From Streptomyces capitiformicae (lineage in GTDB: Bacteria > Actinomycetota > Actinomycetes > Streptomycetales > Streptomycetaceae): a stretch of DNA of 64,000 nt. The stretch covers positions 5,773,486 to 5,837,485 of the forward strand of contig NZ_CP022161.1 of the NCBI RefSeq assembly GCF_002214185.1, given 5' to 3'. Below, piece after piece: positions 1 to 64,000 of the stretch. Each line of letters begins with the position of its first letter. Within the stretch, counting starts at the first letter, position 1. The notes under the pieces were generated by a model. The model was not told the DNA's origin and did not search any database. It saw nothing but the letters and a program-made list of their open reading frames with translations. A program made the translations under genes and the position numbers.

Positions 1-218
1 CAGTTCCCGAAGGTCTGCCCGTACGGACCGGTGATCACGTTCAGCGCGGTCGTACCGGCCCCGGCGGCCCCGCGGATCGCCCCCTCCAGCGGCAGCAGCG
101 CCTCGCCCTGCATGATCACGACGTCCTGCTCGGTGGAGAGCAGCCGGGCCACCCGGTCCTCGATCGACGCGAAGTGCGCCGCGCTCAGCGGGGCCAGATC
201 CAGAAACGGGTGCGTCAC
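1..218 (-). CDS. Class V PLP-dependent aminotransferase, N-terminal part (runs off the window)
   Basis: Only the first 72 codons are present, read leftwards from a GTG at 218. The translation begins MTHPFLDLAPLSAAHF and contains a stretch (GAAGAGTTALNVITGPYGQ) typical of the alanine-glyoxylate or 2-aminoethylphosphonate transaminase group (fold type I, PLP-dependent). The catalytic lysine lies beyond the window, so substrate cannot be judged. The gene is divergent from the amino-acid ABC transporter; the gap of about 200 bp holds promoters for both directions. Confidence 0.7.
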   Translation of the reverse strand, partial: MTHPFLDLAPLSAAHFASIEDRVARLLSTEQDVVIMQGEALLPLEGAIRGAAGAGTTALNVITGPYGQTFGN

Positions 219-338
219 GGGGTGCTCTCTTCACTCACTGGGTAGACCGGGGTAGGTGGTGCCGAGGGTACCCACGGCACCAACGCGCCCTGTACCTACG
301 AGATCTGAGGTCGGACAGCCCTGCAGCCATGGATTGGT

Positions 339-366
339 TTGAGCAAGTCAAAGATATCCTTATAAT
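339..366 (+). promoter_or_regulatory. Candidate housekeeping promoter of the amino-acid ABC transporter
   Basis: A perfect TATAAT at 361-366 lies 16 bp downstream of TTGAGC (339-344), inside an AT-rich stretch that is rare in this genome. It sits about 50 bp before the GTG start at 418. This resembles a sigma-HrdB promoter; no start-site data support it. Confidence 0.45.
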
Positions 367-417
367 CGGAAGTCTGTGTTGTTCCTGTTTCTTTGTTTCC
401 CCACAGGAGGTATCCCC

Positions 418-1269
418 GTGAACTCGGTCCTCGGACGCCGGACCCGCATCCTGGCCGCCACCACCGCTACGGCCGGGCTGCTGTTCGTCGCCGGCTGCTC
501 CTCGACCGACGACGGTGGCAGCGGCACCAAGACCGCCGCCGGTGGGGTCGAACTGGTCAAGGCCGGTCAGCTCACCACCTGCACCCACCTCCCGTACCCG
601 CCGTTCCAGTCGGAGATCGACGGCAAGGTGCAGGGCTTCGACGTGTCGCTGATCGACCTCGTCGCCGAGGACCTGGGTGTGAAGCAGGAGATCCTCGACA
701 CGCCGTTCGAGAACTTCAAGACGGGCGCCTTCCTGAACTCCGGCGAGTGCGACCTGGCCGCGGCCGGCATGACGATCACCGAGGAGCGCAAGAAGAACGT
801 CGACTTCTCCGACCCGTACTTCGACGCCACCCAGGCCGTCCTCGCCGACAAGAAGGCCGGCATCGGCTCCTTCGCGGACCTCAAGGGCAAGAAGGTCGGC
901 ACCCAGGCGCAGACCACCGGTGAGGACTATGTCAAGGGCCAGGGCCTCGACCCGGTCTCCTTCGAGTCCTCCGACGCCGTCCTCAACGGCCTGCGCGCCG
1001 GCCAGGTCGACGCCGTCGTCATCGACTACCCGGTCGTCCAGGGCTGGCTGAAGGACAAGGCCAACGCCGACGCCTTCGAGGTCGCCGAGCAGATCAACAC
1101 CGGTGAGCAGTACGGCTTCGCGATCAAGAAGGGCAACGCCAAGCTCCTCGCCGCCGTCAACAAGGCGCTCGCCGAGGCCAAGGCCGACGGCGCCTACCAG
1201 GAGCTCTACGAGAAGTGGATCGGCCCGTACGACGAGAGCGCCGCCTCCGCTTCCCCGTCCGCCTCATGA
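418..1269 (+). CDS. Amino-acid ABC transporter substrate-binding lipoprotein (SBP family 3)
   Basis: This 283-residue extracellular receptor captures a polar amino acid and passes it to the permease and ATPase encoded next. The GTG start at 418 follows AGGAGG at 406-411. A basic N-terminus and hydrophobic stretch lead to the lipobox VAGC with Cys27 as the predicted lipidation site. The mature part has the family-3 pattern: [21 protein letters not shown], then [19 protein letters not shown], then a D-Y-P-V hinge segment. The C-terminus is an Ala/Ser-rich tail. The stop overlaps the next start (ATGA). The ligand (glutamate, glutamine or arginine are typical) cannot be fixed from sequence. Confidence 0.9.
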
Positions 1270-2105
1270 GCGCGACCGACACGGACACAGCGCTCCAGCC
1301 GAAGCGGAAGGGGCTGAGCCGGCGGCAGAAGCGCACCCTCTCGCGGGGTGCGCAGTACGCCCTCTTCGTCGCCGCCGTGATCGCCTTCGCGGTCTCGGCC
1401 GACTGGGACCGGCTGAAGAACCAGTTCGCGCAGGCCGACATCGCCGAGCAGATGTTCCCCGACGTCATCACCATGGCGCTGAAGAACACCGTGCTCTACA
1501 CGCTGTCCGGCTTCGCCGTCGGCCTGGTGCTCGGCATGGTCATCGCGCTGATGAGGCTGTCGTCGGTGGGCCCGTACCGCTGGTTCGCCGGGGTGTACAT
1601 CGAGATCTTCCGCGGTCTGCCCGCCCTGCTGATCTTCATCTTCATCGGCGTCGCCGTCCCGCTCGCCTTCCCCGGCACGGAGATCGTCGGCGGCACCTAC
1701 GGCAAGGTCGCCCTGGCACTCGGCCTGGTGGCGGCGGCGTACATGGCGGAAACGATCCGGGCGGGCATCCAGGCCGTCCCCAAGGGCCAGATGGAAGCGG
1801 CCCGCTCACTGGGCTTCTCACCCGCCCGTGCCATGGTCTCGATCATCATTCCCCAGGCGTTCAGGATCATCCTGCCGCCCCTCACCAACGAGTTGGTGTT
1901 GCTGTTCAAGGACTCCTCACTCGTCCTGTTCCTCGGTGTCACGCTGGGGGAGCGCGAACTGTCCAAGTACGGCCGCGACCTGGCCAGCACCACCGCCAAC
2001 TCCACGCCGATCCTCGTCGCCGGCCTGTGCTACCTGCTGGTGACCATCCCGCTCGGCTTCGTCGTGCGGCGCATGGAGGCGAAGGCCCAGGAGGCCGTGA
2101 AATGA
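1266..2105 (+). CDS. Amino-acid ABC transporter permease (HisM/GlnP type)
   Basis: This 279-residue inner-membrane subunit forms the translocation path. The ATG at 1266 overlaps the preceding stop by 4 bp; an in-frame upstream extension would run into the receptor gene and is rejected. A polar N-terminus of about 40 residues precedes several hydrophobic segments. The cytoplasmic EAA loop that docks on the ATPase is visible in [16 protein letters not shown] followed by [14 protein letters not shown]. Length and layout match the polar amino-acid permease family. It is translationally coupled to the ATPase gene through another ATGA overlap. Confidence 0.92.
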
Positions 2106-2932
2106 GTACCAGGACTACCGGGACTACCGGGACTACCGGGACTACCAGGCCGGAGATCCAAGTCCGTGGACTGCACAAGTCGTTCGGCGACAACGAGGTC
2201 CTGCGCGGCATCGACCTGGAGATCGACCAGGGCGAGGTCGTGTGCGTCATCGGCCCGTCCGGCTCCGGCAAGTCGACGCTGCTGCGGTGCGTGAACCTCC
2301 TGGAGGAGCCCACAAAGGGCCAGGTCTTCGTCGGCGGAACGGAGTTGACGGACCCCGACGTCGACATCGACGCCGTACGCCGCCGTATCGGCATGGTCTT
2401 CCAGCAGTTCAACCTCTTCCCGCACCTCACGGTGACCGAGAACCTCACCCTGCCGCAGCGCCGGGTGCTGGGGCGGGACAAGGCGAAGGCTGCCGCCGTG
2501 GCCGCCGAGAACCTCGAGCGGGTGGGCCTCGCGGAGAAGGCGGACGCCTACCCGTCCTCCCTCTCCGGCGGCCAGCAGCAACGGGTGGCCATCGCCCGCT
2601 CGCTGTCCATGGGACCCGAGGTGATGCTGTTCGACGAGCCGACCTCGGCGCTCGACCCCGAACTGGTGGGTGACGTTCTCGCGGTCATGCGCATGCTCGC
2701 TCAGGAGGGCATGACGATGATGGTGGTGACCCACGAGATGACCTTCGCCCGCGAGGTCGCCGACCGCGTCGTCTTCATGGACGACGGAGTGATCGTCGAG
2801 GACGGCACTCCAGCCCAGGTCATCGGCAACCCCGCCCACGAGCGCACCCGCCACTTCCTGTCGAGGCTGCTTGACCCGGCGATGGCGGACGTGGAGGAGG
2901 AGACGTCGGACCAGGTGGGCGGAGAGGACTGA
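2102..2932 (+). CDS. Amino-acid ABC transporter ATP-binding protein
   Basis: This 276-residue ATPase energises the transporter. Walker [10 protein letters not shown] is at residues 51-59, the signature LSGGQ at 154-158 and Walker B VMLFDE at 174-179, with the switch His in VVTHEM. The D-loop SALD and an ordinary C-terminus follow. The oddity is the N-terminus: codons 4-15 are four copies of a 9-bp unit (GGGACTACC) encoding a Thr-Gly repeat before the domain begins. That is a low-complexity extension absent from most homologues and likely to vary in copy number. The gene ends the transporter set. Confidence 0.93.
2111..2146 (+). repeat. Four tandem copies of a 9-bp repeat inside the ABC ATPase gene
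   Basis: The unit is (A/G)GGACTACC, four copies at 2111, 2120, 2129 and 2138. The period is a multiple of three, so copy changes would alter only the Thr-Thr-Gly N-terminal tail. Confidence 0.9.
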
Positions 2933-2981
2933 AGAAGACGTACCTTTCTGGCGTACCGGCGTGCTGACTAAGGTGCGGAGC

Positions 2982-4073
2982 ATGAGCGAGCGCGCGGTGC
3001 TGCATGTGAAGGGCCGGATTCTGGTCGGACCCGAGGACGTCCGGGACGAACTGTGGGTGATCGACGGCCGGGTGTCGTACGACCGCCCGGCCGGCGCCCG
3101 GGACATCCGTACCGTCGAGGGCTGGGCGCTGCCCGGCCTGGTAGACGCGCACTGCCACGTCGGCCTCGGCGCGCACGGCCCGGTGGACACGGACGTCGCG
3201 GAGAAGCAGGCCCTGTCCGACCGGGACGCCGGCACCCTGCTGATCCGCGACGCGGGCTCGCCCTCCGACACCCGCTGGGTCGACGACCGCGAGGACCTCC
3301 CGAAGATCATCCGCGCCGGCCGCCACATCGCCCGTACCCGCCGCTATATCCGGAACTTCGCGCATGAGATCGAGCCGGAGGAACTGGTCGCGTACGTCGC
3401 CCAGGAGGCCCGGCGCGGCGACGGCTGGGTCAAGCTGGTCGGCGACTGGATCGACCGCGAGGTGGGCGACCTGGCACCGTGCTGGCCGCGCGAGTCGGTG
3501 GAGGCGGCCATTGCCGAAGCCCATCGCCTGGGCGCCCGGGTGACGGCTCACTGCTTCGCGGAGTCGTCGTTGCGCGACCTCGTGGAGTCGGGCATCGACT
3601 GCATCGAACACGCGACGGGCCTGACGGACGACCTGATCCCGCTCTTCGCCTCGCGCGGTGTCGCCATCGTCCCCACGCTCGTCAACATCGCCACCTTCCC
3701 GACCATGGCGGCCGGCGGCGAGGCCAAATTCCCCCGCTGGTCCACCCACATGCGACGCCTCCACACCCACCGCTACGACACCGTCCGCAACGCCTACGAC
3801 GCCGGCATCCCCGTCTACGTCGGCACGGACGCGGGCAGCTCACTCCCGCACGGCCTGGTGGCGGACGAGGTGGCGGAACTGGTCAAGGCCGGCATCCCTC
3901 CGGTGGAAGCCCTGTCGGCGACAACCTGGGGCGCCCGCGAGTGGCTGGGCCGCCCCGCCCTGGAGGAGGGCGCGGCAGCGGATCTCGTGGTGTACGAACG
4001 GGACCCCCGCACCGATGTACGTGTGCTGGGGGCCCCGCTGAGGGTGGTGCTGAACGGGCGGGTCGTCGGGTGA
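2982..4073 (+). CDS. Amidohydrolase family metal-dependent hydrolase
   Basis: This 363-residue cytosolic enzyme belongs to the imidazolonepropionase/dihydroorotase-like amidohydrolases, which hydrolyse C-N bonds using a one- or two-metal centre in a TIM barrel. Metal motif HCH is at residues 57-59 (DAHCHVG). Later metal or active-site segments are VKLVGDW, VTAHCFAE, CIEHATG and VGTDAGS, which carry the His, His and Asp ligands in family order. ATG at 2982 was chosen because it follows AAGG/GGAG and begins the usual small beta-sandwich; a GTG at 2961 is possible. It lies 49 bp after the transporter and may process its substrate, but that is inference. Confidence 0.88.
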   Translation: MSERAVLHVKGRILVGPEDVRDELWVIDGRVSYDRPAGARDIRTVEGWALPGLVDAHCHVGLGAHGPVDTDVAEKQALSDRDAGTLLIRDAGSPSDTRWVDDREDLPKIIRAGRHIARTRRYIRNFAHEIEPEELVAYVAQEARRGDGWVKLVGDWIDREVGDLAPCWPRESVEAAIAEAHRLGARVTAHCFAESSLRDLVESGIDCIEHATGLTDDLIPLFASRGVAIVPTLVNIATFPTMAAGGEAKFPRWSTHMRRLHTHRYDTVRNAYDAGIPVYVGTDAGSSLPHGLVADEVAELVKAGIPPVEALSATTWGAREWLGRPALEEGAAADLVVYERDPRTDVRVLGAPLRVVLNGRVVG

Positions 4074-4080
4074 TCAGAGA

Positions 4081-4563
4081 TCAGTCCGCGTCATCGCCGT
4101 ATGTGCGACACGAGACAAGGCCGTGCAGAAATTCCGAGAACGAATTCGCGATGCGCCTCGGCACCCTGTCCTCATCGACGTACGACACGGAAGGCTCACC
4201 CAGCGGCCCGCACTCGGCATAGTCGAGCATCATGGTGTCGTGCCCGGCTGAGGGAGTGATGCCGAGGACGATGCCGATCTCGGGATAACTCCATTCAGCG
4301 ATCAGGCGGGGTGACACCACATCCACTCCCCATGCGCCACCGACCCCCCAGATCACGTCGAGGCACACATGGTCCGGCGCCCACGACGTGGGGAACTCGG
4401 TGGGGAAGCAACGATTTCGCAGCACGCCGCCGTTCTGGACGGACACCAGATCGACGTAGCTCTTCGGCAGGCGAACCTGAAGCACGTCCTCGGCCCGCCG
4501 AATCATCTCGGCGTCCACCGGCGGGCCGACGTACTCGGATTCATCGGCTGGGTCGAAGATCAT
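4081..4563 (-). CDS. SUKH (SMI1/KNR4) family immunity protein
   Basis: This 160-residue cytosolic protein has the SUKH pattern: RRAEDVLQVRLPKSYVDLV near residues 25-43, an ASN-rich turn, then IGIVLGITPSAGHDTMMLDY and a C-terminal SFSEFL. SUKH proteins commonly neutralise nuclease tips of polymorphic toxins, and this gene begins 17 nt after the toxin stop codon with its GGAG ribosome site right behind that stop. The pair is therefore likely co-expressed with this protein protecting the producer from the WHH nuclease. Direct binding is inferred from gene order and family. Confidence 0.85.
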   Translation of the reverse strand: MIFDPADESEYVGPPVDAEMIRRAEDVLQVRLPKSYVDLVSVQNGGVLRNRCFPTEFPTSWAPDHVCLDVIWGVGGAWGVDVVSPRLIAEWSYPEIGIVLGITPSAGHDTMMLDYAECGPLGEPSVSYVDEDRVPRRIANSFSEFLHGLVSCRTYGDDAD

Positions 4564-4579
4564 GATCCCGGACTCCGCT

Positions 4580-7500
4580 CTAGCAGATCGAGAAACCGCC
4601 GGTATGGTTGGTTTGCGAGTGAACGGCCATGTTCACGAGCTGCATCACTCCGCAGTCCTGGTGATGATGCCATGTCCACTTGCCCTTCCGTGATGCCGCC
4701 GTGATGCCGGCCGCCTTGTCCGCCGCCGCGAAGTCCTTTCTCCTGTTGCCGGTCAGGGCGATGGTGACATCCGGTACGTTCGGGTGCCGGTAAGTGCTGA
4801 AGTCCGGGAACCCCTGGGCATCGAACGGCACCCCCGTCACCGGGTGATTACCACCGGCGAGACGAGCGTTGATCGGCCCGACGGGAGGCCCACCCGTGGC
4901 ACATGTGCACGCCGCGGTATGGCCGCCCACCGAACCCCCGCAGTTGTGCACGAGGACGGACGTCTCACCTGCCAGCACAAGGTAGGTGTGCAGGCCTTCG
5001 ACGGTCAGGTTGTGGACCGTCGCCTGCGCCTCGCGCGCCTTGACGGCAGTGATCTGGACCCAGTTGCCGTTCCCCGAGCTCAGCCACTGCCCGCGCTTCA
5101 GGTCGCCCGCGTCCACCCAGCGGCCCAGGTCCGGGAGCCAGAACCGGTGGCCGTCGGTGGCCGTGATCGTGGACGTCTCGTCGCCGGACCTGCCGTCCGT
5201 GTCGACGGTGAGGGTGACCAGGTGCTTGGTGCCGTCACCCTCGATCGTGCGCGTGACCGTCCGGGACTGCGCGTCGTCGGTCTCCACGTCCGACGCCGCG
5301 ACCTTGTCGCCGATTTCTACGTCCTCGATCGGCTTCGTGGTGCCGTCGGCCATCAGGACCTCGGTGCCGGGAGTGAAACTGTTGCCGATCTTGCAGGTGG
5401 CGCCGGTGGCCGGCGGTGCGTCCGGGACCTTCGGCGGGGCCGGAGCCGGGGCGGCCGGGGCGGCAGGAGGCGGGTCCGCCGCCGGCGGGTTGGTGGTGTT
5501 CGTCGGGGGTGTGTCCGCGGCGCTCGTCGACGGGGGATTGCCCGTGGACGGCGTTGCCGCGCCAGGCGGCGTCGCGTTGTCGACCTGTCGGCCCACATCG
5601 CTCGCCGTGTCCAGCGCCTCCAACGCCTCGTCCCCGTACTTCGCCGCCTTCGCCGCGGTCGCCCCGTACCCCGCGAACGGGATCGCCGAGGCGCAGGACA
5701 GGGCCGCGTCGACGTATTCGCCCTCGGCGGCGTACCAGCCGCAGTTGGCCAGGTCCGCGACCTCGCCCACCACGGGGATCAGTCCGGCCACGTCCAAAGC
5801 CGCGTGGCCGATGTCCGACCACGACAGGCCGAACAGGTGGCCGTCGATCTCGATGAACGAGATCGGGTTGCCGCCGGCGAAGGCGTAGCGGTTGCCGGTG
5901 AAGGGGTCCGTCGTCAGGCTCATGTCGGCGAGGGCGCCGCCGTACATGTCGCGGGTCAGGAAGCGGTTGAGACCGGGGTCGTACGTCCGGAAGCCCATGT
6001 CGTACGTGCCGGACGTCGAGTCGTAGCGCTTGCCGTTGAAGCGGTAGGAGTTGTACGGGTCAGACGGTTCCTCGCCGCCCGAGCCCGGCTTGTCGGCGCC
6101 CGTGAACTGGGCCGTGTCGTTCCTGCCGTACGCCGTGTAGCCGTACGTCGTCTTCGTGTTGCCGTCGGAGTCCGTCAACGCCTCCACGTCGCCGTGCGGG
6201 TGGTAGAGGTACTGCGTGGTCTCCGGGTCCTTGTCCTCCTCGTCCTTGATCTGGGTGAGCTTCTGGCCCCAGGACGCGTACTGGAAGGACGTGACACCCT
6301 CGTCCGTCACCTCCTCCTTCAGGGAGTGAGAGGTGATGCCCAGGTAGGTGAAGAGGGTGGTCTTGGCGTCGTCGCCACTGCCTACGGCCTCCTTCATCGC
6401 GCGGTCGAACGCGTCGTACGTCATCCGCGTCGTCTTCGCCGACTCACCGTTGCCCGCCGTGATCGACGCCGGACGGTCGAAGCCGTCGTAGCGGTACTTC
6501 TGGATCGTCTCGCCGCCGAAGGAGACGGTGTCGAGGCGGCCCAGCGGGTCGTAGTTGTACGTCGACGACGCGCCGTCCGCCGTCGACGTGAGGAGGCGGT
6601 TGCGGTCGTAGCGGTGGGTCGTCGTCGTGTCGTCGACCGTCTGCCAGACCACGTTGCCGGCGGCGTCGTGCCGGTACTCCTCCGTCTTCTCGTCGTCGCC
6701 CGTCTTCGCGACCTTCGCGATGCGGTCCTGCGGGTCGTACGTGTACGCGTACGTGTTGTCGATCGTGTCGCCGTGGTCGTCGGCGTCCATCAGCTTCAGG
6801 ACGTCCTCGACCTTGTGGCCGTTGGCGTTGTACTTCAGGGCGTGTTCGGCGACCAGGGTGTCGTCGGACTGGCGCTCCGTGGTCTTCTTCGTCGAACCGT
6901 CGAGGTAGTAGTCGACGGTCAGGACGTTGCCGTTCGGCTTGGTCTGTTCGGCCAGTTCGCCTCGGGCCGTGTACTTCAGTGTCGTGACCTGCTGATCACC
7001 GGCCGTCGGCGACGCCGCGTTGGTGATGCGCTCGACCCGGTCCAGCGGGTCGTAGTCCAGCTTGCTCCAGGTCAGGTCATGGGTCGTGGTGAGCGTGTTG
7101 CCGTTGGCGTCGTACGTCAGCGCGGTGGTGTTGCGCACGGAGTCGCCGTCGCGCTCGACGACCTTGCTGAGCTGGTTGAGCTCGTTGTACTCCAGGCTGT
7201 AGCGGTCGACCTCGACGCCGGGGCTGTTGTCGACGATCTCGATCTGGTTGCCGTTGGCGTCGTAGCGGTAGGAGAAGTCCTTCTCCTCGTTGTCCGTGTC
7301 CCCTTCGTTGTCGCGGACCAGCCGGACCGCGTCCGCGACGACCGTGCCGGTCGCCTTGTCGGTGAGGGTGATCGTCTGACCGGTGTCCTCGGCGAAGGCG
7401 TACTTGCCCAACGACCGCCACTCGCCCGGCAGTTCGGTCTGGTCGAGCGTCTTGGTCCCGGTGCCGTCCTTGTGCTTGATCTCGTACGAGGCGTCCTTGG

Positions 7501-10500
7501 CCGCCCCGTCGACCTTCGGGTAGTGGACGTAGACGGTGTAGTCGCCGCTCTGCGGGATCGTCAGCTGCCAGACGAAGCGGCTCTCGCCCGAACCGGCCGC
7601 GTGGGTCTGCGCGTTGTAGCCGTACGAGCCCGCGGCGGCCGTCTCGTCCCAGGTGCCCTGGGTGGCCGTGTTGTTGATGTCGGAGTTGTCGACGAGCGCG
7701 ACCTGGAGGCCGACCGGAACGCCGTTGTCCGACCGGGACTTCAGCGCGCCGCTCGGGTAGAACGACGAGTCGAGGGTCCGGCTGACCGAACCGCCCGCGC
7801 TGGTCAGGGTGTTCTGGATCTGCTGGCCGAGATCGTTGTACTCGTAGGTGTTCTCGATGTCGTAGGCGTCCGTGGACGTCTTGATCCAGCCGGTGTCGAA
7901 GTAGGTGTACTCCGTCTCGTTGCGGACGCTCTGGCCCTCCGACGGCGGCGCGCTGACCTTCTTCACCCGGCTCAGCGCGTCGTACTCGTACGTCGTCCGG
8001 TCCGGGGTGTTGTAGCGGCCGTCGTCGGGGTCGAAGGGGCTCAGGGTCTCCTTGACGCGGTTGAGCTCGTCGTAGATCGTCTCGGCGGCGAAGTCCTTGT
8101 CGTCGTCGCCGGTCTCCATGCCGCGCGGGGTGACGACCCGGGTCTGGTTGCCGACCTCGTCGTACTCGAAGCGGGTCTTGCGCACCACGTCGTCGTCGTG
8201 CGGGACGTGCGCCTCGACCAGCGCGCCGCGGGGGTCCAGGACCAGCTCGGTGCGGTTGCCGTTCCCGTCGGTGGTGGCGGTGGTCAGACCGTCCCAGTCG
8301 TAGGTGCTCGTCGTCGACTTCCCGGCCGCGTCGGTGGTCTCCAGCAGCCGGTGGTCGAGGTCGTAGCGGAACTTGCTGGTGTAGTCGTCCGGGTCGTCGG
8401 TCTCGTTCTTACGGGCGTCGACGACCTTCACCAGGTCACCGACGTCGTTGTAGAAGGCCGAGGCGCGCTTGCCGGCCGCGTTGACCGCCTCGATCGGCTG
8501 GTAGACCTCGTCGTACTTCGTCGTCGAGGTGAAGTCGCCCGGGGTGTCGGTCAGATTGCCCTTGGGCTCGGTCGCGGTGAGCTGGTTGCCGACCTTGTCG
8601 TAGGTGAACGTCGACACCCGGTCCGGCGAGCCCTCCTCGTCGCCCGGCTGGGTGGTCTTCAGCAGCTGGTCCGCGGCGTCGTACTCGCTGGTGGTCGACA
8701 CCTCGTTCGGGGCGGTGAAGACCAGCGTGTTGTCGTTGAGGTCGTACTCCGGGGCGGGCGTGACGATGAAGACGCCGGCCTTCTGCTCCTTCGGCCTGCG
8801 GTTCTCCAGCGGCCGCGCGAACAGGTCGTACGTCTGCGTGGTCGTCGCCCCGTCGGCCTCCTCGACCTCGGTGACATTGCCGCGCACGTCGTACGTCGTC
8901 GTCGTACGGTTGCCGAGGGCGTCGACGATCACCCGCGGATAGCCGGACGGGTCGTAGTCCTCGAACTTCGTGGTGTGTTCATTGGCGTCGGTGGCGGAGG
9001 TGAGCCGGCCGCGCGCGTCGTAGGCGTTGGTGGAGGTGTAGTCGCCGGCGGGCTCGCTCGCCACGCCCTTCGGGTCGGTGACCGAGGTCATGTTGCCGCG
9101 CGCGTCGTAGCCGAACTGCCAGGTGCGGCCCTCGGGGGAGACGCGGCGCACGAGGTCGGCTATGTAGCCGTTCTCGCCGGTCGCGTAGGTGAGGGTGGCG
9201 GCGGGGCGGTCGTTCTTGACGCTCTCGGCGTCCTTCGACTCCAGCGGATAGCCCGTCTTGGGGTCGTACTTCCAGGTGCGGGCCGCCCCGTTGTTCTCCT
9301 CCAGGCGCGTGACGTTGTTGTCCGCGTCCCAACCCAGCCTGGTGGTTCGCTTCTTGGCGTCGGTCAGCTTCACCGGGCGGCCGTAGCCGTCCATCAGCTG
9401 GGTCGAGGGGTTGCCCTCGGCGTCGGTGACGACCGTCTCGGTCCCCTTGCCGTCATGGCCGTCGGGGTCCTTGTAGCGGTACCCGGTCACGCCCTTGAGC
9501 CGGTCCGTGATCGCCTTGGTGTACCCCAGGTAGTGCAGCTGGTCCTTGTCGTCGTGCGGGCCGACATAGTCCAGCCTGGTGGCGTTCCCCTCCGGGTCGG
9601 TGACGGAGACCAGCTTCGGACCGGGGTGGTCGAACTCCTTGCCGTAGTCGAACTTGAATACTTTGCGCAGCTTGTCGTTGGTCGAGTTCGCCCCGTCCGT
9701 CAGCCGCGCGAGCCGGCCCTTCTCGGTGAACGTGAAGTCGATCCGCCGCCCGGAGATGTCGGTGACGGAACGGACCTTGTCGATGATGAACGGGTTGAGG
9801 AGATGCCTGCCCTCCTGGACCTCGCCCTCCTTGTCGACGTACGAGTAGGCCTCGCCCTTCTCCCAGTAGTCGACGGTGAGGGTGCGCCGGCCCTCGGCGT
9901 CGGTGACGTACTTCAGCAGCTTCGACGGGTGACCGAGCAGCCGCTCCTCGTACGTGAACTCCATCCGGTTGCCGTTCTTGTCGACCTGGGCGCTCGGATA
10001 GCCCTGGCAGTCGAAGAGGAACCGGGTGCGGTCCGGGCGCAGGAACTCCCAGGCCTCCCGCTGGTGCGGATGGAGCAGACAGTCCTTCTCCAGCTGCTTG
10101 ACCCGGAAGTGGACCCCGGCGGGGGAGTCCCACTCGCCCTTCTTGTTCTTGCTGAAGACATGGCTCGTGCCGTCGCCGTCGGTCAGCGTGATCTGCTTGG
10201 GCAGCAGCGCGGCCGGGTGGAAGTCCAGCGGAGTGCCGAGCCGGACCGGCGAGGACGCCTGCAGCGACCAGCCGAAACCGGCCGGAGTACTGGACGCGTC
10301 CTGCGAGTTGTAGGCCAGTCGCAGGAAGGTCGAGAAGCCGAGCGACGGGTTCGAGAAGGCGTTGTACGACCACACCGCGTTGCCGGCGTGAAGATTGCTC
10401 ATCACCGCCGAACCCGCGCCGGTGTTCTTCCCCGCGTACGAGTAGAAGTCCTCCAGACCGAGCTGGCCGGAGGTCGGGTACTCGGCCGTCACCTCGTGCT

Positions 10501-11572
10501 TCGACGGCGGCACGCCGTCCGTCTCGGAGAGCCAGTCACCGGTGGCCTTCTCCCTGAGGTCCCACTCCAGGCCGAACGTCAGCCGCTTGTCGAGCGGGTC
10601 GACCAGCACCGGGGCCTTCAACTCGGCGTCGAAGGTGACCGTTTCGCCCGGCAGCACGTCCTTCGGCAGCGGGGTCGCGTCCTTGTTCAGGAGGTTGGTG
10701 ACGTCCTTGCCGTCCAGGTACCAGCGGTACGACAGGACGCGCTCACCCTTCTTCCACACTGTGTCCGTGGTGTTGGTGAGCGTCGCCTCGACGGTGGCCT
10801 TCTCGCCGGGGATCATCCGCGCCGGCGTGTACGGCAGGAAGTATGTCTCGCCCTCGGGGGCGGCGAGCAGCTTGTCGCCGCGGGCCATCCGGCCGACGGC
10901 GGGCAGTTCGACCGCGCGCGCCGGACTCGTCAGCAGCTTGCCCTGCTGGGTGCGGACGACGATCCGGTAGTGGTATGTACGGCCGTCGTCGCCGTCGAGT
11001 GCCGGGGGCGCGGTGCGGTCGGCGAAGCTCAGGGTGTCCCGGTCGACGGGGGCGACCAGGGTTTCGTCGGTGGGGGTGAAGTCCTTCCGCGTGGACCGGT
11101 GGACCTCGTACTCCCTGAGGCCCTTGCCCCGGTACGCGCTCCAGGAGAGGTCGGCGCCGGTGGCGTGCGTGGTGCGGGAGACGGCGATACGAACGCCGCC
11201 GGCCTCGCCCGAGACCCCTCGGTGGGTGAGGGAGGAGCCGCCCCGGGCGCGGTCGAGCGCAATGCGGGGCGGCTCGTAGTCACTCTCACTCTTGGCCTCG
11301 TCCTCCTCGTCACCGCCGAAGAGGCGCTCCAGGAGGCCGGGTTCGTCCTTGTCCCCGGCGAGCTCACTGGCGGGACGCCAGCCCTCGCGCGGATCACTGG
11401 TATCGGGTTCGACGGCGGCCGCGGGTCTCGCCTCGCTCGGCCGGGCGAGGGTGACGGGCGCGGAACTCATGATCAGCGCCGTCGCCACACCACTGACCAG
11501 AGCGGCACGCAGACGGTAACGGCGGAGGCGGATGCGGCGTAGGCGGATACGGGCGTGGTCCAAGACTGCCAT
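4580..11572 (-). CDS. Secreted RHS/YD-repeat polymorphic toxin with Hint protease and WHH nuclease tip
   Basis: A 2330-residue contact-type toxin. ATG at 11572 has AAGGAG upstream; an in-frame start at 11629 is disfavoured. Order: Arg-rich signal peptide (1-45), fibronectin-like and Ig-like domains (about 120-370), RHS/YD repeats with motifs such as YDARGN, a golvesin-like insert (genomic 7300-7710), the RHS core end DPGLNRFLTRDMYGG, a hydrophobic pretoxin segment, a Pro-rich linker and a Hint domain (2060-2210, Cys2060, ending VHN). The last 122 residues carry WTWHHHQDCGVMQLV (Trp2299, His2302-2304 region), the mark of WHH-type HNH/Endo VII nucleases. Hint probably frees the nuclease from the shell. 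The immunity gene follows. Other nuclease subtypes are possible but less likely. Confidence 0.9.
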   Translation of the reverse strand: MAVLDHARIRLRRIRLRRYRLRAALVSGVATALIMSSAPVTLARPSEARPAAAVEPDTSDPREGWRPASELAGDKDEPGLLERLFGGDEEDEAKSESDYEPPRIALDRARGGSSLTHRGVSGEAGGVRIAVSRTTHATGADLSWSAYRGKGLREYEVHRSTRKDFTPTDETLVAPVDRDTLSFADRTAPPALDGDDGRTYHYRIVVRTQQGKLLTSPARAVELPAVGRMARGDKLLAAPEGETYFLPYTPARMIPGEKATVEATLTNTTDTVWKKGERVLSYRWYLDGKDVTNLLNKDATPLPKDVLPGETVTFDAELKAPVLVDPLDKRLTFGLEWDLREKATGDWLSETDGVPPSKHEVTAEYPTSGQLGLEDFYSYAGKNTGAGSAVMSNLHAGNAVWSYNAFSNPSLGFSTFLRLAYNSQDASSTPAGFGWSLQASSPVRLGTPLDFHPAALLPKQITLTDGDGTSHVFSKNKKGEWDSPAGVHFRVKQLEKDCLLHPHQREAWEFLRPDRTRFLFDCQGYPSAQVDKNGNRMEFTYEERLLGHPSKLLKYVTDAEGRRTLTVDYWEKGEAYSYVDKEGEVQEGRHLLNPFIIDKVRSVTDISGRRIDFTFTEKGRLARLTDGANSTNDKLRKVFKFDYGKEFDHPGPKLVSVTDPEGNATRLDYVGPHDDKDQLHYLGYTKAITDRLKGVTGYRYKDPDGHDGKGTETVVTDAEGNPSTQLMDGYGRPVKLTDAKKRTTRLGWDADNNVTRLEENNGAARTWKYDPKTGYPLESKDAESVKNDRPAATLTYATGENGYIADLVRRVSPEGRTWQFGYDARGNMTSVTDPKGVASEPAGDYTSTNAYDARGRLTSATDANEHTTKFEDYDPSGYPRVIVDALGNRTTTTYDVRGNVTEVEEADGATTTQTYDLFARPLENRRPKEQKAGVFIVTPAPEYDLNDNTLVFTAPNEVSTTSEYDAADQLLKTTQPGDEEGSPDRVSTFTYDKVGNQLTATEPKGNLTDTPGDFTSTTKYDEVYQPIEAVNAAGKRASAFYNDVGDLVKVVDARKNETDDPDDYTSKFRYDLDHRLLETTDAAGKSTTSTYDWDGLTTATTDGNGNRTELVLDPRGALVEAHVPHDDDVVRKTRFEYDEVGNQTRVVTPRGMETGDDDKDFAAETIYDELNRVKETLSPFDPDDGRYNTPDRTTYEYDALSRVKKVSAPPSEGQSVRNETEYTYFDTGWIKTSTDAYDIENTYEYNDLGQQIQNTLTSAGGSVSRTLDSSFYPSGALKSRSDNGVPVGLQVALVDNSDINNTATQGTWDETAAAGSYGYNAQTHAAGSGESRFVWQLTIPQSGDYTVYVHYPKVDGAAKDASYEIKHKDGTGTKTLDQTELPGEWRSLGKYAFAEDTGQTITLTDKATGTVVADAVRLVRDNEGDTDNEEKDFSYRYDANGNQIEIVDNSPGVEVDRYSLEYNELNQLSKVVERDGDSVRNTTALTYDANGNTLTTTHDLTWSKLDYDPLDRVERITNAASPTAGDQQVTTLKYTARGELAEQTKPNGNVLTVDYYLDGSTKKTTERQSDDTLVAEHALKYNANGHKVEDVLKLMDADDHGDTIDNTYAYTYDPQDRIAKVAKTGDDEKTEEYRHDAAGNVVWQTVDDTTTTHRYDRNRLLTSTADGASSTYNYDPLGRLDTVSFGGETIQKYRYDGFDRPASITAGNGESAKTTRMTYDAFDRAMKEAVGSGDDAKTTLFTYLGITSHSLKEEVTDEGVTSFQYASWGQKLTQIKDEEDKDPETTQYLYHPHGDVEALTDSDGNTKTTYGYTAYGRNDTAQFTGADKPGSGGEEPSDPYNSYRFNGKRYDSTSGTYDMGFRTYDPGLNRFLTRDMYGGALADMSLTTDPFTGNRYAFAGGNPISFIEIDGHLFGLSWSDIGHAALDVAGLIPVVGEVADLANCGWYAAEGEYVDAALSCASAIPFAGYGATAAKAAKYGDEALEALDTASDVGRQVDNATPPGAATPSTGNPPSTSAADTPPTNTTNPPAADPPPAAPAAPAPAPPKVPDAPPATGATCKIGNSFTPGTEVLMADGTTKPIEDVEIGDKVAASDVETDDAQSRTVTRTIEGDGTKHLVTLTVDTDGRSGDETSTITATDGHRFWLPDLGRWVDAGDLKRGQWLSSGNGNWVQITAVKAREAQATVHNLTVEGLHTYLVLAGETSVLVHNCGGSVGGHTAACTCATGGPPVGPINARLAGGNHPVTGVPFDAQGFPDFSTYRHPNVPDVTIALTGNRRKDFAAADKAAGITAASRKGKWTWHHHQDCGVMQLVNMAVHSQTNHTGGFSIC

Positions 11573-12100
11573 GAAGGGCTCCTTGTTCCCCGTGGGCACA
11601 GGGATCGCACAGGGCTCGCCGGGCAGCACTGTGTACCAAGGGCCCCCAAAGACGTGTCAATGGCATGTCAAAGGGAGGGGTCGAATTTCGGACTGCGAAT
11701 GGTGAGGAGAAGTCCTGGAGGGGGATGGGTGGTGGTGTGAAGCCGTAGAAGCGGAACGTCCGGAACCGGCCACCGGGTCAACTTCCCTTGTTTGTCGGCG
11801 CTGTTGATCGAATCGTGAAACCGCTTTGACTTCCCCTCACTCCGACTTCGAGAACCGAGGGGGACCCGTGGCCGCTGTACTGCGGGAACGAGCAGGTACG
11901 GAGGAGGTGAGGGCGGCGCGGCGTCGACCGGACGGTGCGCCCCCGAGGCGAAAAGGTTTTCAGAGTCGAGGCCACTAGCCCTGGGATTGCTCATGCTCCC
12001 CGGCCTCGCCTGCTTCCTGCTCTTCCACCTCGCTTGCCGGGCGGAGAAAGGCGAATCGCCGCCAGGGCGATTCGGTGTTGTGGGCGAGACGGCGGTGAGG
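11573..12100. other. Non-coding stretch upstream of the RHS toxin
   Basis: About 530 bp with no convincing reading frame on either strand. The part from 11640 to 11860 is less GC-biased than coding DNA here and probably contains the toxin promoter, but I cannot point to one. Long open frames on the minus strand across it show no coding bias and no family resemblance. Confidence 0.5.
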
Positions 12101-12345
12101 TCGACCTCAAGCAGTGCAGCAACTCGGAGTTGAAGGCCACCGGCGGCCGGGCCTACGCGCTCGGCGCCGCCGGCTCCAACTTCGGCAACGCCTTCCACGG
12201 CGCCGCCCGCAACGCCCCCAGGAATGGGCCGTCACCCAGGACGGCACGTTCCGGCCGGGCTGGGCCGACGAACGCTACAAGGCGGCCATCGCCTTCCAGT
12301 CCGGGCTCCGCGAGGCCGACTCGTACCACCCCGACGCCACATCGA
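12100..12345 (+). pseudogene. Remnant of an extracellular sugar-type solute-binding protein gene
   Basis: One frame reads LKATGGRAYALGAAGSNFG up to about 12215; a neighbouring frame continues with EWAVTQDGTFRPGWADERYK and then AAIAFQSGLREADSYHPDA until about 12340. Joined, they resemble the middle of LipO-type ABC receptors, where an N/Q-E-W-x-V block is followed by YKAAIAF and a Y-H-P-D motif. The frame change falls near 12215-12222 and no start, signal peptide or C-terminus is present. Recognition is by eye from a short segment, so family assignment is moderate. Confidence 0.45.
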
Positions 12346-12517
12346 CGGCACCCGGGAGCGGGTGCGGCGCGACGAAACGCCGTATATGCCCAGGGTGTTG
12401 ACGCTCCCTTAGGGGCAGTGGCCGAAGGGACAATTTTGGGGAACCTGCGAGTTCCCTAGCTTGGTTGCGCACCGCACGTGCCGTCCCTCCAGTCCAGCCA
12501 GTCCCAGGGAGACAACT

Positions 12518-13162
12518 GTGCTCAGCGCTTCCCCGCTCGCTCACAAGTTCAAGTCCGTCGTGGTCGCGGGCGCCGCGGCGGCCGCGGTCCTCGTCCCGGC
12601 GGGCGCCGCGTCCGCCGACAGCGGCTCCACCTCCGCCAAGACCGAGGTGATGTCCACGCAGTCCGCGCAGAAGGACGTCTCGGCCCAGGCCTCGCGCAAG
12701 CTCTACGACATCCGCCTCCGGGTCAAGCCGAACAACGCCAAGTACCTCGGCCGGCCCTGGAAGCCCAGCGAGGCGGTCGGCCAGCTGAAGAAGTGCTTCA
12801 ACTGCACCTTCCCCGTCAAGAACGCGCCGAAGAAGTACCCCAAGAAGGGCCAGCTGATCAAGCTGAGGGCCTGCGCGGCCGGCCCCTTCGGCTGCAAGAA
12901 CGCGCCCGTCAAGTTCTACGAGCAGAAGAACGGCTTCTACTTCATCGCGCAGAAGGGCCACTTCGACGGCGCGGGCTCCAAGATCTACTTCCAGTTCTAC
13001 AACGAGAAGAAGACGGGTTACCTCGGGCTCCACGTCTGGGCCTACGTCACCAAGCCCACGGTGCCGGACTCCGTCAACAAGAGCGTCGCCCGCGGCACGT
13101 GGCAGGACTTCGCGCACAAGATGGGTGTGAAGCTCCACTGCAAGCACAGCTCGCAGTGCTGA
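12518..13162 (+). CDS. Small basic secreted protein of unknown function
   Basis: A 214-residue protein starting at GTG 12518, with GGGAG six bases upstream. A classical signal peptide (about 35 residues, AAAAAVLVPAGAASA) is followed by a Lys-rich mature part with six cysteines placed in pairs: KKCFNC, RACAAGPFGC and a C-terminal LHCKHSSQC. This suggests disulfide bonding after export. I recognise no catalytic motif or family. The bracket of basic residues and cysteines would fit a cell-surface binding or antimicrobial protein, but that is only a possibility. It stands alone and ends at a strong shared terminator. Confidence 0.8.
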   Translation: MLSASPLAHKFKSVVVAGAAAAAVLVPAGAASADSGSTSAKTEVMSTQSAQKDVSAQASRKLYDIRLRVKPNNAKYLGRPWKPSEAVGQLKKCFNCTFPVKNAPKKYPKKGQLIKLRACAAGPFGCKNAPVKFYEQKNGFYFIAQKGHFDGAGSKIYFQFYNEKKTGYLGLHVWAYVTKPTVPDSVNKSVARGTWQDFAHKMGVKLHCKHSSQC

Positions 13163-13212
13163 CGCGGTATCACCTGACCACGCGGTGAACACCTGACCCG
13201 CGTGGTCCGGTC

Positions 13213-13248
13213 GGCGGACCGCTGAGCCCCTCCGCTCAGCGGTCCGCC
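13213..13248. terminator. Perfect 14-bp hairpin, bidirectional terminator between secreted protein and cob operon
   Basis: Arms 13213-13226 (GGCGGACCGCTGAG) and 13235-13248 are exact inverse complements around an 8-nt loop. The right arm overlaps the last four codons and stop of cobC. With genes converging on it, it can end transcription from both sides; there is no U-tract, as is common in streptomycetes. Confidence 0.75.
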
Positions 13249-14303
13249 AACGTCATCGCCCGGTCCAGGGCCTGGAGGAAGCCGTTGACCGTCGCCCGGT
13301 CCCGGACGGCCAGGCGCAGCCATTCCTCGTCCAGACCCGGGAACGTGTCGCCCCGGCGGACGGCGAAGCCGAGGGTGCGCAGATGGCGTCGTACGGCTGC
13401 CGCGCGGGGGAGTCGGACCAGCACGAACGGGCCCTCGGCGGGCTCGGCGACGAGCAGGCCGTCGGGGGCGAACTCCTTGAGTCCGGCGACCAGATGGGCG
13501 CGGTCGGCGGCGATACGACCGGCCGCGTAGGCCGCTTCCGCCAGCGCCCGGTCCGACACACATGCCTCGGCCGCCGCGAGAGCGGGCGTGGACACAGGCC
13601 ACAGCGGCTGGGCGCGCTCCAGTTCAGCGATCGTCTCGGGAGCGGCGAGGACGTAACCGATCCGCAGCCCTGCCAGCCCCCAGGTCTTGGTGAGGCTGCG
13701 CAGCACGACGAGGCCGGGCACGTCCGTCCGCCCGGCCAGCGCCTCGCGCTCACCCGGCACGGCGTCCATGAACGCCTCGTCGATCACCAACGTCCGCCCC
13801 GGCCGGGCTAGTTCGGCGATCGTCGCGGCCGGATGCAGTACGGACGTCGGGTTGGTCGGGTTGCCGATGACGACCAGGTCGGCGTCCTCGGGCACGACCG
13901 CCGGGTCCAGCCGGAAGCCGTCCGCCGCCCGCAGCAGCACCCGGTCCACGGTGTGCCCGGCGTCCCGCAGCGCGGCCTCCGGCTCCGTGAACTGGGGGTG
14001 CACGACGACGGGTCGACGGACCTTCAGGGCGCGCGCGAGCAGCACGAAGGCCTCGGCGGCGCCCGCGGTGAGCAGGACCCGGTCCGCCGGCAGCCCGTGC
14101 CGGGCCGCCACCGCCGCCCGGGCGGCACGCCCGTCGGGGTAGGCGGCCAGCCCGGTCAGCGACTCGGCTATCCGCTCCCGCAGCCAGGCGGGCGGCGTGT
14201 CGGAGCGGACGTTCACGGCGAGGTCGATGAGCCCTGCCCCGTCGTCCCGTACCTCGGAGTCCCCGTGATGGCGCAGGTCGTGTGCGCCCTCCGATTCAGT
14301 GTG
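13236..14303 (-). CDS. cobC: Aminotransferase-like threonine-phosphate decarboxylase of cobalamin synthesis
   Basis: A 355-residue PLP enzyme of the histidinol-phosphate aminotransferase fold, last gene of the operon. In cobalamin pathways this family makes aminopropanol phosphate for the nucleotide-loop arm. Visible: GLAAYPDG near the N-terminus, NPTNPTSVLHP substrate loop, VIDEAFMD (PLP-pyridine Asp), and SLTKTWGLAGLRIGY with the Schiff-base lysine. I chose ATG 14303, which overlaps the end of cbiX by 8 bp, over an in-frame ATG at 14345 deep inside cbiX. Family members are often annotated as histidinol-phosphate aminotransferase; operon context favours the cobalamin role. Confidence 0.82.
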   Translation of the reverse strand, partial: HTESEGAHDLRHHGDSEVRDDGAGLIDLAVNVRSDTPPAWLRERIAESLTGLAAYPDGRAARAAVAARHGLPADRVLLTAGAAEAFVLLARALKVRRPVVVHPQFTEPEAALRDAGHTVDRVLLRAADGFRLDPAVVPEDADLVVIGNPTNPTSVLHPAATIAELARPGRTLVIDEAFMDAVPGEREALAGRTDVPGLVVLRSLTKTWGLAGLRIGYVLAAPETIAELERAQPLWPVSTPALAAAEACVSDRALAEAAYAAGRIAADRAHLVAGLKEFAPDGLLVAEPAEGPFVLVRLPRAAAVRRHLRTLGFAVRRGDTFPGLDEEWLRLAVRDRATVNGFLQALDRAMTLADR

Positions 14304-15234
14304 CATGGGAGTGCGCATGCCCTCCGTGGTGATGGTGATGCCCATGGCCGTGGTGGTGCCCGTCGTCGTCCGGGTGGAAGTGCGGCTGCTGCGGCAGCCC
14401 CACCTTGTCCTCGAAGCCGGGCAGTGCGATGCGGTAGACGCAGGAGTCGCAGTTCATGCGCAGATCGCCCTCCAGCGCCTCCCGGTACCGCTCCATGACC
14501 AGATCCAGCAACTCCGGCTCCGGCCCGATGACATCGGCAGACCGTACCTCGATCTCCGGGTGCGCCGCCGACCAACCCTCGGTCTGCTGCCGCACCCGGT
14601 CCGGCAGGATCCCGGTGAACAGGAAGTACGGCAGCACGACGATCCGCTTCGCGCCCAGCCTCACGCACCGGTCGAGACCGCTCGGCACGTCCGGCGCCGC
14701 CAGCGACACGAACGCCGTCTCCACGCCCGCGAAACCGCGCCCCTCCCACAGCAGCCGGGCCGCCTTGTGCACCTCGGCGTTGGCGTCGGGATCGGTGGAA
14801 CCGCGCCCGACCAGCAGCACGGTGACATCGGCACGGTCGCCCGGCGCACGCCCGGCCGAGCCCAGCGCCTCGTCCAGCCGCCGCTCCAGGACGCTCAGCA
14901 ACGCCGGGTGCGGGCCCAGCGGACGGCCGTAGGTGTACGAGATCCCCGGGTGGCGTTCCTTCTCGCGGGCCAGCGCCGCCGGGATGTCCCCCTTGGCGTG
15001 CCCGGCGGACACCAGCATCAGCGGAACCGCGGCGAACCGCCGCACCCCCCGCTCCACCAGCTCGGTGACGGCCTCGCCCAGCGGCGGCGGGGACAGCTCG
15101 ATGAAGCCGCCCGCGACGGGCAGTTCGGGGTGGCGGCGCCCCAACTCCCGTACGAAGTCGCGGAACGCCTCGGCTCCGGCATCGTCCCGGGTGCCATGAC
15201 CGGCGATGAGCAGGGCGGGCGGCGGGGTGGTCAC
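14296..15234 (-). CDS. cbiX: Sirohydrochlorin cobaltochelatase (CbiX family) with His-rich tail
   Basis: A 312-residue class II chelatase. Two tandem CbiX-like halves are seen: LLIAGHGTRDDAGAEAF with the metal-binding His and PLMLVSAGHAKGDIP in the first, LLVGRGSTDPDANAEV and VVLPYFLFTG in the second. A conserved MNCDSCVYRI segment follows, and the last 25 residues contain about fifteen histidines (HHHGHGHHHHH and more), likely a cobalt or nickel store. GTG 15234 has AAGGAG upstream and overlaps the cobH stop (GTGA). It probably inserts cobalt early, although the operon also encodes CobN-type late insertion machinery. Confidence 0.88.
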   Translation of the reverse strand: MTTPPPALLIAGHGTRDDAGAEAFRDFVRELGRRHPELPVAGGFIELSPPPLGEAVTELVERGVRRFAAVPLMLVSAGHAKGDIPAALAREKERHPGISYTYGRPLGPHPALLSVLERRLDEALGSAGRAPGDRADVTVLLVGRGSTDPDANAEVHKAARLLWEGRGFAGVETAFVSLAAPDVPSGLDRCVRLGAKRIVVLPYFLFTGILPDRVRQQTEGWSAAHPEIEVRSADVIGPEPELLDLVMERYREALEGDLRMNCDSCVYRIALPGFEDKVGLPQQPHFHPDDDGHHHGHGHHHHHGGHAHSHAH

Positions 15235-15827
15235 GATTTCTCCTTCTCGGTGGGGTGGTAGTACAGCAGGGCGTTGAGCGCGGCGGCGGCCACCGCCGAC
15301 CCGCCCTTCTCGGACACGTTGCTGACAGCGGGCAGTCCGCTCTCCCGCAACGCGGCCTTGGACTCGGCCGCGCCGACGAAACCGACGGGCAGCCCGATGA
15401 CGAGCGCCGGCGCGGCGTCCAGCGTGAGCAGCTCCTCGAGCGCGGTCGGCGCACATCCGATCACCCACAACGCCCCCGGCCCGACCTGCTCGTAAGCCAG
15501 CCGGACCGCATGCGCGGAGCGCGTCAGCCCGGGTCCGGCCGCGGCGTCCTTCAACCGGCAGACGGTCTCGCGCCGGGTGATCCCCGCGGCGACCATCTCC
15601 ACATCCACGACAACCGGCGCCCCGGCGTGCAGCGCGGCGTGCGCGTTCCGCAGCGCGCCCTCGTCCATGACGAGGTCGTCCGCGTACTCCAGATCGGCGG
15701 CGGAGTGGATGACCCGCTCCACGACCGCCCTGGTCAGCGGCGGGAAGTGCGAGGTGTCGAGACGGGCGCGCAGCCGCCGGAACGACTCCTGCTCGATCGG
15801 ATGGACCACACGGGTCACCGGGTTCAC
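15231..15827 (-). CDS. cobH: Precorrin-8X methylmutase
   Basis: A 198-residue enzyme that moves the C-11 methyl group to C-12, giving hydrogenobyrinate. The proposed catalytic histidine is His41 in ERVIHSAADLEY. The C-terminal GLPVGFVGAAESKAAL and NVSEKGGSAVAAAALNALL are strongly conserved in CobH/CbiC. Start is GTG 15827 after AAGGGGGA, overlapping the cobJ stop by 4 bp; its length is standard for the family. Confidence 0.92.
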   Translation of the reverse strand: MNPVTRVVHPIEQESFRRLRARLDTSHFPPLTRAVVERVIHSAADLEYADDLVMDEGALRNAHAALHAGAPVVVDVEMVAAGITRRETVCRLKDAAAGPGLTRSAHAVRLAYEQVGPGALWVIGCAPTALEELLTLDAAPALVIGLPVGFVGAAESKAALRESGLPAVSNVSEKGGSAVAAAALNALLYYHPTEKEKS

Positions 15828-17542
15828 TTGAGTCCCCCTTGGTCGCTCTCCTGCCAGCGGTAGCCGCGTGGCGTCACCATGCGCCCCGCGATCTCCCGGG
15901 TCGCCGTGTTGCCCACGGTCACAACGGTCATCATGTCGACCGTCGCCGGGTCGAGTGCGGCCAGGGTCGTCACCCGGGCCGATTCGTCCGGCCGCGAGGC
16001 CTGCCGTACGACACCGACCGGGGTCGTCGGCTCCCGGTGCTCGCCGAGGATCGCGAGCGCCTTCGGCAGCTGCCAGTCCCGGCCCCGGCTGCGCGGGTTG
16101 TAGAACGTCACCACGATGTCCGCCTCGGCCGCCGCCCGCACCCGCCGCTCGATGACCTCCCACGGGGTGTGCAGGTCGGACAGGCTGATCGACACGTGGT
16201 CGTGCCCGAGGGGCGCCCCGAGGATCGCGGCGGCGGCGAGCGCGGCGGTCACGCCCGGCACGCCGATCACATCGATGTCGTCGGAGGCCTCGGCGAGCGC
16301 CGGCGACGCCATGGCGTACACCCCCGCGTCCCCACTCCCGATCAACGCGACGGCCTGCCCCTTCCGAGCCTCCGCCACCGCCGTCCGCGCCCGCTCCTCC
16401 TCGGCACCGAGCCCGGACTCCAGGACGCGCGTACCGGGCCTGAGCAGGTCCCGGATCTGATCGACGTACTGATCGAGCCCGACGAGCACGGAGGCGGATC
16501 GGAGCTCTGCCTTGGCACGTGGCGTCAGCAGATCCCGTGCCCCGGGCCCGAGCCCGACCACCGCGAGCCGCCCCCGCCCCGCCCGCCGCACGACCGCACA
16601 GGTAGCCATCGCCGCCTTCCCGTCCGCCCGCTCCGACTTCCGCTTGGGAACGAGGAGCTCACCCCCGCGCACGAGGGCGGCGGCCTCAGCGACAGAGGCG
16701 GTGCCGACGGCGGCGAGCGGCGCGTCGGAGGGGTTCGGCACCTCCACCGCCGCCAACTCCTCGGCGGAGTAGGTCACGAGGGGCACAGCAAGGCTCTCGG
16801 CCGCCTGGACGATGCCGGGTTCGCCGGCTTTGGCGTCGACGGTGGCGATCTCGGCGAGCGACCTGGGGGAGAGCCCGGCGTCGTGCAGGGCGCTCCGGAC
16901 GAGGCCGAGGATCTCGTCGGCGGGGGCACCCTTGGAGGCACCTACGCCCACGACGAGGGACGGCGGGCGAAGGATGACCTGGGATTCGCCGATGTCGAGG
17001 ACGCGGTCGGTCACGCGCACCACCGGTCCCTGCCGGACCGCCGGGCGCCCGACGTTCGACGGCAACGCGGGCAGAGGCCAGTTGACCTCCAGGTCCAGCG
17101 CAACCGCCTCCCCATCCAGCACCGCCCGAGAAACCCCGGCCACATCCCCCTCGACGGGCAACCCGAGCGTGTCCAGCCCAGGCACCCCCACCGCATCCGT
17201 AGCGGTAGTCACCACAGGCTCAGCGCCCAACAACTCCCCCACCTCACGGGCGAGTTCATTGGCACCCCCACCATGCCCGCCGACCAACGAGACAGCGAAC
17301 CGCCCGCCCTCGTCGACGCACACCACACCCGGGTCGGACGCCTTGTCGCCCAGCAGCGGCGCGAGCAGCCGTACGGTCGCCCCCGTAGCGAGGAAGCACA
17401 CCAGCTGCTCGCACTCCCCGAAGGCGCGCCCCACGGCATCCCGTACGGACCCCTCGTACACACGTGTCCGCTCGGGCCAGGCCGAGGCGAGCCGCTGGGC
17501 GGCCACCGCCCCCGCGGCGGTCGCGGAGATCAGGCCGATCAC
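15824..17542 (-). CDS. cobJ: CbiG-CobJ fusion: cobalt-precorrin-5A hydrolase plus precorrin-3B C17-methyltransferase
   Basis: A 572-residue bifunctional ring-contraction enzyme. Residues 1-130 match the CbiG N-terminal domain (LVCFLATGATVRLLAPLL, then VSLVGGHGGGANELA); about 195-310 match the CbiG C-terminal domain (VVGVGASKGAPADEIL). From about 330 comes the CobJ/CbiH SAM methyltransferase: LAVVGLGPGARDLLTPRA, then ALIGSGDAGVYAMASPALA, VIGVPGVTAALAAAA and TFYNPRSRGRDWQL. GTG 17542 is preceded by AAGGAG and overlaps cobL. The fusion couples C17 methylation with loss of the C20 fragment in one chain. Confidence 0.93.
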   Translation of the reverse strand: MIGLISATAAGAVAAQRLASAWPERTRVYEGSVRDAVGRAFGECEQLVCFLATGATVRLLAPLLGDKASDPGVVCVDEGGRFAVSLVGGHGGGANELAREVGELLGAEPVVTTATDAVGVPGLDTLGLPVEGDVAGVSRAVLDGEAVALDLEVNWPLPALPSNVGRPAVRQGPVVRVTDRVLDIGESQVILRPPSLVVGVGASKGAPADEILGLVRSALHDAGLSPRSLAEIATVDAKAGEPGIVQAAESLAVPLVTYSAEELAAVEVPNPSDAPLAAVGTASVAEAAALVRGGELLVPKRKSERADGKAAMATCAVVRRAGRGRLAVVGLGPGARDLLTPRAKAELRSASVLVGLDQYVDQIRDLLRPGTRVLESGLGAEEERARTAVAEARKGQAVALIGSGDAGVYAMASPALAEASDDIDVIGVPGVTAALAAAAILGAPLGHDHVSISLSDLHTPWEVIERRVRAAAEADIVVTFYNPRSRGRDWQLPKALAILGEHREPTTPVGVVRQASRPDESARVTTLAALDPATVDMMTVVTVGNTATREIAGRMVTPRGYRWQESDQGGLK

Positions 17543-18786
17543 CGGTCAACTCCTTCGATGTGCGCCGGAGGCCTGACGCCCCACAGCAGAAAAACGGGAT
17601 TGGTGGCGGCCAGCCGGGTCACGTCCCCCGGCAGCGGCGCGAGCCGGGACGCCTGCAGCAGTACGCCGTCACAGGTCATCCCGGCCGCCACGAGCGCCTC
17701 CCGGGCCGCCGGGACCCGGTCGAGCGCGGCCATGGCGACCACCACGGTCCGCCGTACGCGCCCCGCGCAGGCGGCGACGATGGCGGGCAGTCCGCGCCCC
17801 CCACCGCCGATGAACACGGCGTCGGGTTCGCCGTGCAGACCGCCCAGCACGTCCGGCGCCGCACCGTGCACCACATGCACATCGACACCGTGCGCGGCGG
17901 CGTTGGCGTGGATCCGCTCCACGTCCTCGGCCGACTTCTCGACGGCGGTGACGGCCGCGCCGAGCCGCGCGCACTCCACGGCCACCGAGCCGGAACCCGC
18001 GCCGATGTCCCACACCAGATCCCCGAGCCGTGGCCCGAGCCGGGCGAGCGCCAGCGCCCGCACCTCGAACTTGGTGATCATCGAGTCACGATGCGCGAAC
18101 TCGCCCTCGTCCAGGGCCCATTGGGCAGGCGACGGGCGCGCGCCGGCGACGGTACGCATCGCGGTGACCACATGCTCGTCGTCGGGATCGAGGCACAGCA
18201 CGACGCTGACCGCCGAGCCCCAGTCACGGGCGGCGGCCTCCACCGGAGTCACCCGCTCCACCCGCTCCCGCGCCGGATCGCCCAGCGCGGACGCCACGAC
18301 GAGCACCCGCCGGCTGTGCAGCAGTCCCGCGCCCAGTTCGGCGGGCCCGGAGCCCGGCCCGGTCAGCACCGCCACCTTCGGCCGCGCCCGGCACACGTTC
18401 AGCGCGGTCCGCGGATCACGCCCGTGCGCGCTCACCACGACCGCGTCGTCCCAGGGCAGCCCCAGCCGGGCGAACGCGGTGGCGACGGACGACACCCCCG
18501 GCCGTACGTCCAACGCGTCCGCCCCGAACCGCTCGGCCAGCGCCCGCACGATCCCGAAGAACCCGGGGTCACCGGAGGCGAGAACGACGACCTGCCGGTC
18601 GAGGAACTTCTCGATCACGTCCAGGGCGGGCGCCAACGGCCCCAGCACCACCCGCTCGGCACTCTCCGGCAGCCGAGCCGCGTCCAGATGCCGCCGCCCG
18701 CCCACGACGAGCACGGCCTTCGCCAACACGGCCTCGGCGTCCGGGGGGAGAGGCGCCCCCGTACCCGTACCGATGACACTGATCAC
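17539..18786 (-). CDS. cobL: Precorrin-6Y C5,15-methyltransferase (decarboxylating), CbiE-CbiT fusion
   Basis: A 415-residue fused methyltransferase. The N-terminal CbiE half has IGTGTGAPLPPDAEAVLAKA and the SAM-binding VVLASGDPGFFGIVRAL. The C-terminal CbiT half has a Rossmann-type LVWDIGAGSGSVAVECARLG with VFIGGGGRGLP further on. The two parts methylate C5 and C15 and decarboxylate the acetate side chain. GTG start overlapping the cobM stop; standard length for CobL. Confidence 0.93.
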   Translation of the reverse strand: MISVIGTGTGAPLPPDAEAVLAKAVLVVGGRRHLDAARLPESAERVVLGPLAPALDVIEKFLDRQVVVLASGDPGFFGIVRALAERFGADALDVRPGVSSVATAFARLGLPWDDAVVVSAHGRDPRTALNVCRARPKVAVLTGPGSGPAELGAGLLHSRRVLVVASALGDPARERVERVTPVEAAARDWGSAVSVVLCLDPDDEHVVTAMRTVAGARPSPAQWALDEGEFAHRDSMITKFEVRALALARLGPRLGDLVWDIGAGSGSVAVECARLGAAVTAVEKSAEDVERIHANAAAHGVDVHVVHGAAPDVLGGLHGEPDAVFIGGGGRGLPAIVAACAGRVRRTVVVAMAALDRVPAAREALVAAGMTCDGVLLQASRLAPLPGDVTRLAATNPVFLLWGVRPPAHIEGVDR

Positions 18787-19631
18787 GGAGCCGAGCCCTG
18801 CTCCCGTACCTCACGACGCGCCTCCCGCAGCGCCTTGCGCGCCGCCGGATCGGCCTTGCGGTATCCGTGGAAGTGACCGGGGTGGTAGAGATGCGAACGC
18901 GTCCCCCGGGCGTCGAGGGCGGGACCGACCAGGAACAGTGTGTGCTTCCAGAGCTTGTGCTCCTTGACGGTCTCCTCCAGCGTCCCGATCGTGCACTTCA
19001 CGACGAGCTCCTCGGGCCAGGTCGCCTGATACGCCACCACGACCGGCGTCGACGTCGGATACCCGCCCTCCAACAGCTCCCGCACCAACTGCCCACTGCG
19101 CGCCGCCGACAGAAACACCGCCATGGTCGTCCCGTGCCGCGCGAACTCCCGTACCTCCTCACCCGGCGGCATGGGCGTCTTGCCCCCACCGAGCCGGGTC
19201 AGGATCACGGACTGCGCGACTTCGGGAATCGTCAACTCACGCTGAGCGAGCGCGGCGACGGCGGAGAAGGACGACACCCCGGGAATGACCTCGGTGGCGA
19301 TCCCGATCTCCCGACACCGATCGAGCTGCTCCTGCGTACCGCCCCACAGCGCCGGATCCCCGGAATGAATCCGCGCCACCTTCAGCCCTTCGGCGAGGGC
19401 CCGCTCGTACACGGCGACGACGTCTTCCAGAGACATGGCCGCCGAGTCGAGGATCTCCGCCCCTTCCCGGGCATGCTCAAGCACCTCCTCCTGAACGAGG
19501 CTCGCGGCCCAGATCACCACGTCGGCCTCGGCGATGGCCCGAGCAGCCCGAAACGTCAACAGATCAGCAGCCCCGGGCCCGGCCCCGACGAAGGTCACCT
19601 TCCCGGTGGGGTTATCGGCAGTGGGGTTCAT
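18783..19631 (-). CDS. cobM: Precorrin-4 C11-methyltransferase
   Basis: A 282-residue SAM-dependent enzyme. Motifs in order: VTFVGAGPGAADLLTFRAAR at the N-terminus, HSGDPALWGGTQEQLDRC, and PGVSSFSAVAALAQREL with VAQSVILTR. ATG 19631 is preceded by AGAGGAG; reading frames that open further upstream run through the intergenic repeat and lack coding character. This is the one gap inside the operon, since 148 bp of repeat-like DNA separate it from cobI. Confidence 0.93.
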   Translation of the reverse strand: MNPTADNPTGKVTFVGAGPGAADLLTFRAARAIAEADVVIWAASLVQEEVLEHAREGAEILDSAAMSLEDVVAVYERALAEGLKVARIHSGDPALWGGTQEQLDRCREIGIATEVIPGVSSFSAVAALAQRELTIPEVAQSVILTRLGGGKTPMPPGEEVREFARHGTTMAVFLSAARSGQLVRELLEGGYPTSTPVVVAYQATWPEELVVKCTIGTLEETVKEHKLWKHTLFLVGPALDARGTRSHLYHPGHFHGYRKADPAARKALREARREVREQGSAP

Positions 19632-19659
19632 TGCTCCTCTTTCGGGGTGGTCCGGATCT

Positions 19660-19765
19660 CGCCAAGGGGCGCGCCCCCAAGGGGCGCGGGGCCGTGACAT
19701 ACGCGGCTCCGCCGCGTGGGCGCGACATGCCACAACGGACCCGCAGTCAAAAACGGCCCTACCAT
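19660..19765. repeat. Streptomycete intergenic palindromic repeat between cobI and cobM
   Basis: A compact element with CAAGGGGCGCGGGG, the perfect hairpin ACGCGGC-TCC-GCCGCGT (19710-19726), GGGCGCGACA and a right edge near GGACCCGCAG. From general knowledge this layout recurs between genes in many Streptomyces chromosomes. It separates two cob genes that would otherwise overlap like their neighbours, and its hairpin could attenuate or stabilise the long transcript. Confidence 0.65.
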
Positions 19766-19779
19766 CGGAGCGCGGGCGC

Positions 19780-20511
19780 TCACAGTTTGCCGCCGCGCCC
19801 GCCGTCACGCCGGGCGGGCGCGATGAGAGTGGAGAGATAGGGCAGCGGACGGCCGTCGAGTTCGCCGGCGGCCTGGATGGACTCCTCCGCCAGCCCGAGC
19901 GAGGAGCCCCACACCGCGTCGTCGATCCGCCCGGTCTCGCGCAGCGCCTCGACGACGGCCTGCGCCTGCCGCCCGAACTTGTACGCGACGACGGTCCCCG
20001 GCCCGTTGAGGGCGTCCTTCAGCACGGCCGCCCCCGCGGTGACGGGCACGAGCGTGAGCGGCTCGGTCCCTTCCGTCAGTACGGCACCGGAGCGCGCGGC
20101 GAGATCCTGCATCGCGGTGATACCGGGCACGGTCTCCACGACGGTACCCGGCACCAGCTCCTCGATGGTCTGGGCGAGATAGGTGAAGGTGGAGTAGACG
20201 TTGGGATCACCGATCGTGGCGAAGGCGACGCACGCGTGCCCCCTGAGCAACTCGGCGACCCGCTCCCCGGCGGCGTCCCAGGCGGCCTCGCGGCGCCCCC
20301 GGTCGGTCCGCTCGTTGAGCGCGAACACAACCCGTACGACCTTGTCCTCGGACACATAGTGGAGAACGGTCGCCTCGGCCCGCCCCCGCTCCCCGGTGTC
20401 CATCACCGGCACAACCACGACATCGGCGGCCCGCAGAGCGTTGACACCCTTGACGGTCACCAGCTCCGGATCACCGGGCCCGACCCCGATCCCGATCAGC
20501 TTGCTGCTCAT
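19780..20511 (-). CDS. cobI: Precorrin-2 C20-methyltransferase
   Basis: A 243-residue SAM methyltransferase. IGIGVGPGDPELVTVKGVNA lies at the N-terminus, FATIGDPNVYSTFTYLAQTI in the middle and TVPGITAMQDLAARSG with the SAM-binding core later. ATG 20511 overlaps the cobB stop (ATGA); a GTG four codons upstream is too close to the AGAGG element to be preferred. The enzyme commits precorrin-2 to the corrin branch rather than siroheme. Confidence 0.92.
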   Translation of the reverse strand: MSSKLIGIGVGPGDPELVTVKGVNALRAADVVVVPVMDTGERGRAEATVLHYVSEDKVVRVVFALNERTDRGRREAAWDAAGERVAELLRGHACVAFATIGDPNVYSTFTYLAQTIEELVPGTVVETVPGITAMQDLAARSGAVLTEGTEPLTLVPVTAGAAVLKDALNGPGTVVAYKFGRQAQAVVEALRETGRIDDAVWGSSLGLAEESIQAAGELDGRPLPYLSTLIAPARRDGGRGGKL

Positions 20512-22097
20512 GACGTCCGGCACCTCTCCACGAACCGACGGGCGACACCGGGCTCCGACGCCCAGTGCGTGTGCAGATAACTCGCGTGCACACCTCGCTG
20601 TACAAAACCTTCGACCCGCCGCGCGGGAGACCGTATCCCCCAGGCGGGAGCCACCCCGGCCCCCGGCTCGACGACCGTCCGGTGAAACTCGTGCCCCTGC
20701 ATCCGTGTCCCGGCCGGCGCGAGCACACTGTCGCTGACAGCCACGGCATCCCGATACCCGAGCGTGAGCCGCTCCGACATCCGAGCATTCGCCTCAAGCA
20801 CCCCACACATCGGCAGCCCATCGAGCTCCCGGCACAGATACAGCAGCCCGGCACACTCGGCGGCGACAGGAGCCCCGCTCTCCGCGAGGCCCGCGACAGC
20901 CTTCCGCAGGGGTACGTTGGCGGACAGCTCAGCGGCGTACACCTCGGGGAACCCACCGCCGATGACCAACCCCCGAGTCCCCTCGGGCAGTTCCTCATCG
21001 TTCAGCGGATCAAAGGCGATCACTTCGGCACCGGCAGCGGCAAGCAGCTCACTGTGCTCGGCATACGAAAAGCTGAACGCGGCCCCACCGGCAACGGCAA
21101 CGACGGGCGCTTCGGCAACGACCGCTGCTTCGGCTTCGGCCACTGTCGAGCCCGGTCCAGCCACATCCAGCCCGTCCGGCGTTTGAGGGCGGGGGGCCCC
21201 GTCGCGATCCCCCACCCACCCGAGGGGGTTCGCGTGATGGTTCGGGCCCGCGCCATTCAGCCCGTCCGGCGTTTGAGGACGAGGCCGTTCAGGCCGAAAG
21301 CGGGGGTCTGGGGGCGCAGCCCTCAGGGACGGGACGGGTAGGGGCGGCGGGGGCGAGGAAACCAAGGCCTCAGCCGCATCCCAAGCCGCACCCGACATCA
21401 CCCCCGCACTCCGAGCCAGCCCGAGCAGCCCCTCCAGATCGCACCCGGCCGCCACCTGCGCAGCCATGGCTGCCACCGCCTCCACCGCAGCCGAACGCCG
21501 CTCGGCAACCGGCACCAACCCCAGATGTCGAGACGGCGTACCCACCTGCGGAGCCCGCCGCAGCACCCCCAACACCGCCACCCCGGCCGACTCCAACGCC
21601 TCCCGCAACAACTCCTCGTGCCGATCCGACGCGACCTTGTTCAGAATCACGCCCCCGACCCGCACCTGCGGATCCCACGAGGCGAACCCATGCACCAACG
21701 CCGCCACCGACCGCGACTGCGAAGACGCGTCCACGACCAGCACCACCGGCGCCCGCAACAGCTTCGCCACATGAGCCGTGGAGGCCAGTTCACCTTCCCC
21801 CGCGGCCCCGTCGTACATCCCCATCACACCCTCGACGACGGCGATGTCGCACCCCCGCGCCCCATGGGCGAAGAGCGGCGCGACCAACTCCGGCCCGCAC
21901 AGATACGCGTCGAGGTTGCGCCCCACCCGCCCGCTCGCGAGCGCGTGATACCCGGGATCGATGTAGTCCGGTCCCACCTTGTGCGGAGACACGACGAGCC
22001 CCCGCGCGGCGAACGCGGCCATCAACCCCGTGGCGACGGTGGTCTTGCCGCTGCCCGAGGAGGGCGCGGCGATGACCAACCGGGGCACAGCTGTCAC
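20508..22097 (-). CDS. cobB: Hydrogenobyrinate/cobyrinate a,c-diamide synthase, carrying a repeat-derived linker
   Basis: A 529-residue glutamine-dependent amidase. The N-terminal ATPase domain has the P-loop APSSGSGKTTVATG and KVGPDYIDPGYH; the C-terminal glutaminase domain has GGGFPEVYA and AAECAGLLYLC with the nucleophilic cysteine. The chain is longer than usual because the linker, roughly residues 255-330, contains two copies of a repeat-encoded PRPQTPDGL block exactly 90 bp apart. The start is GTG 22097, overlapping the cobO stop; GTG 22100 is equally possible. It amidates the a and c side chains in the cytoplasm. Confidence 0.92.
   Translation of the reverse strand: MTAVPRLVIAAPSSGSGKTTVATGLMAAFAARGLVVSPHKVGPDYIDPGYHALASGRVGRNLDAYLCGPELVAPLFAHGARGCDIAVVEGVMGMYDGAAGEGELASTAHVAKLLRAPVVLVVDASSQSRSVAALVHGFASWDPQVRVGGVILNKVASDRHEELLREALESAGVAVLGVLRRAPQVGTPSRHLGLVPVAERRSAAVEAVAAMAAQVAAGCDLEGLLGLARSAGVMSGAAWDAAEALVSSPPPPLPVPSLRAAPPDPRFRPERPRPQTPDGLNGAGPNHHANPLGWVGDRDGAPRPQTPDGLDVAGPGSTVAEAEAAVVAEAPVVAVAGGAAFSFSYAEHSELLAAAGAEVIAFDPLNDEELPEGTRGLVIGGGFPEVYAAELSANVPLRKAVAGLAESGAPVAAECAGLLYLCRELDGLPMCGVLEANARMSERLTLGYRDAVAVSDSVLAPAGTRMQGHEFHRTVVEPGAGVAPAWGIRSPARRVEGFVQRGVHASYLHTHWASEPGVARRFVERCRTS
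21165..21330 (-). repeat. Streptomycete REP-like repeats embedded in the cobB coding sequence
   Basis: A 21-bp block (plus strand CAGCCCGTCCGGCGTTTGAG then G) occurs at 21168-21188 and again at 21258-21278, spaced by 90 bp. The second copy is followed by the GGGGTCTGGGGGCGCAGCCC tail seen in common intergenic repeats of streptomycetes. Both copies are in frame and end up in the interdomain linker. Confidence 0.75.
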
Positions 22098-22702
22098 CAC
22101 TCGATGCCCCTCTGGCCCTTCTGGCCGGCGTCCATGGGGTGCTTGACCTTGGACATGTCCGTCACCAGGTCCGCGAAGTCGACAAGCTTCTCGGGAGCGT
22201 TCCGCCCGGTGATGACGACATGCTGCGTCCCAGGCCGGTCCCGCAGCACGGAGATCACCTCATCGGTGTCGACCCACCCCCAGTGCATGGGATAAGCGAA
22301 CTCATCCAGCACATACAGCTTGTACGTCTCGGCGGCCAGATCCCGCTTGACCTGCTCCCAGCCCTCCCGGGCTTTCTCCTCGTTGGTCGAGTTGTCACCC
22401 TGGATGTCCCGCTGGACCCACGACCAGCCCTCACCCATCTTGTGCCAGTCGACGGACCCGCCCTCACCGCTCGCGCCCAGCACCCGCAGCGCGTTCTCCT
22501 CGCCGACCTTCCACTTGGCCGACTTGACGAACTGGAACACCCCGATGGGCCACCCCTGGTTCCAAGCCCGCAACGCCAGCCCGAACGCGGCGGTCGACTT
22601 GCCCTTCCCGATTCCCGTGTGCACCACGACAAGAGGCCGGTTACGACGCTGCCGCGTCGTCAGCCCGTCATCCGGTACGACACTCGGCTGTCCCTGAGGC
22701 AT
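22094..22702 (-). CDS. cobO: Cob(I)yrinic acid a,c-diamide adenosyltransferase
   Basis: A 202-residue ATP:corrinoid adenosyltransferase of the BtuR/CobA type. The ATP-binding loop VVHTGIGKGKSTAAFG is near residues 25-40, and conserved blocks QFVKSAKWKVGEENAL and YVLDEFAYPMHWGWVD follow. ATG 22702 overlaps the TAA of the chelatase gene (TAATG). It places the 5'-deoxyadenosyl group on the cobalt. Confidence 0.94.
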   Translation of the reverse strand: MPQGQPSVVPDDGLTTRQRRNRPLVVVHTGIGKGKSTAAFGLALRAWNQGWPIGVFQFVKSAKWKVGEENALRVLGASGEGGSVDWHKMGEGWSWVQRDIQGDNSTNEEKAREGWEQVKRDLAAETYKLYVLDEFAYPMHWGWVDTDEVISVLRDRPGTQHVVITGRNAPEKLVDFADLVTDMSKVKHPMDAGQKGQRGIEW

Positions 22703-24684
22703 TACGCGGCCCTCCTCTGTACGTCCTTCACCAGCCCGGCGATGGAATCCGCCCGCAACTCGTCCAACGTCACCGCCGTACCCCCCAACTCACCCGCGAG
22801 CTGCCCCGCCAGCCCCAGCCGCACCGGCCCCGACTCGCAGTCCACGACCACGGACGCGACTCCCTCGGCGGCGAACAGCCGCGCCGCACGCCCGGCGAGC
22901 GCGACGGGCTCCGGCCCACCCGTGGCCCGCCCGTCCGTCACGACCACGACGAGCGCCCGCCGCGCCGGATCCCGCAACCGCTCGACCCGCAGCACGTCAT
23001 GGGCCTTCAACAGCCCCGCGGCGAGTGGCGTCCGCCCACCCGTCGGCAGCGACTCAAGACGGGCCGCCGCCGCGTCCACCGACGAGGTCGGCGGCAACGC
23101 CACCTCGGCGGCCGACCCCCGGAAGGTCACCAGCCCCACCTTGTCCCGCCGCTGATACGCGTCAAGCAGCAGCGACAACACGGCTCCCTTCACGGCACTC
23201 ATCCGCTGCCGCGCCGCCATCGACCCGGAGGCGTCCACGACGAACAGCACGAGGTTCCCCTCACGCCCCTCGCGGACGGCCTGCCGCAGATCGTCCCGGC
23301 GCACGACCAGTCCCGGTCCCGACCGCCCCCGCGCCCGCTGGTGCGGGGCCGCGGCCTGCACCGTGGCCGCCAAGTGCAGCTTGGTGAGCGCCCCCCGGGG
23401 CCGCCGCGCTCCCATCGCCCGCCCGTGCTCGGTCCGCGCCCGCGAACGCCGCCCGGCCGCGCCCTCGCCGATGCCGGGCACGCTCAGCACCTTGGTACGA
23501 AACGGTTCCGAGGCCCGTACGGCCGACTGCTCGGAGGCCCCCGAGGGCTGCGGCCGGCCATCCTCCCCGGCCTCGGGCCGGGCACCGGTGTCACCACCCT
23601 GCGGCCCCTCGTCCGGCGACGGCTGCCCGCCGCCTCCGCCGGGCCCGTCCGGCCCCGGATCGGGGTCGTCGTCCCCGGAGAACTCCTCCAACGTGTCGTC
23701 GAGCTTGTCCTCGTCGAGCCCCGGCGCGTCGAAGGGATTCCGCCGCCGCCGGTGCGGCAGCGCGAGCAGCGCCGCCTGCCGCACGTCCTCGGCGAGCACG
23801 TCGGTCCGCCCGGCCCACGCGGCCAGCGCGGTGGCGGTCCGAGCCATGACGATGTCGGCCCGCATCCCGTCGACCTCGAAAGCCGCGCAGGTGGCGGCGA
23901 TCTGCCGCAGCGCCCCATCACCCAGCCGCACGGACGGCAACAACTCCCGTGCGGCGACGATCCGTTGACGTACGGCGGCTTCCTCGTCCGCCCAACGGGC
24001 CGCGAACCCGACCGGATCGTCGTCGTACGCCAGCCGGCGCCGTACGACCTCCACCCGCTGGTCCGGCTCCCGCGAGGCGGCCACCTCAACGGTCAGCCCG
24101 AATCGGTCCAGCAACTGCGGCCGCAGCTCACCCTCTTCGGGGTTCATGGTCCCGACGAGCAGGAACCGGGCGGCATGCCGTACGGAGACACCCTCGCGCT
24201 CGACGTACGAGGCACCCATGGCGGCGGCGTCCAGCAGCAGATCGACGAGATGATCGTGAAGGAGGTTGACCTCGTCGACGTACAGGATCCCGCGATGCGC
24301 GTCCGCGAGCAGCCCCGGCTCGAACGCCTTCACGCCCTCGGCCAGCGCCCGCTCGATGTCGAGCGCGCCGACGAGCCGGTCCTCGGAGGCCCCGACGGGC
24401 AGCTCGACCATCCGCGCGGGGCGCGGGACACCGGGGCGCGGCTCGTGCGGGCCGTCCGGGCACGTCGGATCCGGAGCCCCCGGATCGCACGAGAAACGGC
24501 ACCCGGCGACGACGTCCACCTCCGGCAGGAGCGCGGACAAGGCGCGGACGGCCGTGCTTTTCGCCGTCCCTTTCTCCCCACGCACGAGAACACCGCCCAC
24601 TGCGGGGCTCACCGCGTTGAGAAGCAGAGCCAGGCGCAGGTCGTCCTGCCCGACGACGGCCGTGAACGGATAGGGGACACTCAC
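22702..24684 (-). CDS. Fused ChlI-ChlD-type cobaltochelatase subunit (AAA+ plus vWA)
   Basis: A 660-residue motor subunit thought to partner CobN, the role of CobS and CobT in proteobacteria. The AAA+ half has Walker A GEKGTAKST (36-44), Walker B GILYVDEVNLL and LVGTMNPEEGELRPQLLDRF. An acidic, Gly/Pro-rich linker (LDDTLEEFSGDDDPDPG) joins it to a vWA domain whose MIDAS motif is FVVDASGSMAARQRM. GTG 24684 was chosen because the domain begins at once (YPFTAVVGQDDL); more upstream frames would read through the CRISPR remnant. A Mg-chelatase role is unlikely in this cob operon. Confidence 0.88.
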   Translation of the reverse strand: MSVPYPFTAVVGQDDLRLALLLNAVSPAVGGVLVRGEKGTAKSTAVRALSALLPEVDVVAGCRFSCDPGAPDPTCPDGPHEPRPGVPRPARMVELPVGASEDRLVGALDIERALAEGVKAFEPGLLADAHRGILYVDEVNLLHDHLVDLLLDAAAMGASYVEREGVSVRHAARFLLVGTMNPEEGELRPQLLDRFGLTVEVAASREPDQRVEVVRRRLAYDDDPVGFAARWADEEAAVRQRIVAARELLPSVRLGDGALRQIAATCAAFEVDGMRADIVMARTATALAAWAGRTDVLAEDVRQAALLALPHRRRRNPFDAPGLDEDKLDDTLEEFSGDDDPDPGPDGPGGGGGQPSPDEGPQGGDTGARPEAGEDGRPQPSGASEQSAVRASEPFRTKVLSVPGIGEGAAGRRSRARTEHGRAMGARRPRGALTKLHLAATVQAAAPHQRARGRSGPGLVVRRDDLRQAVREGREGNLVLFVVDASGSMAARQRMSAVKGAVLSLLLDAYQRRDKVGLVTFRGSAAEVALPPTSSVDAAAARLESLPTGGRTPLAAGLLKAHDVLRVERLRDPARRALVVVVTDGRATGGPEPVALAGRAARLFAAEGVASVVVDCESGPVRLGLAGQLAGELGGTAVTLDELRADSIAGLVKDVQRRAA

Positions 24685-24758
24685 TCCGGGATCACTCCTT
24701 CGAGTGGCTGGTGCGATGACTGCCAGCCGCTGGCCGGAGTGGCTGACAGGCTGCGGAT

Positions 24759-24848
24759 ATGGTCCCCGCCGACGCGGGGGTGGTCCGGGCACGGCCAAAT
24801 CCACGGCTGTCCGTGCACTGTGTTCCCCGCCGACGCGGGGGTTCCCAG
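24759..24848. CRISPR. Two-repeat, one-spacer type I-E-like CRISPR remnant
   Basis: The 17-mer CCCCGCCGACGCGGGGG starts at 24764 and again at 24825, exactly 61 bp apart, the period of a 29-bp repeat plus 32-bp spacer. The repeats (24759-24787 and 24820-24848) resemble type I-E repeats of actinomycetes, ending in GTGGTCCG and TTCCCAG. The spacer is 24788-24819. No third repeat occurs one period either side, and no cas gene is in the window. The element fills the gap between cobN and the chelatase gene inside a single operon. Confidence 0.8.
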
Positions 24849-24853
24849 GGAGA

Positions 24854-28527
<3,674 letters not shown>

Positions 28528-28531
<4 letters not shown>

Positions 28532-30075
28532 GCGGGCGCTCCCGGTGGAATGAAAGGCAGTCCTTGCGGCGCGCCCGACTCGATGAGCCGCCACAGCGCG
28601 TCCGTGTCCGCGTGTTCCTCGATCAGATCGCCGAGCCGGTCGAGCTGCTCCTCGCGCAGCGCGGCGAACGACGTGTCGGCGGCCGGTACGAAGCGGCGCC
28701 CCGCGGCGGCCGCCACCTCGCGCAGAAAGGCCCGCCGGAACCCGTCCGACTCCAGCGAACCGTGCCAGTGCGTGCCCCAGGTCTGCCCGACCCGGCAGCC
28801 GTCGAGGAAGGGGGTTCCACCGCTGACCTCGGCGACCCCGTGGTGGATCTCGTACCCCTCGACGTGCTCACCGAGGGCTTCACCCACCGGCCGGGTGAGG
28901 GTCTTCTCCCGGGCGAACCGCACCCGCAGGGGCAGTATCCCGAGCCCGTCCACATGCCCGCGCCGGCTCTCGACCTCGTCCTCGATGTGCTCGCCGAGGA
29001 CCTGGAAGCCACCGCAGATGCCGAGGACGGGCCGCTGCTCGGCGGCCCTGTGCTTCAGGGCGTCGGCCAGCCCGCGTTCCCGCAGCCACTCCAGCGCCCG
29101 TACGGTTCCCCGGGTCCCCGGGACGACCACGAGATCGGCGTCGGCCAGTTCCTCCGGCCGGTCCACGAACCGCACGACGACACCGGGTTCGGCGGCCAGC
29201 GCGTCGACGTCCGTGAAGTTGGACATGAGGGGGACGGCACAGACGGCGACCCGCAGCACGTCCTCGCCGATGGGCGAAGAGACGTTCGACTCCCGCACGG
29301 TCCCGCGCGGCGAGACGCTCCCCCCCGCTCGGCTTCGCTCGCGCGGGGGGACCCCCATCCCGTCCTCCTCGTCGATGCCAAGCCCGTGCCGGAAGGGCAG
29401 CACACCGTACGTCCGCCGCCCGGTGAGTCCCCGCAGCATGTCGAGGCCGGGCTCCAGCAGGGAGACGTCCCCCCGGAACTTGTTGACGAGAAACCCGGCG
29501 ACGAGCGCCTGATCCTCGGGGGAGAGGAGTGCGACGGTCCCGAAGAAGGAGGCGAAGACGCCCCCACGGTCGATGTCGCCGACGACGAGGACCGGGAGCC
29601 CGGCATTCCGAGCGATCCCCATGTTCACGATGTCGGTCCGCCGAAGATTGATCTCGGCGGGAGAACCGGCCCCTTCACAGATCACCGCGTCATACGTGCC
29701 CCGCAACTCGGCGAGACACTCCAACACGGTCCCGAGCAGCCGCTGCTGCCGCCCCCCGTGATACCCACGCGCACTCAGCTCGCCCACCGGCTTCCCGAGC
29801 AACACGACTTGACTGCTCTGCTCCCCACCGGGCTTGAGCAGCACGGGATTCATCAACGCCGTCGGCTCGACCCGACAGGCCTGCGCCTGCATGGCCTGCG
29901 CCCGACCGATCTCGGCGCCCTCCCTCGTCACGAACGAATTGAGGGACATGTTCTGCGCCTTGAACGGCGCGACCTTGACCCCCTGCCGCACCAGCCACCG
30001 ACAGATCCCGGCGGTGACGACACTCTTCCCGGCATCGGAGGTGGTACCGGCAACGAGCAGCCCACCGCCGGTCAT
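28528..30075 (-). CDS. cobQ: Adenosylcobyric acid synthase, with a repeat-derived insertion
   Basis: A 515-residue glutamine amidotransferase that amidates side chains b, d, e and g. The N-terminal ATPase shows LLVAGTTSDAGKSVVTAG and KAQNMSLNSFVTREGAEIGR; the glutaminase half shows GTRGTVRALEWLRERG and VLGICGGFQVLGEH with the nucleophilic Cys. Near residue 245 an Arg/Ser-rich stretch (GVPPRERSRAGGSV) corresponds to a palindromic intergenic-type repeat sitting in frame. ATG 30075 overlaps the cbiB stop. Confidence 0.94.
29314..29360. repeat. Palindromic Streptomyces repeat inserted in frame in cobQ
   Basis: The plus strand reads CCCCCCGCTCGGCTTCGCTC followed by a GCGCGGGGGGACCCCCAT-like right half; the arms CCCCCCGC and GCGGGGGG pair over 8 bp. 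The same GGCTTCGCTCGAGCGG core recurs inside the MITE at 46332-46628, showing that it is a mobile or frequently copied motif. Confidence 0.7.
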
Positions 30076-31079
30076 GACGCACGCCCCCTCGACCGCTGCC
30101 GACAGTGGGGGAGGGTGGGCACAGCCTGCAGCGCCGAGCGCCTCGCAACCCGGTCCAGGAGCAGCGACGCACCCGCGCTGACCCCCAACGCCAGCCACCC
30201 GACACGCTGCGACAGCCGTACGGCCCGCTCGATGTCCCCGACTCGCACAGCCCGTCCCTCCCCATTCAGCACAGGCCGATGCTCGACCCGCCCCCCATAC
30301 GACAAGGTCCCCCCGAGCCGCACCCCCAGCGCCCCCGCGAACGAGGCCTCCACAGGCCCGGCATTGGGACTCGGATGCTTCGCGGCATCGGCACGCCAAG
30401 CCCGTACGGCCCCCCGGCGGTCACCCCCGGCGACGGCGGCCAGCACCGCGGTCAACCTGGCCCCCGGCCACCCCACCACGTCGTCGAGCCGGGCCGAAGC
30501 CCACCCGTACCGCCGATGGCGGAGCGACTTGTGCCCGACCATGGCGTCCAGCGTGTTGACGGCCCGGAACCCGACAAGCCCGGGCACACCCCCCACGGCC
30601 CCCCAGACCAACGCCCCCACCACGGCATCGGAGGTGTTCTCGGCGACGGACTCCACGACGGCCCGAGCGATCCCATCGGCATCGAGGGCCTGCGGATCGC
30701 GCCCACAGAGATGCGGCAGCCGGGCCCGCGCGGCCTCGACATCCCCCGCGTCGAGCGCCCGCCCGATGGCCCGGGCCTCGCGGGCGAGCGAAGTGCCCCC
30801 GACGACGGCCCAGGTGGCCGCTCCGGTCAGCGCGACGGAAGCGGTGGGAGATCGGCGTACGGCACGCGTGGCGACGGCCCCGAGCGCCACGGCGCCACCG
30901 GCGCACACGGCGGTGTGCAGCGTGCCCCACCCCCGGTGGTCCCGCCACAACACGCTCTCCACGGCAGCCGCGGCCCGCCCGAACACGGCGACCGGATGGC
31001 CCCGGCGAGGATCGCCCAGGAGCAGGTCACCGAGGAGCCCGGCGGCGGCGCCGTACGCGAAGACGCGATCGGCACGCAT
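30072..31079 (-). CDS. cbiB: Adenosylcobinamide-phosphate synthase
   Basis: A 335-residue membrane enzyme that attaches aminopropanol (phosphate) to adenosylcobyrate. The N-terminus GAAAGLLGDLLLGDPRRGHP and the block VVESVAENTSDAVVGALVWG with NTLDAMVGHKS are diagnostic of CbiB/CobD. Several hydrophobic segments fit a polytopic membrane protein. It is the first full gene of the cob operon, two bases behind a short leader ORF whose translation may supply its initiation, because the GAGG in front of its ATG is very close. Confidence 0.93.
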   Translation of the reverse strand: MRADRVFAYGAAAGLLGDLLLGDPRRGHPVAVFGRAAAAVESVLWRDHRGWGTLHTAVCAGGAVALGAVATRAVRRSPTASVALTGAATWAVVGGTSLAREARAIGRALDAGDVEAARARLPHLCGRDPQALDADGIARAVVESVAENTSDAVVGALVWGAVGGVPGLVGFRAVNTLDAMVGHKSLRHRRYGWASARLDDVVGWPGARLTAVLAAVAGGDRRGAVRAWRADAAKHPSPNAGPVEASFAGALGVRLGGTLSYGGRVEHRPVLNGEGRAVRVGDIERAVRLSQRVGWLALGVSAGASLLLDRVARRSALQAVPTLPHCRQRSRGRAS

Positions 31080-31083
31080 GGCC

Positions 31084-31143
31084 TCAGCCGATCGCGAGGT
31101 CGGGCAAGGACCAGATGGTGAAGCTCAACCGGCAGCCGCGCAT
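31084..31143 (-). CDS. 19-residue leader ORF between riboswitch and cbiB
   Basis: ATG 31143 follows GAGGA with a 9-nt gap and reads MRGCRLSFTIWSLPDLAIG, then TGA, ending 4 nt before the cbiB ATG. Every sense codon ends in G or C, as in real genes here. Its spacing suggests it couples cbiB translation to the riboswitch: the ribosome site masked or freed by cobalamin would be this one. No function is known to me. Confidence 0.45.
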   Translation of the reverse strand: MRGCRLSFTIWSLPDLAIG

Positions 31144-31171
31144 GGCGATATGTCCTCACTCAGGGTGTCCA

Positions 31172-31330
31172 CGCCCTGGTTCGACGAGACCGACGACGAG
31201 AGTTCCTGGCTCCCGGGAAGGTTCTTCCCCGGTGACAGTGGCGGGACCGCGCCGGACTCGCACCGGCTTCCTCTCCTGCCGTCGTAGATGGCCCCGGCAG
31301 TCCACCACGCCCCTGGAAGACCCGTCAACT
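31172..31330 (-). ncRNA. Cobalamin (adenosylcobalamin) riboswitch controlling the cob operon
   Basis: On the minus strand the leader contains GAAGCCGGTGCGAGTCCGGC, then GCGGTCCCGCCACTGT with the B12-box core GCCACTG (31236-31242 on the plus strand), and GGGAGCCAGGAA: the ordered conserved elements of cobalamin riboswitches. A GTCAAC-AGCAA-GTTGAC hairpin marks the 5' side near 31320-31337. A small CAGGG/CCCTG hairpin sits before the leader ORF and may mask its ribosome site. Binding would lower expression of the operon when cobalamin is plentiful. Confidence 0.88.
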
Positions 31331-31337
31331 TGCTGTT

Positions 31338-31654
31338 GACCTGCGGTGCAGTGGTGTGCTGAGCCCCACACCGCTGAAATGTCGTCAGACACCCGAATCG
31401 GCGGTTTCTCGGCTCTTTCCCGGTGCCCAAGCCGGGAACACTTGAGGGAACGGCCGTACGAAAGCTGAGCGCCGACGAGCGGCATGGAGTGATGCGTTGC
31501 GGGGAGACCCGTGTGCTCGTGCGTGACTCGAAGTGGGGGTCACGACGCTGTGCTCATCTTTCGCCACGCCGCGTGGTGTGGTTTTCTGGCGGGGCTGGTG
31601 GACCCGGTAGCGGACGGTTCGTGACGATCCGTCCGGGGGACGGGAGGTACGCAC
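31338..31654. other. Intergenic region between the cob leader and a small membrane protein
   Basis: About 317 bp. It must hold the promoter of the cob operon leftwards and that of the 31655 gene rightwards. I see no convincing ORF and no clear consensus promoter. Confidence 0.4.
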
Positions 31655-31963
31655 ATGGGAGACCGGGCCAAGGAATCCTCGGCGCACAAGGGGAAACCAG
31701 GCACAAGGGGAACGCGGATCACGGCGGCCGCTCCGCTGGCGCTCTACTGCTCGGTGATGGGGGTCCTGGCTGTCGGAGCCGGCGCCCTCGCCGCGCTGTT
31801 GGTGCCGTCCGGTGAGGCGCGCGTGCTGGTCTGGCTGGTGGTGACCGTCCTGATCGCCGGGGGTGCCGGACTGTGGTGGGGGATCGCCCCCGTCACGGAG
31901 CGCCTCCGGGTTCTGGGCCGGGTCCTGGAGCCGGCCCAGCCCCGGAGGTCGCAGCACCACTGA
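31655..31963 (+). CDS. Small membrane protein of unknown function
   Basis: A 102-residue protein with a polar, Lys/Gly-rich N-terminus of about 25 residues and two hydrophobic segments (LALYCSVMGVLAVGAGALAA and VLVWLVVTVLIAGGAGLWWG), then a basic tail. ATG 31655 has GGGAGG eight bases upstream. I recognise no family. It converges with the 32129 gene on a strong hairpin. Confidence 0.7.
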   Translation: MGDRAKESSAHKGKPGTRGTRITAAAPLALYCSVMGVLAVGAGALAALLVPSGEARVLVWLVVTVLIAGGAGLWWGIAPVTERLRVLGRVLEPAQPRRSQHH

Positions 31964-32042
31964 CGGGCGAGTTCTGCCGGTTCGCGGAGCGATGACGCAA
32001 CGCGGGCGTTCTCCGCCGGAATGGTGACGGCAGCACGCAGCG

Positions 32043-32076
32043 ACCCCCGTAAGCGTCACCGGACGCCCACGGGGGT
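32043..32076. terminator. Bidirectional hairpin terminator
   Basis: Outer arms ACCCCCGT and ACGGGGGT enclose an inner GCGTC-ACCG-GACGC hairpin (32043-32076), between two converging genes. Confidence 0.7.
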
Positions 32077-32128
32077 TGATTCTGAAGTTGTCAGAGATGC
32101 GGCGGTACGCCGATGAGGAGTTCCCGTC

Positions 32129-32350
32129 TCAGGCCATGATCAGTGAAATTCCGTACGCCACGGCCGCCGCACACAGCGCGAAGCACACGTACGCACCAGT
32201 GGTCGCCAGCGCCACCGAGTCGCCCCGGGTTGACGCCTCCTCCCGCTTGGAGAGGCCGATGATGCCGAGGGTGAACAGGCCGACGAGGGCCACGGTGACC
32301 ACGAGGCTGACTCCGAAGACGGAGCCGAGGGCTGCCCAGTCGATGTGCAT
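32129..32350 (-). CDS. Small two-helix membrane protein co-transcribed with Pit
   Basis: A 73-residue protein with two hydrophobic segments (VFGVSLVVTVALVGLFTLGI and YVCFALCAAAVAYGISLIM) flanking a short KREEASTRG loop. ATG 32350 has AGGAAG upstream and lies 30 bp after the phosphate transporter stop, so the two are likely one transcript. Function unknown; an accessory to the transporter is plausible only from position. Confidence 0.75.
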   Translation of the reverse strand: MHIDWAALGSVFGVSLVVTVALVGLFTLGIIGLSKREEASTRGDSVALATTGAYVCFALCAAAVAYGISLIMA

Positions 32351-32379
32351 GGTGATTCTTCCTCAGATGATCGCGGGGC

Positions 32380-33630
32380 TCAGACGGCGGGCGTCGGCGC
32401 CGACGGGTTCGCGGTGGTCTCGGCGGCCGCCGCCGGGGCCGGAATGGTCGCCGTGAGGTCTTCGGCCACGGTGCCGGCCGCCGGCGGCGTCACGGCGGCG
32501 ATGGCCGTGGTCACCACACCGGGCGTCTCCTCGGCGTCGTTCACATTGGTGTGGTCGACGACCTCACGGCGGGAGACCACCCAGATCGCGGCGCTGGAGG
32601 CGACCAGGAAGACCGCGACGGCGGCCGTGCCCCAGGTCCCGAAGGACGTCACCCACTCGGCGAGCGCGGCGACGAGCGCGGCGGCCGGCAGGGTCAGACC
32701 CCAGGCGACGAACATGCGGGTGGCGGTGGACCAGCGGACCACGCCGCCCTTGCGGCCGAGGCCCGCGCCCATCACGGCACCGGAGACGGAGTGCGTGGTG
32801 GAGAGCGAGAAGCCGAGGTGCGAGGAGGCCAGGATGACCGTGGCCGCGCTGGTCTGGGCGGCGAAGCCCTGCTGCGGCTGGAGGTCGGTCAGGCCCTTGC
32901 CCATCGTGCGGATGATGCGCCAGCCGCCCAGGTAGGTGCCGAGCGCGATGGCCATACCGGCGGAGACGATGACCCACACCGGCGGGTCGGAGTCGGGCGC
33001 GAGGGCGCCACCGGCGACCAGCGCCAGGGTGATGATGCCCATCGTCTTCTGTGCGTCGTTCGTGCCGTGGGCCAGCGAGACCAGGCCCGCGGAGGCGATC
33101 TGGCCGGCGCGGTAGCCCTTGCCGGAGGCCTTCTCGCTCGTGTGCCGCCCCAGCTTGTACGTCAGCCGGGTGGCGAACATCGCCGCGATGCCGGCGACCA
33201 GCGGGGCCGCGACGGCGGGGATCAGCACCTTGGTGACGAGCACGTCACCGTGCACCGCGCCGAGGCCGGCCGAGGCGATCGTGGCGCCGATCAGGCCGCC
33301 CATCAGGGCGTGCGAGGAACTGGAGGGGAGTCCGACCAGCCAGGTCAGGAGGTTCCAGAGTATGGCGCCCACGAGCGCCGCGAATATGACCTCCGGCTGT
33401 ATGCCGGACTCGTCGACGAGTCCTTTGGAGATGGTGTTGGCGACCTCGATGGAGAGGAACGCGCCGACAAGGTTGAGCACGGCGGACATGGCCACCGCGA
33501 CCTTGGGCTTCATCGCGCCGGTCGAGATGGTGGTGGCCATCGCGTTGGCGGTGTCGTGGAAACCGTTCGTAAAATCGAACACGAGCGCGGTGATCACCAC
33601 GATCGCGAGGATCAGCGAGAAGTTTTCCAT
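32380..33630 (-). CDS. pit: Low-affinity inorganic phosphate transporter (PiT family)
   Basis: A 416-residue polytopic proton- or metal-coupled phosphate permease. The two PiT signatures are visible: FDFTNGFHDTANAMATTIS at the N-terminus and SLAHGTNDAQKTMGIITLAL in the second half, with GLPSSSSHALMGGLIGA between. The C-terminal tail is Ala/Pro-rich and poorly conserved. ATG 33630 is preceded, about 48-70 bp upstream, by direct repeats resembling a PHO box, which suggests control by the PhoR-PhoP system. Confidence 0.93.
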   Translation of the reverse strand: MENFSLILAIVVITALVFDFTNGFHDTANAMATTISTGAMKPKVAVAMSAVLNLVGAFLSIEVANTISKGLVDESGIQPEVIFAALVGAILWNLLTWLVGLPSSSSHALMGGLIGATIASAGLGAVHGDVLVTKVLIPAVAAPLVAGIAAMFATRLTYKLGRHTSEKASGKGYRAGQIASAGLVSLAHGTNDAQKTMGIITLALVAGGALAPDSDPPVWVIVSAGMAIALGTYLGGWRIIRTMGKGLTDLQPQQGFAAQTSAATVILASSHLGFSLSTTHSVSGAVMGAGLGRKGGVVRWSTATRMFVAWGLTLPAAALVAALAEWVTSFGTWGTAAVAVFLVASSAAIWVVSRREVVDHTNVNDAEETPGVVTTAIAAVTPPAAGTVAEDLTATIPAPAAAAETTANPSAPTPAV

Positions 33631-33677
33631 TTACCCGGGCTTCTTTCGGACGTCAGTGGCATGTGGACCGTAAGTAA

Positions 33678-33699
33678 CCTGGATGAACGGAAGATGAAC
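33678..33699 (-). promoter_or_regulatory. PHO-box-like direct repeat upstream of pit
   Basis: On the minus strand GTTCATCTTCC (33699-33689) is followed at once by GTTCATCCAGG (33688-33678), two 11-bp direct repeats fitting the Streptomyces PhoP consensus of GTTCAYY type; a weaker third unit TTACTTACGGT follows. Confidence 0.7.
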
Positions 33700-33816
33700 T
33701 GCGGTGGGCCGTGGGGTGTGGTGAACGGGGTGTTGCTGTTCCGTTTGCTCCGAAGCGCGCCGGAAGCCGAACGGCATGAGGGTGCCCGGCCTTTCGAACT
33801 GAGACGGAATGCCCAG

Positions 33817-33854
33817 CTCCGCGGGCCCGCGGTGAGTCTCACGGGCCCGCGGAG
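33817..33854. terminator. Hairpin terminator downstream of the GH25 lysozyme
   Basis: CTCCGCGGGCCCG at 33817 pairs with CGGGCCCGCGGAG ending at 33854, with an inner GTGAG-T-CTCAC extension. It lies 16 bp beyond the lysozyme stop codon. Confidence 0.7.
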
Positions 33855-33870
33855 GTCCATCGGAAGTCGG

Positions 33871-34632
33871 CTAGCCCTTGGCGAACTTCTTCAGCCGGCT
33901 CGTGGACCCGTTGAAGAGATTTTGGTCACCCGGCAGGCTTCCGCTGCCGTTGTCGTACTGCCAGATCGTCCAGAACTTCCACCCCGCGGGGAGCTCTCCC
34001 GCCCCCGCCGAGTTGTACCGCGCCAGCCACAGCGCGTGGTTCCCGCCGAAGGCGGTGCTGTTGCCGGTGCAGGTCTTCCACCAGTGGGTCGTCGTGTAGA
34101 TCACCGGACGGCGGCCGGTGAGCCGCTTGACCTCGTTGCTGAACGACTTGATCCAGCTGACCATCTTGCTGTTGCTCAGGCCGTAGCACTTCTTCTTCTT
34201 GTTGTACGGGTTGTACTCGATGTCCAGCGCGGGCGGCAGTGTCCAGCCGTCCGCGCGCCAGCCGCCACCGTTCCGCACGAAGTACGCGGCCTGGGCCTTC
34301 CCGGACGACGTGTTCGGTACCGCGAAGTGGTACGCGCCGCGGATCAGGCCCGCGTTCCGTGAGCCGTTGTACTGCTGGCCGAAGTGCGGGTTGCGGTAGG
34401 TGGTGGACTCCGTCGCCTTGACGTAGACGAACGTGGCGCCCTTCGACTTCGCCCTCGACCAGTTCACGTTCTTCTGGTGCGAGGAGACGTCGTGTCCCTT
34501 GGGCCTCGCGGCGGCCGAGACGGGGATCTCGACGAGAGCGGTTCCCCCCAGGGTGAGCGCGGCGACCGATGCCGCGAGCAAACGGTTGCGGTGACGGGAC
34601 GGTCGACGGGACGGTTTGGGATCGCGAGCCAT
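33871..34632 (-). CDS. Secreted GH25 lysozyme (N-acetylmuramidase)
   Basis: A 253-residue exported peptidoglycan hydrolase. The Arg-rich N-terminus and hydrophobic core (LLAASVAALTLGGTALV) form a signal peptide. The catalytic barrel has the GH25 residues: Asp48 in HDVSSHQ and the DxE pair Asp137/Glu139 in PPALDIEYNP, plus ATFVYVKATEST and GAYHFAVP. It cleaves the beta-1,4 bond between MurNAc and GlcNAc, for wall turnover or lysis. ATG 34632 follows GGGGGAAA. It is divergent from the aldolase gene across a region with 11-bp direct repeats. Confidence 0.92.
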   Translation of the reverse strand: MARDPKPSRRPSRHRNRLLAASVAALTLGGTALVEIPVSAAARPKGHDVSSHQKNVNWSRAKSKGATFVYVKATESTTYRNPHFGQQYNGSRNAGLIRGAYHFAVPNTSSGKAQAAYFVRNGGGWRADGWTLPPALDIEYNPYNKKKKCYGLSNSKMVSWIKSFSNEVKRLTGRRPVIYTTTHWWKTCTGNSTAFGGNHALWLARYNSAGAGELPAGWKFWTIWQYDNGSGSLPGDQNLFNGSTSRLKKFAKG

Positions 34633-34683
34633 GTTTCCCCCGGAATGGCGATGTGCGCGACAAAACATCCGGAGGCTACTGGA

Positions 34684-34734
34684 AGATCACCGAATACCAG
34701 TCGATCACCGGCCAATCACTGGTCAATCACCATC
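34684..34734. promoter_or_regulatory. Iterated 11-bp direct repeats in a divergent promoter
   Basis: CGATCACCGGC (34702), CAATCACTGGT (34713) and CAATCACCATC (34724) follow one another without gap; AGATCACCGAA at 34684 is a fourth, offset copy. The TCAC core with an 11-bp period recalls PhoP-binding repeats. The region lies between the lysozyme and the aldolase genes. Confidence 0.5.
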
Positions 34735-34844
34735 ACGAGCGATATATGTGCATATGAGATCTTCCGGAGGCCCGCTTTCGGCCCTACAGTGCCCCGGCCC
34801 CGGCCCCGGCCCGCTCCGCGCGGCCCGCCTGGCAGGATCGCGGC

Positions 34845-35576
34845 ATGGCTGAGCAGCAGCGGAACACCCGGGACGAACGGGACGCCGGTGGGGACGCACA
34901 GGAATCGCCGGACGTACGGCACCGGGGCGTACCGGCCGACGTGGCGAGGGCGTGGGACGAGCTCGTGGCGACGGCCCGTCGGACGGTGGTCGACGGTCTG
35001 GTCGTCGGCACCTCCGGCAACGTGTCCGTACGGGTCGGCGACACCGTCCTGGTCACGCCGACGGGAGTGCCGTACGACCGGCTGTCGCCGGACGACGTGA
35101 CCGGCGTGGACCTCGCCGGGCGCCAGGTCCTCGGCACGCTTCGCCCCACGAGCGAACTCCCCATGCACCTGGCGATCCACCACAGCACCGACGCCCGCGC
35201 CGTCGTCCACACCCACGCCGTCCACGCGACGGCCGTCTCCACGCTCGTACGCGAACTGCCGCTGATCCACTACATGTCCGCCGCCCTCGGCGGGCCCGTC
35301 CGAGTCGCCCCGTATGCGACCTACGGCACCCGGGAGTTGGCCGAGAACATGCTCCGCGCCCTGACCGGCCGCACCGCTTGTCTCCTCCAGAACCACGGCA
35401 CGATCACATACGGAAACACCCTCTCCGAGGCATTCGACCGCACCGCCCAACTGGAGTGGATGTGCCGAGTCTGGCTCACGGCCTCCTCCGTCCCGGGCCT
35501 GGCCCCGAGCCTGCTCACTCGCGAACAGCTGAACGAGGTGGGGGAGCGACTGCGCGGCTACGGGCAGCCGGAGTAG
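34845..35576 (+). CDS. Class II aldolase/adducin family protein
   Basis: A 243-residue zinc-dependent aldolase-type protein, similar to L-fuculose-phosphate aldolase. Visible are GTSGNVSVRVGDTVLVTPTG (phosphate-binding loop), SELPMHLAIH (catalytic Glu), VVHTHAVHATAVS with two zinc-ligand histidines, and LLQNHGTITYG with the third. About 35 polar residues precede the domain. Substrate unknown; some relatives are epimerases or decarboxylases. Confidence 0.87.
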   Translation: MAEQQRNTRDERDAGGDAQESPDVRHRGVPADVARAWDELVATARRTVVDGLVVGTSGNVSVRVGDTVLVTPTGVPYDRLSPDDVTGVDLAGRQVLGTLRPTSELPMHLAIHHSTDARAVVHTHAVHATAVSTLVRELPLIHYMSAALGGPVRVAPYATYGTRELAENMLRALTGRTACLLQNHGTITYGNTLSEAFDRTAQLEWMCRVWLTASSVPGLAPSLLTREQLNEVGERLRGYGQPE

Positions 35577-35638
35577 AGGAGTGCACCCGATATCCACGCC
35601 CACTGGCCCATGTCGGGATCCGCCGGGACACTGGTGCC

Positions 35639-36766
35639 GTGCGTGGAGTCAAGGCGGCAGCCGCGGCTGTCGGTGTCGTGTTCGCGGCCGGCGCCGCCAG
35701 TGTCGTGGCCGGCCGACTGGCCAGTGACGCCGCACTGAAGGTGCCGCCGGGCAGACCACTGCCCACGGAGCCCCGGCTGACGGTGCACTCCACCGCCGCG
35801 GGCCGCATCACCCTCACCCGGGCCTTCGCCGCGCAGCGCCCCGGCACCTACGGCCTCACCGGCGAAGCCGCCCACGCGGTCGTCGGCAACGTCCTGAACG
35901 GCGCCCCGCACACCCCCGACACGGTCGTACGCAGACTGGAGCGCGTCAACCACGGCACCCTGGAGCCCGGCGACAAGGTCTGGCTCACCCCCAACACCCA
36001 CATCGGCGACCCGCGCACCGCCCTCGGCCTCGACCACACCGACATCGACATCCCCGGCGAACTCGGCACCCTGCCCGCCTGGTTCGTGCCCGGCGCCCGC
36101 GACACCTGGGTGATCACCGTCCACGGACTGGGTACCACCCGCGAACACCCCATGAACGTCATGGCGTTCCTGCACCGTCACCGCTTCCCGGTGCTCGACC
36201 TCGCCTACCGCGGCGACCTCGGCGCACCCCGCCCTCCGGACGGCCTGAACCACCTCGGCGAGACCGAGTGGCGCGACGTGGACGCGGCCATCCGCTACGC
36301 CGTCCGGCAGGGCGCCGCGAAGGTCGTCCTGCACGGCTGGTCCACCGGCGCCACCATGGCCCTGCGCGCCGCCACGCACTCCGTGCTGCGCGACCGCGTC
36401 GCCGGACTCGTCCTGGACTCGCCGGTCCTCGACTGGCCGACCACCCTGCGCGCCCTCGCCGCCGCCCGCCGCACCCCCGGCGCCCTGCTGCCCCTCGCCG
36501 TCCGCGCCGCCCAGGGCCGCACGGGAATGCACGGCGACCGCGCCGAGGAGGCCGCCGCCCCGCCGCGGCTCGGGGCACCCGCCCTGATCTTCCACGGCCC
36601 GGACGACACCCTCGCCCCCTGGGCCCCCTCCCGCCGCCTCGCCGCGGACCGCCCCGACCGCGTCACCCTGCGCACGGTCCGCCACGCCCCGCACGGCGCC
36701 ATGTGGAACGTCGACCCCGCAGGCTACGAAGAGGCCCTCCGTCGCTTCCTGACACCGCTGATCTAG
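35639..36766 (+). CDS. Alpha/beta hydrolase with N-terminal membrane anchor or signal
   Basis: A 375-residue protein starting at GTG 35639, 62 bp after the aldolase gene. An N-terminal hydrophobic stretch (AAAAAVGVVFAAGAASVVAG) may anchor or export it. After an unrecognised segment of about 120 residues comes the hydrolase fold: VITVHGLGTTREHP (oxyanion region), VVLHGWSTGATMAL with the nucleophile Ser in G-W-S-T-G, LIFHGPDDTLAPW (acid) and VRHAPHGAMW (His). The substrate is not evident; family members include esterases and lipases. Confidence 0.82.
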   Translation: MRGVKAAAAAVGVVFAAGAASVVAGRLASDAALKVPPGRPLPTEPRLTVHSTAAGRITLTRAFAAQRPGTYGLTGEAAHAVVGNVLNGAPHTPDTVVRRLERVNHGTLEPGDKVWLTPNTHIGDPRTALGLDHTDIDIPGELGTLPAWFVPGARDTWVITVHGLGTTREHPMNVMAFLHRHRFPVLDLAYRGDLGAPRPPDGLNHLGETEWRDVDAAIRYAVRQGAAKVVLHGWSTGATMALRAATHSVLRDRVAGLVLDSPVLDWPTTLRALAAARRTPGALLPLAVRAAQGRTGMHGDRAEEAAAPPRLGAPALIFHGPDDTLAPWAPSRRLAADRPDRVTLRTVRHAPHGAMWNVDPAGYEEALRRFLTPLI

Positions 36767-36912
36767 ACAGGTACGGCTCATTCCGTTTAGTGCCGGACCA
36801 AGGCGCTCCTCACCGTCGTCGAGCCCCTGTGGGACCCGTGCCTTGGCCACCCCTGTAGCCCGCTGTGACATTCCGTTTGGGTTTTCGGACCGTCAACCGG
36901 GAGACTGCCCCC

Positions 36913-38319
36913 GTGACGTCCCGTAATCCGCGCGACTCCAGGCTCCGACTCGTCAGCCCGCGAACCCTGGCCGCCGCTCCCCGAGCAGCAGTGAACCAGC
37001 GCCGCCGACCGGCTCCCAGGCCCCCGGAGGGCACCCCGCCGCCCGTGGAACTCGCCCGCATGGCCCGCGCCGTCCTGGCCGACGCCGCAACCGTCGCCCG
37101 CTGGGCCGACACCGCGCTGCGCCCCGGCCGCGAGGGCGCCGACGCGGACGGCAAGGGCACCCTCTCCGACGCGACCGCCGAACGGGCCGCCGCCGAGCTG
37201 GGCCTGACCCCGGATCAGGTCCGCCACGACTGGGACACGGCACGCCTGGCCGGCCTCGTCGAGGTGCACGGCGACAGCGCCCGCCCCGGCTGGCGGCTGC
37301 GTGCCTGGCACCGCGACGACAGCGCCGTACTGCGCGGCTGGGTGGCGCTCTTCGACGCCTGGTCCATCGCCCACCCCGAGCCCGCGGACCTCGAACCCGC
37401 CGCCGTGGCCGAGGTCGTCTCGGCCATGCCCCAGGTGCTCTCCTTCCTCCAGCTCTCCGCCGGCCCCGTCCCCGTGGAACAGCTCCTCGACCTCCTCGAA
37501 CAGCGGGTCATCGAACTGCGCACCGAGCGCTGCGAGATCCCGTACGGGCCGCAGCCCGAGCCGAGCACGGAACCCGGCGCGGAGGACACCCCGCTCGCCC
37601 CCCTCACCCCGCTCCTCGAATGGTCCCTGCGCGCCCTCGCCTCCGTCGGCGCCCTGACCTACGGCGACGCCCAGGCCACGCTCACCCCGCTCGGCAGCTG
37701 GGCGGTGTGGGTGAAGCTGGAGCAGATCTGCGTCGCCGCGCAGAGCCCGGCCGGGAACATCGAGGTCGCCGCCGAGGACATGCTCCGCGGCTGCGCCCAG
37801 CTGCGCCCGAACGCGGCCCGCGCCGAGTACCGCGCCTGGCTCGCCGCCCGCCCCGTCGGCGCCGCCGTCACCGAGCTCATCGACGCCGCCCGCGGCGAGG
37901 ACGCGCTCATCCGCGGCCTCGCCTTCGAGGCGCTGCGCGTGGTCGGCGCCCCCGCCGAGCCGGACGTACGCACCGTCGTCGACGAGACGCCGCTACGCCC
38001 CTACGCCCTGCTGTGGCTCGCCGAGCACGATGGCGCCGACCCCGAGGACGCCCACGAGGTGCTCACCCGCGAGGAGGCCACCTGGCTATGGGTGGACACG
38101 GCCGCGGCCGTCGCCGACCACGGGGAGGCCCCGCTCCTCGTACGGCACCTGGAGTCCGCCGTGCAGGCCACGGTGCCCGCGCTGCTCGACGAGGTCCGGG
38201 CGGTAGGGCACCCCCGCACCGTCCAGGTCCTGGTCGCCCTAGCCGCCGCCCACCCCGACCCGGCGCTCGCCAAGGCCGTCCGCAGGGCCGCCTTCCAGGT
38301 GCACACCGGAGGCAGCTGA
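36913..38319 (+). CDS. Conserved protein of unknown function
   Basis: A 468-residue, largely alpha-helical, Ala/Leu/Glu-rich protein with no signal peptide or membrane segment. Start GTG 36913 follows GGGAG by about 10 bases. An Arg/Pro-rich N-terminus of about 40 residues leads into a winged-helix-like portion (ATAERAAAELGLTPDQVRHDW, with a second copy of the type near ALTYGDAQATLTPLGSWAV), and the C-terminal 170 residues look like helical repeats. I do not recognise a named family. Confidence 0.7.
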   Translation: MTSRNPRDSRLRLVSPRTLAAAPRAAVNQRRRPAPRPPEGTPPPVELARMARAVLADAATVARWADTALRPGREGADADGKGTLSDATAERAAAELGLTPDQVRHDWDTARLAGLVEVHGDSARPGWRLRAWHRDDSAVLRGWVALFDAWSIAHPEPADLEPAAVAEVVSAMPQVLSFLQLSAGPVPVEQLLDLLEQRVIELRTERCEIPYGPQPEPSTEPGAEDTPLAPLTPLLEWSLRALASVGALTYGDAQATLTPLGSWAVWVKLEQICVAAQSPAGNIEVAAEDMLRGCAQLRPNAARAEYRAWLAARPVGAAVTELIDAARGEDALIRGLAFEALRVVGAPAEPDVRTVVDETPLRPYALLWLAEHDGADPEDAHEVLTREEATWLWVDTAAAVADHGEAPLLVRHLESAVQATVPALLDEVRAVGHPRTVQVLVALAAAHPDPALAKAVRRAAFQVHTGGS

Positions 38320-38358
38320 CCGAGGGAGGCGAAGATCGCCGGCCGGGTGGGGCGGGGG

Positions 38359-38772
38359 TCAGCCGCCTGTCTCGGGGGCGTACGTGCCGAAGCTCCACAC
38401 ATTGCCCTCGGCGTCCCGGGCCATGTAGTCCCGCGACCCGTAGTCCTGGTCCGTCGGGGGCATCAGGATCTCCACCCCGTGCTCCACGGCCCGCCGGTGG
38501 TGGGCGTCCACGTCGTCCACGACGATGTACACCCCGGTGGGCCCCGCTCCCTTCATCGCACTGTCGAAGGCGCTGCCGGTGCCCTTGGAACCCAGCATCA
38601 CCGCCCCGTTGCCCTGCACCAGCTCGGCGTGCACCACCGCCCCGTCCTCACCCTCGTACACCGAGAGCTCGGTGAAACCCAGCGCCTCCGTGAGCTGCCT
38701 GATGGCCGCCTTGGCGTCCGCGTACAGCAGTGTCGGATAGATGCTCGGACGTCCGTCGCTCTTGCCTGCCAT
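38359..38772 (-). CDS. VOC (glyoxalase/bleomycin resistance) family protein
   Basis: A 137-residue cytosolic protein with the paired beta-alpha-beta-beta-beta units of the VOC fold: IYPTLLYADAKAAIRQLTEA at the start, GVYIVVDDVDAHHRRAVEHG, then a C-terminal SRDYMARDAEGNVWSFGTY typical of PhnB-like members. Substrate unknown. ATG 38772 is preferred; a GTG three codons upstream (38781) lies nearer the GGAGAGG. Converges with the preceding gene. Confidence 0.85.
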   Translation of the reverse strand: MAGKSDGRPSIYPTLLYADAKAAIRQLTEALGFTELSVYEGEDGAVVHAELVQGNGAVMLGSKGTGSAFDSAMKGAGPTGVYIVVDDVDAHHRRAVEHGVEILMPPTDQDYGSRDYMARDAEGNVWSFGTYAPETGG

Positions 38773-38868
38773 GCCGATCACGACCTCTCCGTCGCCCGGA
38801 ATGCGACCTGCTGCTCAGTTTGGCACCCGGCACTGACACCGCCCTGCCCAGCGAGCGGACCTCCCGCC

Positions 38869-38988
38869 GACCGGGCGGACGACCGGGCGGACGACCGGGC
38901 GGACGACCGGGCGGACGACCGAGCGGACGACCGAGCGGACGACCGGGCGGACGACCGAGCGGACGACCGAGCGGACGACCGAACGGGG
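38869..38988 (+). repeat. Ten tandem copies of a 12-bp repeat in an intergenic region
   Basis: Units of GACCGGGCGGAC or GACCGAGCGGAC begin at 38869 and every 12 bp to 38965, with a degenerate tenth unit at 38977. Two unit variants alternate in blocks, which points to recent slippage. It lies between the VOC gene and the small membrane protein, so it may separate promoter from gene. Confidence 0.9.
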
Positions 38989-39056
38989 GACCTGCCGCCC
39001 CCGGTCCGCGGCGCCACCCGGGACGTCCACCCCGGCCCGCCTACGCTCGGCGCCCC

Positions 39057-39749
39057 ATGCGCAGTCGTTTCCCGTCGGCCCTCCCCGCCGTCCCCGCCGT
39101 CCCCCTCGTCCACCCCCTCATCCTCCCGCTCCTTCTCGCCCTCCTCACGATCCCGGTCCTCCTCGCGGCGCACCAAGCCCGGCCCGCCCCCTACGGCGAC
39201 CGGTTCACCGTCCACGCGCGCGTGGAGCACGCCACCGCACTCCGACTGCACACGACGAAGGGCGCGGTCACGGCGTACGACCCGGAAACCGGCGGCCCCC
39301 GCTGGACCCACACCCGACCGGGGCACCGGCCGCTCGCGGTGCTCCCCGCGCGCGTGCGCACGATCGCACTGTGGGAGGACGGGCTGGTCACCGCCACCGA
39401 CGGGGACACCGTGCGGTGGCACCGGGCCCTGCCGAACGCCGGCGCATGGCTCGCGGACCACGGCGGAACCGGCGTCCTGCGGCTGCTCGACCCCCGCATG
39501 CTCGCCGTCGTCACCCCCGACCGCGTCACCGCCTACCGAGTCGTCGACGGAGACCTCCGCTGGGTGCTGCCCGCCCACCGTGGCTGCGCCTTCGCCCCCG
39601 GCCGAGCGGTGCGCCACGGGACCACACTTCTGCTCGCCCAACCCTGCGCGGGGGACAGCGACGCGTCCTGGACGTCCCAGCTGGTCCCCGTCGACGACCT
39701 CGGCCGCGTCACCCCGCACCGCAGACCGCTCGGCAACGAACTCCCTTGA
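39057..39749 (+). CDS. Membrane-anchored PQQ-like (BamB-type) beta-propeller protein
   Basis: A 230-residue protein with one N-terminal membrane segment (HPLILPLLLALLTIPVLLA) and an exterior part whose blocks GAVTAYDPETGGPRWTHTRP, LVTATDGDTVRWHRALP and VTAYRVVDGDLRWVLPAHRG have the W-docking strands of PQQ-like propellers. Probably three or four blades, fewer than the usual seven or eight. ATG 39057 was chosen; the reading frame extends upstream only through the 12-bp repeat array. Function unknown. Confidence 0.7.
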   Translation: MRSRFPSALPAVPAVPLVHPLILPLLLALLTIPVLLAAHQARPAPYGDRFTVHARVEHATALRLHTTKGAVTAYDPETGGPRWTHTRPGHRPLAVLPARVRTIALWEDGLVTATDGDTVRWHRALPNAGAWLADHGGTGVLRLLDPRMLAVVTPDRVTAYRVVDGDLRWVLPAHRGCAFAPGRAVRHGTTLLLAQPCAGDSDASWTSQLVPVDDLGRVTPHRRPLGNELP

Positions 39750-39853
39750 CCGGCCCCGCTACCGGCGGCAGGCCGATGTCCGGGGCGGGCGCCGGTGACC
39801 GAGACCACGTGATCCCTTGCGACGCGGGCGGAAAACCGCTTGCTGCCCCCAGT

Positions 39854-39889
39854 TAGAATCGGCCCATGGCCATTCTCCTCGCGCATTAG
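39854..39889 (+). promoter_or_regulatory. Candidate leaderless 7-residue leader peptide upstream of the ABC-F gene
   Basis: TAGAAT (39854-39859), a good -10 hexamer, lies six bases before ATG 39866, which would make the start codon the transcription start. The ORF reads MAILLAH, then TAG at 39887. It ends 58 nt before the ABC-F start. This resembles the short ORFs that control some antibiotic-responsive ABC-F genes by attenuation; no -35 match and no strong attenuator were seen. Confidence 0.4.
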
Positions 39890-39947
39890 ACGGCGGGAAC
39901 GCCCTCAGCCGCCCACCCGTCACCCCCATCCGCTCTGGAGTCTGTCC

Positions 39948-41546
39948 GTGATCTCCGCCTCCGGTATCGAGCTGCGCGCCGGTGCCCGCGTCCTCATCGA
40001 GTCCGCCACCTTCCGTGTCGCCAAGGGCGACCGCATCGGCCTGGTCGGCCGCAACGGCGCCGGCAAGACCACCCTCACCAAGTGCCTGGCCGGCGAGGGC
40101 ATCCCGGCCGGCGGAACCATCACCCGCTCCGGCGAGGTCGGCTACCTCCCGCAGGATCCCCGCACCGGCGACCTCGATGTCCTCGCCCGCGACCGCATCC
40201 TCTCCGCGCGCGGCCTCGACGTACTGATCCGCAAGATGCGGGAGAACGAGCAGCGCATCGCCAACGGCAAGGGCGGCACCCGTGAGAAGGCGCTGAAGCA
40301 GTACGAGCGCCAGGAGACCGAGTTCCTCACCAAGGGCGGATACGCCGCCGAGGCCGAGGCCGCCACCATCGCCGCCGCGCTCAACCTGCCCGACCGGGTG
40401 CTCGGCCAGCCGCTGCACACCCTCTCCGGCGGCCAGCGCCGCCGTATCGAGCTCGCCCGCATCCTGTTCTCCGACGCGGACACGCTGCTCCTCGACGAGC
40501 CGACGAACCACCTCGACGCCGACTCGATCGTCTGGCTGCGCGACTACCTCAAGACCTACCGCGGCGGCTTCATCGTCATCTCCCACGACGTCGACCTGGT
40601 CGAGACGGTCGTCAACAAGGTGTTCTACCTGGACGCCAACCGCGCCCAGATCGACGTCTACAACATGGGCTGGAAGCTCTACCAGCAGCAGCGCGAGGCC
40701 GACGAGAAGCGCCGCAAGCGCGAGCGGCAGAACGCCGAGAAGAAGGCCGCCGCGCTGCACTCTCAGGCCGACAAGATGCGCGCCAAGGCCACCAAGACCG
40801 TCGCCGCGCAGAACATGGCGAAGCGCGCCGACCGGCTGCTCGCCGGCCTGGAGGCGGTCCGCGTCTCCGACAAGGTCGCCAAGCTGCGCTTCCCCGAGCC
40901 CGCGCCCTGCGGCAAGACCCCGCTCACCGCCGAGGGCCTGTCGAAGTCGTACGGCTCGCTGGAGATCTTCACCGACGTCGACCTGGCCATCGACAAGGGG
41001 TCCAGGGTCGTCATCCTCGGCCTCAACGGCGCCGGCAAGACCACCCTGCTCCGCCTGCTCGGCGGCGTCGAGAAGCCCGACACCGGCCAGGTGATCGAGG
41101 GCCACGGCCTCAAGCTCGGCTACTACGCACAGGAGCACGAGACCCTCGACCCGGACCGCACGGTCCTGGAGAACATGCGCTCGGCCGCGCCCGACATGGA
41201 CCTCGTCGAGGTCCGCAAGGTGCTCGGCTCGTTCCTGTTCTCCGGCGACGACGTCGACAAGCCGGCCGGAGTCCTCTCCGGCGGCGAGAAGACCCGTCTC
41301 GCCCTCGCGACCCTCGTGGTGTCGTCGGCGAACGTCCTCCTCCTCGACGAGCCGACCAACAACCTCGACCCGGCCAGCCGCGAGGAGATCCTCGGCGCGC
41401 TGCGCACCTACAAGGGCGCGGTCGTCCTCGTCACCCACGACGAGGGTGCCGTCGAGGCGCTCCAGCCGGAGCGGATCATCCTGCTGCCGGACGGCGTCGA
41501 GGACCTGTGGGGCGCGGACTACGCGGACCTCGTCGCGCTCGCCTGA
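39948..41546 (+). CDS. ABC-F family ATPase (translation factor or ribosome protection type)
   Basis: A 532-residue soluble protein with two ABC domains and no membrane part. Walker A motifs are GRNGAGKTT and GLNGAGKTT, signatures LSGGQRRR and LSGGEKTR, and Walker B LLLDEPTNHLD and LLLDEPTNNLD; the NHLD/NNLD forms mark ABC-F. A Lys/Arg-rich linker (EADEKRRKRERQNAEKKAA) between domains reaches into the ribosome in this family. GTG 39948 follows GGAG. Housekeeping translation factor and antibiotic-resistance members cannot be separated from sequence alone. Confidence 0.9.
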   Translation: MISASGIELRAGARVLIESATFRVAKGDRIGLVGRNGAGKTTLTKCLAGEGIPAGGTITRSGEVGYLPQDPRTGDLDVLARDRILSARGLDVLIRKMRENEQRIANGKGGTREKALKQYERQETEFLTKGGYAAEAEAATIAAALNLPDRVLGQPLHTLSGGQRRRIELARILFSDADTLLLDEPTNHLDADSIVWLRDYLKTYRGGFIVISHDVDLVETVVNKVFYLDANRAQIDVYNMGWKLYQQQREADEKRRKRERQNAEKKAAALHSQADKMRAKATKTVAAQNMAKRADRLLAGLEAVRVSDKVAKLRFPEPAPCGKTPLTAEGLSKSYGSLEIFTDVDLAIDKGSRVVILGLNGAGKTTLLRLLGGVEKPDTGQVIEGHGLKLGYYAQEHETLDPDRTVLENMRSAAPDMDLVEVRKVLGSFLFSGDDVDKPAGVLSGGEKTRLALATLVVSSANVLLLDEPTNNLDPASREEILGALRTYKGAVVLVTHDEGAVEALQPERIILLPDGVEDLWGADYADLVALA

Positions 41547-41895
41547 TCAAGCGCCCGCACGGAACGGCTTGATCAACTGCGTATGGATCATTCGGCCCAT
41601 CCGTGATCCATCATCTGTGTGAGATCTCCTCGTACCGAGGTGTGTCGTACATCGATTTCACGGCCGGGCCCTTCTACGCGAAGGGCCCGGCCGTCGTGCG
41701 TCTCTGACCTGGCACTTCGTGGATGCACCCGTTCGGCCGTACGGACGAGACCGGGCGGAATTGCGGATTCCGTTCGTGGGGGTGTGCTCCTGTCGTCAAA
41801 ACCTTGTCTCACGGACCTTGCCGAATGGGTGGCCATCACGCCCCAGAGGGGTGATCATGAGGAGACCAGAGCGCACTTCCCATGAGGAGGACCGG
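41547..41895. other. Intergenic region after the ABC-F gene
   Basis: 349 bp holding a 15-bp perfect hairpin (41660-41694), then the promoter region of the small HTH gene. A shorter hairpin, ATCACGCCCC-AGA-GGGGTGAT (41834-41854), lies about 40 bp before the GTG start. Confidence 0.6.
41660..41694. terminator. Perfect 15-bp hairpin terminator
   Basis: ACGGCCGGGCCCTTC (41660-41674) and GAAGGGCCCGGCCGT (41680-41694) pair without mismatch around a 5-nt loop, 114 bp beyond the ABC-F stop. Confidence 0.75.
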
Positions 41896-42117
41896 GTGGC
41901 CGAGACTCTGAAGAAGGGCAGCCGGGTTACCGGCGCCGCGCGCGACAAGCTCGCGGCAGACCTGAAGAAGAAGTACGACTCCGGTGCGAGCATTCGGGCG
42001 CTGGCCGAGGAAACCGGCCGCTCGTATGGCTTCGTACACCGGATGCTCAGCGAGTCGGGCGTCACGCTTCGAGGGCGTGGCGGGGCGACGCGGGGCAAGA
42101 AGGCCGCTTCGGCCTGA
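41896..42117 (+). CDS. Small helix-turn-helix DNA-binding protein
   Basis: A 73-residue protein with a basic N-terminus and a helix-turn-helix in KKKYDSGASIRALAEETGRS then YGFVHRMLSESGVTLRGRGG, a pattern common in small actinomycete regulators (sigma-70 region 4 or resolvase-like HTH). The GTG 41896 has AGGAGG five bases ahead; an in-frame ATG at 41857 is less likely. The Gly/Arg/Lys-rich tail would add DNA affinity. Targets unknown. Confidence 0.82.
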   Translation: MAETLKKGSRVTGAARDKLAADLKKKYDSGASIRALAEETGRSYGFVHRMLSESGVTLRGRGGATRGKKAASA

Positions 42118-42242
42118 CCCCGGGCGCCCCATCGGCTTCGATGGTGGCCACCCGGTCGGTCGCGTGATCGGCCGGGTGGTTACTGTGCAGTCACTTTGCA
42201 TCGCTGCATCGCTCTGCTGACCGCACCCATCGGAGGCGCCCC

Positions 42243-43034
42243 ATGGCTTCGCTCGAACCGCTGCTCGACAAGGACGGCGTACGGCTCACCGTCGACGAGG
42301 CGATCGCCACGGTGACCCTGACCAACCCGGCCAAGCGCAACGCGCAGAGCCCCGCTCTGTGGCGAGCGCTCACCGAGGCCGGGCGGCTGGTTCCGGGCAC
42401 GGTCCGTGTCGTTGTGCTGCGTGCCGAGGGCAAGTCGTTCTCCGCCGGGCTCAACCGGCAGATGTTCACGCCCGAAGGCATCGAGGGCGAGCCGTCGTTC
42501 GTCGATCTCGCGCGCCTCGATGACGCCGGGCTCGACGCGACCATCGCCGATTTCCAGGAGGCGTTCACCTGGTGGCGGCGCAGCGACATCGTGACCGTCG
42601 CCGCCGTGCGGGGCCACGCCGTCGGTGCGGGCTTCCAGCTCGCGCTCGCCTGTGATCTGCGCGTCGTCGCGGACGACGTGCAGTTCGCCATGCTCGAAAC
42701 CAGCCTTGGGCTCGTGCCCGACCTCACGGGTACGCATCCGCTGGTGAGCCTCGTGGGGTACGGCCGTGCGCTGGAGATCTGTCTCACCGGGCGCTTCGTC
42801 CAGGCGGAGGAAGCGGAGCGGATCGGCCTTGCCAACCTTGCCGTGCCCGGGGAGCAACTCGACGACGCGGTACGGGACTTGGCGGCCGCGCTCGTGGCCG
42901 CGCCGCGGGATGCGGTGATCGAGACCAAGGCGTTGTTGCGCGGGGCGCAGGGGCGGTCGTACGACGAGCAGCGGGCGGCGGAGCGGGCGGCTCAGGCTCG
43001 GCGGCTGCGGGATCTGGCGGGCCTCGGGGAGTAG
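42243..43034 (+). CDS. Enoyl-CoA hydratase/isomerase (crotonase) family protein
   Basis: A 263-residue crotonase-fold protein. Oxyanion-hole segments are seen in GKSFSAGLNRQMF and AAVRGHAVGAGFQLALACDL, followed by LETSLGLVPDLTGTHPLVSL and ALEICLTGRFVQAEEA. Of the two glutamates used by classical hydratases, one is present (MLETSLG), the other position is not obvious, so isomerase or hydrolase activity is possible. ATG 42243 follows GGAGG. Confidence 0.88.
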   Translation: MASLEPLLDKDGVRLTVDEAIATVTLTNPAKRNAQSPALWRALTEAGRLVPGTVRVVVLRAEGKSFSAGLNRQMFTPEGIEGEPSFVDLARLDDAGLDATIADFQEAFTWWRRSDIVTVAAVRGHAVGAGFQLALACDLRVVADDVQFAMLETSLGLVPDLTGTHPLVSLVGYGRALEICLTGRFVQAEEAERIGLANLAVPGEQLDDAVRDLAAALVAAPRDAVIETKALLRGAQGRSYDEQRAAERAAQARRLRDLAGLGE

Positions 43035-43043
43035 CCGCGAGGG

Positions 43044-43799
43044 TCAGCCGGCGGCCGTGATGTCGACGGCCGTGATGAGGACGGCCGTGATGAGGACCGT
43101 CACCGTCGGGTGGTCCGGCAGGGCGTCGCGTACCGCTGTGCGTACCTTGCGGGCCACGTCCAGGCTTCGGTGCTCCTCCGTCACCGCCAGTTCGACGCGT
43201 ACATGGCGGCGGGGGAGGGCCGGCCCTGCGTCGTCGATGTGGACCGCGTGACCCAGGCCGCCCAGTGCGCCGGTCAGGTGGGTGACACCCGGGACGGAGA
43301 GCGCGGCGGCGGCCACGCGGGACTCCTCGTCGTCGCCGGACGGGGGAGGTTGGACGACGGCGGGCTCCTCGCTCGGTCGGACCGGGACCTCGTCGGAGTC
43401 CAGCAAGCCCGTCACCCGAAGGTCGACCTCCGTCACCGTCAGGCCCAGTCGCTCCGTGGCGGCGGTGGCGAGCGCGGCGCGGAGCCGGGTCGCCGCCGCC
43501 GGGAAGGGCTCGGCGGCCGGGTGGGCCGCGGCCAGGAAGTCGGCGGTGATGCGGAGAGGGCCGGGTGGGAGGGCGCTCGGCGGAGGCGGTACGGCGGGGG
43601 CGTACGACTGCTCCGGCTCGGCGAGGGAGATGCGGAGCGCGCCGAGAGCGACCCCACGCATCGAGGCGGTCACACGGCGCAGTACCGCGGCGGCCGCCTC
43701 CTCCGTGATCCAGGCGCCGTCGCGCGGGCCGCCCAGGGGGAGCACCCGGCCGAGGCCGAGCTGCCGCCGTACTGCCTTCGTCCACTCGTCCGCCGTCAT
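43044..43799 (-). CDS. Divergent Asp23-like protein (often annotated nucleopolyhedrovirus P10 family)
   Basis: A 251-residue protein with two Asp23-like halves: ITEEAAAAVLRRVTASMRGV in the first, and RVAAAALSVPGVTHLTGALG then HVRVELAVTEEHRSLDVARK in the second, separated by a Pro-rich linker. Its C-terminus ends in LITAVLITAVDITAAG, encoded by a 15-bp near-perfect tandem repeat (43064-43098). It is divergent from the Asp23 operon by 98 bp, so the pair may share regulation. The viral P10 label is probably a misnomer. Confidence 0.65.
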   Translation of the reverse strand: MTADEWTKAVRRQLGLGRVLPLGGPRDGAWITEEAAAAVLRRVTASMRGVALGALRISLAEPEQSYAPAVPPPPSALPPGPLRITADFLAAAHPAAEPFPAAATRLRAALATAATERLGLTVTEVDLRVTGLLDSDEVPVRPSEEPAVVQPPPSGDDEESRVAAAALSVPGVTHLTGALGGLGHAVHIDDAGPALPRRHVRVELAVTEEHRSLDVARKVRTAVRDALPDHPTVTVLITAVLITAVDITAAG

Positions 43800-43897
43800 T
43801 GCTCCAGCCTGCCGCATCCCCTGCGCGCGGTGGCGCAACCGCGCTTACTGTGGGCGAAGGGGGATGAAAAGGGGTCGACCGGAAGGGACGGTGCGGC

Positions 43898-44386
43898 ATG
43901 AGCGACATCACGGAGCGGAGCCGGACGGAGGGCCCTGACACGACCAAGGAGCCGTCGCAGGGAGCCCACAAGGCGGCCCGGCGCGGCGGCGGCGATCCGG
44001 CGACCCGGGGGCGCACGACCATCGCCGACGGTGTCGTCGAGAAGATCGCCGGGCTCGCCGCGCGGGACGTCGTGGGCGTGCACGCCATGGGCAGCGGCCT
44101 GTCCCGCACCTTCGGAGCCGTACGCGACCGGGTGCCCGGCGGGGGCACCAGATCCGTCACCCGGGGTGTGAAGGCCGAGGTCGGCGAGGTGCAGACCGCG
44201 CTGGACCTGGAGATCGTCGTCGACTACGGGGTGGCCATCGCCGATGTCGCCCGGGTGGTGCGGGAGAACGTCATCGCGGCCGTCGAGCGGATGACGGGCC
44301 TGGAGGTCGTCGAGGTCAACATCGCGGTCAGCGACGTGAAACTGCCGGAGGAAGAGGACGAGGAGCTGGAGTCCCGTATCCGTTGA
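43898..44386 (+). CDS. Asp23/Gls24 family envelope stress response protein
   Basis: A 162-residue cytosolic membrane-associated protein. The Asp23 domain covers TTIADGVVEKIAGLAARDVV to VVEVNIAVSDVKLPEE, including VGVHAMG and IVVDYGVAIADVARVVRENV. An N-terminal 40-residue polar tail and an acidic C-terminus flank it. In Firmicutes Asp23 is tethered to the membrane by AmaP, which the last gene of this cluster encodes, so the cluster is a complete unit for envelope stress. Confidence 0.92.
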   Translation: MSDITERSRTEGPDTTKEPSQGAHKAARRGGGDPATRGRTTIADGVVEKIAGLAARDVVGVHAMGSGLSRTFGAVRDRVPGGGTRSVTRGVKAEVGEVQTALDLEIVVDYGVAIADVARVVRENVIAAVERMTGLEVVEVNIAVSDVKLPEEEDEELESRIR

Positions 44387-44426
44387 GCCGCCCAAGAGGC
44401 ACCCGGCTCCGACGAGCCCGCGGGAC

Positions 44427-44498
44427 ACGCAGGGGACGCAGGGGACGCAGGAGATGCAGGAGACGCAGGAGACGCAGGAGATGCAGGAGACGCAGGAG
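44427..44498 (+). repeat. Eight tandem copies of a 9-bp purine-rich repeat before a small membrane gene
   Basis: Units ACGCAGGGG, ACGCAGGAG or ATGCAGGAG begin at 44427 and every 9 bp to 44490. Each copy holds a GGAG-like Shine-Dalgarno core; the last merges into the GGAGGAG of the gene at 44508, so repeat number may influence ribosome loading. Confidence 0.9.
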
Positions 44499-44507
44499 GA
44501 GCACAGC

Positions 44508-44693
44508 ATGAGCTTGGCCGTGGTCGGCCTGATCGCCGGAATGGCGCTGGGCTTCGCCGGGTACTTCGGCGGATTCGGCGCCTTTCTGCTGGTGGCGGCG
44601 CTGGGTGCCGTCGGCTTCGTCGTCGGCCGGTTCCTGGAGGGCGACCTGGACCTGGGCGATTTCTTCCGCCCTCGTGACGACCGGCGCCGATGA
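44508..44693 (+). CDS. Small membrane protein of the Asp23 cluster (DUF2273-like)
   Basis: A 61-residue protein with two hydrophobic segments (SLAVVGLIAGMALGFAGYFG and FGAFLLVAALGAVGFVVGRF) and a charged tail ending RPRDDRRR. This matches the small membrane proteins that accompany Asp23 and AmaP. ATG 44508 follows GGAGGAG; the in-frame repeat upstream could add a polar extension but is more likely untranslated. It overlaps the next gene by 4 bp. Confidence 0.82.
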   Translation: MSLAVVGLIAGMALGFAGYFGGFGAFLLVAALGAVGFVVGRFLEGDLDLGDFFRPRDDRRR

Positions 44694-45037
44694 CCCCCGT
44701 CGGTGTCGCGCCCGGCGAGCGTGGGGCGACCCGGATCGCCGACCGGGTGATCGCGAAGATCGCCGCACAGACGGCGCGCGAGGCGTTGGAAGCCCGGCCG
44801 CCGGACTCCGCGCCCCCGTACGCCACGGTCGTGGTCGCCCATGAGACCGCGCGCATCCGGGTCAGCCTCGAACTCCCCTACCCCTCCGACATCGGTGGCC
44901 AATGCGCTGCGGTGCGTCGCCATGTCGCCGAGCGGGTAGGGACGTTGGCGGGAATGCAGGTGTCGGAGGTGGCCGTCCAGGTGGAACGGCTGCATCTGAC
45001 GCCCGCACACGACGTGGCACAGGCGAGGACGCGATGA
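44690..45037 (+). CDS. Short Asp23/Gls24 family protein
   Basis: A 115-residue protein with an Asp23-like core: ATRIADRVIAKIAAQTAREA, YATVVVAHETARIRVSLELP and VRRHVAERVGTLAGMQVSEV. It starts in ATGA overlap with the preceding stop and ends in ATGA overlap with the following gene. Its likely role is a second Asp23-type subunit with a different partner. Confidence 0.8.
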   Translation: MTPVGVAPGERGATRIADRVIAKIAAQTAREALEARPPDSAPPYATVVVAHETARIRVSLELPYPSDIGGQCAAVRRHVAERVGTLAGMQVSEVAVQVERLHLTPAHDVAQARTR

Positions 45038-45741
45038 GCGAACCCGAGCGCTCCGAAGGCACCACTCAACGACTGCCCGTGATGGAGAAAACCGAGGAGC
45101 AGGCGACCGACCGCGGCGCGGACCAGCCGGATCAGCCGGACCAGTCGGCGTCCGCCGCCGCCTACGACCCGCTCCCCGTCCTCGACGGGGAGAACGGCGG
45201 GGAGAAGCGTTTCTGGTCCGCGCGCCGCGTCCCCGCGGGCATCCTCGCGCTGCTGCTCCTCGTCGGCGCGGGCCTCTTCCTGTACGACGTCGCCGCCGTC
45301 CGCGCCGACCGTCCCCCGATGGGGTGGCGCCGTTCGCTGGCCCGCGAGCTCGCCGAGCGCCCCCTCGACGACGCCTGGGTGCTGGCCGGCGCCGGGCTCA
45401 CGGTCGCCCTCGGCCTCTGGCTGCTTGTGCTCGCCGCGACCCCCGGCCTGCGCGACATCCTGCCGATGCGCCGCGTCCACCCCGGTGTACGGGCCGGACT
45501 GCACCGGGTCGCCGCCGCGCTGGCCCTGCGCGACCGGGCCATGGAGGTCTCCGGCGTGCGGTCCGTACGGGTCCGCGTGGGACGGACGAGGGTCGACGTG
45601 CGCGCGGTGGCCCACTTCCGCGAACTCGACGAGGTACGGGCCGACCTGGACGCCGCCCTCGCCGATGGCATCCGAGCGCTGGGCCTCGCCCGGCCTCCCG
45701 CCCTGTCGGTGCACGTACGGCGCCCCGGCCGGAAGGGGTGA
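45034..45741 (+). CDS. Membrane protein of the Asp23 cluster (DUF6286-like)
   Basis: A 235-residue protein. A polar N-terminus of about 65 residues precedes two hydrophobic segments (RVPAGILALLLLVGAGLFLY and VLAGAGLTVALGLWLLVLAA), followed by a cytoplasmic Asp23-like fold (GVRAGLHRVAAALALRDRAM, then VRVGRTRVDVRAVAHF). Family name is from memory of the genus; the layout, two helices plus a soluble domain related to Asp23, is seen directly. Confidence 0.75.
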   Translation: MSEPERSEGTTQRLPVMEKTEEQATDRGADQPDQPDQSASAAAYDPLPVLDGENGGEKRFWSARRVPAGILALLLLVGAGLFLYDVAAVRADRPPMGWRRSLARELAERPLDDAWVLAGAGLTVALGLWLLVLAATPGLRDILPMRRVHPGVRAGLHRVAAALALRDRAMEVSGVRSVRVRVGRTRVDVRAVAHFRELDEVRADLDAALADGIRALGLARPPALSVHVRRPGRKG

Positions 45742-45747
45742 GGCGTG

Positions 45748-46326
45748 ATGCTGAGGATCGTCAACAGGGTGCTGCTCGGCATCGCCGGGCTGGTACTGCT
45801 CGTGACCGGAGCCGCCGTACTCACTGTCGGGCTCGGCGTGGACCCGCCCTCCTGGTGGATCCACGACGGCCGGAACGACGTCCTGCTCAGCGACGCCGAA
45901 CGGACACGCTGGCGAGACGCCGGCTGGTGGTGGCCCACCGTCATCGCCGTACTGGCCCTCCTCGTCCTGCTGGCCCTCTGGTGGCTGACCGCGGTCCTCC
46001 GCCGCCACCGTCTCGCCGAGGTCCTGGTCGACACCGGCGACGGCGAGGGCGCCCTTCTACGAGGCCGGGCCCTGGAAGGCGTCCTGACCACCGAGGCAAC
46101 CCAGTTGGACGGCGTGGACCGGGCCCAGGCCCACTTGACCGGCCGCCGCAACGCCCCCGAGGCTCGGGTTCGTCTGCTGCTGCAGTCGCATGTGGACCCC
46201 GGGGACGCCCTGCGACACGTGACGACGGAGGCGATCGCCCACGCGAGGGATTCGGCGGGGCTTGCGGCACTCCCGGCGGATGTTCGACTGCGGGGGGTCA
46301 AGCACCGTGCGAGAAGGGTGAGTTGA
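45748..46326 (+). CDS. amaP: AmaP-like alkaline shock membrane anchor protein
   Basis: A 192-residue protein with two N-terminal transmembrane segments (VLLGIAGLVLLVTGAAVLTV and WPTVIAVLALLVLLALWWLT) and a cytoplasmic domain with LEGVLTTEATQLDGVDRAQA and ARVRLLLQSHVDPGDALRHV, the pattern of AmaP, which holds Asp23 at the membrane. Start ATG 45748 or GTG 45745, 3-6 bp after the previous stop. It closes the operon just before a MITE. Confidence 0.85.
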   Translation: MLRIVNRVLLGIAGLVLLVTGAAVLTVGLGVDPPSWWIHDGRNDVLLSDAERTRWRDAGWWWPTVIAVLALLVLLALWWLTAVLRRHRLAEVLVDTGDGEGALLRGRALEGVLTTEATQLDGVDRAQAHLTGRRNAPEARVRLLLQSHVDPGDALRHVTTEAIAHARDSAGLAALPADVRLRGVKHRARRVS

Positions 46327-46331
46327 GCGCA

Positions 46332-46628
46332 CCTAGGGCGTGTTGCGAAAGTCCCGCCTGCCGCCCGACGCCTGGCACGCTCCCGCACTCTCGGCGTCTC
46401 CCCCACTCTGGCTTCGCTCGAGCGGGAGGGGCCCCCATGAGCGGGAGGGGCCCCCACCGCCGCACCGCGCGAAAGCCCACGTACATCCAGTCCATCTACA
46501 GGGCCTTCCGCCCGGCACGCCGAGAGCACGCTCCCCCACTCTCGGCTTCGCTCGAGCGGAGGGACCCCCATGACGCCGCCCGGCCCGCCCTCCGGGCGGA
46601 CGACGGGACTTTCGCAACACGCCCTAGG
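46332..46628. mobile_element. MITE-like element with 25-bp perfect terminal inverted repeats
   Basis: The left end (46332-46356) and right end (46604-46628) are exact inverse complements over 25 bp containing GGGCGTGTTGCGAAAGT. CTAG at 46333-46336 and 46624-46627 fits the short target duplication of the IS5/IS1031-like group. The 297-bp element has no transposase; its interior carries two more copies of the GGCTTCGCTCGAGCGG palindromic motif. It is probably mobilised in trans by an IS with the same ends. Confidence 0.85.
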
Positions 46629-46638
46629 GGCGCGGCCG

Positions 46639-47394
46639 TCAGAACCCGTGCCGCATCCCACCATCCACAGGCACCATGATCCCCGTCAGATAAGACGCGG
46701 CCGGAGACAACAAGAACGCCGCCGTACGCCCGAACTCCTCCGGCCGCCCGTACCTCCGCAGCGGAATCCGCGACTCATGCGCGGCACGAGTGGCCTCCGG
46801 ATCGGCGGACATCCCGTCCAGCTCCCGCACCCGATCCGTGTCGATCCGGGCCGGCAGCAACCCCACGACCCGTATCCCCCGCGGACCCACCTCGTCGGAC
46901 AGGGACTTCGCGAAACCCGCCAGCCCGGGCCGCAACCCGTTCGAAATGGTCAGCCCGGGAATCGGCTCGTGCACGGACCCGGACAGCACGAACCCGATGA
47001 CGCCCCCCTCACCCAGCTCCGCCGCCGAGGCCCGCGCCAAGCGAACCGCCCCCAGGAACACCGACTCGAACGCCGCGGTCCACTGCTCGTCCGTGTTGTC
47101 CGCGACGAACCCCGGCGCGGGCCCGCCCACGCTCACGAGAATCCCGTCGAACTGCCCGAAGCGCTCGCGTGCGGCGGCGATGAGCCGGGCCGCTGCCTCC
47201 GGGTCGGAGTTGTCGGCGGCCACCCCCACCGCGTTCGGCCCCAGTTCGGCGGCGGCCGCGGCCGCGCTCTTCTCCTCGCGCCCCGTGACGATCACCTTCG
47301 CGCCGTCGGCGACGAGTTCCCGCGCGGCGGCGTTGCCCAGCCCGCGGGTCGCGCCGGTGACGATGTAGACACGGTCCTTCAGCCCAAGATCCAT
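46639..47394 (-). CDS. Atypical SDR family oxidoreductase without the YxxxK pair
   Basis: A 251-residue Rossmann-fold protein. TGATRGLGNAAARELV is the NAD(P)-binding motif and ends with LTGIMVPVDGGMRHG as in SDRs. At the catalytic site the usual Tyr-x-x-x-Lys is replaced: GSVHEPIPGLTISNGLRPGL shows Ser, Asn and Arg. A subfamily with a P-x-x-x-x-S-N-x-x-R motif exists, so catalysis may differ or be lost. ATG 47394 follows AGGATAGGGG and lies 5 bp after the GH15 gene, in one transcript with it. Confidence 0.85.
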   Translation of the reverse strand: MDLGLKDRVYIVTGATRGLGNAAARELVADGAKVIVTGREEKSAAAAAAELGPNAVGVAADNSDPEAAARLIAAARERFGQFDGILVSVGGPAPGFVADNTDEQWTAAFESVFLGAVRLARASAAELGEGGVIGFVLSGSVHEPIPGLTISNGLRPGLAGFAKSLSDEVGPRGIRVVGLLPARIDTDRVRELDGMSADPEATRAAHESRIPLRRYGRPEEFGRTAAFLLSPAASYLTGIMVPVDGGMRHGF

Positions 47395-47399
47395 GGCCC

Positions 47400-49196
47400 C
47401 TATCCTGCCTCGTCCCCGTCGAACAGGGCGAGGGCGGTACCGACGAGACCGACGTGACTGAACGCCTGCGGGAAGTTCCCGAGCTGCCGGCCCGCGACGG
47501 GGTCGTACTCCTCCGCGAGCAGCCCCACGTCGTTGACCAGCCCCACCAACCGTTCGAACAGCTCGCACGCCTCCTCCGTACGGCCGGTCAGATGCAGGGC
47601 GTCCGCGAGCCAGAACGAGCACACGAGGAACGCGCCCTCGCTGCCCGGCAGCCCGTCGATGGACGAGGCGGCGGGCCGGTGGTCGGAGCTGTAACGGCGG
47701 ACGAACCCGTCGTGGCTCAGCTCCGCGTTGATCGCGTCGACCGTGCCGACGACCCGGGGATCGTCCGGCGGCAGGAAACCCACGACGGGGATGAGCAGCA
47801 GTGAGGCGTCGAGTTCGCGGGAGCCGTACGACTGGGTGAAGGTGTTGCGGTCGGCGTCGAAGCCGCGTTCGCACACCTCGTGGTGGATCTCCTCGCGCAG
47901 CGCGCGCCAGCCGTCGAGGTCGCCGCTCAGTTTCGGCTCCATCTCCAGGGTGCGGACGGCCCGGTCGGCGGCCACCCAGGCCATCACCTTGGAGTGGGTG
48001 AAGTGCCGGCGCGGCCCGCGCACCTCCCACAGCCCCTCGTCCCGCTTCCGCCACACCGACCGCAGGTACTCCATCAGCGCGGACTGCATCCGCCACATGT
48101 GCGGCTTGGTGGGCAGGCCCGACCGCCGGGACAGGGCCAGGGAGTCGATGACCTCGCCGTACACGTCCAACTGCGTCTGCCGTACGGCGTCGTTGCCGAT
48201 GCGGACGGGGCGCGAGCCCTCGTAACCGGCCAGCCACGGCAGCTCGTTTTCCGGTATGCGCCGCTCCCCGGCGAGGCCGTACATGACCTGAAGATCCGCC
48301 GGGTCGCCGGCGACCGCCCGGAGCAGCCAGTCGCGCCACGCCTCGGCCTCCTCCTGGTAGCCGCAGGACAGCAGGGCGCCGAGGGTGAGGGTGGAGTCGC
48401 GCAGCCAGCAGTGGCGGTAGTCCCAGTTGCGTACGCCGCCGATCTCCTCGGGGAGGGAGGTGGTGGCGGCGGCGACGATGCCGCCGGTCGGTTCGTACGT
48501 GAGCGCCTTGAGGGTGATCAGGGAGCGGACCACGGTGTCCCGGTACGGGCCGTCGTACCGGCAGCGTCCGGCCCAGGACCGCCAGTCGTCGAGGCTGGAG
48601 CGCAGCGACTCGTACGGGTCGAGCAGGCGGGGGCGGGGTTCGTGCGAGGGATGCCAGGTGAGCACGAGCGCGACCTTGTCCCCCCGCTCCACGGGGAACT
48701 CCGCGTAGGTGGCGCGGCCTTCGCTCCAGGTGAGCACCTCGGGTTCGCTGCGCAGCCACACCGCGTCCGGTCCCGCGACCGCCACGCGATGCCCGTCCGA
48801 CCGGCGCATCCACGGCACGACCGAGCCGTAGTCGAAGCGGAGTCGGAGCGTGCTGCGCACGGTCACCCGGCCGTCCAGGCCCTCGACGAGGCGTACGACG
48901 TCGGGGGAGCGGTCGCGCTGCGGCATCAGGTCGGTGACACGCACCGTGCCCTCGTCCGTCTCCCACTCGCTGTCCAGGACGAGCGTGTCGTGCCGGTAAG
49001 CGCGCCGCGTGCAGGCGTCGGCCCCTCTGGGCGCGATCCGCCAGTGGCCGTTCTCCTCGTCGCCGAGCAGCGCGGCGAAGCACGCCGCCGAGTCGAACCG
49101 GGGCAGACACAGCCAGTCGATCGAGCCGCGGTTGCTCACCAGGGCAGCCGTCTGGTGGTCGCCGATCAGCGCGTAGTCCTCGATGTGGGGATGCAC
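47400..49196 (-). CDS. Glycoside hydrolase family 15 protein (trehalase/glucoamylase-like)
   Basis: A 598-residue enzyme. The N-terminal beta-sandwich begins HIEDYALIGDHQTAALVSNR, and the (alpha/alpha)6 catalytic part contains GGVRNWDYRHCWLRDSTLTL with the general acid region and LLAEEYDP with the second Glu, plus SALMEYLRSVWRKRDEGLWE. In actinobacteria this type is often a trehalase; substrate is not fixed by sequence. GTG 49196; no signal peptide, so cytosolic. Confidence 0.9.
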   Translation of the reverse strand: MHPHIEDYALIGDHQTAALVSNRGSIDWLCLPRFDSAACFAALLGDEENGHWRIAPRGADACTRRAYRHDTLVLDSEWETDEGTVRVTDLMPQRDRSPDVVRLVEGLDGRVTVRSTLRLRFDYGSVVPWMRRSDGHRVAVAGPDAVWLRSEPEVLTWSEGRATYAEFPVERGDKVALVLTWHPSHEPRPRLLDPYESLRSSLDDWRSWAGRCRYDGPYRDTVVRSLITLKALTYEPTGGIVAAATTSLPEEIGGVRNWDYRHCWLRDSTLTLGALLSCGYQEEAEAWRDWLLRAVAGDPADLQVMYGLAGERRIPENELPWLAGYEGSRPVRIGNDAVRQTQLDVYGEVIDSLALSRRSGLPTKPHMWRMQSALMEYLRSVWRKRDEGLWEVRGPRRHFTHSKVMAWVAADRAVRTLEMEPKLSGDLDGWRALREEIHHEVCERGFDADRNTFTQSYGSRELDASLLLIPVVGFLPPDDPRVVGTVDAINAELSHDGFVRRYSSDHRPAASSIDGLPGSEGAFLVCSFWLADALHLTGRTEEACELFERLVGLVNDVGLLAEEYDPVAGRQLGNFPQAFSHVGLVGTALALFDGDEAG

Positions 49197-49281
49197 GGCG
49201 GACGGGTGCCCGGAAGCCCGATGATCACGCCGCCGACCGTGACCGACCGTCGTGACCGCCCACCAGCCCGGAGTCGTTCGG

Positions 49282-49587
49282 TCAGCCAGGCCCCGTCCCC
49301 GCCGTCGTCCCCCCGGCGCCCGAGAAGATGACGCCGGGGTCGGACGGGGCCTGGTTGAGGACCCACAGGCCGATCAGGGTGGCGAGGGCGAAGACGACCA
49401 GGACCAGGACGGCGAGGACGAGTCGGCGGCGGCGCTCGCGGCGCAGCCAGTCGCCGCGGGCCGCGCGGTACGCGTCCGGCGCGGCGTGCACCCCGCCCGC
49501 CAGCGCGGCCAGCGCCTCGCGCAGCTCCCGCTCGGTGCGGTCCCGGCCGGTGTCGTTGTCGGCGTTCCTGCCGGTGGTGTCGTTCAT
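49282..49587 (-). CDS. Small single-pass membrane protein, possible anti-sigma partner
   Basis: A 101-residue protein: an N-terminal soluble 55 residues (RTERELREALAALAGGVHAA and DWLRRERRRR) then one transmembrane helix (LVLAVLVLVVFALATLIGLW) and a short outer tail. ATGA overlap with the sigma factor stop suggests translational coupling. This is the usual position and topology of anti-sigma proteins, though no HxxxCxxC zinc motif is present, so the role is inferred. Confidence 0.65.
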   Translation of the reverse strand: MNDTTGRNADNDTGRDRTERELREALAALAGGVHAAPDAYRAARGDWLRRERRRRLVLAVLVLVVFALATLIGLWVLNQAPSDPGVIFSGAGGTTAGTGPG

Positions 49588-50201
49588 CGCCGGGCCTCCA
49601 TCGCCTGGGTCAGGGCGGCGAGGCCGCGTGCGGTGTGGGTCTTGACCGAGCCGCAGGAGATGCCCATCGCGGCGGCGATCTCGCTTTCCTTCAGCCCGAG
49701 CCAGTGGCGCAGCACGAGCGCCTCCCGCTGCCGGGCGGGCAGTTGCTGGAGCGCGACGATGAGCACCCGCTGGTCGTCGTGGAGCAGCGCGGTGCTCTCG
49801 GCGGAGGCGACCAGTTCCTCCGGCGGTGTCTCCACATGCTTGCGGGCGACCTGGAGGTGCCGTATCCGCATCCGGGTCAGATTGCAGACCGTGGAGCGCA
49901 GATAGGCCTCGGCGGCCTCGGAGTCCCTCAGACGGCGCCACTTGCGGTAGATCTGGTAGTACGCCTCGGCCACCACGTTCTCGGGGTCGTCGGCGCCCAG
50001 CAGCACGGCGAGCCGCAGCATCGAGGAGTAGTGCAGCTCGAACAGCCGGGCGACACCGGCCTCGCGCTCCAGGTCGGCCGGATCGCTGAGCGCGCCCGGC
50101 GGCAACGCGGGGTTGGGAACCAGGGACTCGGCTGCCGGAGCCGGAGCCGGAGCCGGAACCGTCTGCCGGTCCGGCACGCGCGTGTGCTGTCTGCGTCTCA
50201 C
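49584..50201 (-). CDS. ECF-type (SigE family) RNA polymerase sigma factor
   Basis: A 205-residue sigma factor. A Pro/Ala-rich N-terminus is followed by region 2 (LFELHYSSMLRLAVLLGADD, YYQIYRKWRRLRDSEAAEAY, LRSTVCNLTRMRIRHLQVAR) and region 4 with the HTH (LPARQREALVLRHWLGLKES, EIAAAMGISCGSVKTHTARG). The GTG 50201 overlaps the symporter stop by 4 bp (GTGA), so the sigma factor is co-transcribed with a transporter. The small membrane protein downstream is a candidate anti-sigma. Confidence 0.9.
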   Translation of the reverse strand: MRRRQHTRVPDRQTVPAPAPAPAAESLVPNPALPPGALSDPADLEREAGVARLFELHYSSMLRLAVLLGADDPENVVAEAYYQIYRKWRRLRDSEAAEAYLRSTVCNLTRMRIRHLQVARKHVETPPEELVASAESTALLHDDQRVLIVALQQLPARQREALVLRHWLGLKESEIAAAMGISCGSVKTHTARGLAALTQAMEARR

Positions 50202-51754
50202 GGGTTGCTCGCTCCCGTCTCGGGGCGCCGCCTGACGGTCAGGCGGGACGGTAGGTCGGTCGCGTCGGCGCCGCGCGGGACGCCGAGCCGTTCGAGGACC
50301 GTGGTGCCGACCACGGCGACGGTCAGGTTCAGCAGGAGGGCGACGAGCCCGGCGTAGACCTCCAGGGATCCGCCGCCCAGCAGCACGATGGACGAGAACC
50401 CCTCGCGCACCACCAGGAACGTCCCGGCCACCATGCCCACACCCCACCCGGCGAGCAGCGCCCGCGGATGCAGCCGCCCGGTGAACAGGCCGACCGCCAC
50501 CGCCGGGAAGATCTGCAGAATCCATACGCCACCGAGGAGTTGAAGGTTGATGGCGTCCTGGTCGCGCAGCCCGAACACGAACGCCACCGCCCCCACCTTC
50601 GCGGTCAGCGACACCGACTTGGCGATGCGCACCTGCCGCTTGGGCGTGGCGGTGGGCTGGAAGTACTCGACGTACACATTGCGTACGAAGCCGGTGGCGG
50701 CCGCGATCGACATCACCGCCGCCGGGACCAGCGCGCCGACGGTGATGGCGCCGAAGACCAGCCCGGCCAGCGGCCCCGGCATCAGCCGGTCCACCAGCAT
50801 GGGGACGGCTGCCTCGGCACCGCCCTCGGGCGCCCGCACGCCGGTCGCCAGCGCCGCGACGCCGAGGAAGCCGAAGAGGGCCAGGAGTCCCGTCCAGGCG
50901 GGCAGCGCCACCGCGACCTTGCGCACGGTACGCGGCCCGTCGGCGGCGAACCCGGCGGTGAGCACATGCGGATACATCAGCAGCGCCAGCGCGGAACCCA
51001 GGGCGAGGGTGGCGTACGCGGGCTGCTGCTCGGGGGCCAGCAGCAGCGCGGACCCCTCGACGCCGGTACCGCTCAGCCGCGCCGCCGCCCCGTCGAAGAC
51101 CGCGCCCGGACCGCCGAACCGCCGCAGCACCAGCCAGCACACGGCGGTCAGCGAGACGAAGACGGCCACCGCCTTCAGCGCCGAGATCACGGCGGGCGCC
51201 CGCAGCCCGTGCCGGTACGTCGCCACCGCGAGCCCCGCGAACAGCGCCACCATCACCAGATCACCGGCCGCGCCACGCGGATAGAGGCCCCCGGCCGTGA
51301 GCACCGCCCGGATGCCGAGCAGTTGCAGCGCCAGATACGGCATCGTCGCGAGGATCCCGGTCAGCGCGACCACCAGCGCCAGCGGCGCCGAACCGTACCG
51401 CCCGCGCACGAAGTCCCCCGCCGTGACGTACCCATGGCGCCGGGCCACCTCCCACAGCCGGGTCAGCAGCACGAAGGCGAGCGGGCAGACGATCACCGTG
51501 TACGGCACCGCGAAGAACGCGGGCGCCCCGTTGCCGTACGCCAGTCCGGGGATCGCGGTGAACGTGTACGCCGTGAAGATCGTGCCGCCGAGCAGCAGCC
51601 AGGTCCACACCGGGCCCAGCGCGCGATCGGCCAGCGCCCAGCCCTCCAGGGACGGCAGCCGGTCGCTGGGCCGCAGCCGGCGAGCGGTGACGGCGAGCAG
51701 CGACGCCCCGCCGATCACGGCGAGAAACGTCGCGGTCATGGCAGAGTCCGCCAT
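50198..51754 (-). CDS. Sodium:solute symporter (SSS family)
   Basis: A 518-residue polytopic transporter with about 13 hydrophobic segments, beginning MTATFLAVIGGASLLAVTAR and including GGTIFTAYTFTAIPGLAYG, ITVGALVPAAVMSIAAATGF (sodium site region) and AINLQLLGGVWILQIFPAV, as in the SSS family. Its usual partner is a DUF3311 protein, which here is encoded divergently at 51939. Substrate could be a monocarboxylate, proline or pantothenate-like solute. It leads the sigma factor operon. Confidence 0.9.
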   Translation of the reverse strand: MADSAMTATFLAVIGGASLLAVTARRLRPSDRLPSLEGWALADRALGPVWTWLLLGGTIFTAYTFTAIPGLAYGNGAPAFFAVPYTVIVCPLAFVLLTRLWEVARRHGYVTAGDFVRGRYGSAPLALVVALTGILATMPYLALQLLGIRAVLTAGGLYPRGAAGDLVMVALFAGLAVATYRHGLRAPAVISALKAVAVFVSLTAVCWLVLRRFGGPGAVFDGAAARLSGTGVEGSALLLAPEQQPAYATLALGSALALLMYPHVLTAGFAADGPRTVRKVAVALPAWTGLLALFGFLGVAALATGVRAPEGGAEAAVPMLVDRLMPGPLAGLVFGAITVGALVPAAVMSIAAATGFVRNVYVEYFQPTATPKRQVRIAKSVSLTAKVGAVAFVFGLRDQDAINLQLLGGVWILQIFPAVAVGLFTGRLHPRALLAGWGVGMVAGTFLVVREGFSSIVLLGGGSLEVYAGLVALLLNLTVAVVGTTVLERLGVPRGADATDLPSRLTVRRRPETGASNP

Positions 51755-51938
51755 GGGTCACCGTCCTTGGTGTGCCTGAGCCCCCGGGTGTGCCTGGGCC
51801 CTCGCCTGTTGGTTGCGCGGGTGGCCGATTCGGAGGACAGGGAACCGGCGGGAAATCTTCTGGAAATTCGCTGTCAACCACATTCGGCGGGTGGGCAACT
51901 CTTGCACAGACCCACAGGAAGCGGGAGGAGCACAGGTC

Positions 51939-52151
51939 ATGGCACGGACCGTTCACCACCGGCTGCGGCGCGCCGCGATCGCCGTACTGCTCCTCGCGCC
52001 CGCCGCGGGCCTGCTCTGGGTCCCCTGGTACGCCGGCGCGGACCCACGGCTGGCGGGCACACCGTTCTTCTACTGGTACCAGCTCGCCTGGGTCCCGGGA
52101 TGCGGCCTCTGCCTGCTCGCCGCGTACGCGCTGACGGACCGACATCGCTGA
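51939..52151 (+). CDS. DUF3311 family small membrane protein
   Basis: A 70-residue protein with two hydrophobic segments: AIAVLLLAPAAGLLWVPWYA and GTPFFYWYQLAWVPGCGLCL, the latter with the FFYWYQLAW mark of DUF3311, which pairs with SSS symporters. ATG 51939 follows GGAGGAG; an upstream in-frame ATG is weaker. It is transcribed away from the symporter, separated by about 185 bp, and just ahead of the cstA-like gene. Confidence 0.82.
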   Translation: MARTVHHRLRRAAIAVLLLAPAAGLLWVPWYAGADPRLAGTPFFYWYQLAWVPGCGLCLLAAYALTDRHR

Positions 52152-52197
52152 GCCGCATACCCCTTCTGTTGCACACCCGTTGAGGTCAGGAGCCGCC

Positions 52198-54351
52198 ATG
52201 CCCACATCAGCCATGCCCGATTCCGGTCGTGAGGTGCCGGAAAAGTTCCGTATATCACCAAAATCCCTCGCGATCTGGATCGCTGTAGCCCTCGTCGGCG
52301 CCATCGGCTGGGCCGTGCTCGCCCTGTCCCGGGGTGAGGAGATCTCGGCCGTCTGGCTGGTCGTGGCGGCCCTCGGCTCGTACGCGATCGCCTACCGCTT
52401 CTACTCCCGCTTCATCGCCCGCCGGGTCCTCCAGGTCGACGACACCCGGGCCACCCCGGCCGAACGCCTCGAGGACGGGGTCGACTACCACCCCACCGAC
52501 AAGCGGGTGCTGTTCGGACACCACTTCGCGGCCATCGCCGGCGCCGGCCCGCTGGTAGGCCCGGTGCTGGCGGCCCAGATGGGCTATCTGCCGGGCACGA
52601 TCTGGATCATCGTGGGCGTGATCTTCGCCGGTGCGGTGCAGGACATGATCGTCCTGTTCCTCTCCATGCGCCGGGACGGCAAGAGCCTCGGCCAGATGGC
52701 CCGGGACGAGATCGGCAAGGTGGGCGGTGCCGCCGCGCTGATCGGCGTCTTCGCCATCATGATCATCCTGCTCGCGGTCCTCGCGATGGTGGTCGTCAAC
52801 GCGCTGGCGGAGTCCGCGTGGGGCACCTTCTCGGTCACCATGACCATCCCCATCGCCCTCTTCATGGGCTTCTACCTGCGCTACCTGCGACCCGGCCGCG
52901 TCGTCGAGACCAGCTTCATCGGGGTGGCGCTGCTGCTGCTCGCCATCCTCGGCGGCGGCTGGATCCAGGACTCCTCGCTCGCCGAGTACTTCGTCTGGAG
53001 CCCCGAGACCCTGGTGTTCTGCCTGGTCGGCTACGGCTTCGTCGCCTCCGTGCTCCCGGTGTGGATGCTGCTGGCTCCGCGTGACTACCTCTCCACCTTC
53101 ATGAAGGTCGGCACCATCGCCCTGATGGCCGTGGGCGTCGTGGTCGCGGCCCCGACCCTCAAGGCCGAGTCGGTCACCGAGTTCGCCTCCACGGGCACCG
53201 GACCGGTCTTCGCCGGATCCCTCTTCCCCTTCCTCTTCATCACCATCGCCTGCGGCGCCCTGTCCGGCTTCCACGCGCTCGTCTCCTCCGGCACCACTCC
53301 GAAGCTGATCCAGAAGGAGTCCCAGGTCCGGATGATCGGCTACGGCTCCATGCTCACGGAGTCCTTCGTCGCCGTGATGGCCCTGATCGCCGCCTGCGTC
53401 CTCGAACCCGGCCTGTACTACGCGATGAACTCCCCGGCCGCCCTGCTCGGCCCGACCGTGGAGAGCGCCTCGGAGGCGGTCCGGAACCTCGGCTTCACCA
53501 TCACCCCCGACCAGCTCACCGCGGCGGCCAAGGCCGTCGAGGAACAGACGCTGGTGGGCCGCTCCGGCGGCGCCCCCACCCTGGCCGTGGGCATGGCGGA
53601 GATCTTCGCCGGGGTGTTCGGCGGTGCCGGGATGAAGGCCTTCTGGTACCACTTCGCGATCATGTTCGAGGCCCTGTTCATCCTGACTACCGTGGACGCG
53701 GGCACCCGCGTGGGCCGCTTCATGCTTCAGGACATGCTCGGCAACGTATGGAAGCCGATCGGCCGCGTCACCTGGAAGCCGGGCATCTGGATCACCAGCG
53801 CCCTGGTCGTCGGCGCCTGGGGCTACTTCCTCTACGCCGGTGTCACCGACCCCCTGGGCGGCATCAAGCAGCTGTTCCCGCTGTTCGGCATCGCCAACCA
53901 GCTGCTCGCCGCGGTGGCCCTGGCCGTCACCACCACCCTGCTGATCAAGCATGGCAAGCTCCGCTGGGCCTGGGTCACCGGTATCCCGCTCGCCTGGGAC
54001 GTGGCCGTCACCTTCACCGCCGGCTGGCAGAAGATCTTCTCGGACAACACGGCGATCGGCTTCTTCGCCCTGCGCGACAAGTACGCGGCGGCCACCGACA
54101 AGGGCGAACTCCTGCCCGGCGCCACCAACATGGACGACATGCACACCATCGTCCTCAACAACACGGTCGACGGCGTGATCATGGCGATCTTCCTGCTGCT
54201 GGTCCTGACCGTCCTGGTCAACTGCGCCGTGGTGTGCGTCCGAGCCGTACGGTCCCCCGTCCCGCTGCCGACGACCGAGGCGCCGTACGTCGAGTCCCGC
54301 ATCGACGCGCCGGAGCGGTCCGGGGAGCCGCTGGTGGGAGCGGAGTCGTGA
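52198..54351 (+). CDS. CstA-family carbon starvation/pyruvate transporter
   Basis: A 717-residue polytopic protein with the CstA family segments: RFYSRFIARRVLQVDDTRAT, FGHHFAAIAGAGPLVGPVLA, TPKLIQKESQVRMIGYGSML and TTVDAGTRVGRFMLQDMLGN. Members take up pyruvate or peptides during carbon limitation. ATG 52198 follows AGGAG. The stop overlaps the GTG of the ybdD gene. Confidence 0.93.
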   Translation: MPTSAMPDSGREVPEKFRISPKSLAIWIAVALVGAIGWAVLALSRGEEISAVWLVVAALGSYAIAYRFYSRFIARRVLQVDDTRATPAERLEDGVDYHPTDKRVLFGHHFAAIAGAGPLVGPVLAAQMGYLPGTIWIIVGVIFAGAVQDMIVLFLSMRRDGKSLGQMARDEIGKVGGAAALIGVFAIMIILLAVLAMVVVNALAESAWGTFSVTMTIPIALFMGFYLRYLRPGRVVETSFIGVALLLLAILGGGWIQDSSLAEYFVWSPETLVFCLVGYGFVASVLPVWMLLAPRDYLSTFMKVGTIALMAVGVVVAAPTLKAESVTEFASTGTGPVFAGSLFPFLFITIACGALSGFHALVSSGTTPKLIQKESQVRMIGYGSMLTESFVAVMALIAACVLEPGLYYAMNSPAALLGPTVESASEAVRNLGFTITPDQLTAAAKAVEEQTLVGRSGGAPTLAVGMAEIFAGVFGGAGMKAFWYHFAIMFEALFILTTVDAGTRVGRFMLQDMLGNVWKPIGRVTWKPGIWITSALVVGAWGYFLYAGVTDPLGGIKQLFPLFGIANQLLAAVALAVTTTLLIKHGKLRWAWVTGIPLAWDVAVTFTAGWQKIFSDNTAIGFFALRDKYAAATDKGELLPGATNMDDMHTIVLNNTVDGVIMAIFLLLVLTVLVNCAVVCVRAVRSPVPLPTTEAPYVESRIDAPERSGEPLVGAES

Positions 54352-54536
54352 GCCTGCGGCGCTGGGCGGGGGCCGTGCGCTGGTACCTGCGGGAGCTGAC
54401 CGGGGAGGCGGAGTACGACCGCTACTGCGAACGGCACCGACGCCACCACCCGCAGGCCCCGGTCCCGACCCGGCGGGAGTACGACACACTGCGGACACGG
54501 CACCGGGAGGAGCACCCGCAGGGCCGCTGCTGCTGA
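54348..54536 (+). CDS. YbdD/YjiX family small protein
   Basis: A 62-residue basic protein (RWYLRELTGEAEYDRYCERH then RREYDTLRTRHREEHPQGRC) that always accompanies CstA-type transporters in enterobacteria. Starts GTG in overlap with the previous stop. The 3' end is the start of a 9-bp repeat array. Confidence 0.88.
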   Translation: MSLRRWAGAVRWYLRELTGEAEYDRYCERHRRHHPQAPVPTRREYDTLRTRHREEHPQGRCC

Positions 54537-54567
54537 ATCCGCTGAATCCGCTGAATCCGCTGAATCC
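54532..54567 (+). repeat. Four tandem copies of a 9-bp repeat at the end of the ybdD gene
   Basis: GCTGAATCC is repeated at 54532, 54541, 54550 and 54559. The first copy contains the TGA stop (54534-54536) of the gene, so the stop has been carried along in the expansion. Confidence 0.9.
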
Positions 54568-54616
54568 GGTGGGGTCGGAGCCCTCGGTACCCAAGCGCTG
54601 TGAAGCACCACGAGCG

Positions 54617-55408
54617 CTATACCGAAGCGGGCTCCGGCTCCTCCTCCTGCTCGGCCTCGGCGCCGTCCCCGCCGTCGCGGGTCTCGCGGCGGACCAGGAT
54701 CACCCAGCCGATGGGGACGCCCGCGGCGAAGAGCCACCACTGGAGGGCGTACGCGTAGTTCAGCGCGGCGTTCTCGTCGCCGGGGCGGCCGAGGAGCTCC
54801 GGGGTGTCACCCTTCGGCTCGGGCGCTGTCAGGGCGAGGTAGCCGCCGAGGACCTGGGCCCCGAGGCGCTCCGCCTCCTGCTCGCTGTTGATCAGCATGA
54901 TCTGCCGGTCCGGCAGATCCTTGAGATCCTTGATGCCGCTCGCCTCGGTCGTCTCGTCGGGCATCAGCCGCCCGGTGACGGTGACCTCACCGGCGGGCGG
55001 TGCGGGGATCTCCGGGAACTCGGTCTGCGTCGGGCCCGCCGGGACCCACCCGCGGTTGACGAGCAGGACCTTGCCGTCGTCGAGGACGAACGGGGTCAGC
55101 ACATGGACGCCGATCTCGTCGTTGGAGTTCGTACGGCGGCGGACGACGACCTCGTCGTCGGTGTCGAAGCGGCCCTTCGCGGTCACGCTCCGATAGCGCT
55201 CGGCGCTGGTGACGGTGTGCCCGGGGGAGGTCAGCCGCTCCACGGGCACCGGCTTCGCGGCGAGCGCGTCGGCGACGAGCTGGTTCCGCGCGGTGCGCTC
55301 CTCGTAGCGGTCCATCTGCCAGATGCCCAGCCTGATCATCGTGGGGATCAGGAGAAGGGCGACCAGCGTGAGGATCACCCACTGCCGGGACAACAGGAAG
55401 CGGTACAC
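54617..55408 (-). CDS. SURF1 family cytochrome oxidase assembly protein
   Basis: A 263-residue protein with two transmembrane helices, WVILTLVALLLIPTMIRLGI near the N-terminus and WWLFAAGVPIGWVILVRRE near the C-terminus, with a long outer loop between. YRSVTAKGRFDTDDEVVVRR, VLTPFVLDDGKVLLVNRGWV and NAALNYAYALQWWLF are the SURF1 blocks. The protein helps load heme or assemble cytochrome c oxidase. GTG 55408 was chosen over a TTG five codons upstream. The C-terminus is an acidic tail. Confidence 0.9.
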   Translation of the reverse strand: MYRFLLSRQWVILTLVALLLIPTMIRLGIWQMDRYEERTARNQLVADALAAKPVPVERLTSPGHTVTSAERYRSVTAKGRFDTDDEVVVRRRTNSNDEIGVHVLTPFVLDDGKVLLVNRGWVPAGPTQTEFPEIPAPPAGEVTVTGRLMPDETTEASGIKDLKDLPDRQIMLINSEQEAERLGAQVLGGYLALTAPEPKGDTPELLGRPGDENAALNYAYALQWWLFAAGVPIGWVILVRRETRDGGDGAEAEQEEEPEPASV

Positions 55409-55456
55409 CCCACGACCGTACAACTCGTGTCGTGGGGTGTTCCCGGCAGGGTGCGG

Positions 55457-55690
55457 TCAGACGCGGTCGACGATCCCCACCTTCCCTTCCGCCCGCGCAC
55501 AGTGGGCGCCGCAGTACCAGTGGCCCTCTGCCTCGACGCCCTGACCGATGATCTGGACCCGGCAGTGCTCGCAGATGGGTGCCATGCGGTGGATCGCACA
55601 GGAGAAGCAGTCGAAGACATGGATCGCGCCCTGGGCGTGCACCTCGAAGGTCATTCCGTAGTCATTGCCACAAACTTCGCATCTCGCCAT
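55457..55690 (-). CDS. Small Cys-rich zinc-finger-like protein
   Basis: A 77-residue protein with four pairs of Cys/His ligands: RCEVCGNDY at the N-terminus, FDCFSCAIHR, PICEHCRVQ and HWYCGAHCARA, arranged as a metallothionein-like or treble-clef zinc protein. ATG 55690. Conserved in streptomycetes as far as I recall; no known function. Confidence 0.78.
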   Translation of the reverse strand: MARCEVCGNDYGMTFEVHAQGAIHVFDCFSCAIHRMAPICEHCRVQIIGQGVEAEGHWYCGAHCARAEGKVGIVDRV

Positions 55691-55770
55691 GCGCCACAGG
55701 GTGAGCCGTCACCGCCGCGCGGGCGAGCGGTCGGCGGGCGAGTCGCACGGCAATCACCCGTCCGTACGGG

Positions 55771-56781
55771 TCACCCGTCCGCGGACTCGACATCACGGAG
55801 CAGTTGCCCGAACGCCGCCTCGTCCACGACCGGCGTCCCGTACTGCCGGGCCTTGACCACCTTCGACGTGTGGGAGTCCGGGTCGTTGGTGACGAGCAGG
55901 CTGGTCAGACGGGACAGGCTGGTCGCGACATGCAGTCCCGCCTCGGTCGCCCGGTCCTCCAGCAGGTCGCGCTCGATCGACGTGTCCCCGGAGAAGGCGA
56001 CCCGCATGCCCTGCTTGAGCGGTTTGCCGTCTTCGTAACGCCCCGGGTTGGGGTACGGACAGGGGGGACGCTTCCGGGAGGGCCGCCAACTGGTGGTCCG
56101 GTAACCGCCGCCGTAGCCACCGCCATGGCCCGCCTGCTGCCCGATACGCGGCGTGGCGCCCCCGGCTGCCCTGTCGGTCCACTCGGTCAGCGGCCGGCAC
56201 TCGTGCAGCGGCAACCGTACGCCGCTCGCGGCCGCGGCCAGCAGACTCGGCCGGAACGCCTCCGCCAGCACCCGCGCGTCGTCCAGCGCGTGGTGCGCCC
56301 GCTGCTGTACGACCCCGAAGTGCGCCGCCAGCGACTCCAGCTTGTGGTTCGGCAGCGGCAGCCCCAGCTCCTTCGACAGCGCGATCGTGCACAGCCGTTG
56401 CCGCACCGGGGCCTCGCTCTCCGCGCGCGCGTACTCCCGGGCGATCATCGACCAGTCGAACACCGCGTTGTGCGCGACGAGGACCCGGTCCGCGAGCCGC
56501 GCGGAGAACTCCTCGGCGATGTCCTTGAACAGCGGCGCCCCTTCGAGCACATCACTCGTCAGCCCGTGAATCCACACCGGCCCCGGGTCCCGCTCCGGGT
56601 TGACCACCGTGTACCAGTGATCCTCGACCTCGCCCCGCGCGTCCAGCCGGTACACACCCGCCGAAATTATCCGATCGTCCCGACTCAGCCCGGTCGTCTC
56701 CACGTCGACGACCGCGTACCCCTTCGGGTACGCGGCCGGCCAAGGAACGGGGGACGCTGCGGTCGCACGGTCATCGAGCAT
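55771..56781 (-). CDS. DEDDh 3'-5' exonuclease with C-terminal BRCT domain
   Basis: A 336-residue nuclease related to the DNA polymerase III epsilon subunit. Catalytic residues are seen in YAVVDVETTGLSRDDRIISA (Asp/Glu), RVLVAHNAVFDWSMIAREYA (Asp) and RAHHALDDARVLAEAF (His/Asp). After a Gly/Tyr/Arg-rich linker, LKQGMRVAFSGDTSIERDLL to SLLVTNDPDSHTSKVVKARQ is a BRCT domain. Common in actinobacteria and likely a DNA repair or proofreading exonuclease. It is divergent from the caspase gene. Confidence 0.9.
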   Translation of the reverse strand: MLDDRATAASPVPWPAAYPKGYAVVDVETTGLSRDDRIISAGVYRLDARGEVEDHWYTVVNPERDPGPVWIHGLTSDVLEGAPLFKDIAEEFSARLADRVLVAHNAVFDWSMIAREYARAESEAPVRQRLCTIALSKELGLPLPNHKLESLAAHFGVVQQRAHHALDDARVLAEAFRPSLLAAAASGVRLPLHECRPLTEWTDRAAGGATPRIGQQAGHGGGYGGGYRTTSWRPSRKRPPCPYPNPGRYEDGKPLKQGMRVAFSGDTSIERDLLEDRATEAGLHVATSLSRLTSLLVTNDPDSHTSKVVKARQYGTPVVDEAAFGQLLRDVESADG

Positions 56782-56897
56782 GGTCCATGAGGATACGGGG
56801 CGGCGCTGACAGCCCAGGTCCGTACTCCCGCGGACTGCGGTGAAATTGTGTTCCGAACCGGGCGTTCATGGATCGGGTCTGTGTAATCCTGACCAGC

Positions 56898-57009
56898 GAG
56901 GCAGCGAGGCAGCGAGGCAGCGAGGCAGCGAGGCAGCGAGGCAGCGAGGCAGCGAGGCAGCGAGGCAGCGAGGCAGCGAGGCAGCGAGGCAGCGAGGCAG
57001 CGAGGCAGC
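56898..57009 (+). repeat. Fourteen perfect copies of an 8-bp repeat upstream of the caspase/Hsp90 gene
   Basis: GAGGCAGC is repeated without error from 56898 to 57009, 26 bp before the ATG at 57035. The unit is not a multiple of three, so copy-number change shifts any upstream frame; the frame beginning GTG 56840 happens to be open through the array and in phase with the gene at present. Confidence 0.95.
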
Positions 57010-57034
57010 GGGATCGAGGGGGAGGCCGCCGTAC

Positions 57035-60000
57035 ATGGGGGAGAGCCGACAGGCATTGATCATCGCCGTTCCGAAGTACGAACTTTCCGACCACTTCGAG
57101 GATTTGACGGAGACCGTCGGGCACGACGTCGAGCTGATGTCGGCCGCGCTGCACTCCTCCGGGTACAGCGTTGAACTCATCGGCGCCACCCCGGACGAGT
57201 CGGCCCTGGGTTCCCGGATCCGCAGCGCCATCAGCCGGGTGTGCGCCACCGCGCCCGAGGGCGGCACGGTTCTCATCCACTTCACCGGACACGGCCTCTC
57301 GGTGGACGGAGCGGACTATCTCGTTCCCTCGGACGCCCAGTTGACCTGGGCGACAACTCCGCCCCGCGTCGACGTCGAAAGTCTGATAGGCCTTGATCTG
57401 GCCAAGCTTCTGAAGGGCTGTCACGCCGACACCGTGCTGCTCACCGTCGATGCCTGCCGAGACGCGGACGAGACCGCCTCCTTCGGCGGCCCGGCCACCA
57501 ACTTCCCCGCAGGACGGGACCGGATCGCCGTCCTCTTCGGCTGTGGCCCGGGACAGACCTGCGGATCGGACGAGAGACTCGGCAGCAACTTCACCCGTGC
57601 CCTCGCCGAGGCGCTGCACGCGGAGTCCTCGCCCCGTACCTTCCCGGAAGTCATCTCCCACACCGTCCGCAGGACGGCCGAGTTCGCCCGTGCGGCCCGT
57701 GAGGAGCAGACCCCCACGCCGCACTATGCGCCGAGCGGCCCGCAGGCGATCGAGGAGGTCGAACTCTGCGCCGGGCGGACCCTCCAGGAGGAGTGGACCC
57801 TCGCCGTGCGTGACGCCGAACTGTGGGCCGCTGTCTCCTGCGACGACGAGCGCCGCACCGAACTTCAGCAAGCGCTGGTCGAGTTGACGGCGCGGTGTGC
57901 CAAGTGGTGTGGTACCGCGCTCGCCGGGGTGCCCGACCCTTGGGCCGACGACGATTTCCCCGTACGGGTTCTGAAGAAGGGCTTGCGTCCCCTGCTCGCG
58001 CCTTCGCAGACGCAGGGCGGGCCGCTGCTGGACGGCGGTGAGTTCGCGGCACTTGCCGCGGCGCCGTTCGTACGGGAGGCGGTCTACGCCATGGGAGTCA
58101 AAAGCGCGGCCGCTGTGGCCCCCTTCCAACTCGACCCGGCGATCGGCGGCGTAGCCCGTGATTCGGAACGGGTGGATCTGGAGCACACATTTGCCGCCCA
58201 TTCGCTGCTGTGGCGCAAGGGCCGCGAGCTGGCCGGGCGGGGCCGACGGGAGGATGCCACGGCGGTCGCCGCCTGGCTCCTACGCCGCCACGTCAGCGCC
58301 AAGGAGGAGCTGTGGGACGCATACGCTCCTCAACTGCTCGCTCCCCTGGCCAAGGCGATGATCGGCGACGACGCACCCTCGGCCCGGATCGGGGAACTCA
58401 CCGACGAGTTGGTGAGCGTCTGCCGACAGACGGCTCTCGCCCCTACCCAGCCGTACGAAGGGGAGCGGGAGCCGTCCGACACGCGCTGGAGCCTGGACGA
58501 ACTCGAACGGCCGGACGGAATCCCGGAGCGCTGGCGCCCGCGCGAATTGTCCTGGCTGCTCGGCGTCGCCGGCCTGCTCGGCGGTGACCTCCGGCAACTG
58601 CCCGGTGTCCTGGTCGACAACATCGGCATCACAGACGGTCTGCGTCCAGCTGAGGCGGTCGTGAGCGTGCGGAGGCTGCGCTGGGCTCGCGACCGGCTGA
58701 CCAAGGCCCTGGACCTGTCCCTCGACTGTCCTCACCCCGCCATCCACGCCGGTCTGGAGGCCCTCACCGGCTGGGTCGACGACGCGGTGCAGAACATCCG
58801 CCAGTACCTGGCCCCGGCCGAGCCCGGCGATCTGCTGGCTCATCTGCCGGTCCGCGTCACCTGCCGCAAACTGCGACCGCAGTACGACACCACGACCAAG
58901 AGCCGCGCCTACGGGATGCCACTGATGCGCTTCAGCCTCGCCGAGGACGAAATGCGCGAACTCCTCATGGGTAACCGTCTCTATGGCGACCGTACGCTCG
59001 CCCTGCGCGAGCTCTTCCAGAACGCCCTCGACGCCTGTCGCTACCGCCAGGCCCGACTGCGCTACGGCAAGGCCGCCCAGAAGATCCCCTACACCTGGGC
59101 GGGCGAGATCGTCTTTCGTCAGGGAACCGACGAGCAGGACCGTCCCTATGTGGAGTGCGAGGACAACGGGGTCGGGATGGGCCACGAGACCCTGCGCGGC
59201 ACCTTCGCCAGGGCCGGGCGCCGCTTTGAGCAGTCTCGCGAATTCCGTAGGGAACAGGCCCAGTGGCGCCGGGCGGATCCGGAGCTGAGGATCTACCCCA
59301 ACAGCCGTTTCGGCATCGGCGTCTTCAGCTATTTCATGCTCGCGGACGAGATCAGCATCTGGACCAGGGTCACCGACGAGTACGGGCGTGCCGACACCGG
59401 TGGCGGGCTGCGTGTGGACATCGCGTCCAGCGGAAGCCTGTTCAGGATCCGCAGGAGTGAGGAAGCACAACCCGTCGGAGGGACCCGTATTCGCCTCTAT
59501 TTGCAGGCGGACGACGTGGACGTGGCCGGGGAACTCGGCAAGCACATCTGGCGGTCCGACTTCGCGATGCGGGTGGAGCAGGACGGGGAGACCACCCGGA
59601 CCTGGGAGGAGAAGAAGCTCTATTACTTCGGGGATCACACCAGGCCGGTCGAGGCGGGGCCGGACATGTGGTTTGTCGAAGGGGTGGGGTGTCTGCTGGC
59701 GGACGGTGTCCAGGTGAACCCGGACACGATGCTTGATTCGAAGTCCCGCAGCGCCCGTGCATGGCTCGGCGAGGAGGGGCACAGATATCCGTTCTCCGTC
59801 GAGGAAAGCAGGGAGTGGCATGACACGACCAGGCATCCGTTCGGGTGGGTGTTGGATCTCCGCGAGACGCACGTACCCGACATCAGCACCAATCGGAATG
59901 ACCTGCTGGCCTATGACCGGAGCTGGGTCGACGAACGCATCTACCAAGCCTGTGGGGATTTCCGCGCACCCGACTGGCTGACCATGGAATGGCTCTGGGC

Positions 60001-62257
60001 CTTCGGCAGGTTGCACCCCGTCGCCGCTGTTCGTCTGACGGAACACTTGCTGGCTCGCCATGCACGTGTGACCAGTCGGCTCGGGTTGAACAGGAATACG
60101 GTCGTCGAGCTTCGGAAAGTCGGTTGCTTCCCGCTGGACTCGGACCTGGTGGCGCTCCGCAAGGACTTCGGGAACTCGCTGTTCTCAGGTTTCTTTCGCA
60201 CGGAGTCCGTGACGGCCTGGCGGGCCGGTGTGCTGCGGTCGGAAGGCGTACCGTTGGGAAAGGACGTGTCTGCGCTGCCGATCCCGGAGACGATCGAGGG
60301 ATATCCGGAGCCGCAAGCGTGGGAAGTACAGGTTGGCGGCAGGCACTACGAACTCTTCGCCTCTGTGAGGGAAGCTGCGCTGTCCCCCTTGCCGGAGGAG
60401 GCACTCACCCTTGGCACGGTGTTGCGCCGCCTGCGGCGCTACGCCATCACAGGGCTGCGACTCCCCGCGCTGTCCGAACCCGACGCTGCGCATCGTATGG
60501 TGCTCGACTCACTGGACCGGCGGATCCTGCTGGGTTACTACATCGGCGGCGGACTTCTCTCGTACACGGGTCTCGAACCGATGACCATGACGGAGACTTT
60601 CAATCGCTTCAGCGTGGATCTGGAACTGCCACTGCGCGAGGCCGTGAGAAGAGCACGCCGCTTTGCGGATGCGGGCTTCGCGATGCACGTGCCGGAGACC
60701 GCGGCAGAACCGCCGGCTGACCTAGTCGCCACACAGAGGGACCTCTACGTGTTGTCCTGGCATCCCCACCTAGCCCCGGCCGGGGAGCGCTCCCTGAGAG
60801 GCCGCCCGAGCCGGCGGGAGTACGAGGAAGTGCTCGACCGGTACCAATGGCTCGGCCTGCCTTTAGAAGAACTGCCCGGTGAGGCGATCGAGCCCGAGTC
60901 GGCGGAACCGTCAGAGGACGAGCCTGTCTCTGTTCGGACGGAGGAGCAGAGAGACGAGTTCCGGCGGGCCTTCGGGATGTCCTGGTACGAGGAGAATGCT
61001 GACCTGTCCCTTCGTCAACTCGCGCAAGCTTCCGGGATGCTGGCACTTTCCGTCGCGGAGGTCGCCGAGCGGTACTCGGATGTGTTCGCGTGGCGGAACC
61101 TACGCGTTCCGGATCTGGGCGATCTGGCGGATCGGACCTTCACCCAGCTCGAAAGCGATCTGCTGGGTGGCGCTTTGGACGCCTGGGACTCGCCTCACGA
61201 TGCGCGCGCCACGCGCTGCCCTGCACCGCTGGCCGACACGGCTGTCACGGTGTGCAAGGTGCAGGAGACCGAGACGGAAGTCGTCGAATGCCTGGAAGGA
61301 CTTGCGGCCCTCGGCCTTGTGGAGAGCGAGGCGCCTCTCCTGGTCCACCGCTGGCGCTGTATACCGGCCGGCGACTGGAAGCTCTTCCCGGTGGATGACT
61401 TGCTGGCGGGTAGCCACGTCAACTACGAACTTCGTCACGAAATACCCCATGCCGTCCGCGAAGGAATCACGCTCCTCTATGTCTTCTCGGTCTCGGCATA
61501 CGCCGAGACGTCCGTGGACGAGGCCCGTAGTCGCCTCAGATCCCTCGGGCCTCTTCTCGGCCTCGACACGTCACCTCTAGCGATACGGCTTGACGCCTCC
61601 GTGGCTTCGGCTCGCCCCACCGACGCAGACGTCAACGCATGTTGTGACACCGACGATTCGCGACTCCGCTGGCTGCAACCGACCGCGGCACGTCTCGTGG
61701 CCCATGCTCTCGCGGCCGGCGGGACCCTCGGCGAGAGCCTCGCCCTGCTGAGCCGCTACGCCCCGTTGGGCGCCCTCTGGACCGAGCCGGAGAATTCGGG
61801 CCATGGTGACGAATGGCGTGACCACCGGCCGACCGTGCACGACAACGCGCTTTTCCAATCGGACCTTGTGGGCAGGCACCCCGTGGGCCCGCTGGAACTT
61901 CTCCGCGTCGCCGCCCGTTTCGGCTGGTGCATCGACCATGCCTGGGACCGCGTCGCGTTGTACCGCCTCTTCGGCGTGGAACTGCTCGTGGAGCGCCCCG
62001 AGTTCGACGCGGTCCCCACCTGGCGGGATCTGATTCTGCTCACCGAGTACTACACGGGCAGTGCCCCCGCGTTGACCGGAGAGGTAACGCCCGAACGCAT
62101 CGCCGTAGCGGCCCGGGAGCTGGAGAAGCCAACCAGTTGGGTTCACGACAGGCTCAGCTTGTACGCCTCCATGTTCGACCTCGTCCTGCCGCCGGACTGC
62201 CCCGCCGAACCGGCTGCGATGCCGACCCCCGAGAACTACCCTTCCGACTCCGAGTGA
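57035..62257 (+). CDS. Caspase-like protease fused to an Hsp90-type (GHKL) ATPase, probable conflict effector
   Basis: A 1740-residue cytosolic protein. ATG 57035 is nine bases after AGGGGGAGG. The caspase domain (1-240) has LIAVPKYELSDHFEDL, the catalytic His86 in IHFTGHG and Cys141 in VDACRD. A middle region (about 280-640) resembles inactive-HD-type helical domains seen with such caspases. The GHKL ATPase (about 645-860) has N-box ELFQNALDAC (Asn663), G1 DNGVGM (710-715) and G2 FGIG (759-762), as in Hsp90/sacsin. The last 850 residues are unassigned, with winged-helix-like stretches (LSLRQLAQASGMLALSVAEV). Codon 1277 (60863-60865) is TTA. A sensor ATPase gating a protease is the likely logic; no substrate is known. 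Confidence 0.85.
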   Translation: MGESRQALIIAVPKYELSDHFEDLTETVGHDVELMSAALHSSGYSVELIGATPDESALGSRIRSAISRVCATAPEGGTVLIHFTGHGLSVDGADYLVPSDAQLTWATTPPRVDVESLIGLDLAKLLKGCHADTVLLTVDACRDADETASFGGPATNFPAGRDRIAVLFGCGPGQTCGSDERLGSNFTRALAEALHAESSPRTFPEVISHTVRRTAEFARAAREEQTPTPHYAPSGPQAIEEVELCAGRTLQEEWTLAVRDAELWAAVSCDDERRTELQQALVELTARCAKWCGTALAGVPDPWADDDFPVRVLKKGLRPLLAPSQTQGGPLLDGGEFAALAAAPFVREAVYAMGVKSAAAVAPFQLDPAIGGVARDSERVDLEHTFAAHSLLWRKGRELAGRGRREDATAVAAWLLRRHVSAKEELWDAYAPQLLAPLAKAMIGDDAPSARIGELTDELVSVCRQTALAPTQPYEGEREPSDTRWSLDELERPDGIPERWRPRELSWLLGVAGLLGGDLRQLPGVLVDNIGITDGLRPAEAVVSVRRLRWARDRLTKALDLSLDCPHPAIHAGLEALTGWVDDAVQNIRQYLAPAEPGDLLAHLPVRVTCRKLRPQYDTTTKSRAYGMPLMRFSLAEDEMRELLMGNRLYGDRTLALRELFQNALDACRYRQARLRYGKAAQKIPYTWAGEIVFRQGTDEQDRPYVECEDNGVGMGHETLRGTFARAGRRFEQSREFRREQAQWRRADPELRIYPNSRFGIGVFSYFMLADEISIWTRVTDEYGRADTGGGLRVDIASSGSLFRIRRSEEAQPVGGTRIRLYLQADDVDVAGELGKHIWRSDFAMRVEQDGETTRTWEEKKLYYFGDHTRPVEAGPDMWFVEGVGCLLADGVQVNPDTMLDSKSRSARAWLGEEGHRYPFSVEESREWHDTTRHPFGWVLDLRETHVPDISTNRNDLLAYDRSWVDERIYQACGDFRAPDWLTMEWLWAFGRLHPVAAVRLTEHLLARHARVTSRLGLNRNTVVELRKVGCFPLDSDLVALRKDFGNSLFSGFFRTESVTAWRAGVLRSEGVPLGKDVSALPIPETIEGYPEPQAWEVQVGGRHYELFASVREAALSPLPEEALTLGTVLRRLRRYAITGLRLPALSEPDAAHRMVLDSLDRRILLGYYIGGGLLSYTGLEPMTMTETFNRFSVDLELPLREAVRRARRFADAGFAMHVPETAAEPPADLVATQRDLYVLSWHPHLAPAGERSLRGRPSRREYEEVLDRYQWLGLPLEELPGEAIEPESAEPSEDEPVSVRTEEQRDEFRRAFGMSWYEENADLSLRQLAQASGMLALSVAEVAERYSDVFAWRNLRVPDLGDLADRTFTQLESDLLGGALDAWDSPHDARATRCPAPLADTAVTVCKVQETETEVVECLEGLAALGLVESEAPLLVHRWRCIPAGDWKLFPVDDLLAGSHVNYELRHEIPHAVREGITLLYVFSVSAYAETSVDEARSRLRSLGPLLGLDTSPLAIRLDASVASARPTDADVNACCDTDDSRLRWLQPTAARLVAHALAAGGTLGESLALLSRYAPLGALWTEPENSGHGDEWRDHRPTVHDNALFQSDLVGRHPVGPLELLRVAARFGWCIDHAWDRVALYRLFGVELLVERPEFDAVPTWRDLILLTEYYTGSAPALTGEVTPERIAVAARELEKPTSWVHDRLSLYASMFDLVLPPDCPAEPAAMPTPENYPSDSE

Positions 62258-62273
62258 GGAGCCCGCGCCCCCC

Positions 62274-62621
62274 ATGCCCACACACGAACCGACTGACTTC
62301 CGCGAACACGAGACGGCCGTCAGAGCGGGCGACGCCTACTCCGTCGTACGGTCCGAAGACGGTCGCTGGTACACGGTGACCGGACCGTGCCCGACGTGTC
62401 GCGCCACGGTCGTCTTCCGGGTCGCATATGGGGTGCTGGGCCCGCCCAAGAGGCGACGGGGTGGACGTAGGAACCGTCCGGAGCCACTCACCGGCAGCAT
62501 CCCCGTGTACTGCCAGTGTGGCTACCCGCACGCGGAGCGGCCGCCGGAATCTCCGGATTCAGGCTGCGGCGCTCTGTGGGATGTATCGGTGCCGACGCCG
62601 GAACAAGGGGCGACCTCATGA
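62274..62621 (+). CDS. Small zinc-ribbon-like protein of the caspase/Hsp90 module
   Basis: A 115-residue protein with Cys pairs in PCPTCRAT (Cys39, Cys42) and YCQCGYPH (Cys80, Cys82) plus Cys98, suggesting one zinc ribbon. Between them is a basic stretch (GPPKRRRGGRRNRPEP). It starts 16 bp after the caspase gene and overlaps the next by 4 bp, so the three make one transcript. A role as adaptor or sensor subunit is inference only. Confidence 0.75.
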   Translation: MPTHEPTDFREHETAVRAGDAYSVVRSEDGRWYTVTGPCPTCRATVVFRVAYGVLGPPKRRRGGRRNRPEPLTGSIPVYCQCGYPHAERPPESPDSGCGALWDVSVPTPEQGATS

Positions 62622-63232
62622 CGGACCTCGCCCGGAAGCGGTTCGCCCAACTCGGTCAGCAGCTCCAATACGACCAACTCGGCACCGTGCGACGGCAGGC
62701 AGAGGGATGGCGCAACGGACTGACAGGGCTGACAGGCCTGGTCGGTGCGGTCTTCGTGCTCAAGGGTAGGGAGAGCGTCGCAGGCATGCCGGACACCTGG
62801 CGCTGGACCACGGCGGCGCTGCTGGTGCTGGCGTTCCTGCTCCTGCTCTCGGGGGCGCTGCGCGCCGTGCGGGCCGCACACGGGCAGTTGGGGGAGCAGA
62901 CCTGGCTGAGTGGTGACCGGCTGTTCGCCGCTGTCCTGGACGAGGTCGAGCGTACGCAGGACGCCCTGACATCGGCACGGCGCCGGTCAGTGACCGGACT
63001 GTGCCTGATCGTCACAGCCATCGCGGTCTCTTGGGTCGTACCTGCTGAGGACTCGGCGGCCGCGAAGCCCGCGGGGGCGTACGTCCTGGTGACCACCGCC
63101 GAGGAAATCCGGTGTGGGGAACTCGTCATCAGCGACCGCGAGGCGGTGACCATCGAGGTCGGCAAGAAGGGCAAGCCGTACAGGGTTCCCGCCGACCAGG
63201 TCCGATCCGTCACGCCGGTGGACCGCTGCTGA
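62618..63232 (+). CDS. Membrane protein of the caspase/Hsp90 module
   Basis: A 204-residue protein. Three hydrophobic segments (NGLTGLTGLVGAVFVLKG, TTAALLVLAFLLLLSGALRA, SVTGLCLIVTAIAVSWVVP) are separated by helical charged stretches, and the last 60 residues form a small beta-rich domain (VTTAEEIRCGELVISDREAV). ATG 62618 overlaps the zinc-ribbon gene stop (ATGA). No named family; likely a membrane anchor or pore partner of the module. Confidence 0.75.
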   Translation: MTDLARKRFAQLGQQLQYDQLGTVRRQAEGWRNGLTGLTGLVGAVFVLKGRESVAGMPDTWRWTTAALLVLAFLLLLSGALRAVRAAHGQLGEQTWLSGDRLFAAVLDEVERTQDALTSARRRSVTGLCLIVTAIAVSWVVPAEDSAAAKPAGAYVLVTTAEEIRCGELVISDREAVTIEVGKKGKPYRVPADQVRSVTPVDRC

Positions 63233-63246
63233 GGGGGCAGGCCGGG

Positions 63247-63345
63247 TCACGGCCGCTCGCGCAGGACTTCTGCTCCTACTGGTCGCACCGTGGCCACCAC
63301 GTGATCCGGATTCTGTGGGCCTGCCATCTGGTGCACCACTCATCG
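63247..63345 (+). pseudogene. Fragment of a sterol desaturase/fatty acid hydroxylase gene
   Basis: One frame reads AQDFCSYWSHRGHHVIRILW and then ACHLVHHSS, closely matching the di-iron His-box segment of sterol desaturase family proteins (D-F-x-x-Y-W-x-H-R then W-A-x-H-x-V-H-H-S). The similarity starts abruptly near 63247 and ends near 63345 with no start codon, no membrane helices and no continuation in any frame. It lies between the caspase module and the copD-like gene. Confidence 0.55.
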
Positions 63346-63417
63346 ACACCTACAACCCGCCGAGTGGCCGCAGCTTCCGCGCGCCGACCTGTGGATCAAC
63401 CCTGCGAGCCCACCACC

Positions 63418-64000
63418 TCACCAGCGGATCGGCACCGGCAGTGCCGTAAGCAACGCCGACACCGCGACGACGATGCCCAGTACCGCCACCTCCGCGCGTG
63501 CGGGAGTGCAGGTGCCGAGCGGGTCGTCCGCGTGGCGCAGCCGTAGCCGGGCCCACAGGGCGAGGGTGGCGACGGCGGCCACGAGGAGGACCTTGGCGAG
63601 CAGCGTGCGGCCGTACGCCGTGTCCGTCAGCTGGTCGAGGACCGTCCCCGGCGGCATGCGGCGCAGCGTGCTCCACACCCCGGTGGCGGTGACGCCGGCC
63701 AGCAGAACGACGGCCACGCGCGCGTAGAGCCCCAACAGCGCGGCCCCCGCCCCCGTCGCCGTACGCCACGCGCGCGTGCGCAACGTCCGCAGGACGTGCA
63801 GCAGCCCGCCCGCCCACAGGGCCGCGCACGTCAGATGCGTCAAGGTCAGGGCGCTGCCGACCAACGGGCTGTAGTGCTCGGTGGGTGGATGCGCGCGCAG
63901 CGCCTCCGCGACGGCGATCGCGGCCAGTGGTGCCAGTTGGGTGGCCGGGCGGCGGGAAAGGGCACAAAGGCCCGCCGCGGCGAACGCGTTGACCTCCAGG
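63418..64000 (-). CDS. CopD-like membrane protein, C-terminal part (runs off the window)
   Basis: The last 193 codons are present and open to the window edge. Hydrophobic segments with LTLTHLTCAALWAGGLLHVL, ALLGLYARVAVVLLAGVTAT and TLLAKVLLVAAVATLALWAR follow the CopD (copper resistance D) domain pattern, including the HPPTEHYSPLVGS loop. It may be the CopD part of a larger CopC-CopD protein, probably for copper uptake or tolerance. Confidence 0.82.
   Translation of the reverse strand, partial: LEVNAFAAAGLCALSRRPATQLAPLAAIAVAEALRAHPPTEHYSPLVGSALTLTHLTCAALWAGGLLHVLRTLRTRAWRTATGAGAALLGLYARVAVVLLAGVTATGVWSTLRRMPPGTVLDQLTDTAYGRTLLAKVLLVAAVATLALWARLRLRHADDPLGTCTPARAEVAVLGIVVAVSALLTALPVPIRW

Follow-up and report, generated by a model that had tools for sequence, protein, structure and literature searches.

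One-spacer type I-E CRISPR arrays beside core genes of Streptomyces carry guides that fit other genomes' alleles better than the linked gene

Introduction

The mini-CRISPRs of the Sulfolobales viruses SPV1 and SPV2 contain one or two spacers and no cas genes, and superinfection exclusion has been proposed as their function (PMC6858448). According to the available text of that paper, these arrays occupy the same genome position with different spacers, their targets lie near the array in close relatives and the virus's own target is mutated, which spares the virus itself (PMC6858448). This is the published system most like the arrays described here, which share with it the small number of spacers, the turnover of spacers, targets near the array and a mutated self target. 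Few spacers, relatives' targets near the array and a changed self target, the marks of an SPV-type conflict, are all found in the Streptomyces arrays. The viral arrays differ from them in location, since the Streptomyces arrays are of type I-E, are chromosomal and stand beside housekeeping genes, with the changes in a core coding gene.

The CreA guides of CreTA modules, as the available text of PMC8501985 presents them, are similar in having two repeats and one spacer-like guide, which uses the host Cascade and matches a linked gene in part. The type I-E system of Streptomyces avermitilis shares with our arrays the genus, an AAG PAM and 32-nt protospacers (PMC4762764). In the part of that paper available it has adaptive arrays directed against invaders, whereas the mini-arrays are fixed, hold one spacer and are directed against a neighbouring core gene. 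A further likeness, known for our arrays as a pattern in the sequences, is with gene drives.

Engineered CRISPR gene drives with a recoded rescue gene use Cas9 in sexual eukaryotes; the guide is linked to a changed copy that cannot be cut, and the unchanged alleles are targeted. The mini-arrays likewise combine a guide linked to a changed copy with unchanged alleles as targets. We know of no natural bacterial example of such drive logic, and none was found in open PubMed Central among the matches listed.

Results and Discussion

The array and its neighbours

The window, by which we mean the whole 64,000-nt stretch of Streptomyces capitiformicae DNA analysed, contains two type I-E repeats with starts exactly 61 bp apart and a 32-nt spacer between them. 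Repeat 1 (24759..24787, plus strand) is 29 nt long and has the 8-nt crRNA 5' handle GTGGTCCG at its 3' end. It is followed on the same strand by the spacer (24788..24819) and by the 29-nt repeat 2 (24820..24848), the 3' part of which is degenerate among carriers. The repeat core TCCCCGCCGACGCGGGG has two mismatch-free copies in the 64 kb, and the 22-nt copies start 61 bp apart; direct reading thus confirms the spacing given in the first-pass annotation. Its assignment of the unit to type I-E is borne out by the palindromic 29-nt repeats, the length of the spacer and the period of 61. A second pair of these repeats, with three mismatches or fewer, was not found elsewhere in the window's own genome, and a promoter scan near the array found nothing.

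Across the 40 carriers described below, the commonest base has a mean share of 0.88 in the handle columns of repeat 1 vs 0.66 in those of repeat 2. The better conservation in repeat 1 fits use of the array and supports it weakly, since ordinary arrays, too, often have a degenerate last repeat.

The array lies between its two partner genes. A putative cobaltochelatase gene (22702..24684, minus strand; TIGR02442, 868 bits, cut-off 779) is also its present target, and cobN (24854..28594, minus strand, start codon uncertain; TIGR02257, 1178 bits, cut-off 822) is targeted by the spacers of other carriers. The cob genes of the window are on the minus strand, as is a cobalamin riboswitch (RF00174, 31180-31322, 43.3 bits against a gathering score of 31.5).

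Read in frame the spacer gives GTAKSTAVRAL, and it fits the Walker A region of the cobaltochelatase genes of other Streptomyces. The window's own chelatase gene encodes the same residues at 24539..24570 (minus strand), and the reported agreement of 24 of 32 bases was confirmed, with a seed mismatch at position 3. This match exceeds the maximum of 23/32 reached by shuffled spacers (40 carriers, 25 shuffles each, 1000 in total), whose best match to the gene pair was 19.0 +- 1.0. The triplet 5' of the target on the coding strand, the PAM position (24571..24573, minus strand), is AAA. In all 33 non-carrier loci read (32 without one duplicate) it is AAG, as the first-pass annotation had guessed for homologues. 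The codons of the window's own target are rarer than those in all but 6 of 478 windows of the chelatase gene.

Conservation in place

The genus search covered 392 genomes, 210 of which matched at E <= 1e-60. A match ran across the array in at least 19 of the 210, the window's own genome included; this is a lower bound, because divergent loci fall below the E limit. In a pattern scan for a type I-E repeat at the 3' end of cobN, the genomes of 84,980 species yielded 40 loci, of which 37 are from Streptomyces. The two sets together contain 51 loci that parse as a pair of repeats with 61-bp spacing; 11 of these repeat a genome already named and were excluded, which leaves 40 distinct carriers (34 named and six more, including the window). 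The mini-array is therefore present between cobN and the chelatase gene in 39 further Streptomyces genomes, with different spacers.

The ends of the tblastn matches to cobN and the chelatase gene are separated by 169-178 bp in carriers and by 2 or 5 bp in the 32 non-carriers read. A third repeat one period away is absent from all 51 parsed cob loci, so there is no growing multi-spacer memory, and none of the fetched cob loci, as read, is at a cas locus. The first-pass annotation took the array for a remnant, which understates a unit conserved in place in many genomes with changing spacers. It had also held that absence of the 61-bp spacing from all relatives would count against its reading, and the spacing is present in relatives.

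Two loci, in Streptomyces sp. WM6386 (L102) and S. ipomoeae (L114), have one repeat alone 3' of cobN, as if the spacer and one repeat had been lost by recombination. A further locus, L259 (G070:C119:222700-223800), has a 163-bp G+C-rich gap between the chelatase gene and cobN with no pair of repeats 61 bp apart.

The single-repeat loci L102 and L114 were left out of the sample, as were a truncated locus (L125), unrelated hits (L100, L107, L124) and a duplicate non-carrier (L091), which is still within the count of 33 AAG loci. The diverged loci L084 and L052/L096 are in the tree and were left out of the spacer counts. The own site of L115 lies outside its locus; this carrier is absent from the analysis of read and unread positions and was taken from L174 in the comparison of own matches. 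Non-carriers are the best-matching loci, mostly of one clade, and were not drawn at random. The 40 carriers are not independent because they are related, and tests made per site lessen the effect of kinship without removing it.

Cas genes and descent

The window's genome has no match to the PF09344 or PF08798 models, which we take to be Cas7e and Cas6e, so the type I-E cas genes expected in the genome of an ordinary type I-E system were not found there. Support for the first-pass annotation is divided here: relatives have the 61-bp spacing, and the window's own genome has no other type I-E array and no match for Cas7e or Cas6e. PF09344 is present in 15 of the 37 named carriers, S. coelicoflavus (L111) and S. 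shenzhenensis (L116) among them, vs 151 of the 392 genomes searched across the genus, which shows no association between array and Cas. For the remaining 22 named carriers PF08798 gave no match above the cut-off, an absence that is not certain as most of these genomes are draft assemblies and two of them (G475 and G477) contain longer arrays of a like repeat.

On the tree of the flanking genes the carrier label changes five times vs 25 in shuffles, which indicates that descent is mostly local. The spacers of the window and of its sister S. atratus (L112) are directed at different genes, which means that guides turn over faster than the DNA around them. The array and the changed gene may possibly have been transferred together.

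Targets of the spacers

Every one of the 40 spacers has its most consistent match in one of the two flanking genes, cobN and the chelatase gene. Together the matches fall on 18 sites, which include both strands, and each site was located by residue in every locus. Two targets are weak (L105 reaches at most 22/32 and L085 at most 23/32). At each of the 18 sites AA-N is the PAM found most often in non-carriers, against an AA background of 1.3%. The AAG-type PAM of type I-E targets is thus found as AA-N throughout and as AAG itself at ten sites only, the other eight having AAC. AAG is the PAM of the active type I-E system of S. avermitilis, according to the available text of PMC4762764, and AAC presumably also serves as a PAM here.

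The match to the carrier's own gene is below the mean of the 32 non-carrier loci in 37 of 40 carriers (Wilcoxon p = 6.5e-8). This supports the earlier claim that the window's spacer is closer to homologues than to its own chelatase gene. The spacer of S. djakartensis (L130), for example, matches non-carrier genes at 32/32 and its own at 28/32. In 32/40 the own match is also below the mean of those other carriers that have spacers for different sites (p = 1.2e-5). In the remaining eight, the window (24 vs 23.9) among them, the own copy is at least as good a match as the copies of other carriers.

Read and unread positions

Every sixth base of a target is not read by type I-E Cascade. Position 6 is likewise exempt in the available text of the type I-B CreA paper (PMC8501985). 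In the cobN and chelatase targets the read positions 3, 9, 15, 21 and 27 and the unread positions 6, 12, 18, 24 and 30 are all codon wobble positions. The mismatch between spacers and non-carriers is 0.31 (plus strand sites) and 0.27 (minus strand sites) at read wobble positions, and 0.61 and 0.71 at unread ones. Non-carriers among themselves differ by 0.25 at read and 0.22 at unread wobble positions.

The contrast has p = 1.1e-4 with each site taken once (17 sites), and of the 252 splits of the ten wobble positions only that into read and unread is so extreme. The concentration of mismatches at unread positions indicates that the guides kept their match to others' alleles where it counts and drifted elsewhere. 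Together with the AA-N PAM, this pattern in the sequences suggests that Cascade reads these guides.

The carrier's own copy

Relative to the copies of other carriers at the corresponding site, a carrier's own gene shows an excess mismatch of 0.18 at read wobble positions (p = 2.6e-5) and of 0.05 at non-wobble positions (p = 9e-5). At unread positions the excess is 0.007, which is no difference (p = 0.43; n = 39 in each comparison).

PAM and seed were scored as an AA PAM together with perfect seed positions 1-5, 7 and 8. By this measure PAM and seed are present at the own target in 7 of 40 carriers, in 751 of 1261 pairs of a spacer with a non-carrier and in 503 of 1349 pairs of a spacer with another carrier. 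Ten of the 40 spacers say nothing on seed loss, because no non-carrier has PAM and seed either. There are 24 spacers for which half or more of the non-carriers have AA and seed; for these the mean share is 0.91 among non-carriers and 0.53 among other carriers, and the own gene retains both in 7/24. PAM and seed are kept at the own target in 1 of 15 carriers with Cas7e and 6 of 25 without, a difference that is not significant (Fisher p = 0.22) and in which four of the 15 are uninformative.

At residue 1198 of cobN the PAM position is CGG or CGC (arginine) in all seven carriers that target it at present and AAG in 30 of 32 non-carriers. PAM and seed are present there in 9 of 31 other carriers vs 29 of 32 non-carriers.

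At this residue and at chelatase residues 25 and 40, PAM or seed is more often changed in carriers that target elsewhere than in non-carriers. Such changes at untargeted sites may be scars of earlier guides or may simply reflect membership of a clade.

The codons of the own target are unusually rare in 8 of 39 carriers at p <= 0.05 (combined p = 9e-8); this result is mixed, as the other carriers also stand out at three favourite sites (median p 0.19-0.25).

Arrays beside thrS and other genes

A search of 295 genomes for thrS matched in 293, and the best 30 loci were read because they resemble a carrier. Among these best 30 of 293 loci, 11 have a mini-array with repeats 61 bp apart directly after the thrS stop codon. 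Several thrS loci retain a single repeat. The cob arrays lie in the gap that separates cobN from the chelatase gene and the thrS arrays immediately follow thrS; they are not borne by viruses or mobile elements.

A consistent site in thrS was found for 10 of the 11 arrays. The exception, L145, has two good repeats 61 bp apart and no recognisable thrS target (own match 19/32); it was left out of the position test, from which L141 and L147, non-carriers in the site comparison, were also dropped. The mismatch of thrS spacers to non-carriers is 0.63 at unread and 0.19 at read positions, with 10/10 in the same direction (p = 0.002). The control is less even here, since non-carriers among themselves differ by 0.23 at unread and 0.15 at read positions, and five of the ten arrays share one site. 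At read positions the own thrS copy has a mismatch of 0.32 (p = 0.02 vs non-carriers); at non-wobble positions it is no different from the copies of other carriers (p = 0.75). L165 has CGC as its own PAM, and AAG stands there in 19/19 non-carriers and 10/10 other carriers.

A spacer matching hisS reaches 24-26/32 in 18 of the 30 hisS loci read, with AAG as the PAM of the best match in 26/30. Its array (L196) is the only hisS case, as none of these 30 loci contains one. One-spacer arrays also occur upstream of a DUF3817 gene (L192, G487), with 25/32 to the adjacent gene in its own locus, and upstream of a putative class II DAHP synthase gene (L176, G500), with 24/32 to the adjacent gene. The latter case is weak, having a mixed PAM and a degenerate repeat 2. 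Ten further loci from the repeat search were compared with their neighbourhood, and only L030 (thrS) exceeded 22/32; L024-L028, L031, L034, L036 and L037 reached 22/32 or less.

Alternative explanations

The arrays could be scars of autoimmunity, in which a spacer was taken by accident from the neighbouring chromosome or from a relative, the own target escaped by mutation and the array is now useless. This would account for targets close to the array that are changed in the carrier at PAM, seed or read positions, and it agrees with the finding that 25 of 40 distinct carriers lack a Cas7e match. Drift in a useless spacer should, however, be even, and the concentration of mismatches to other genomes at unread positions disfavours accident followed by escape. 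The array is also in one place in 40 carriers while its spacers change, and the conservation of the handle fits use, with the reservation given above about last repeats. We regard this explanation as unlikely.

It is quite improbable that the crRNA is regulatory, with Cascade binding the own cobN or chelatase gene by partial complementarity and repressing it in the manner of CreA-type guides. Regulation of own genes is disfavoured because the own targets lose what Cascade needs, PAM and seed being missing at 33/40, and the own copies match worse than those of other carriers at read positions. A regulatory guide would sit well with a two-repeat mini-array that adjoins its target gene, with partial own-gene matches of 18-29/32 and with the seven carriers that keep AA and seed. 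The targets lie in coding regions and on both strands, whereas CreA, in the available text, keeps its PAM and seed positions 1-5 and 7-11 at its own promoter target, where they serve repression (PMC8501985). Retention of PAM and seed at the own target, as in CreA/CreR, was found in only seven of 40. The action on self expression that the first-pass annotation entertained therefore finds little encouragement in own copies changed at the read positions.

Ordinary immunity against phages or plasmids that carry homologues of cobN, chelatase, thrS or hisS is a similarly poor prospect. Plasmid-borne chelatase genes exist and the spacers fit homologues better than the own gene, yet immunity leaves unexplained why the arrays adjoin the very gene targeted. 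The window spacer, the only one searched, reached at best 81.3% in 50,697 phage records and 87.5% at full length in 72,556 plasmid records, the latter in a haloarchaeal plasmid, and this check, proposed with the first-pass annotation, gave nothing convincing.

That the spacer is a decayed duplicate of the chelatase gene, as its translation into Walker A residues might suggest, was rejected and is practically impossible, since in relatives the same repeats enclose unrelated spacers, of which many derive from cobN or the antisense strand.

A guide linked to a spared gene

We consider it probable, from the sequences compared here, that the array provides a cis-linked one-spacer guide that attacks homologous alleles and spares the changed gene beside it. 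The conserved place of the arrays, their changing spacers, the PAM, the pattern at read and unread positions and the changes at the own target are directly seen. Transcription of the array, cutting and the competitive outcome are what we infer.

The unit would be a single-spacer type I-E CRISPR fixed beside a core gene, and its crRNA would be produced and put to use only where the cell provides type I-E Cas proteins. The crRNA would guide Cascade to the homologous gene of other Streptomyces where this has an AA-N PAM and matches at the read positions, and changes in the PAM, seed or read wobble positions of the carrier's linked copy would protect that copy. Conjugation, for example, could bring the carrier and non-carrier alleles together in a single Cas-positive cell; the latter would then be cut, and the former would persist or act as the repair template. 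In a carrier the alleles destroyed would be those that enter the cell, and where carrier DNA enters another cell they would be those already resident. Action on rivals or on incoming DNA, which the first-pass annotation had listed among its options, would thus be the likeliest use. In the window's strain the unit must lie dormant as long as no Cas proteins come from outside.

A bolder reading, which we offer tentatively, is that the arrays may form a natural CRISPR drive without cas genes of its own. They would enter Cas-positive Streptomyces by conjugation, travelling with the changed copies of cobN/chelatase, thrS or hisS, and would destroy the resident alleles, which the carrier allele would replace. 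Spacer turnover and the changes at old target sites would then record an arms race. The pattern of match and change in the sequences fits what is expected of a gene drive, in which the linked copy is changed and the unprotected allele is matched.

Implications

The comparison of read and unread positions offers an easy means of searching for guides under selection, applicable to any type I-E genome. If the linked guide proposed here is real, CRISPR would act in a contest between housekeeping-gene alleles, in which the guide is linked to the allele it spares, and not as a memory of invaders. This would explain a class of self-targeting spacers. It would also constitute a selective force on synonymous codons in core genes, and it would bear on gene exchange in Streptomyces.
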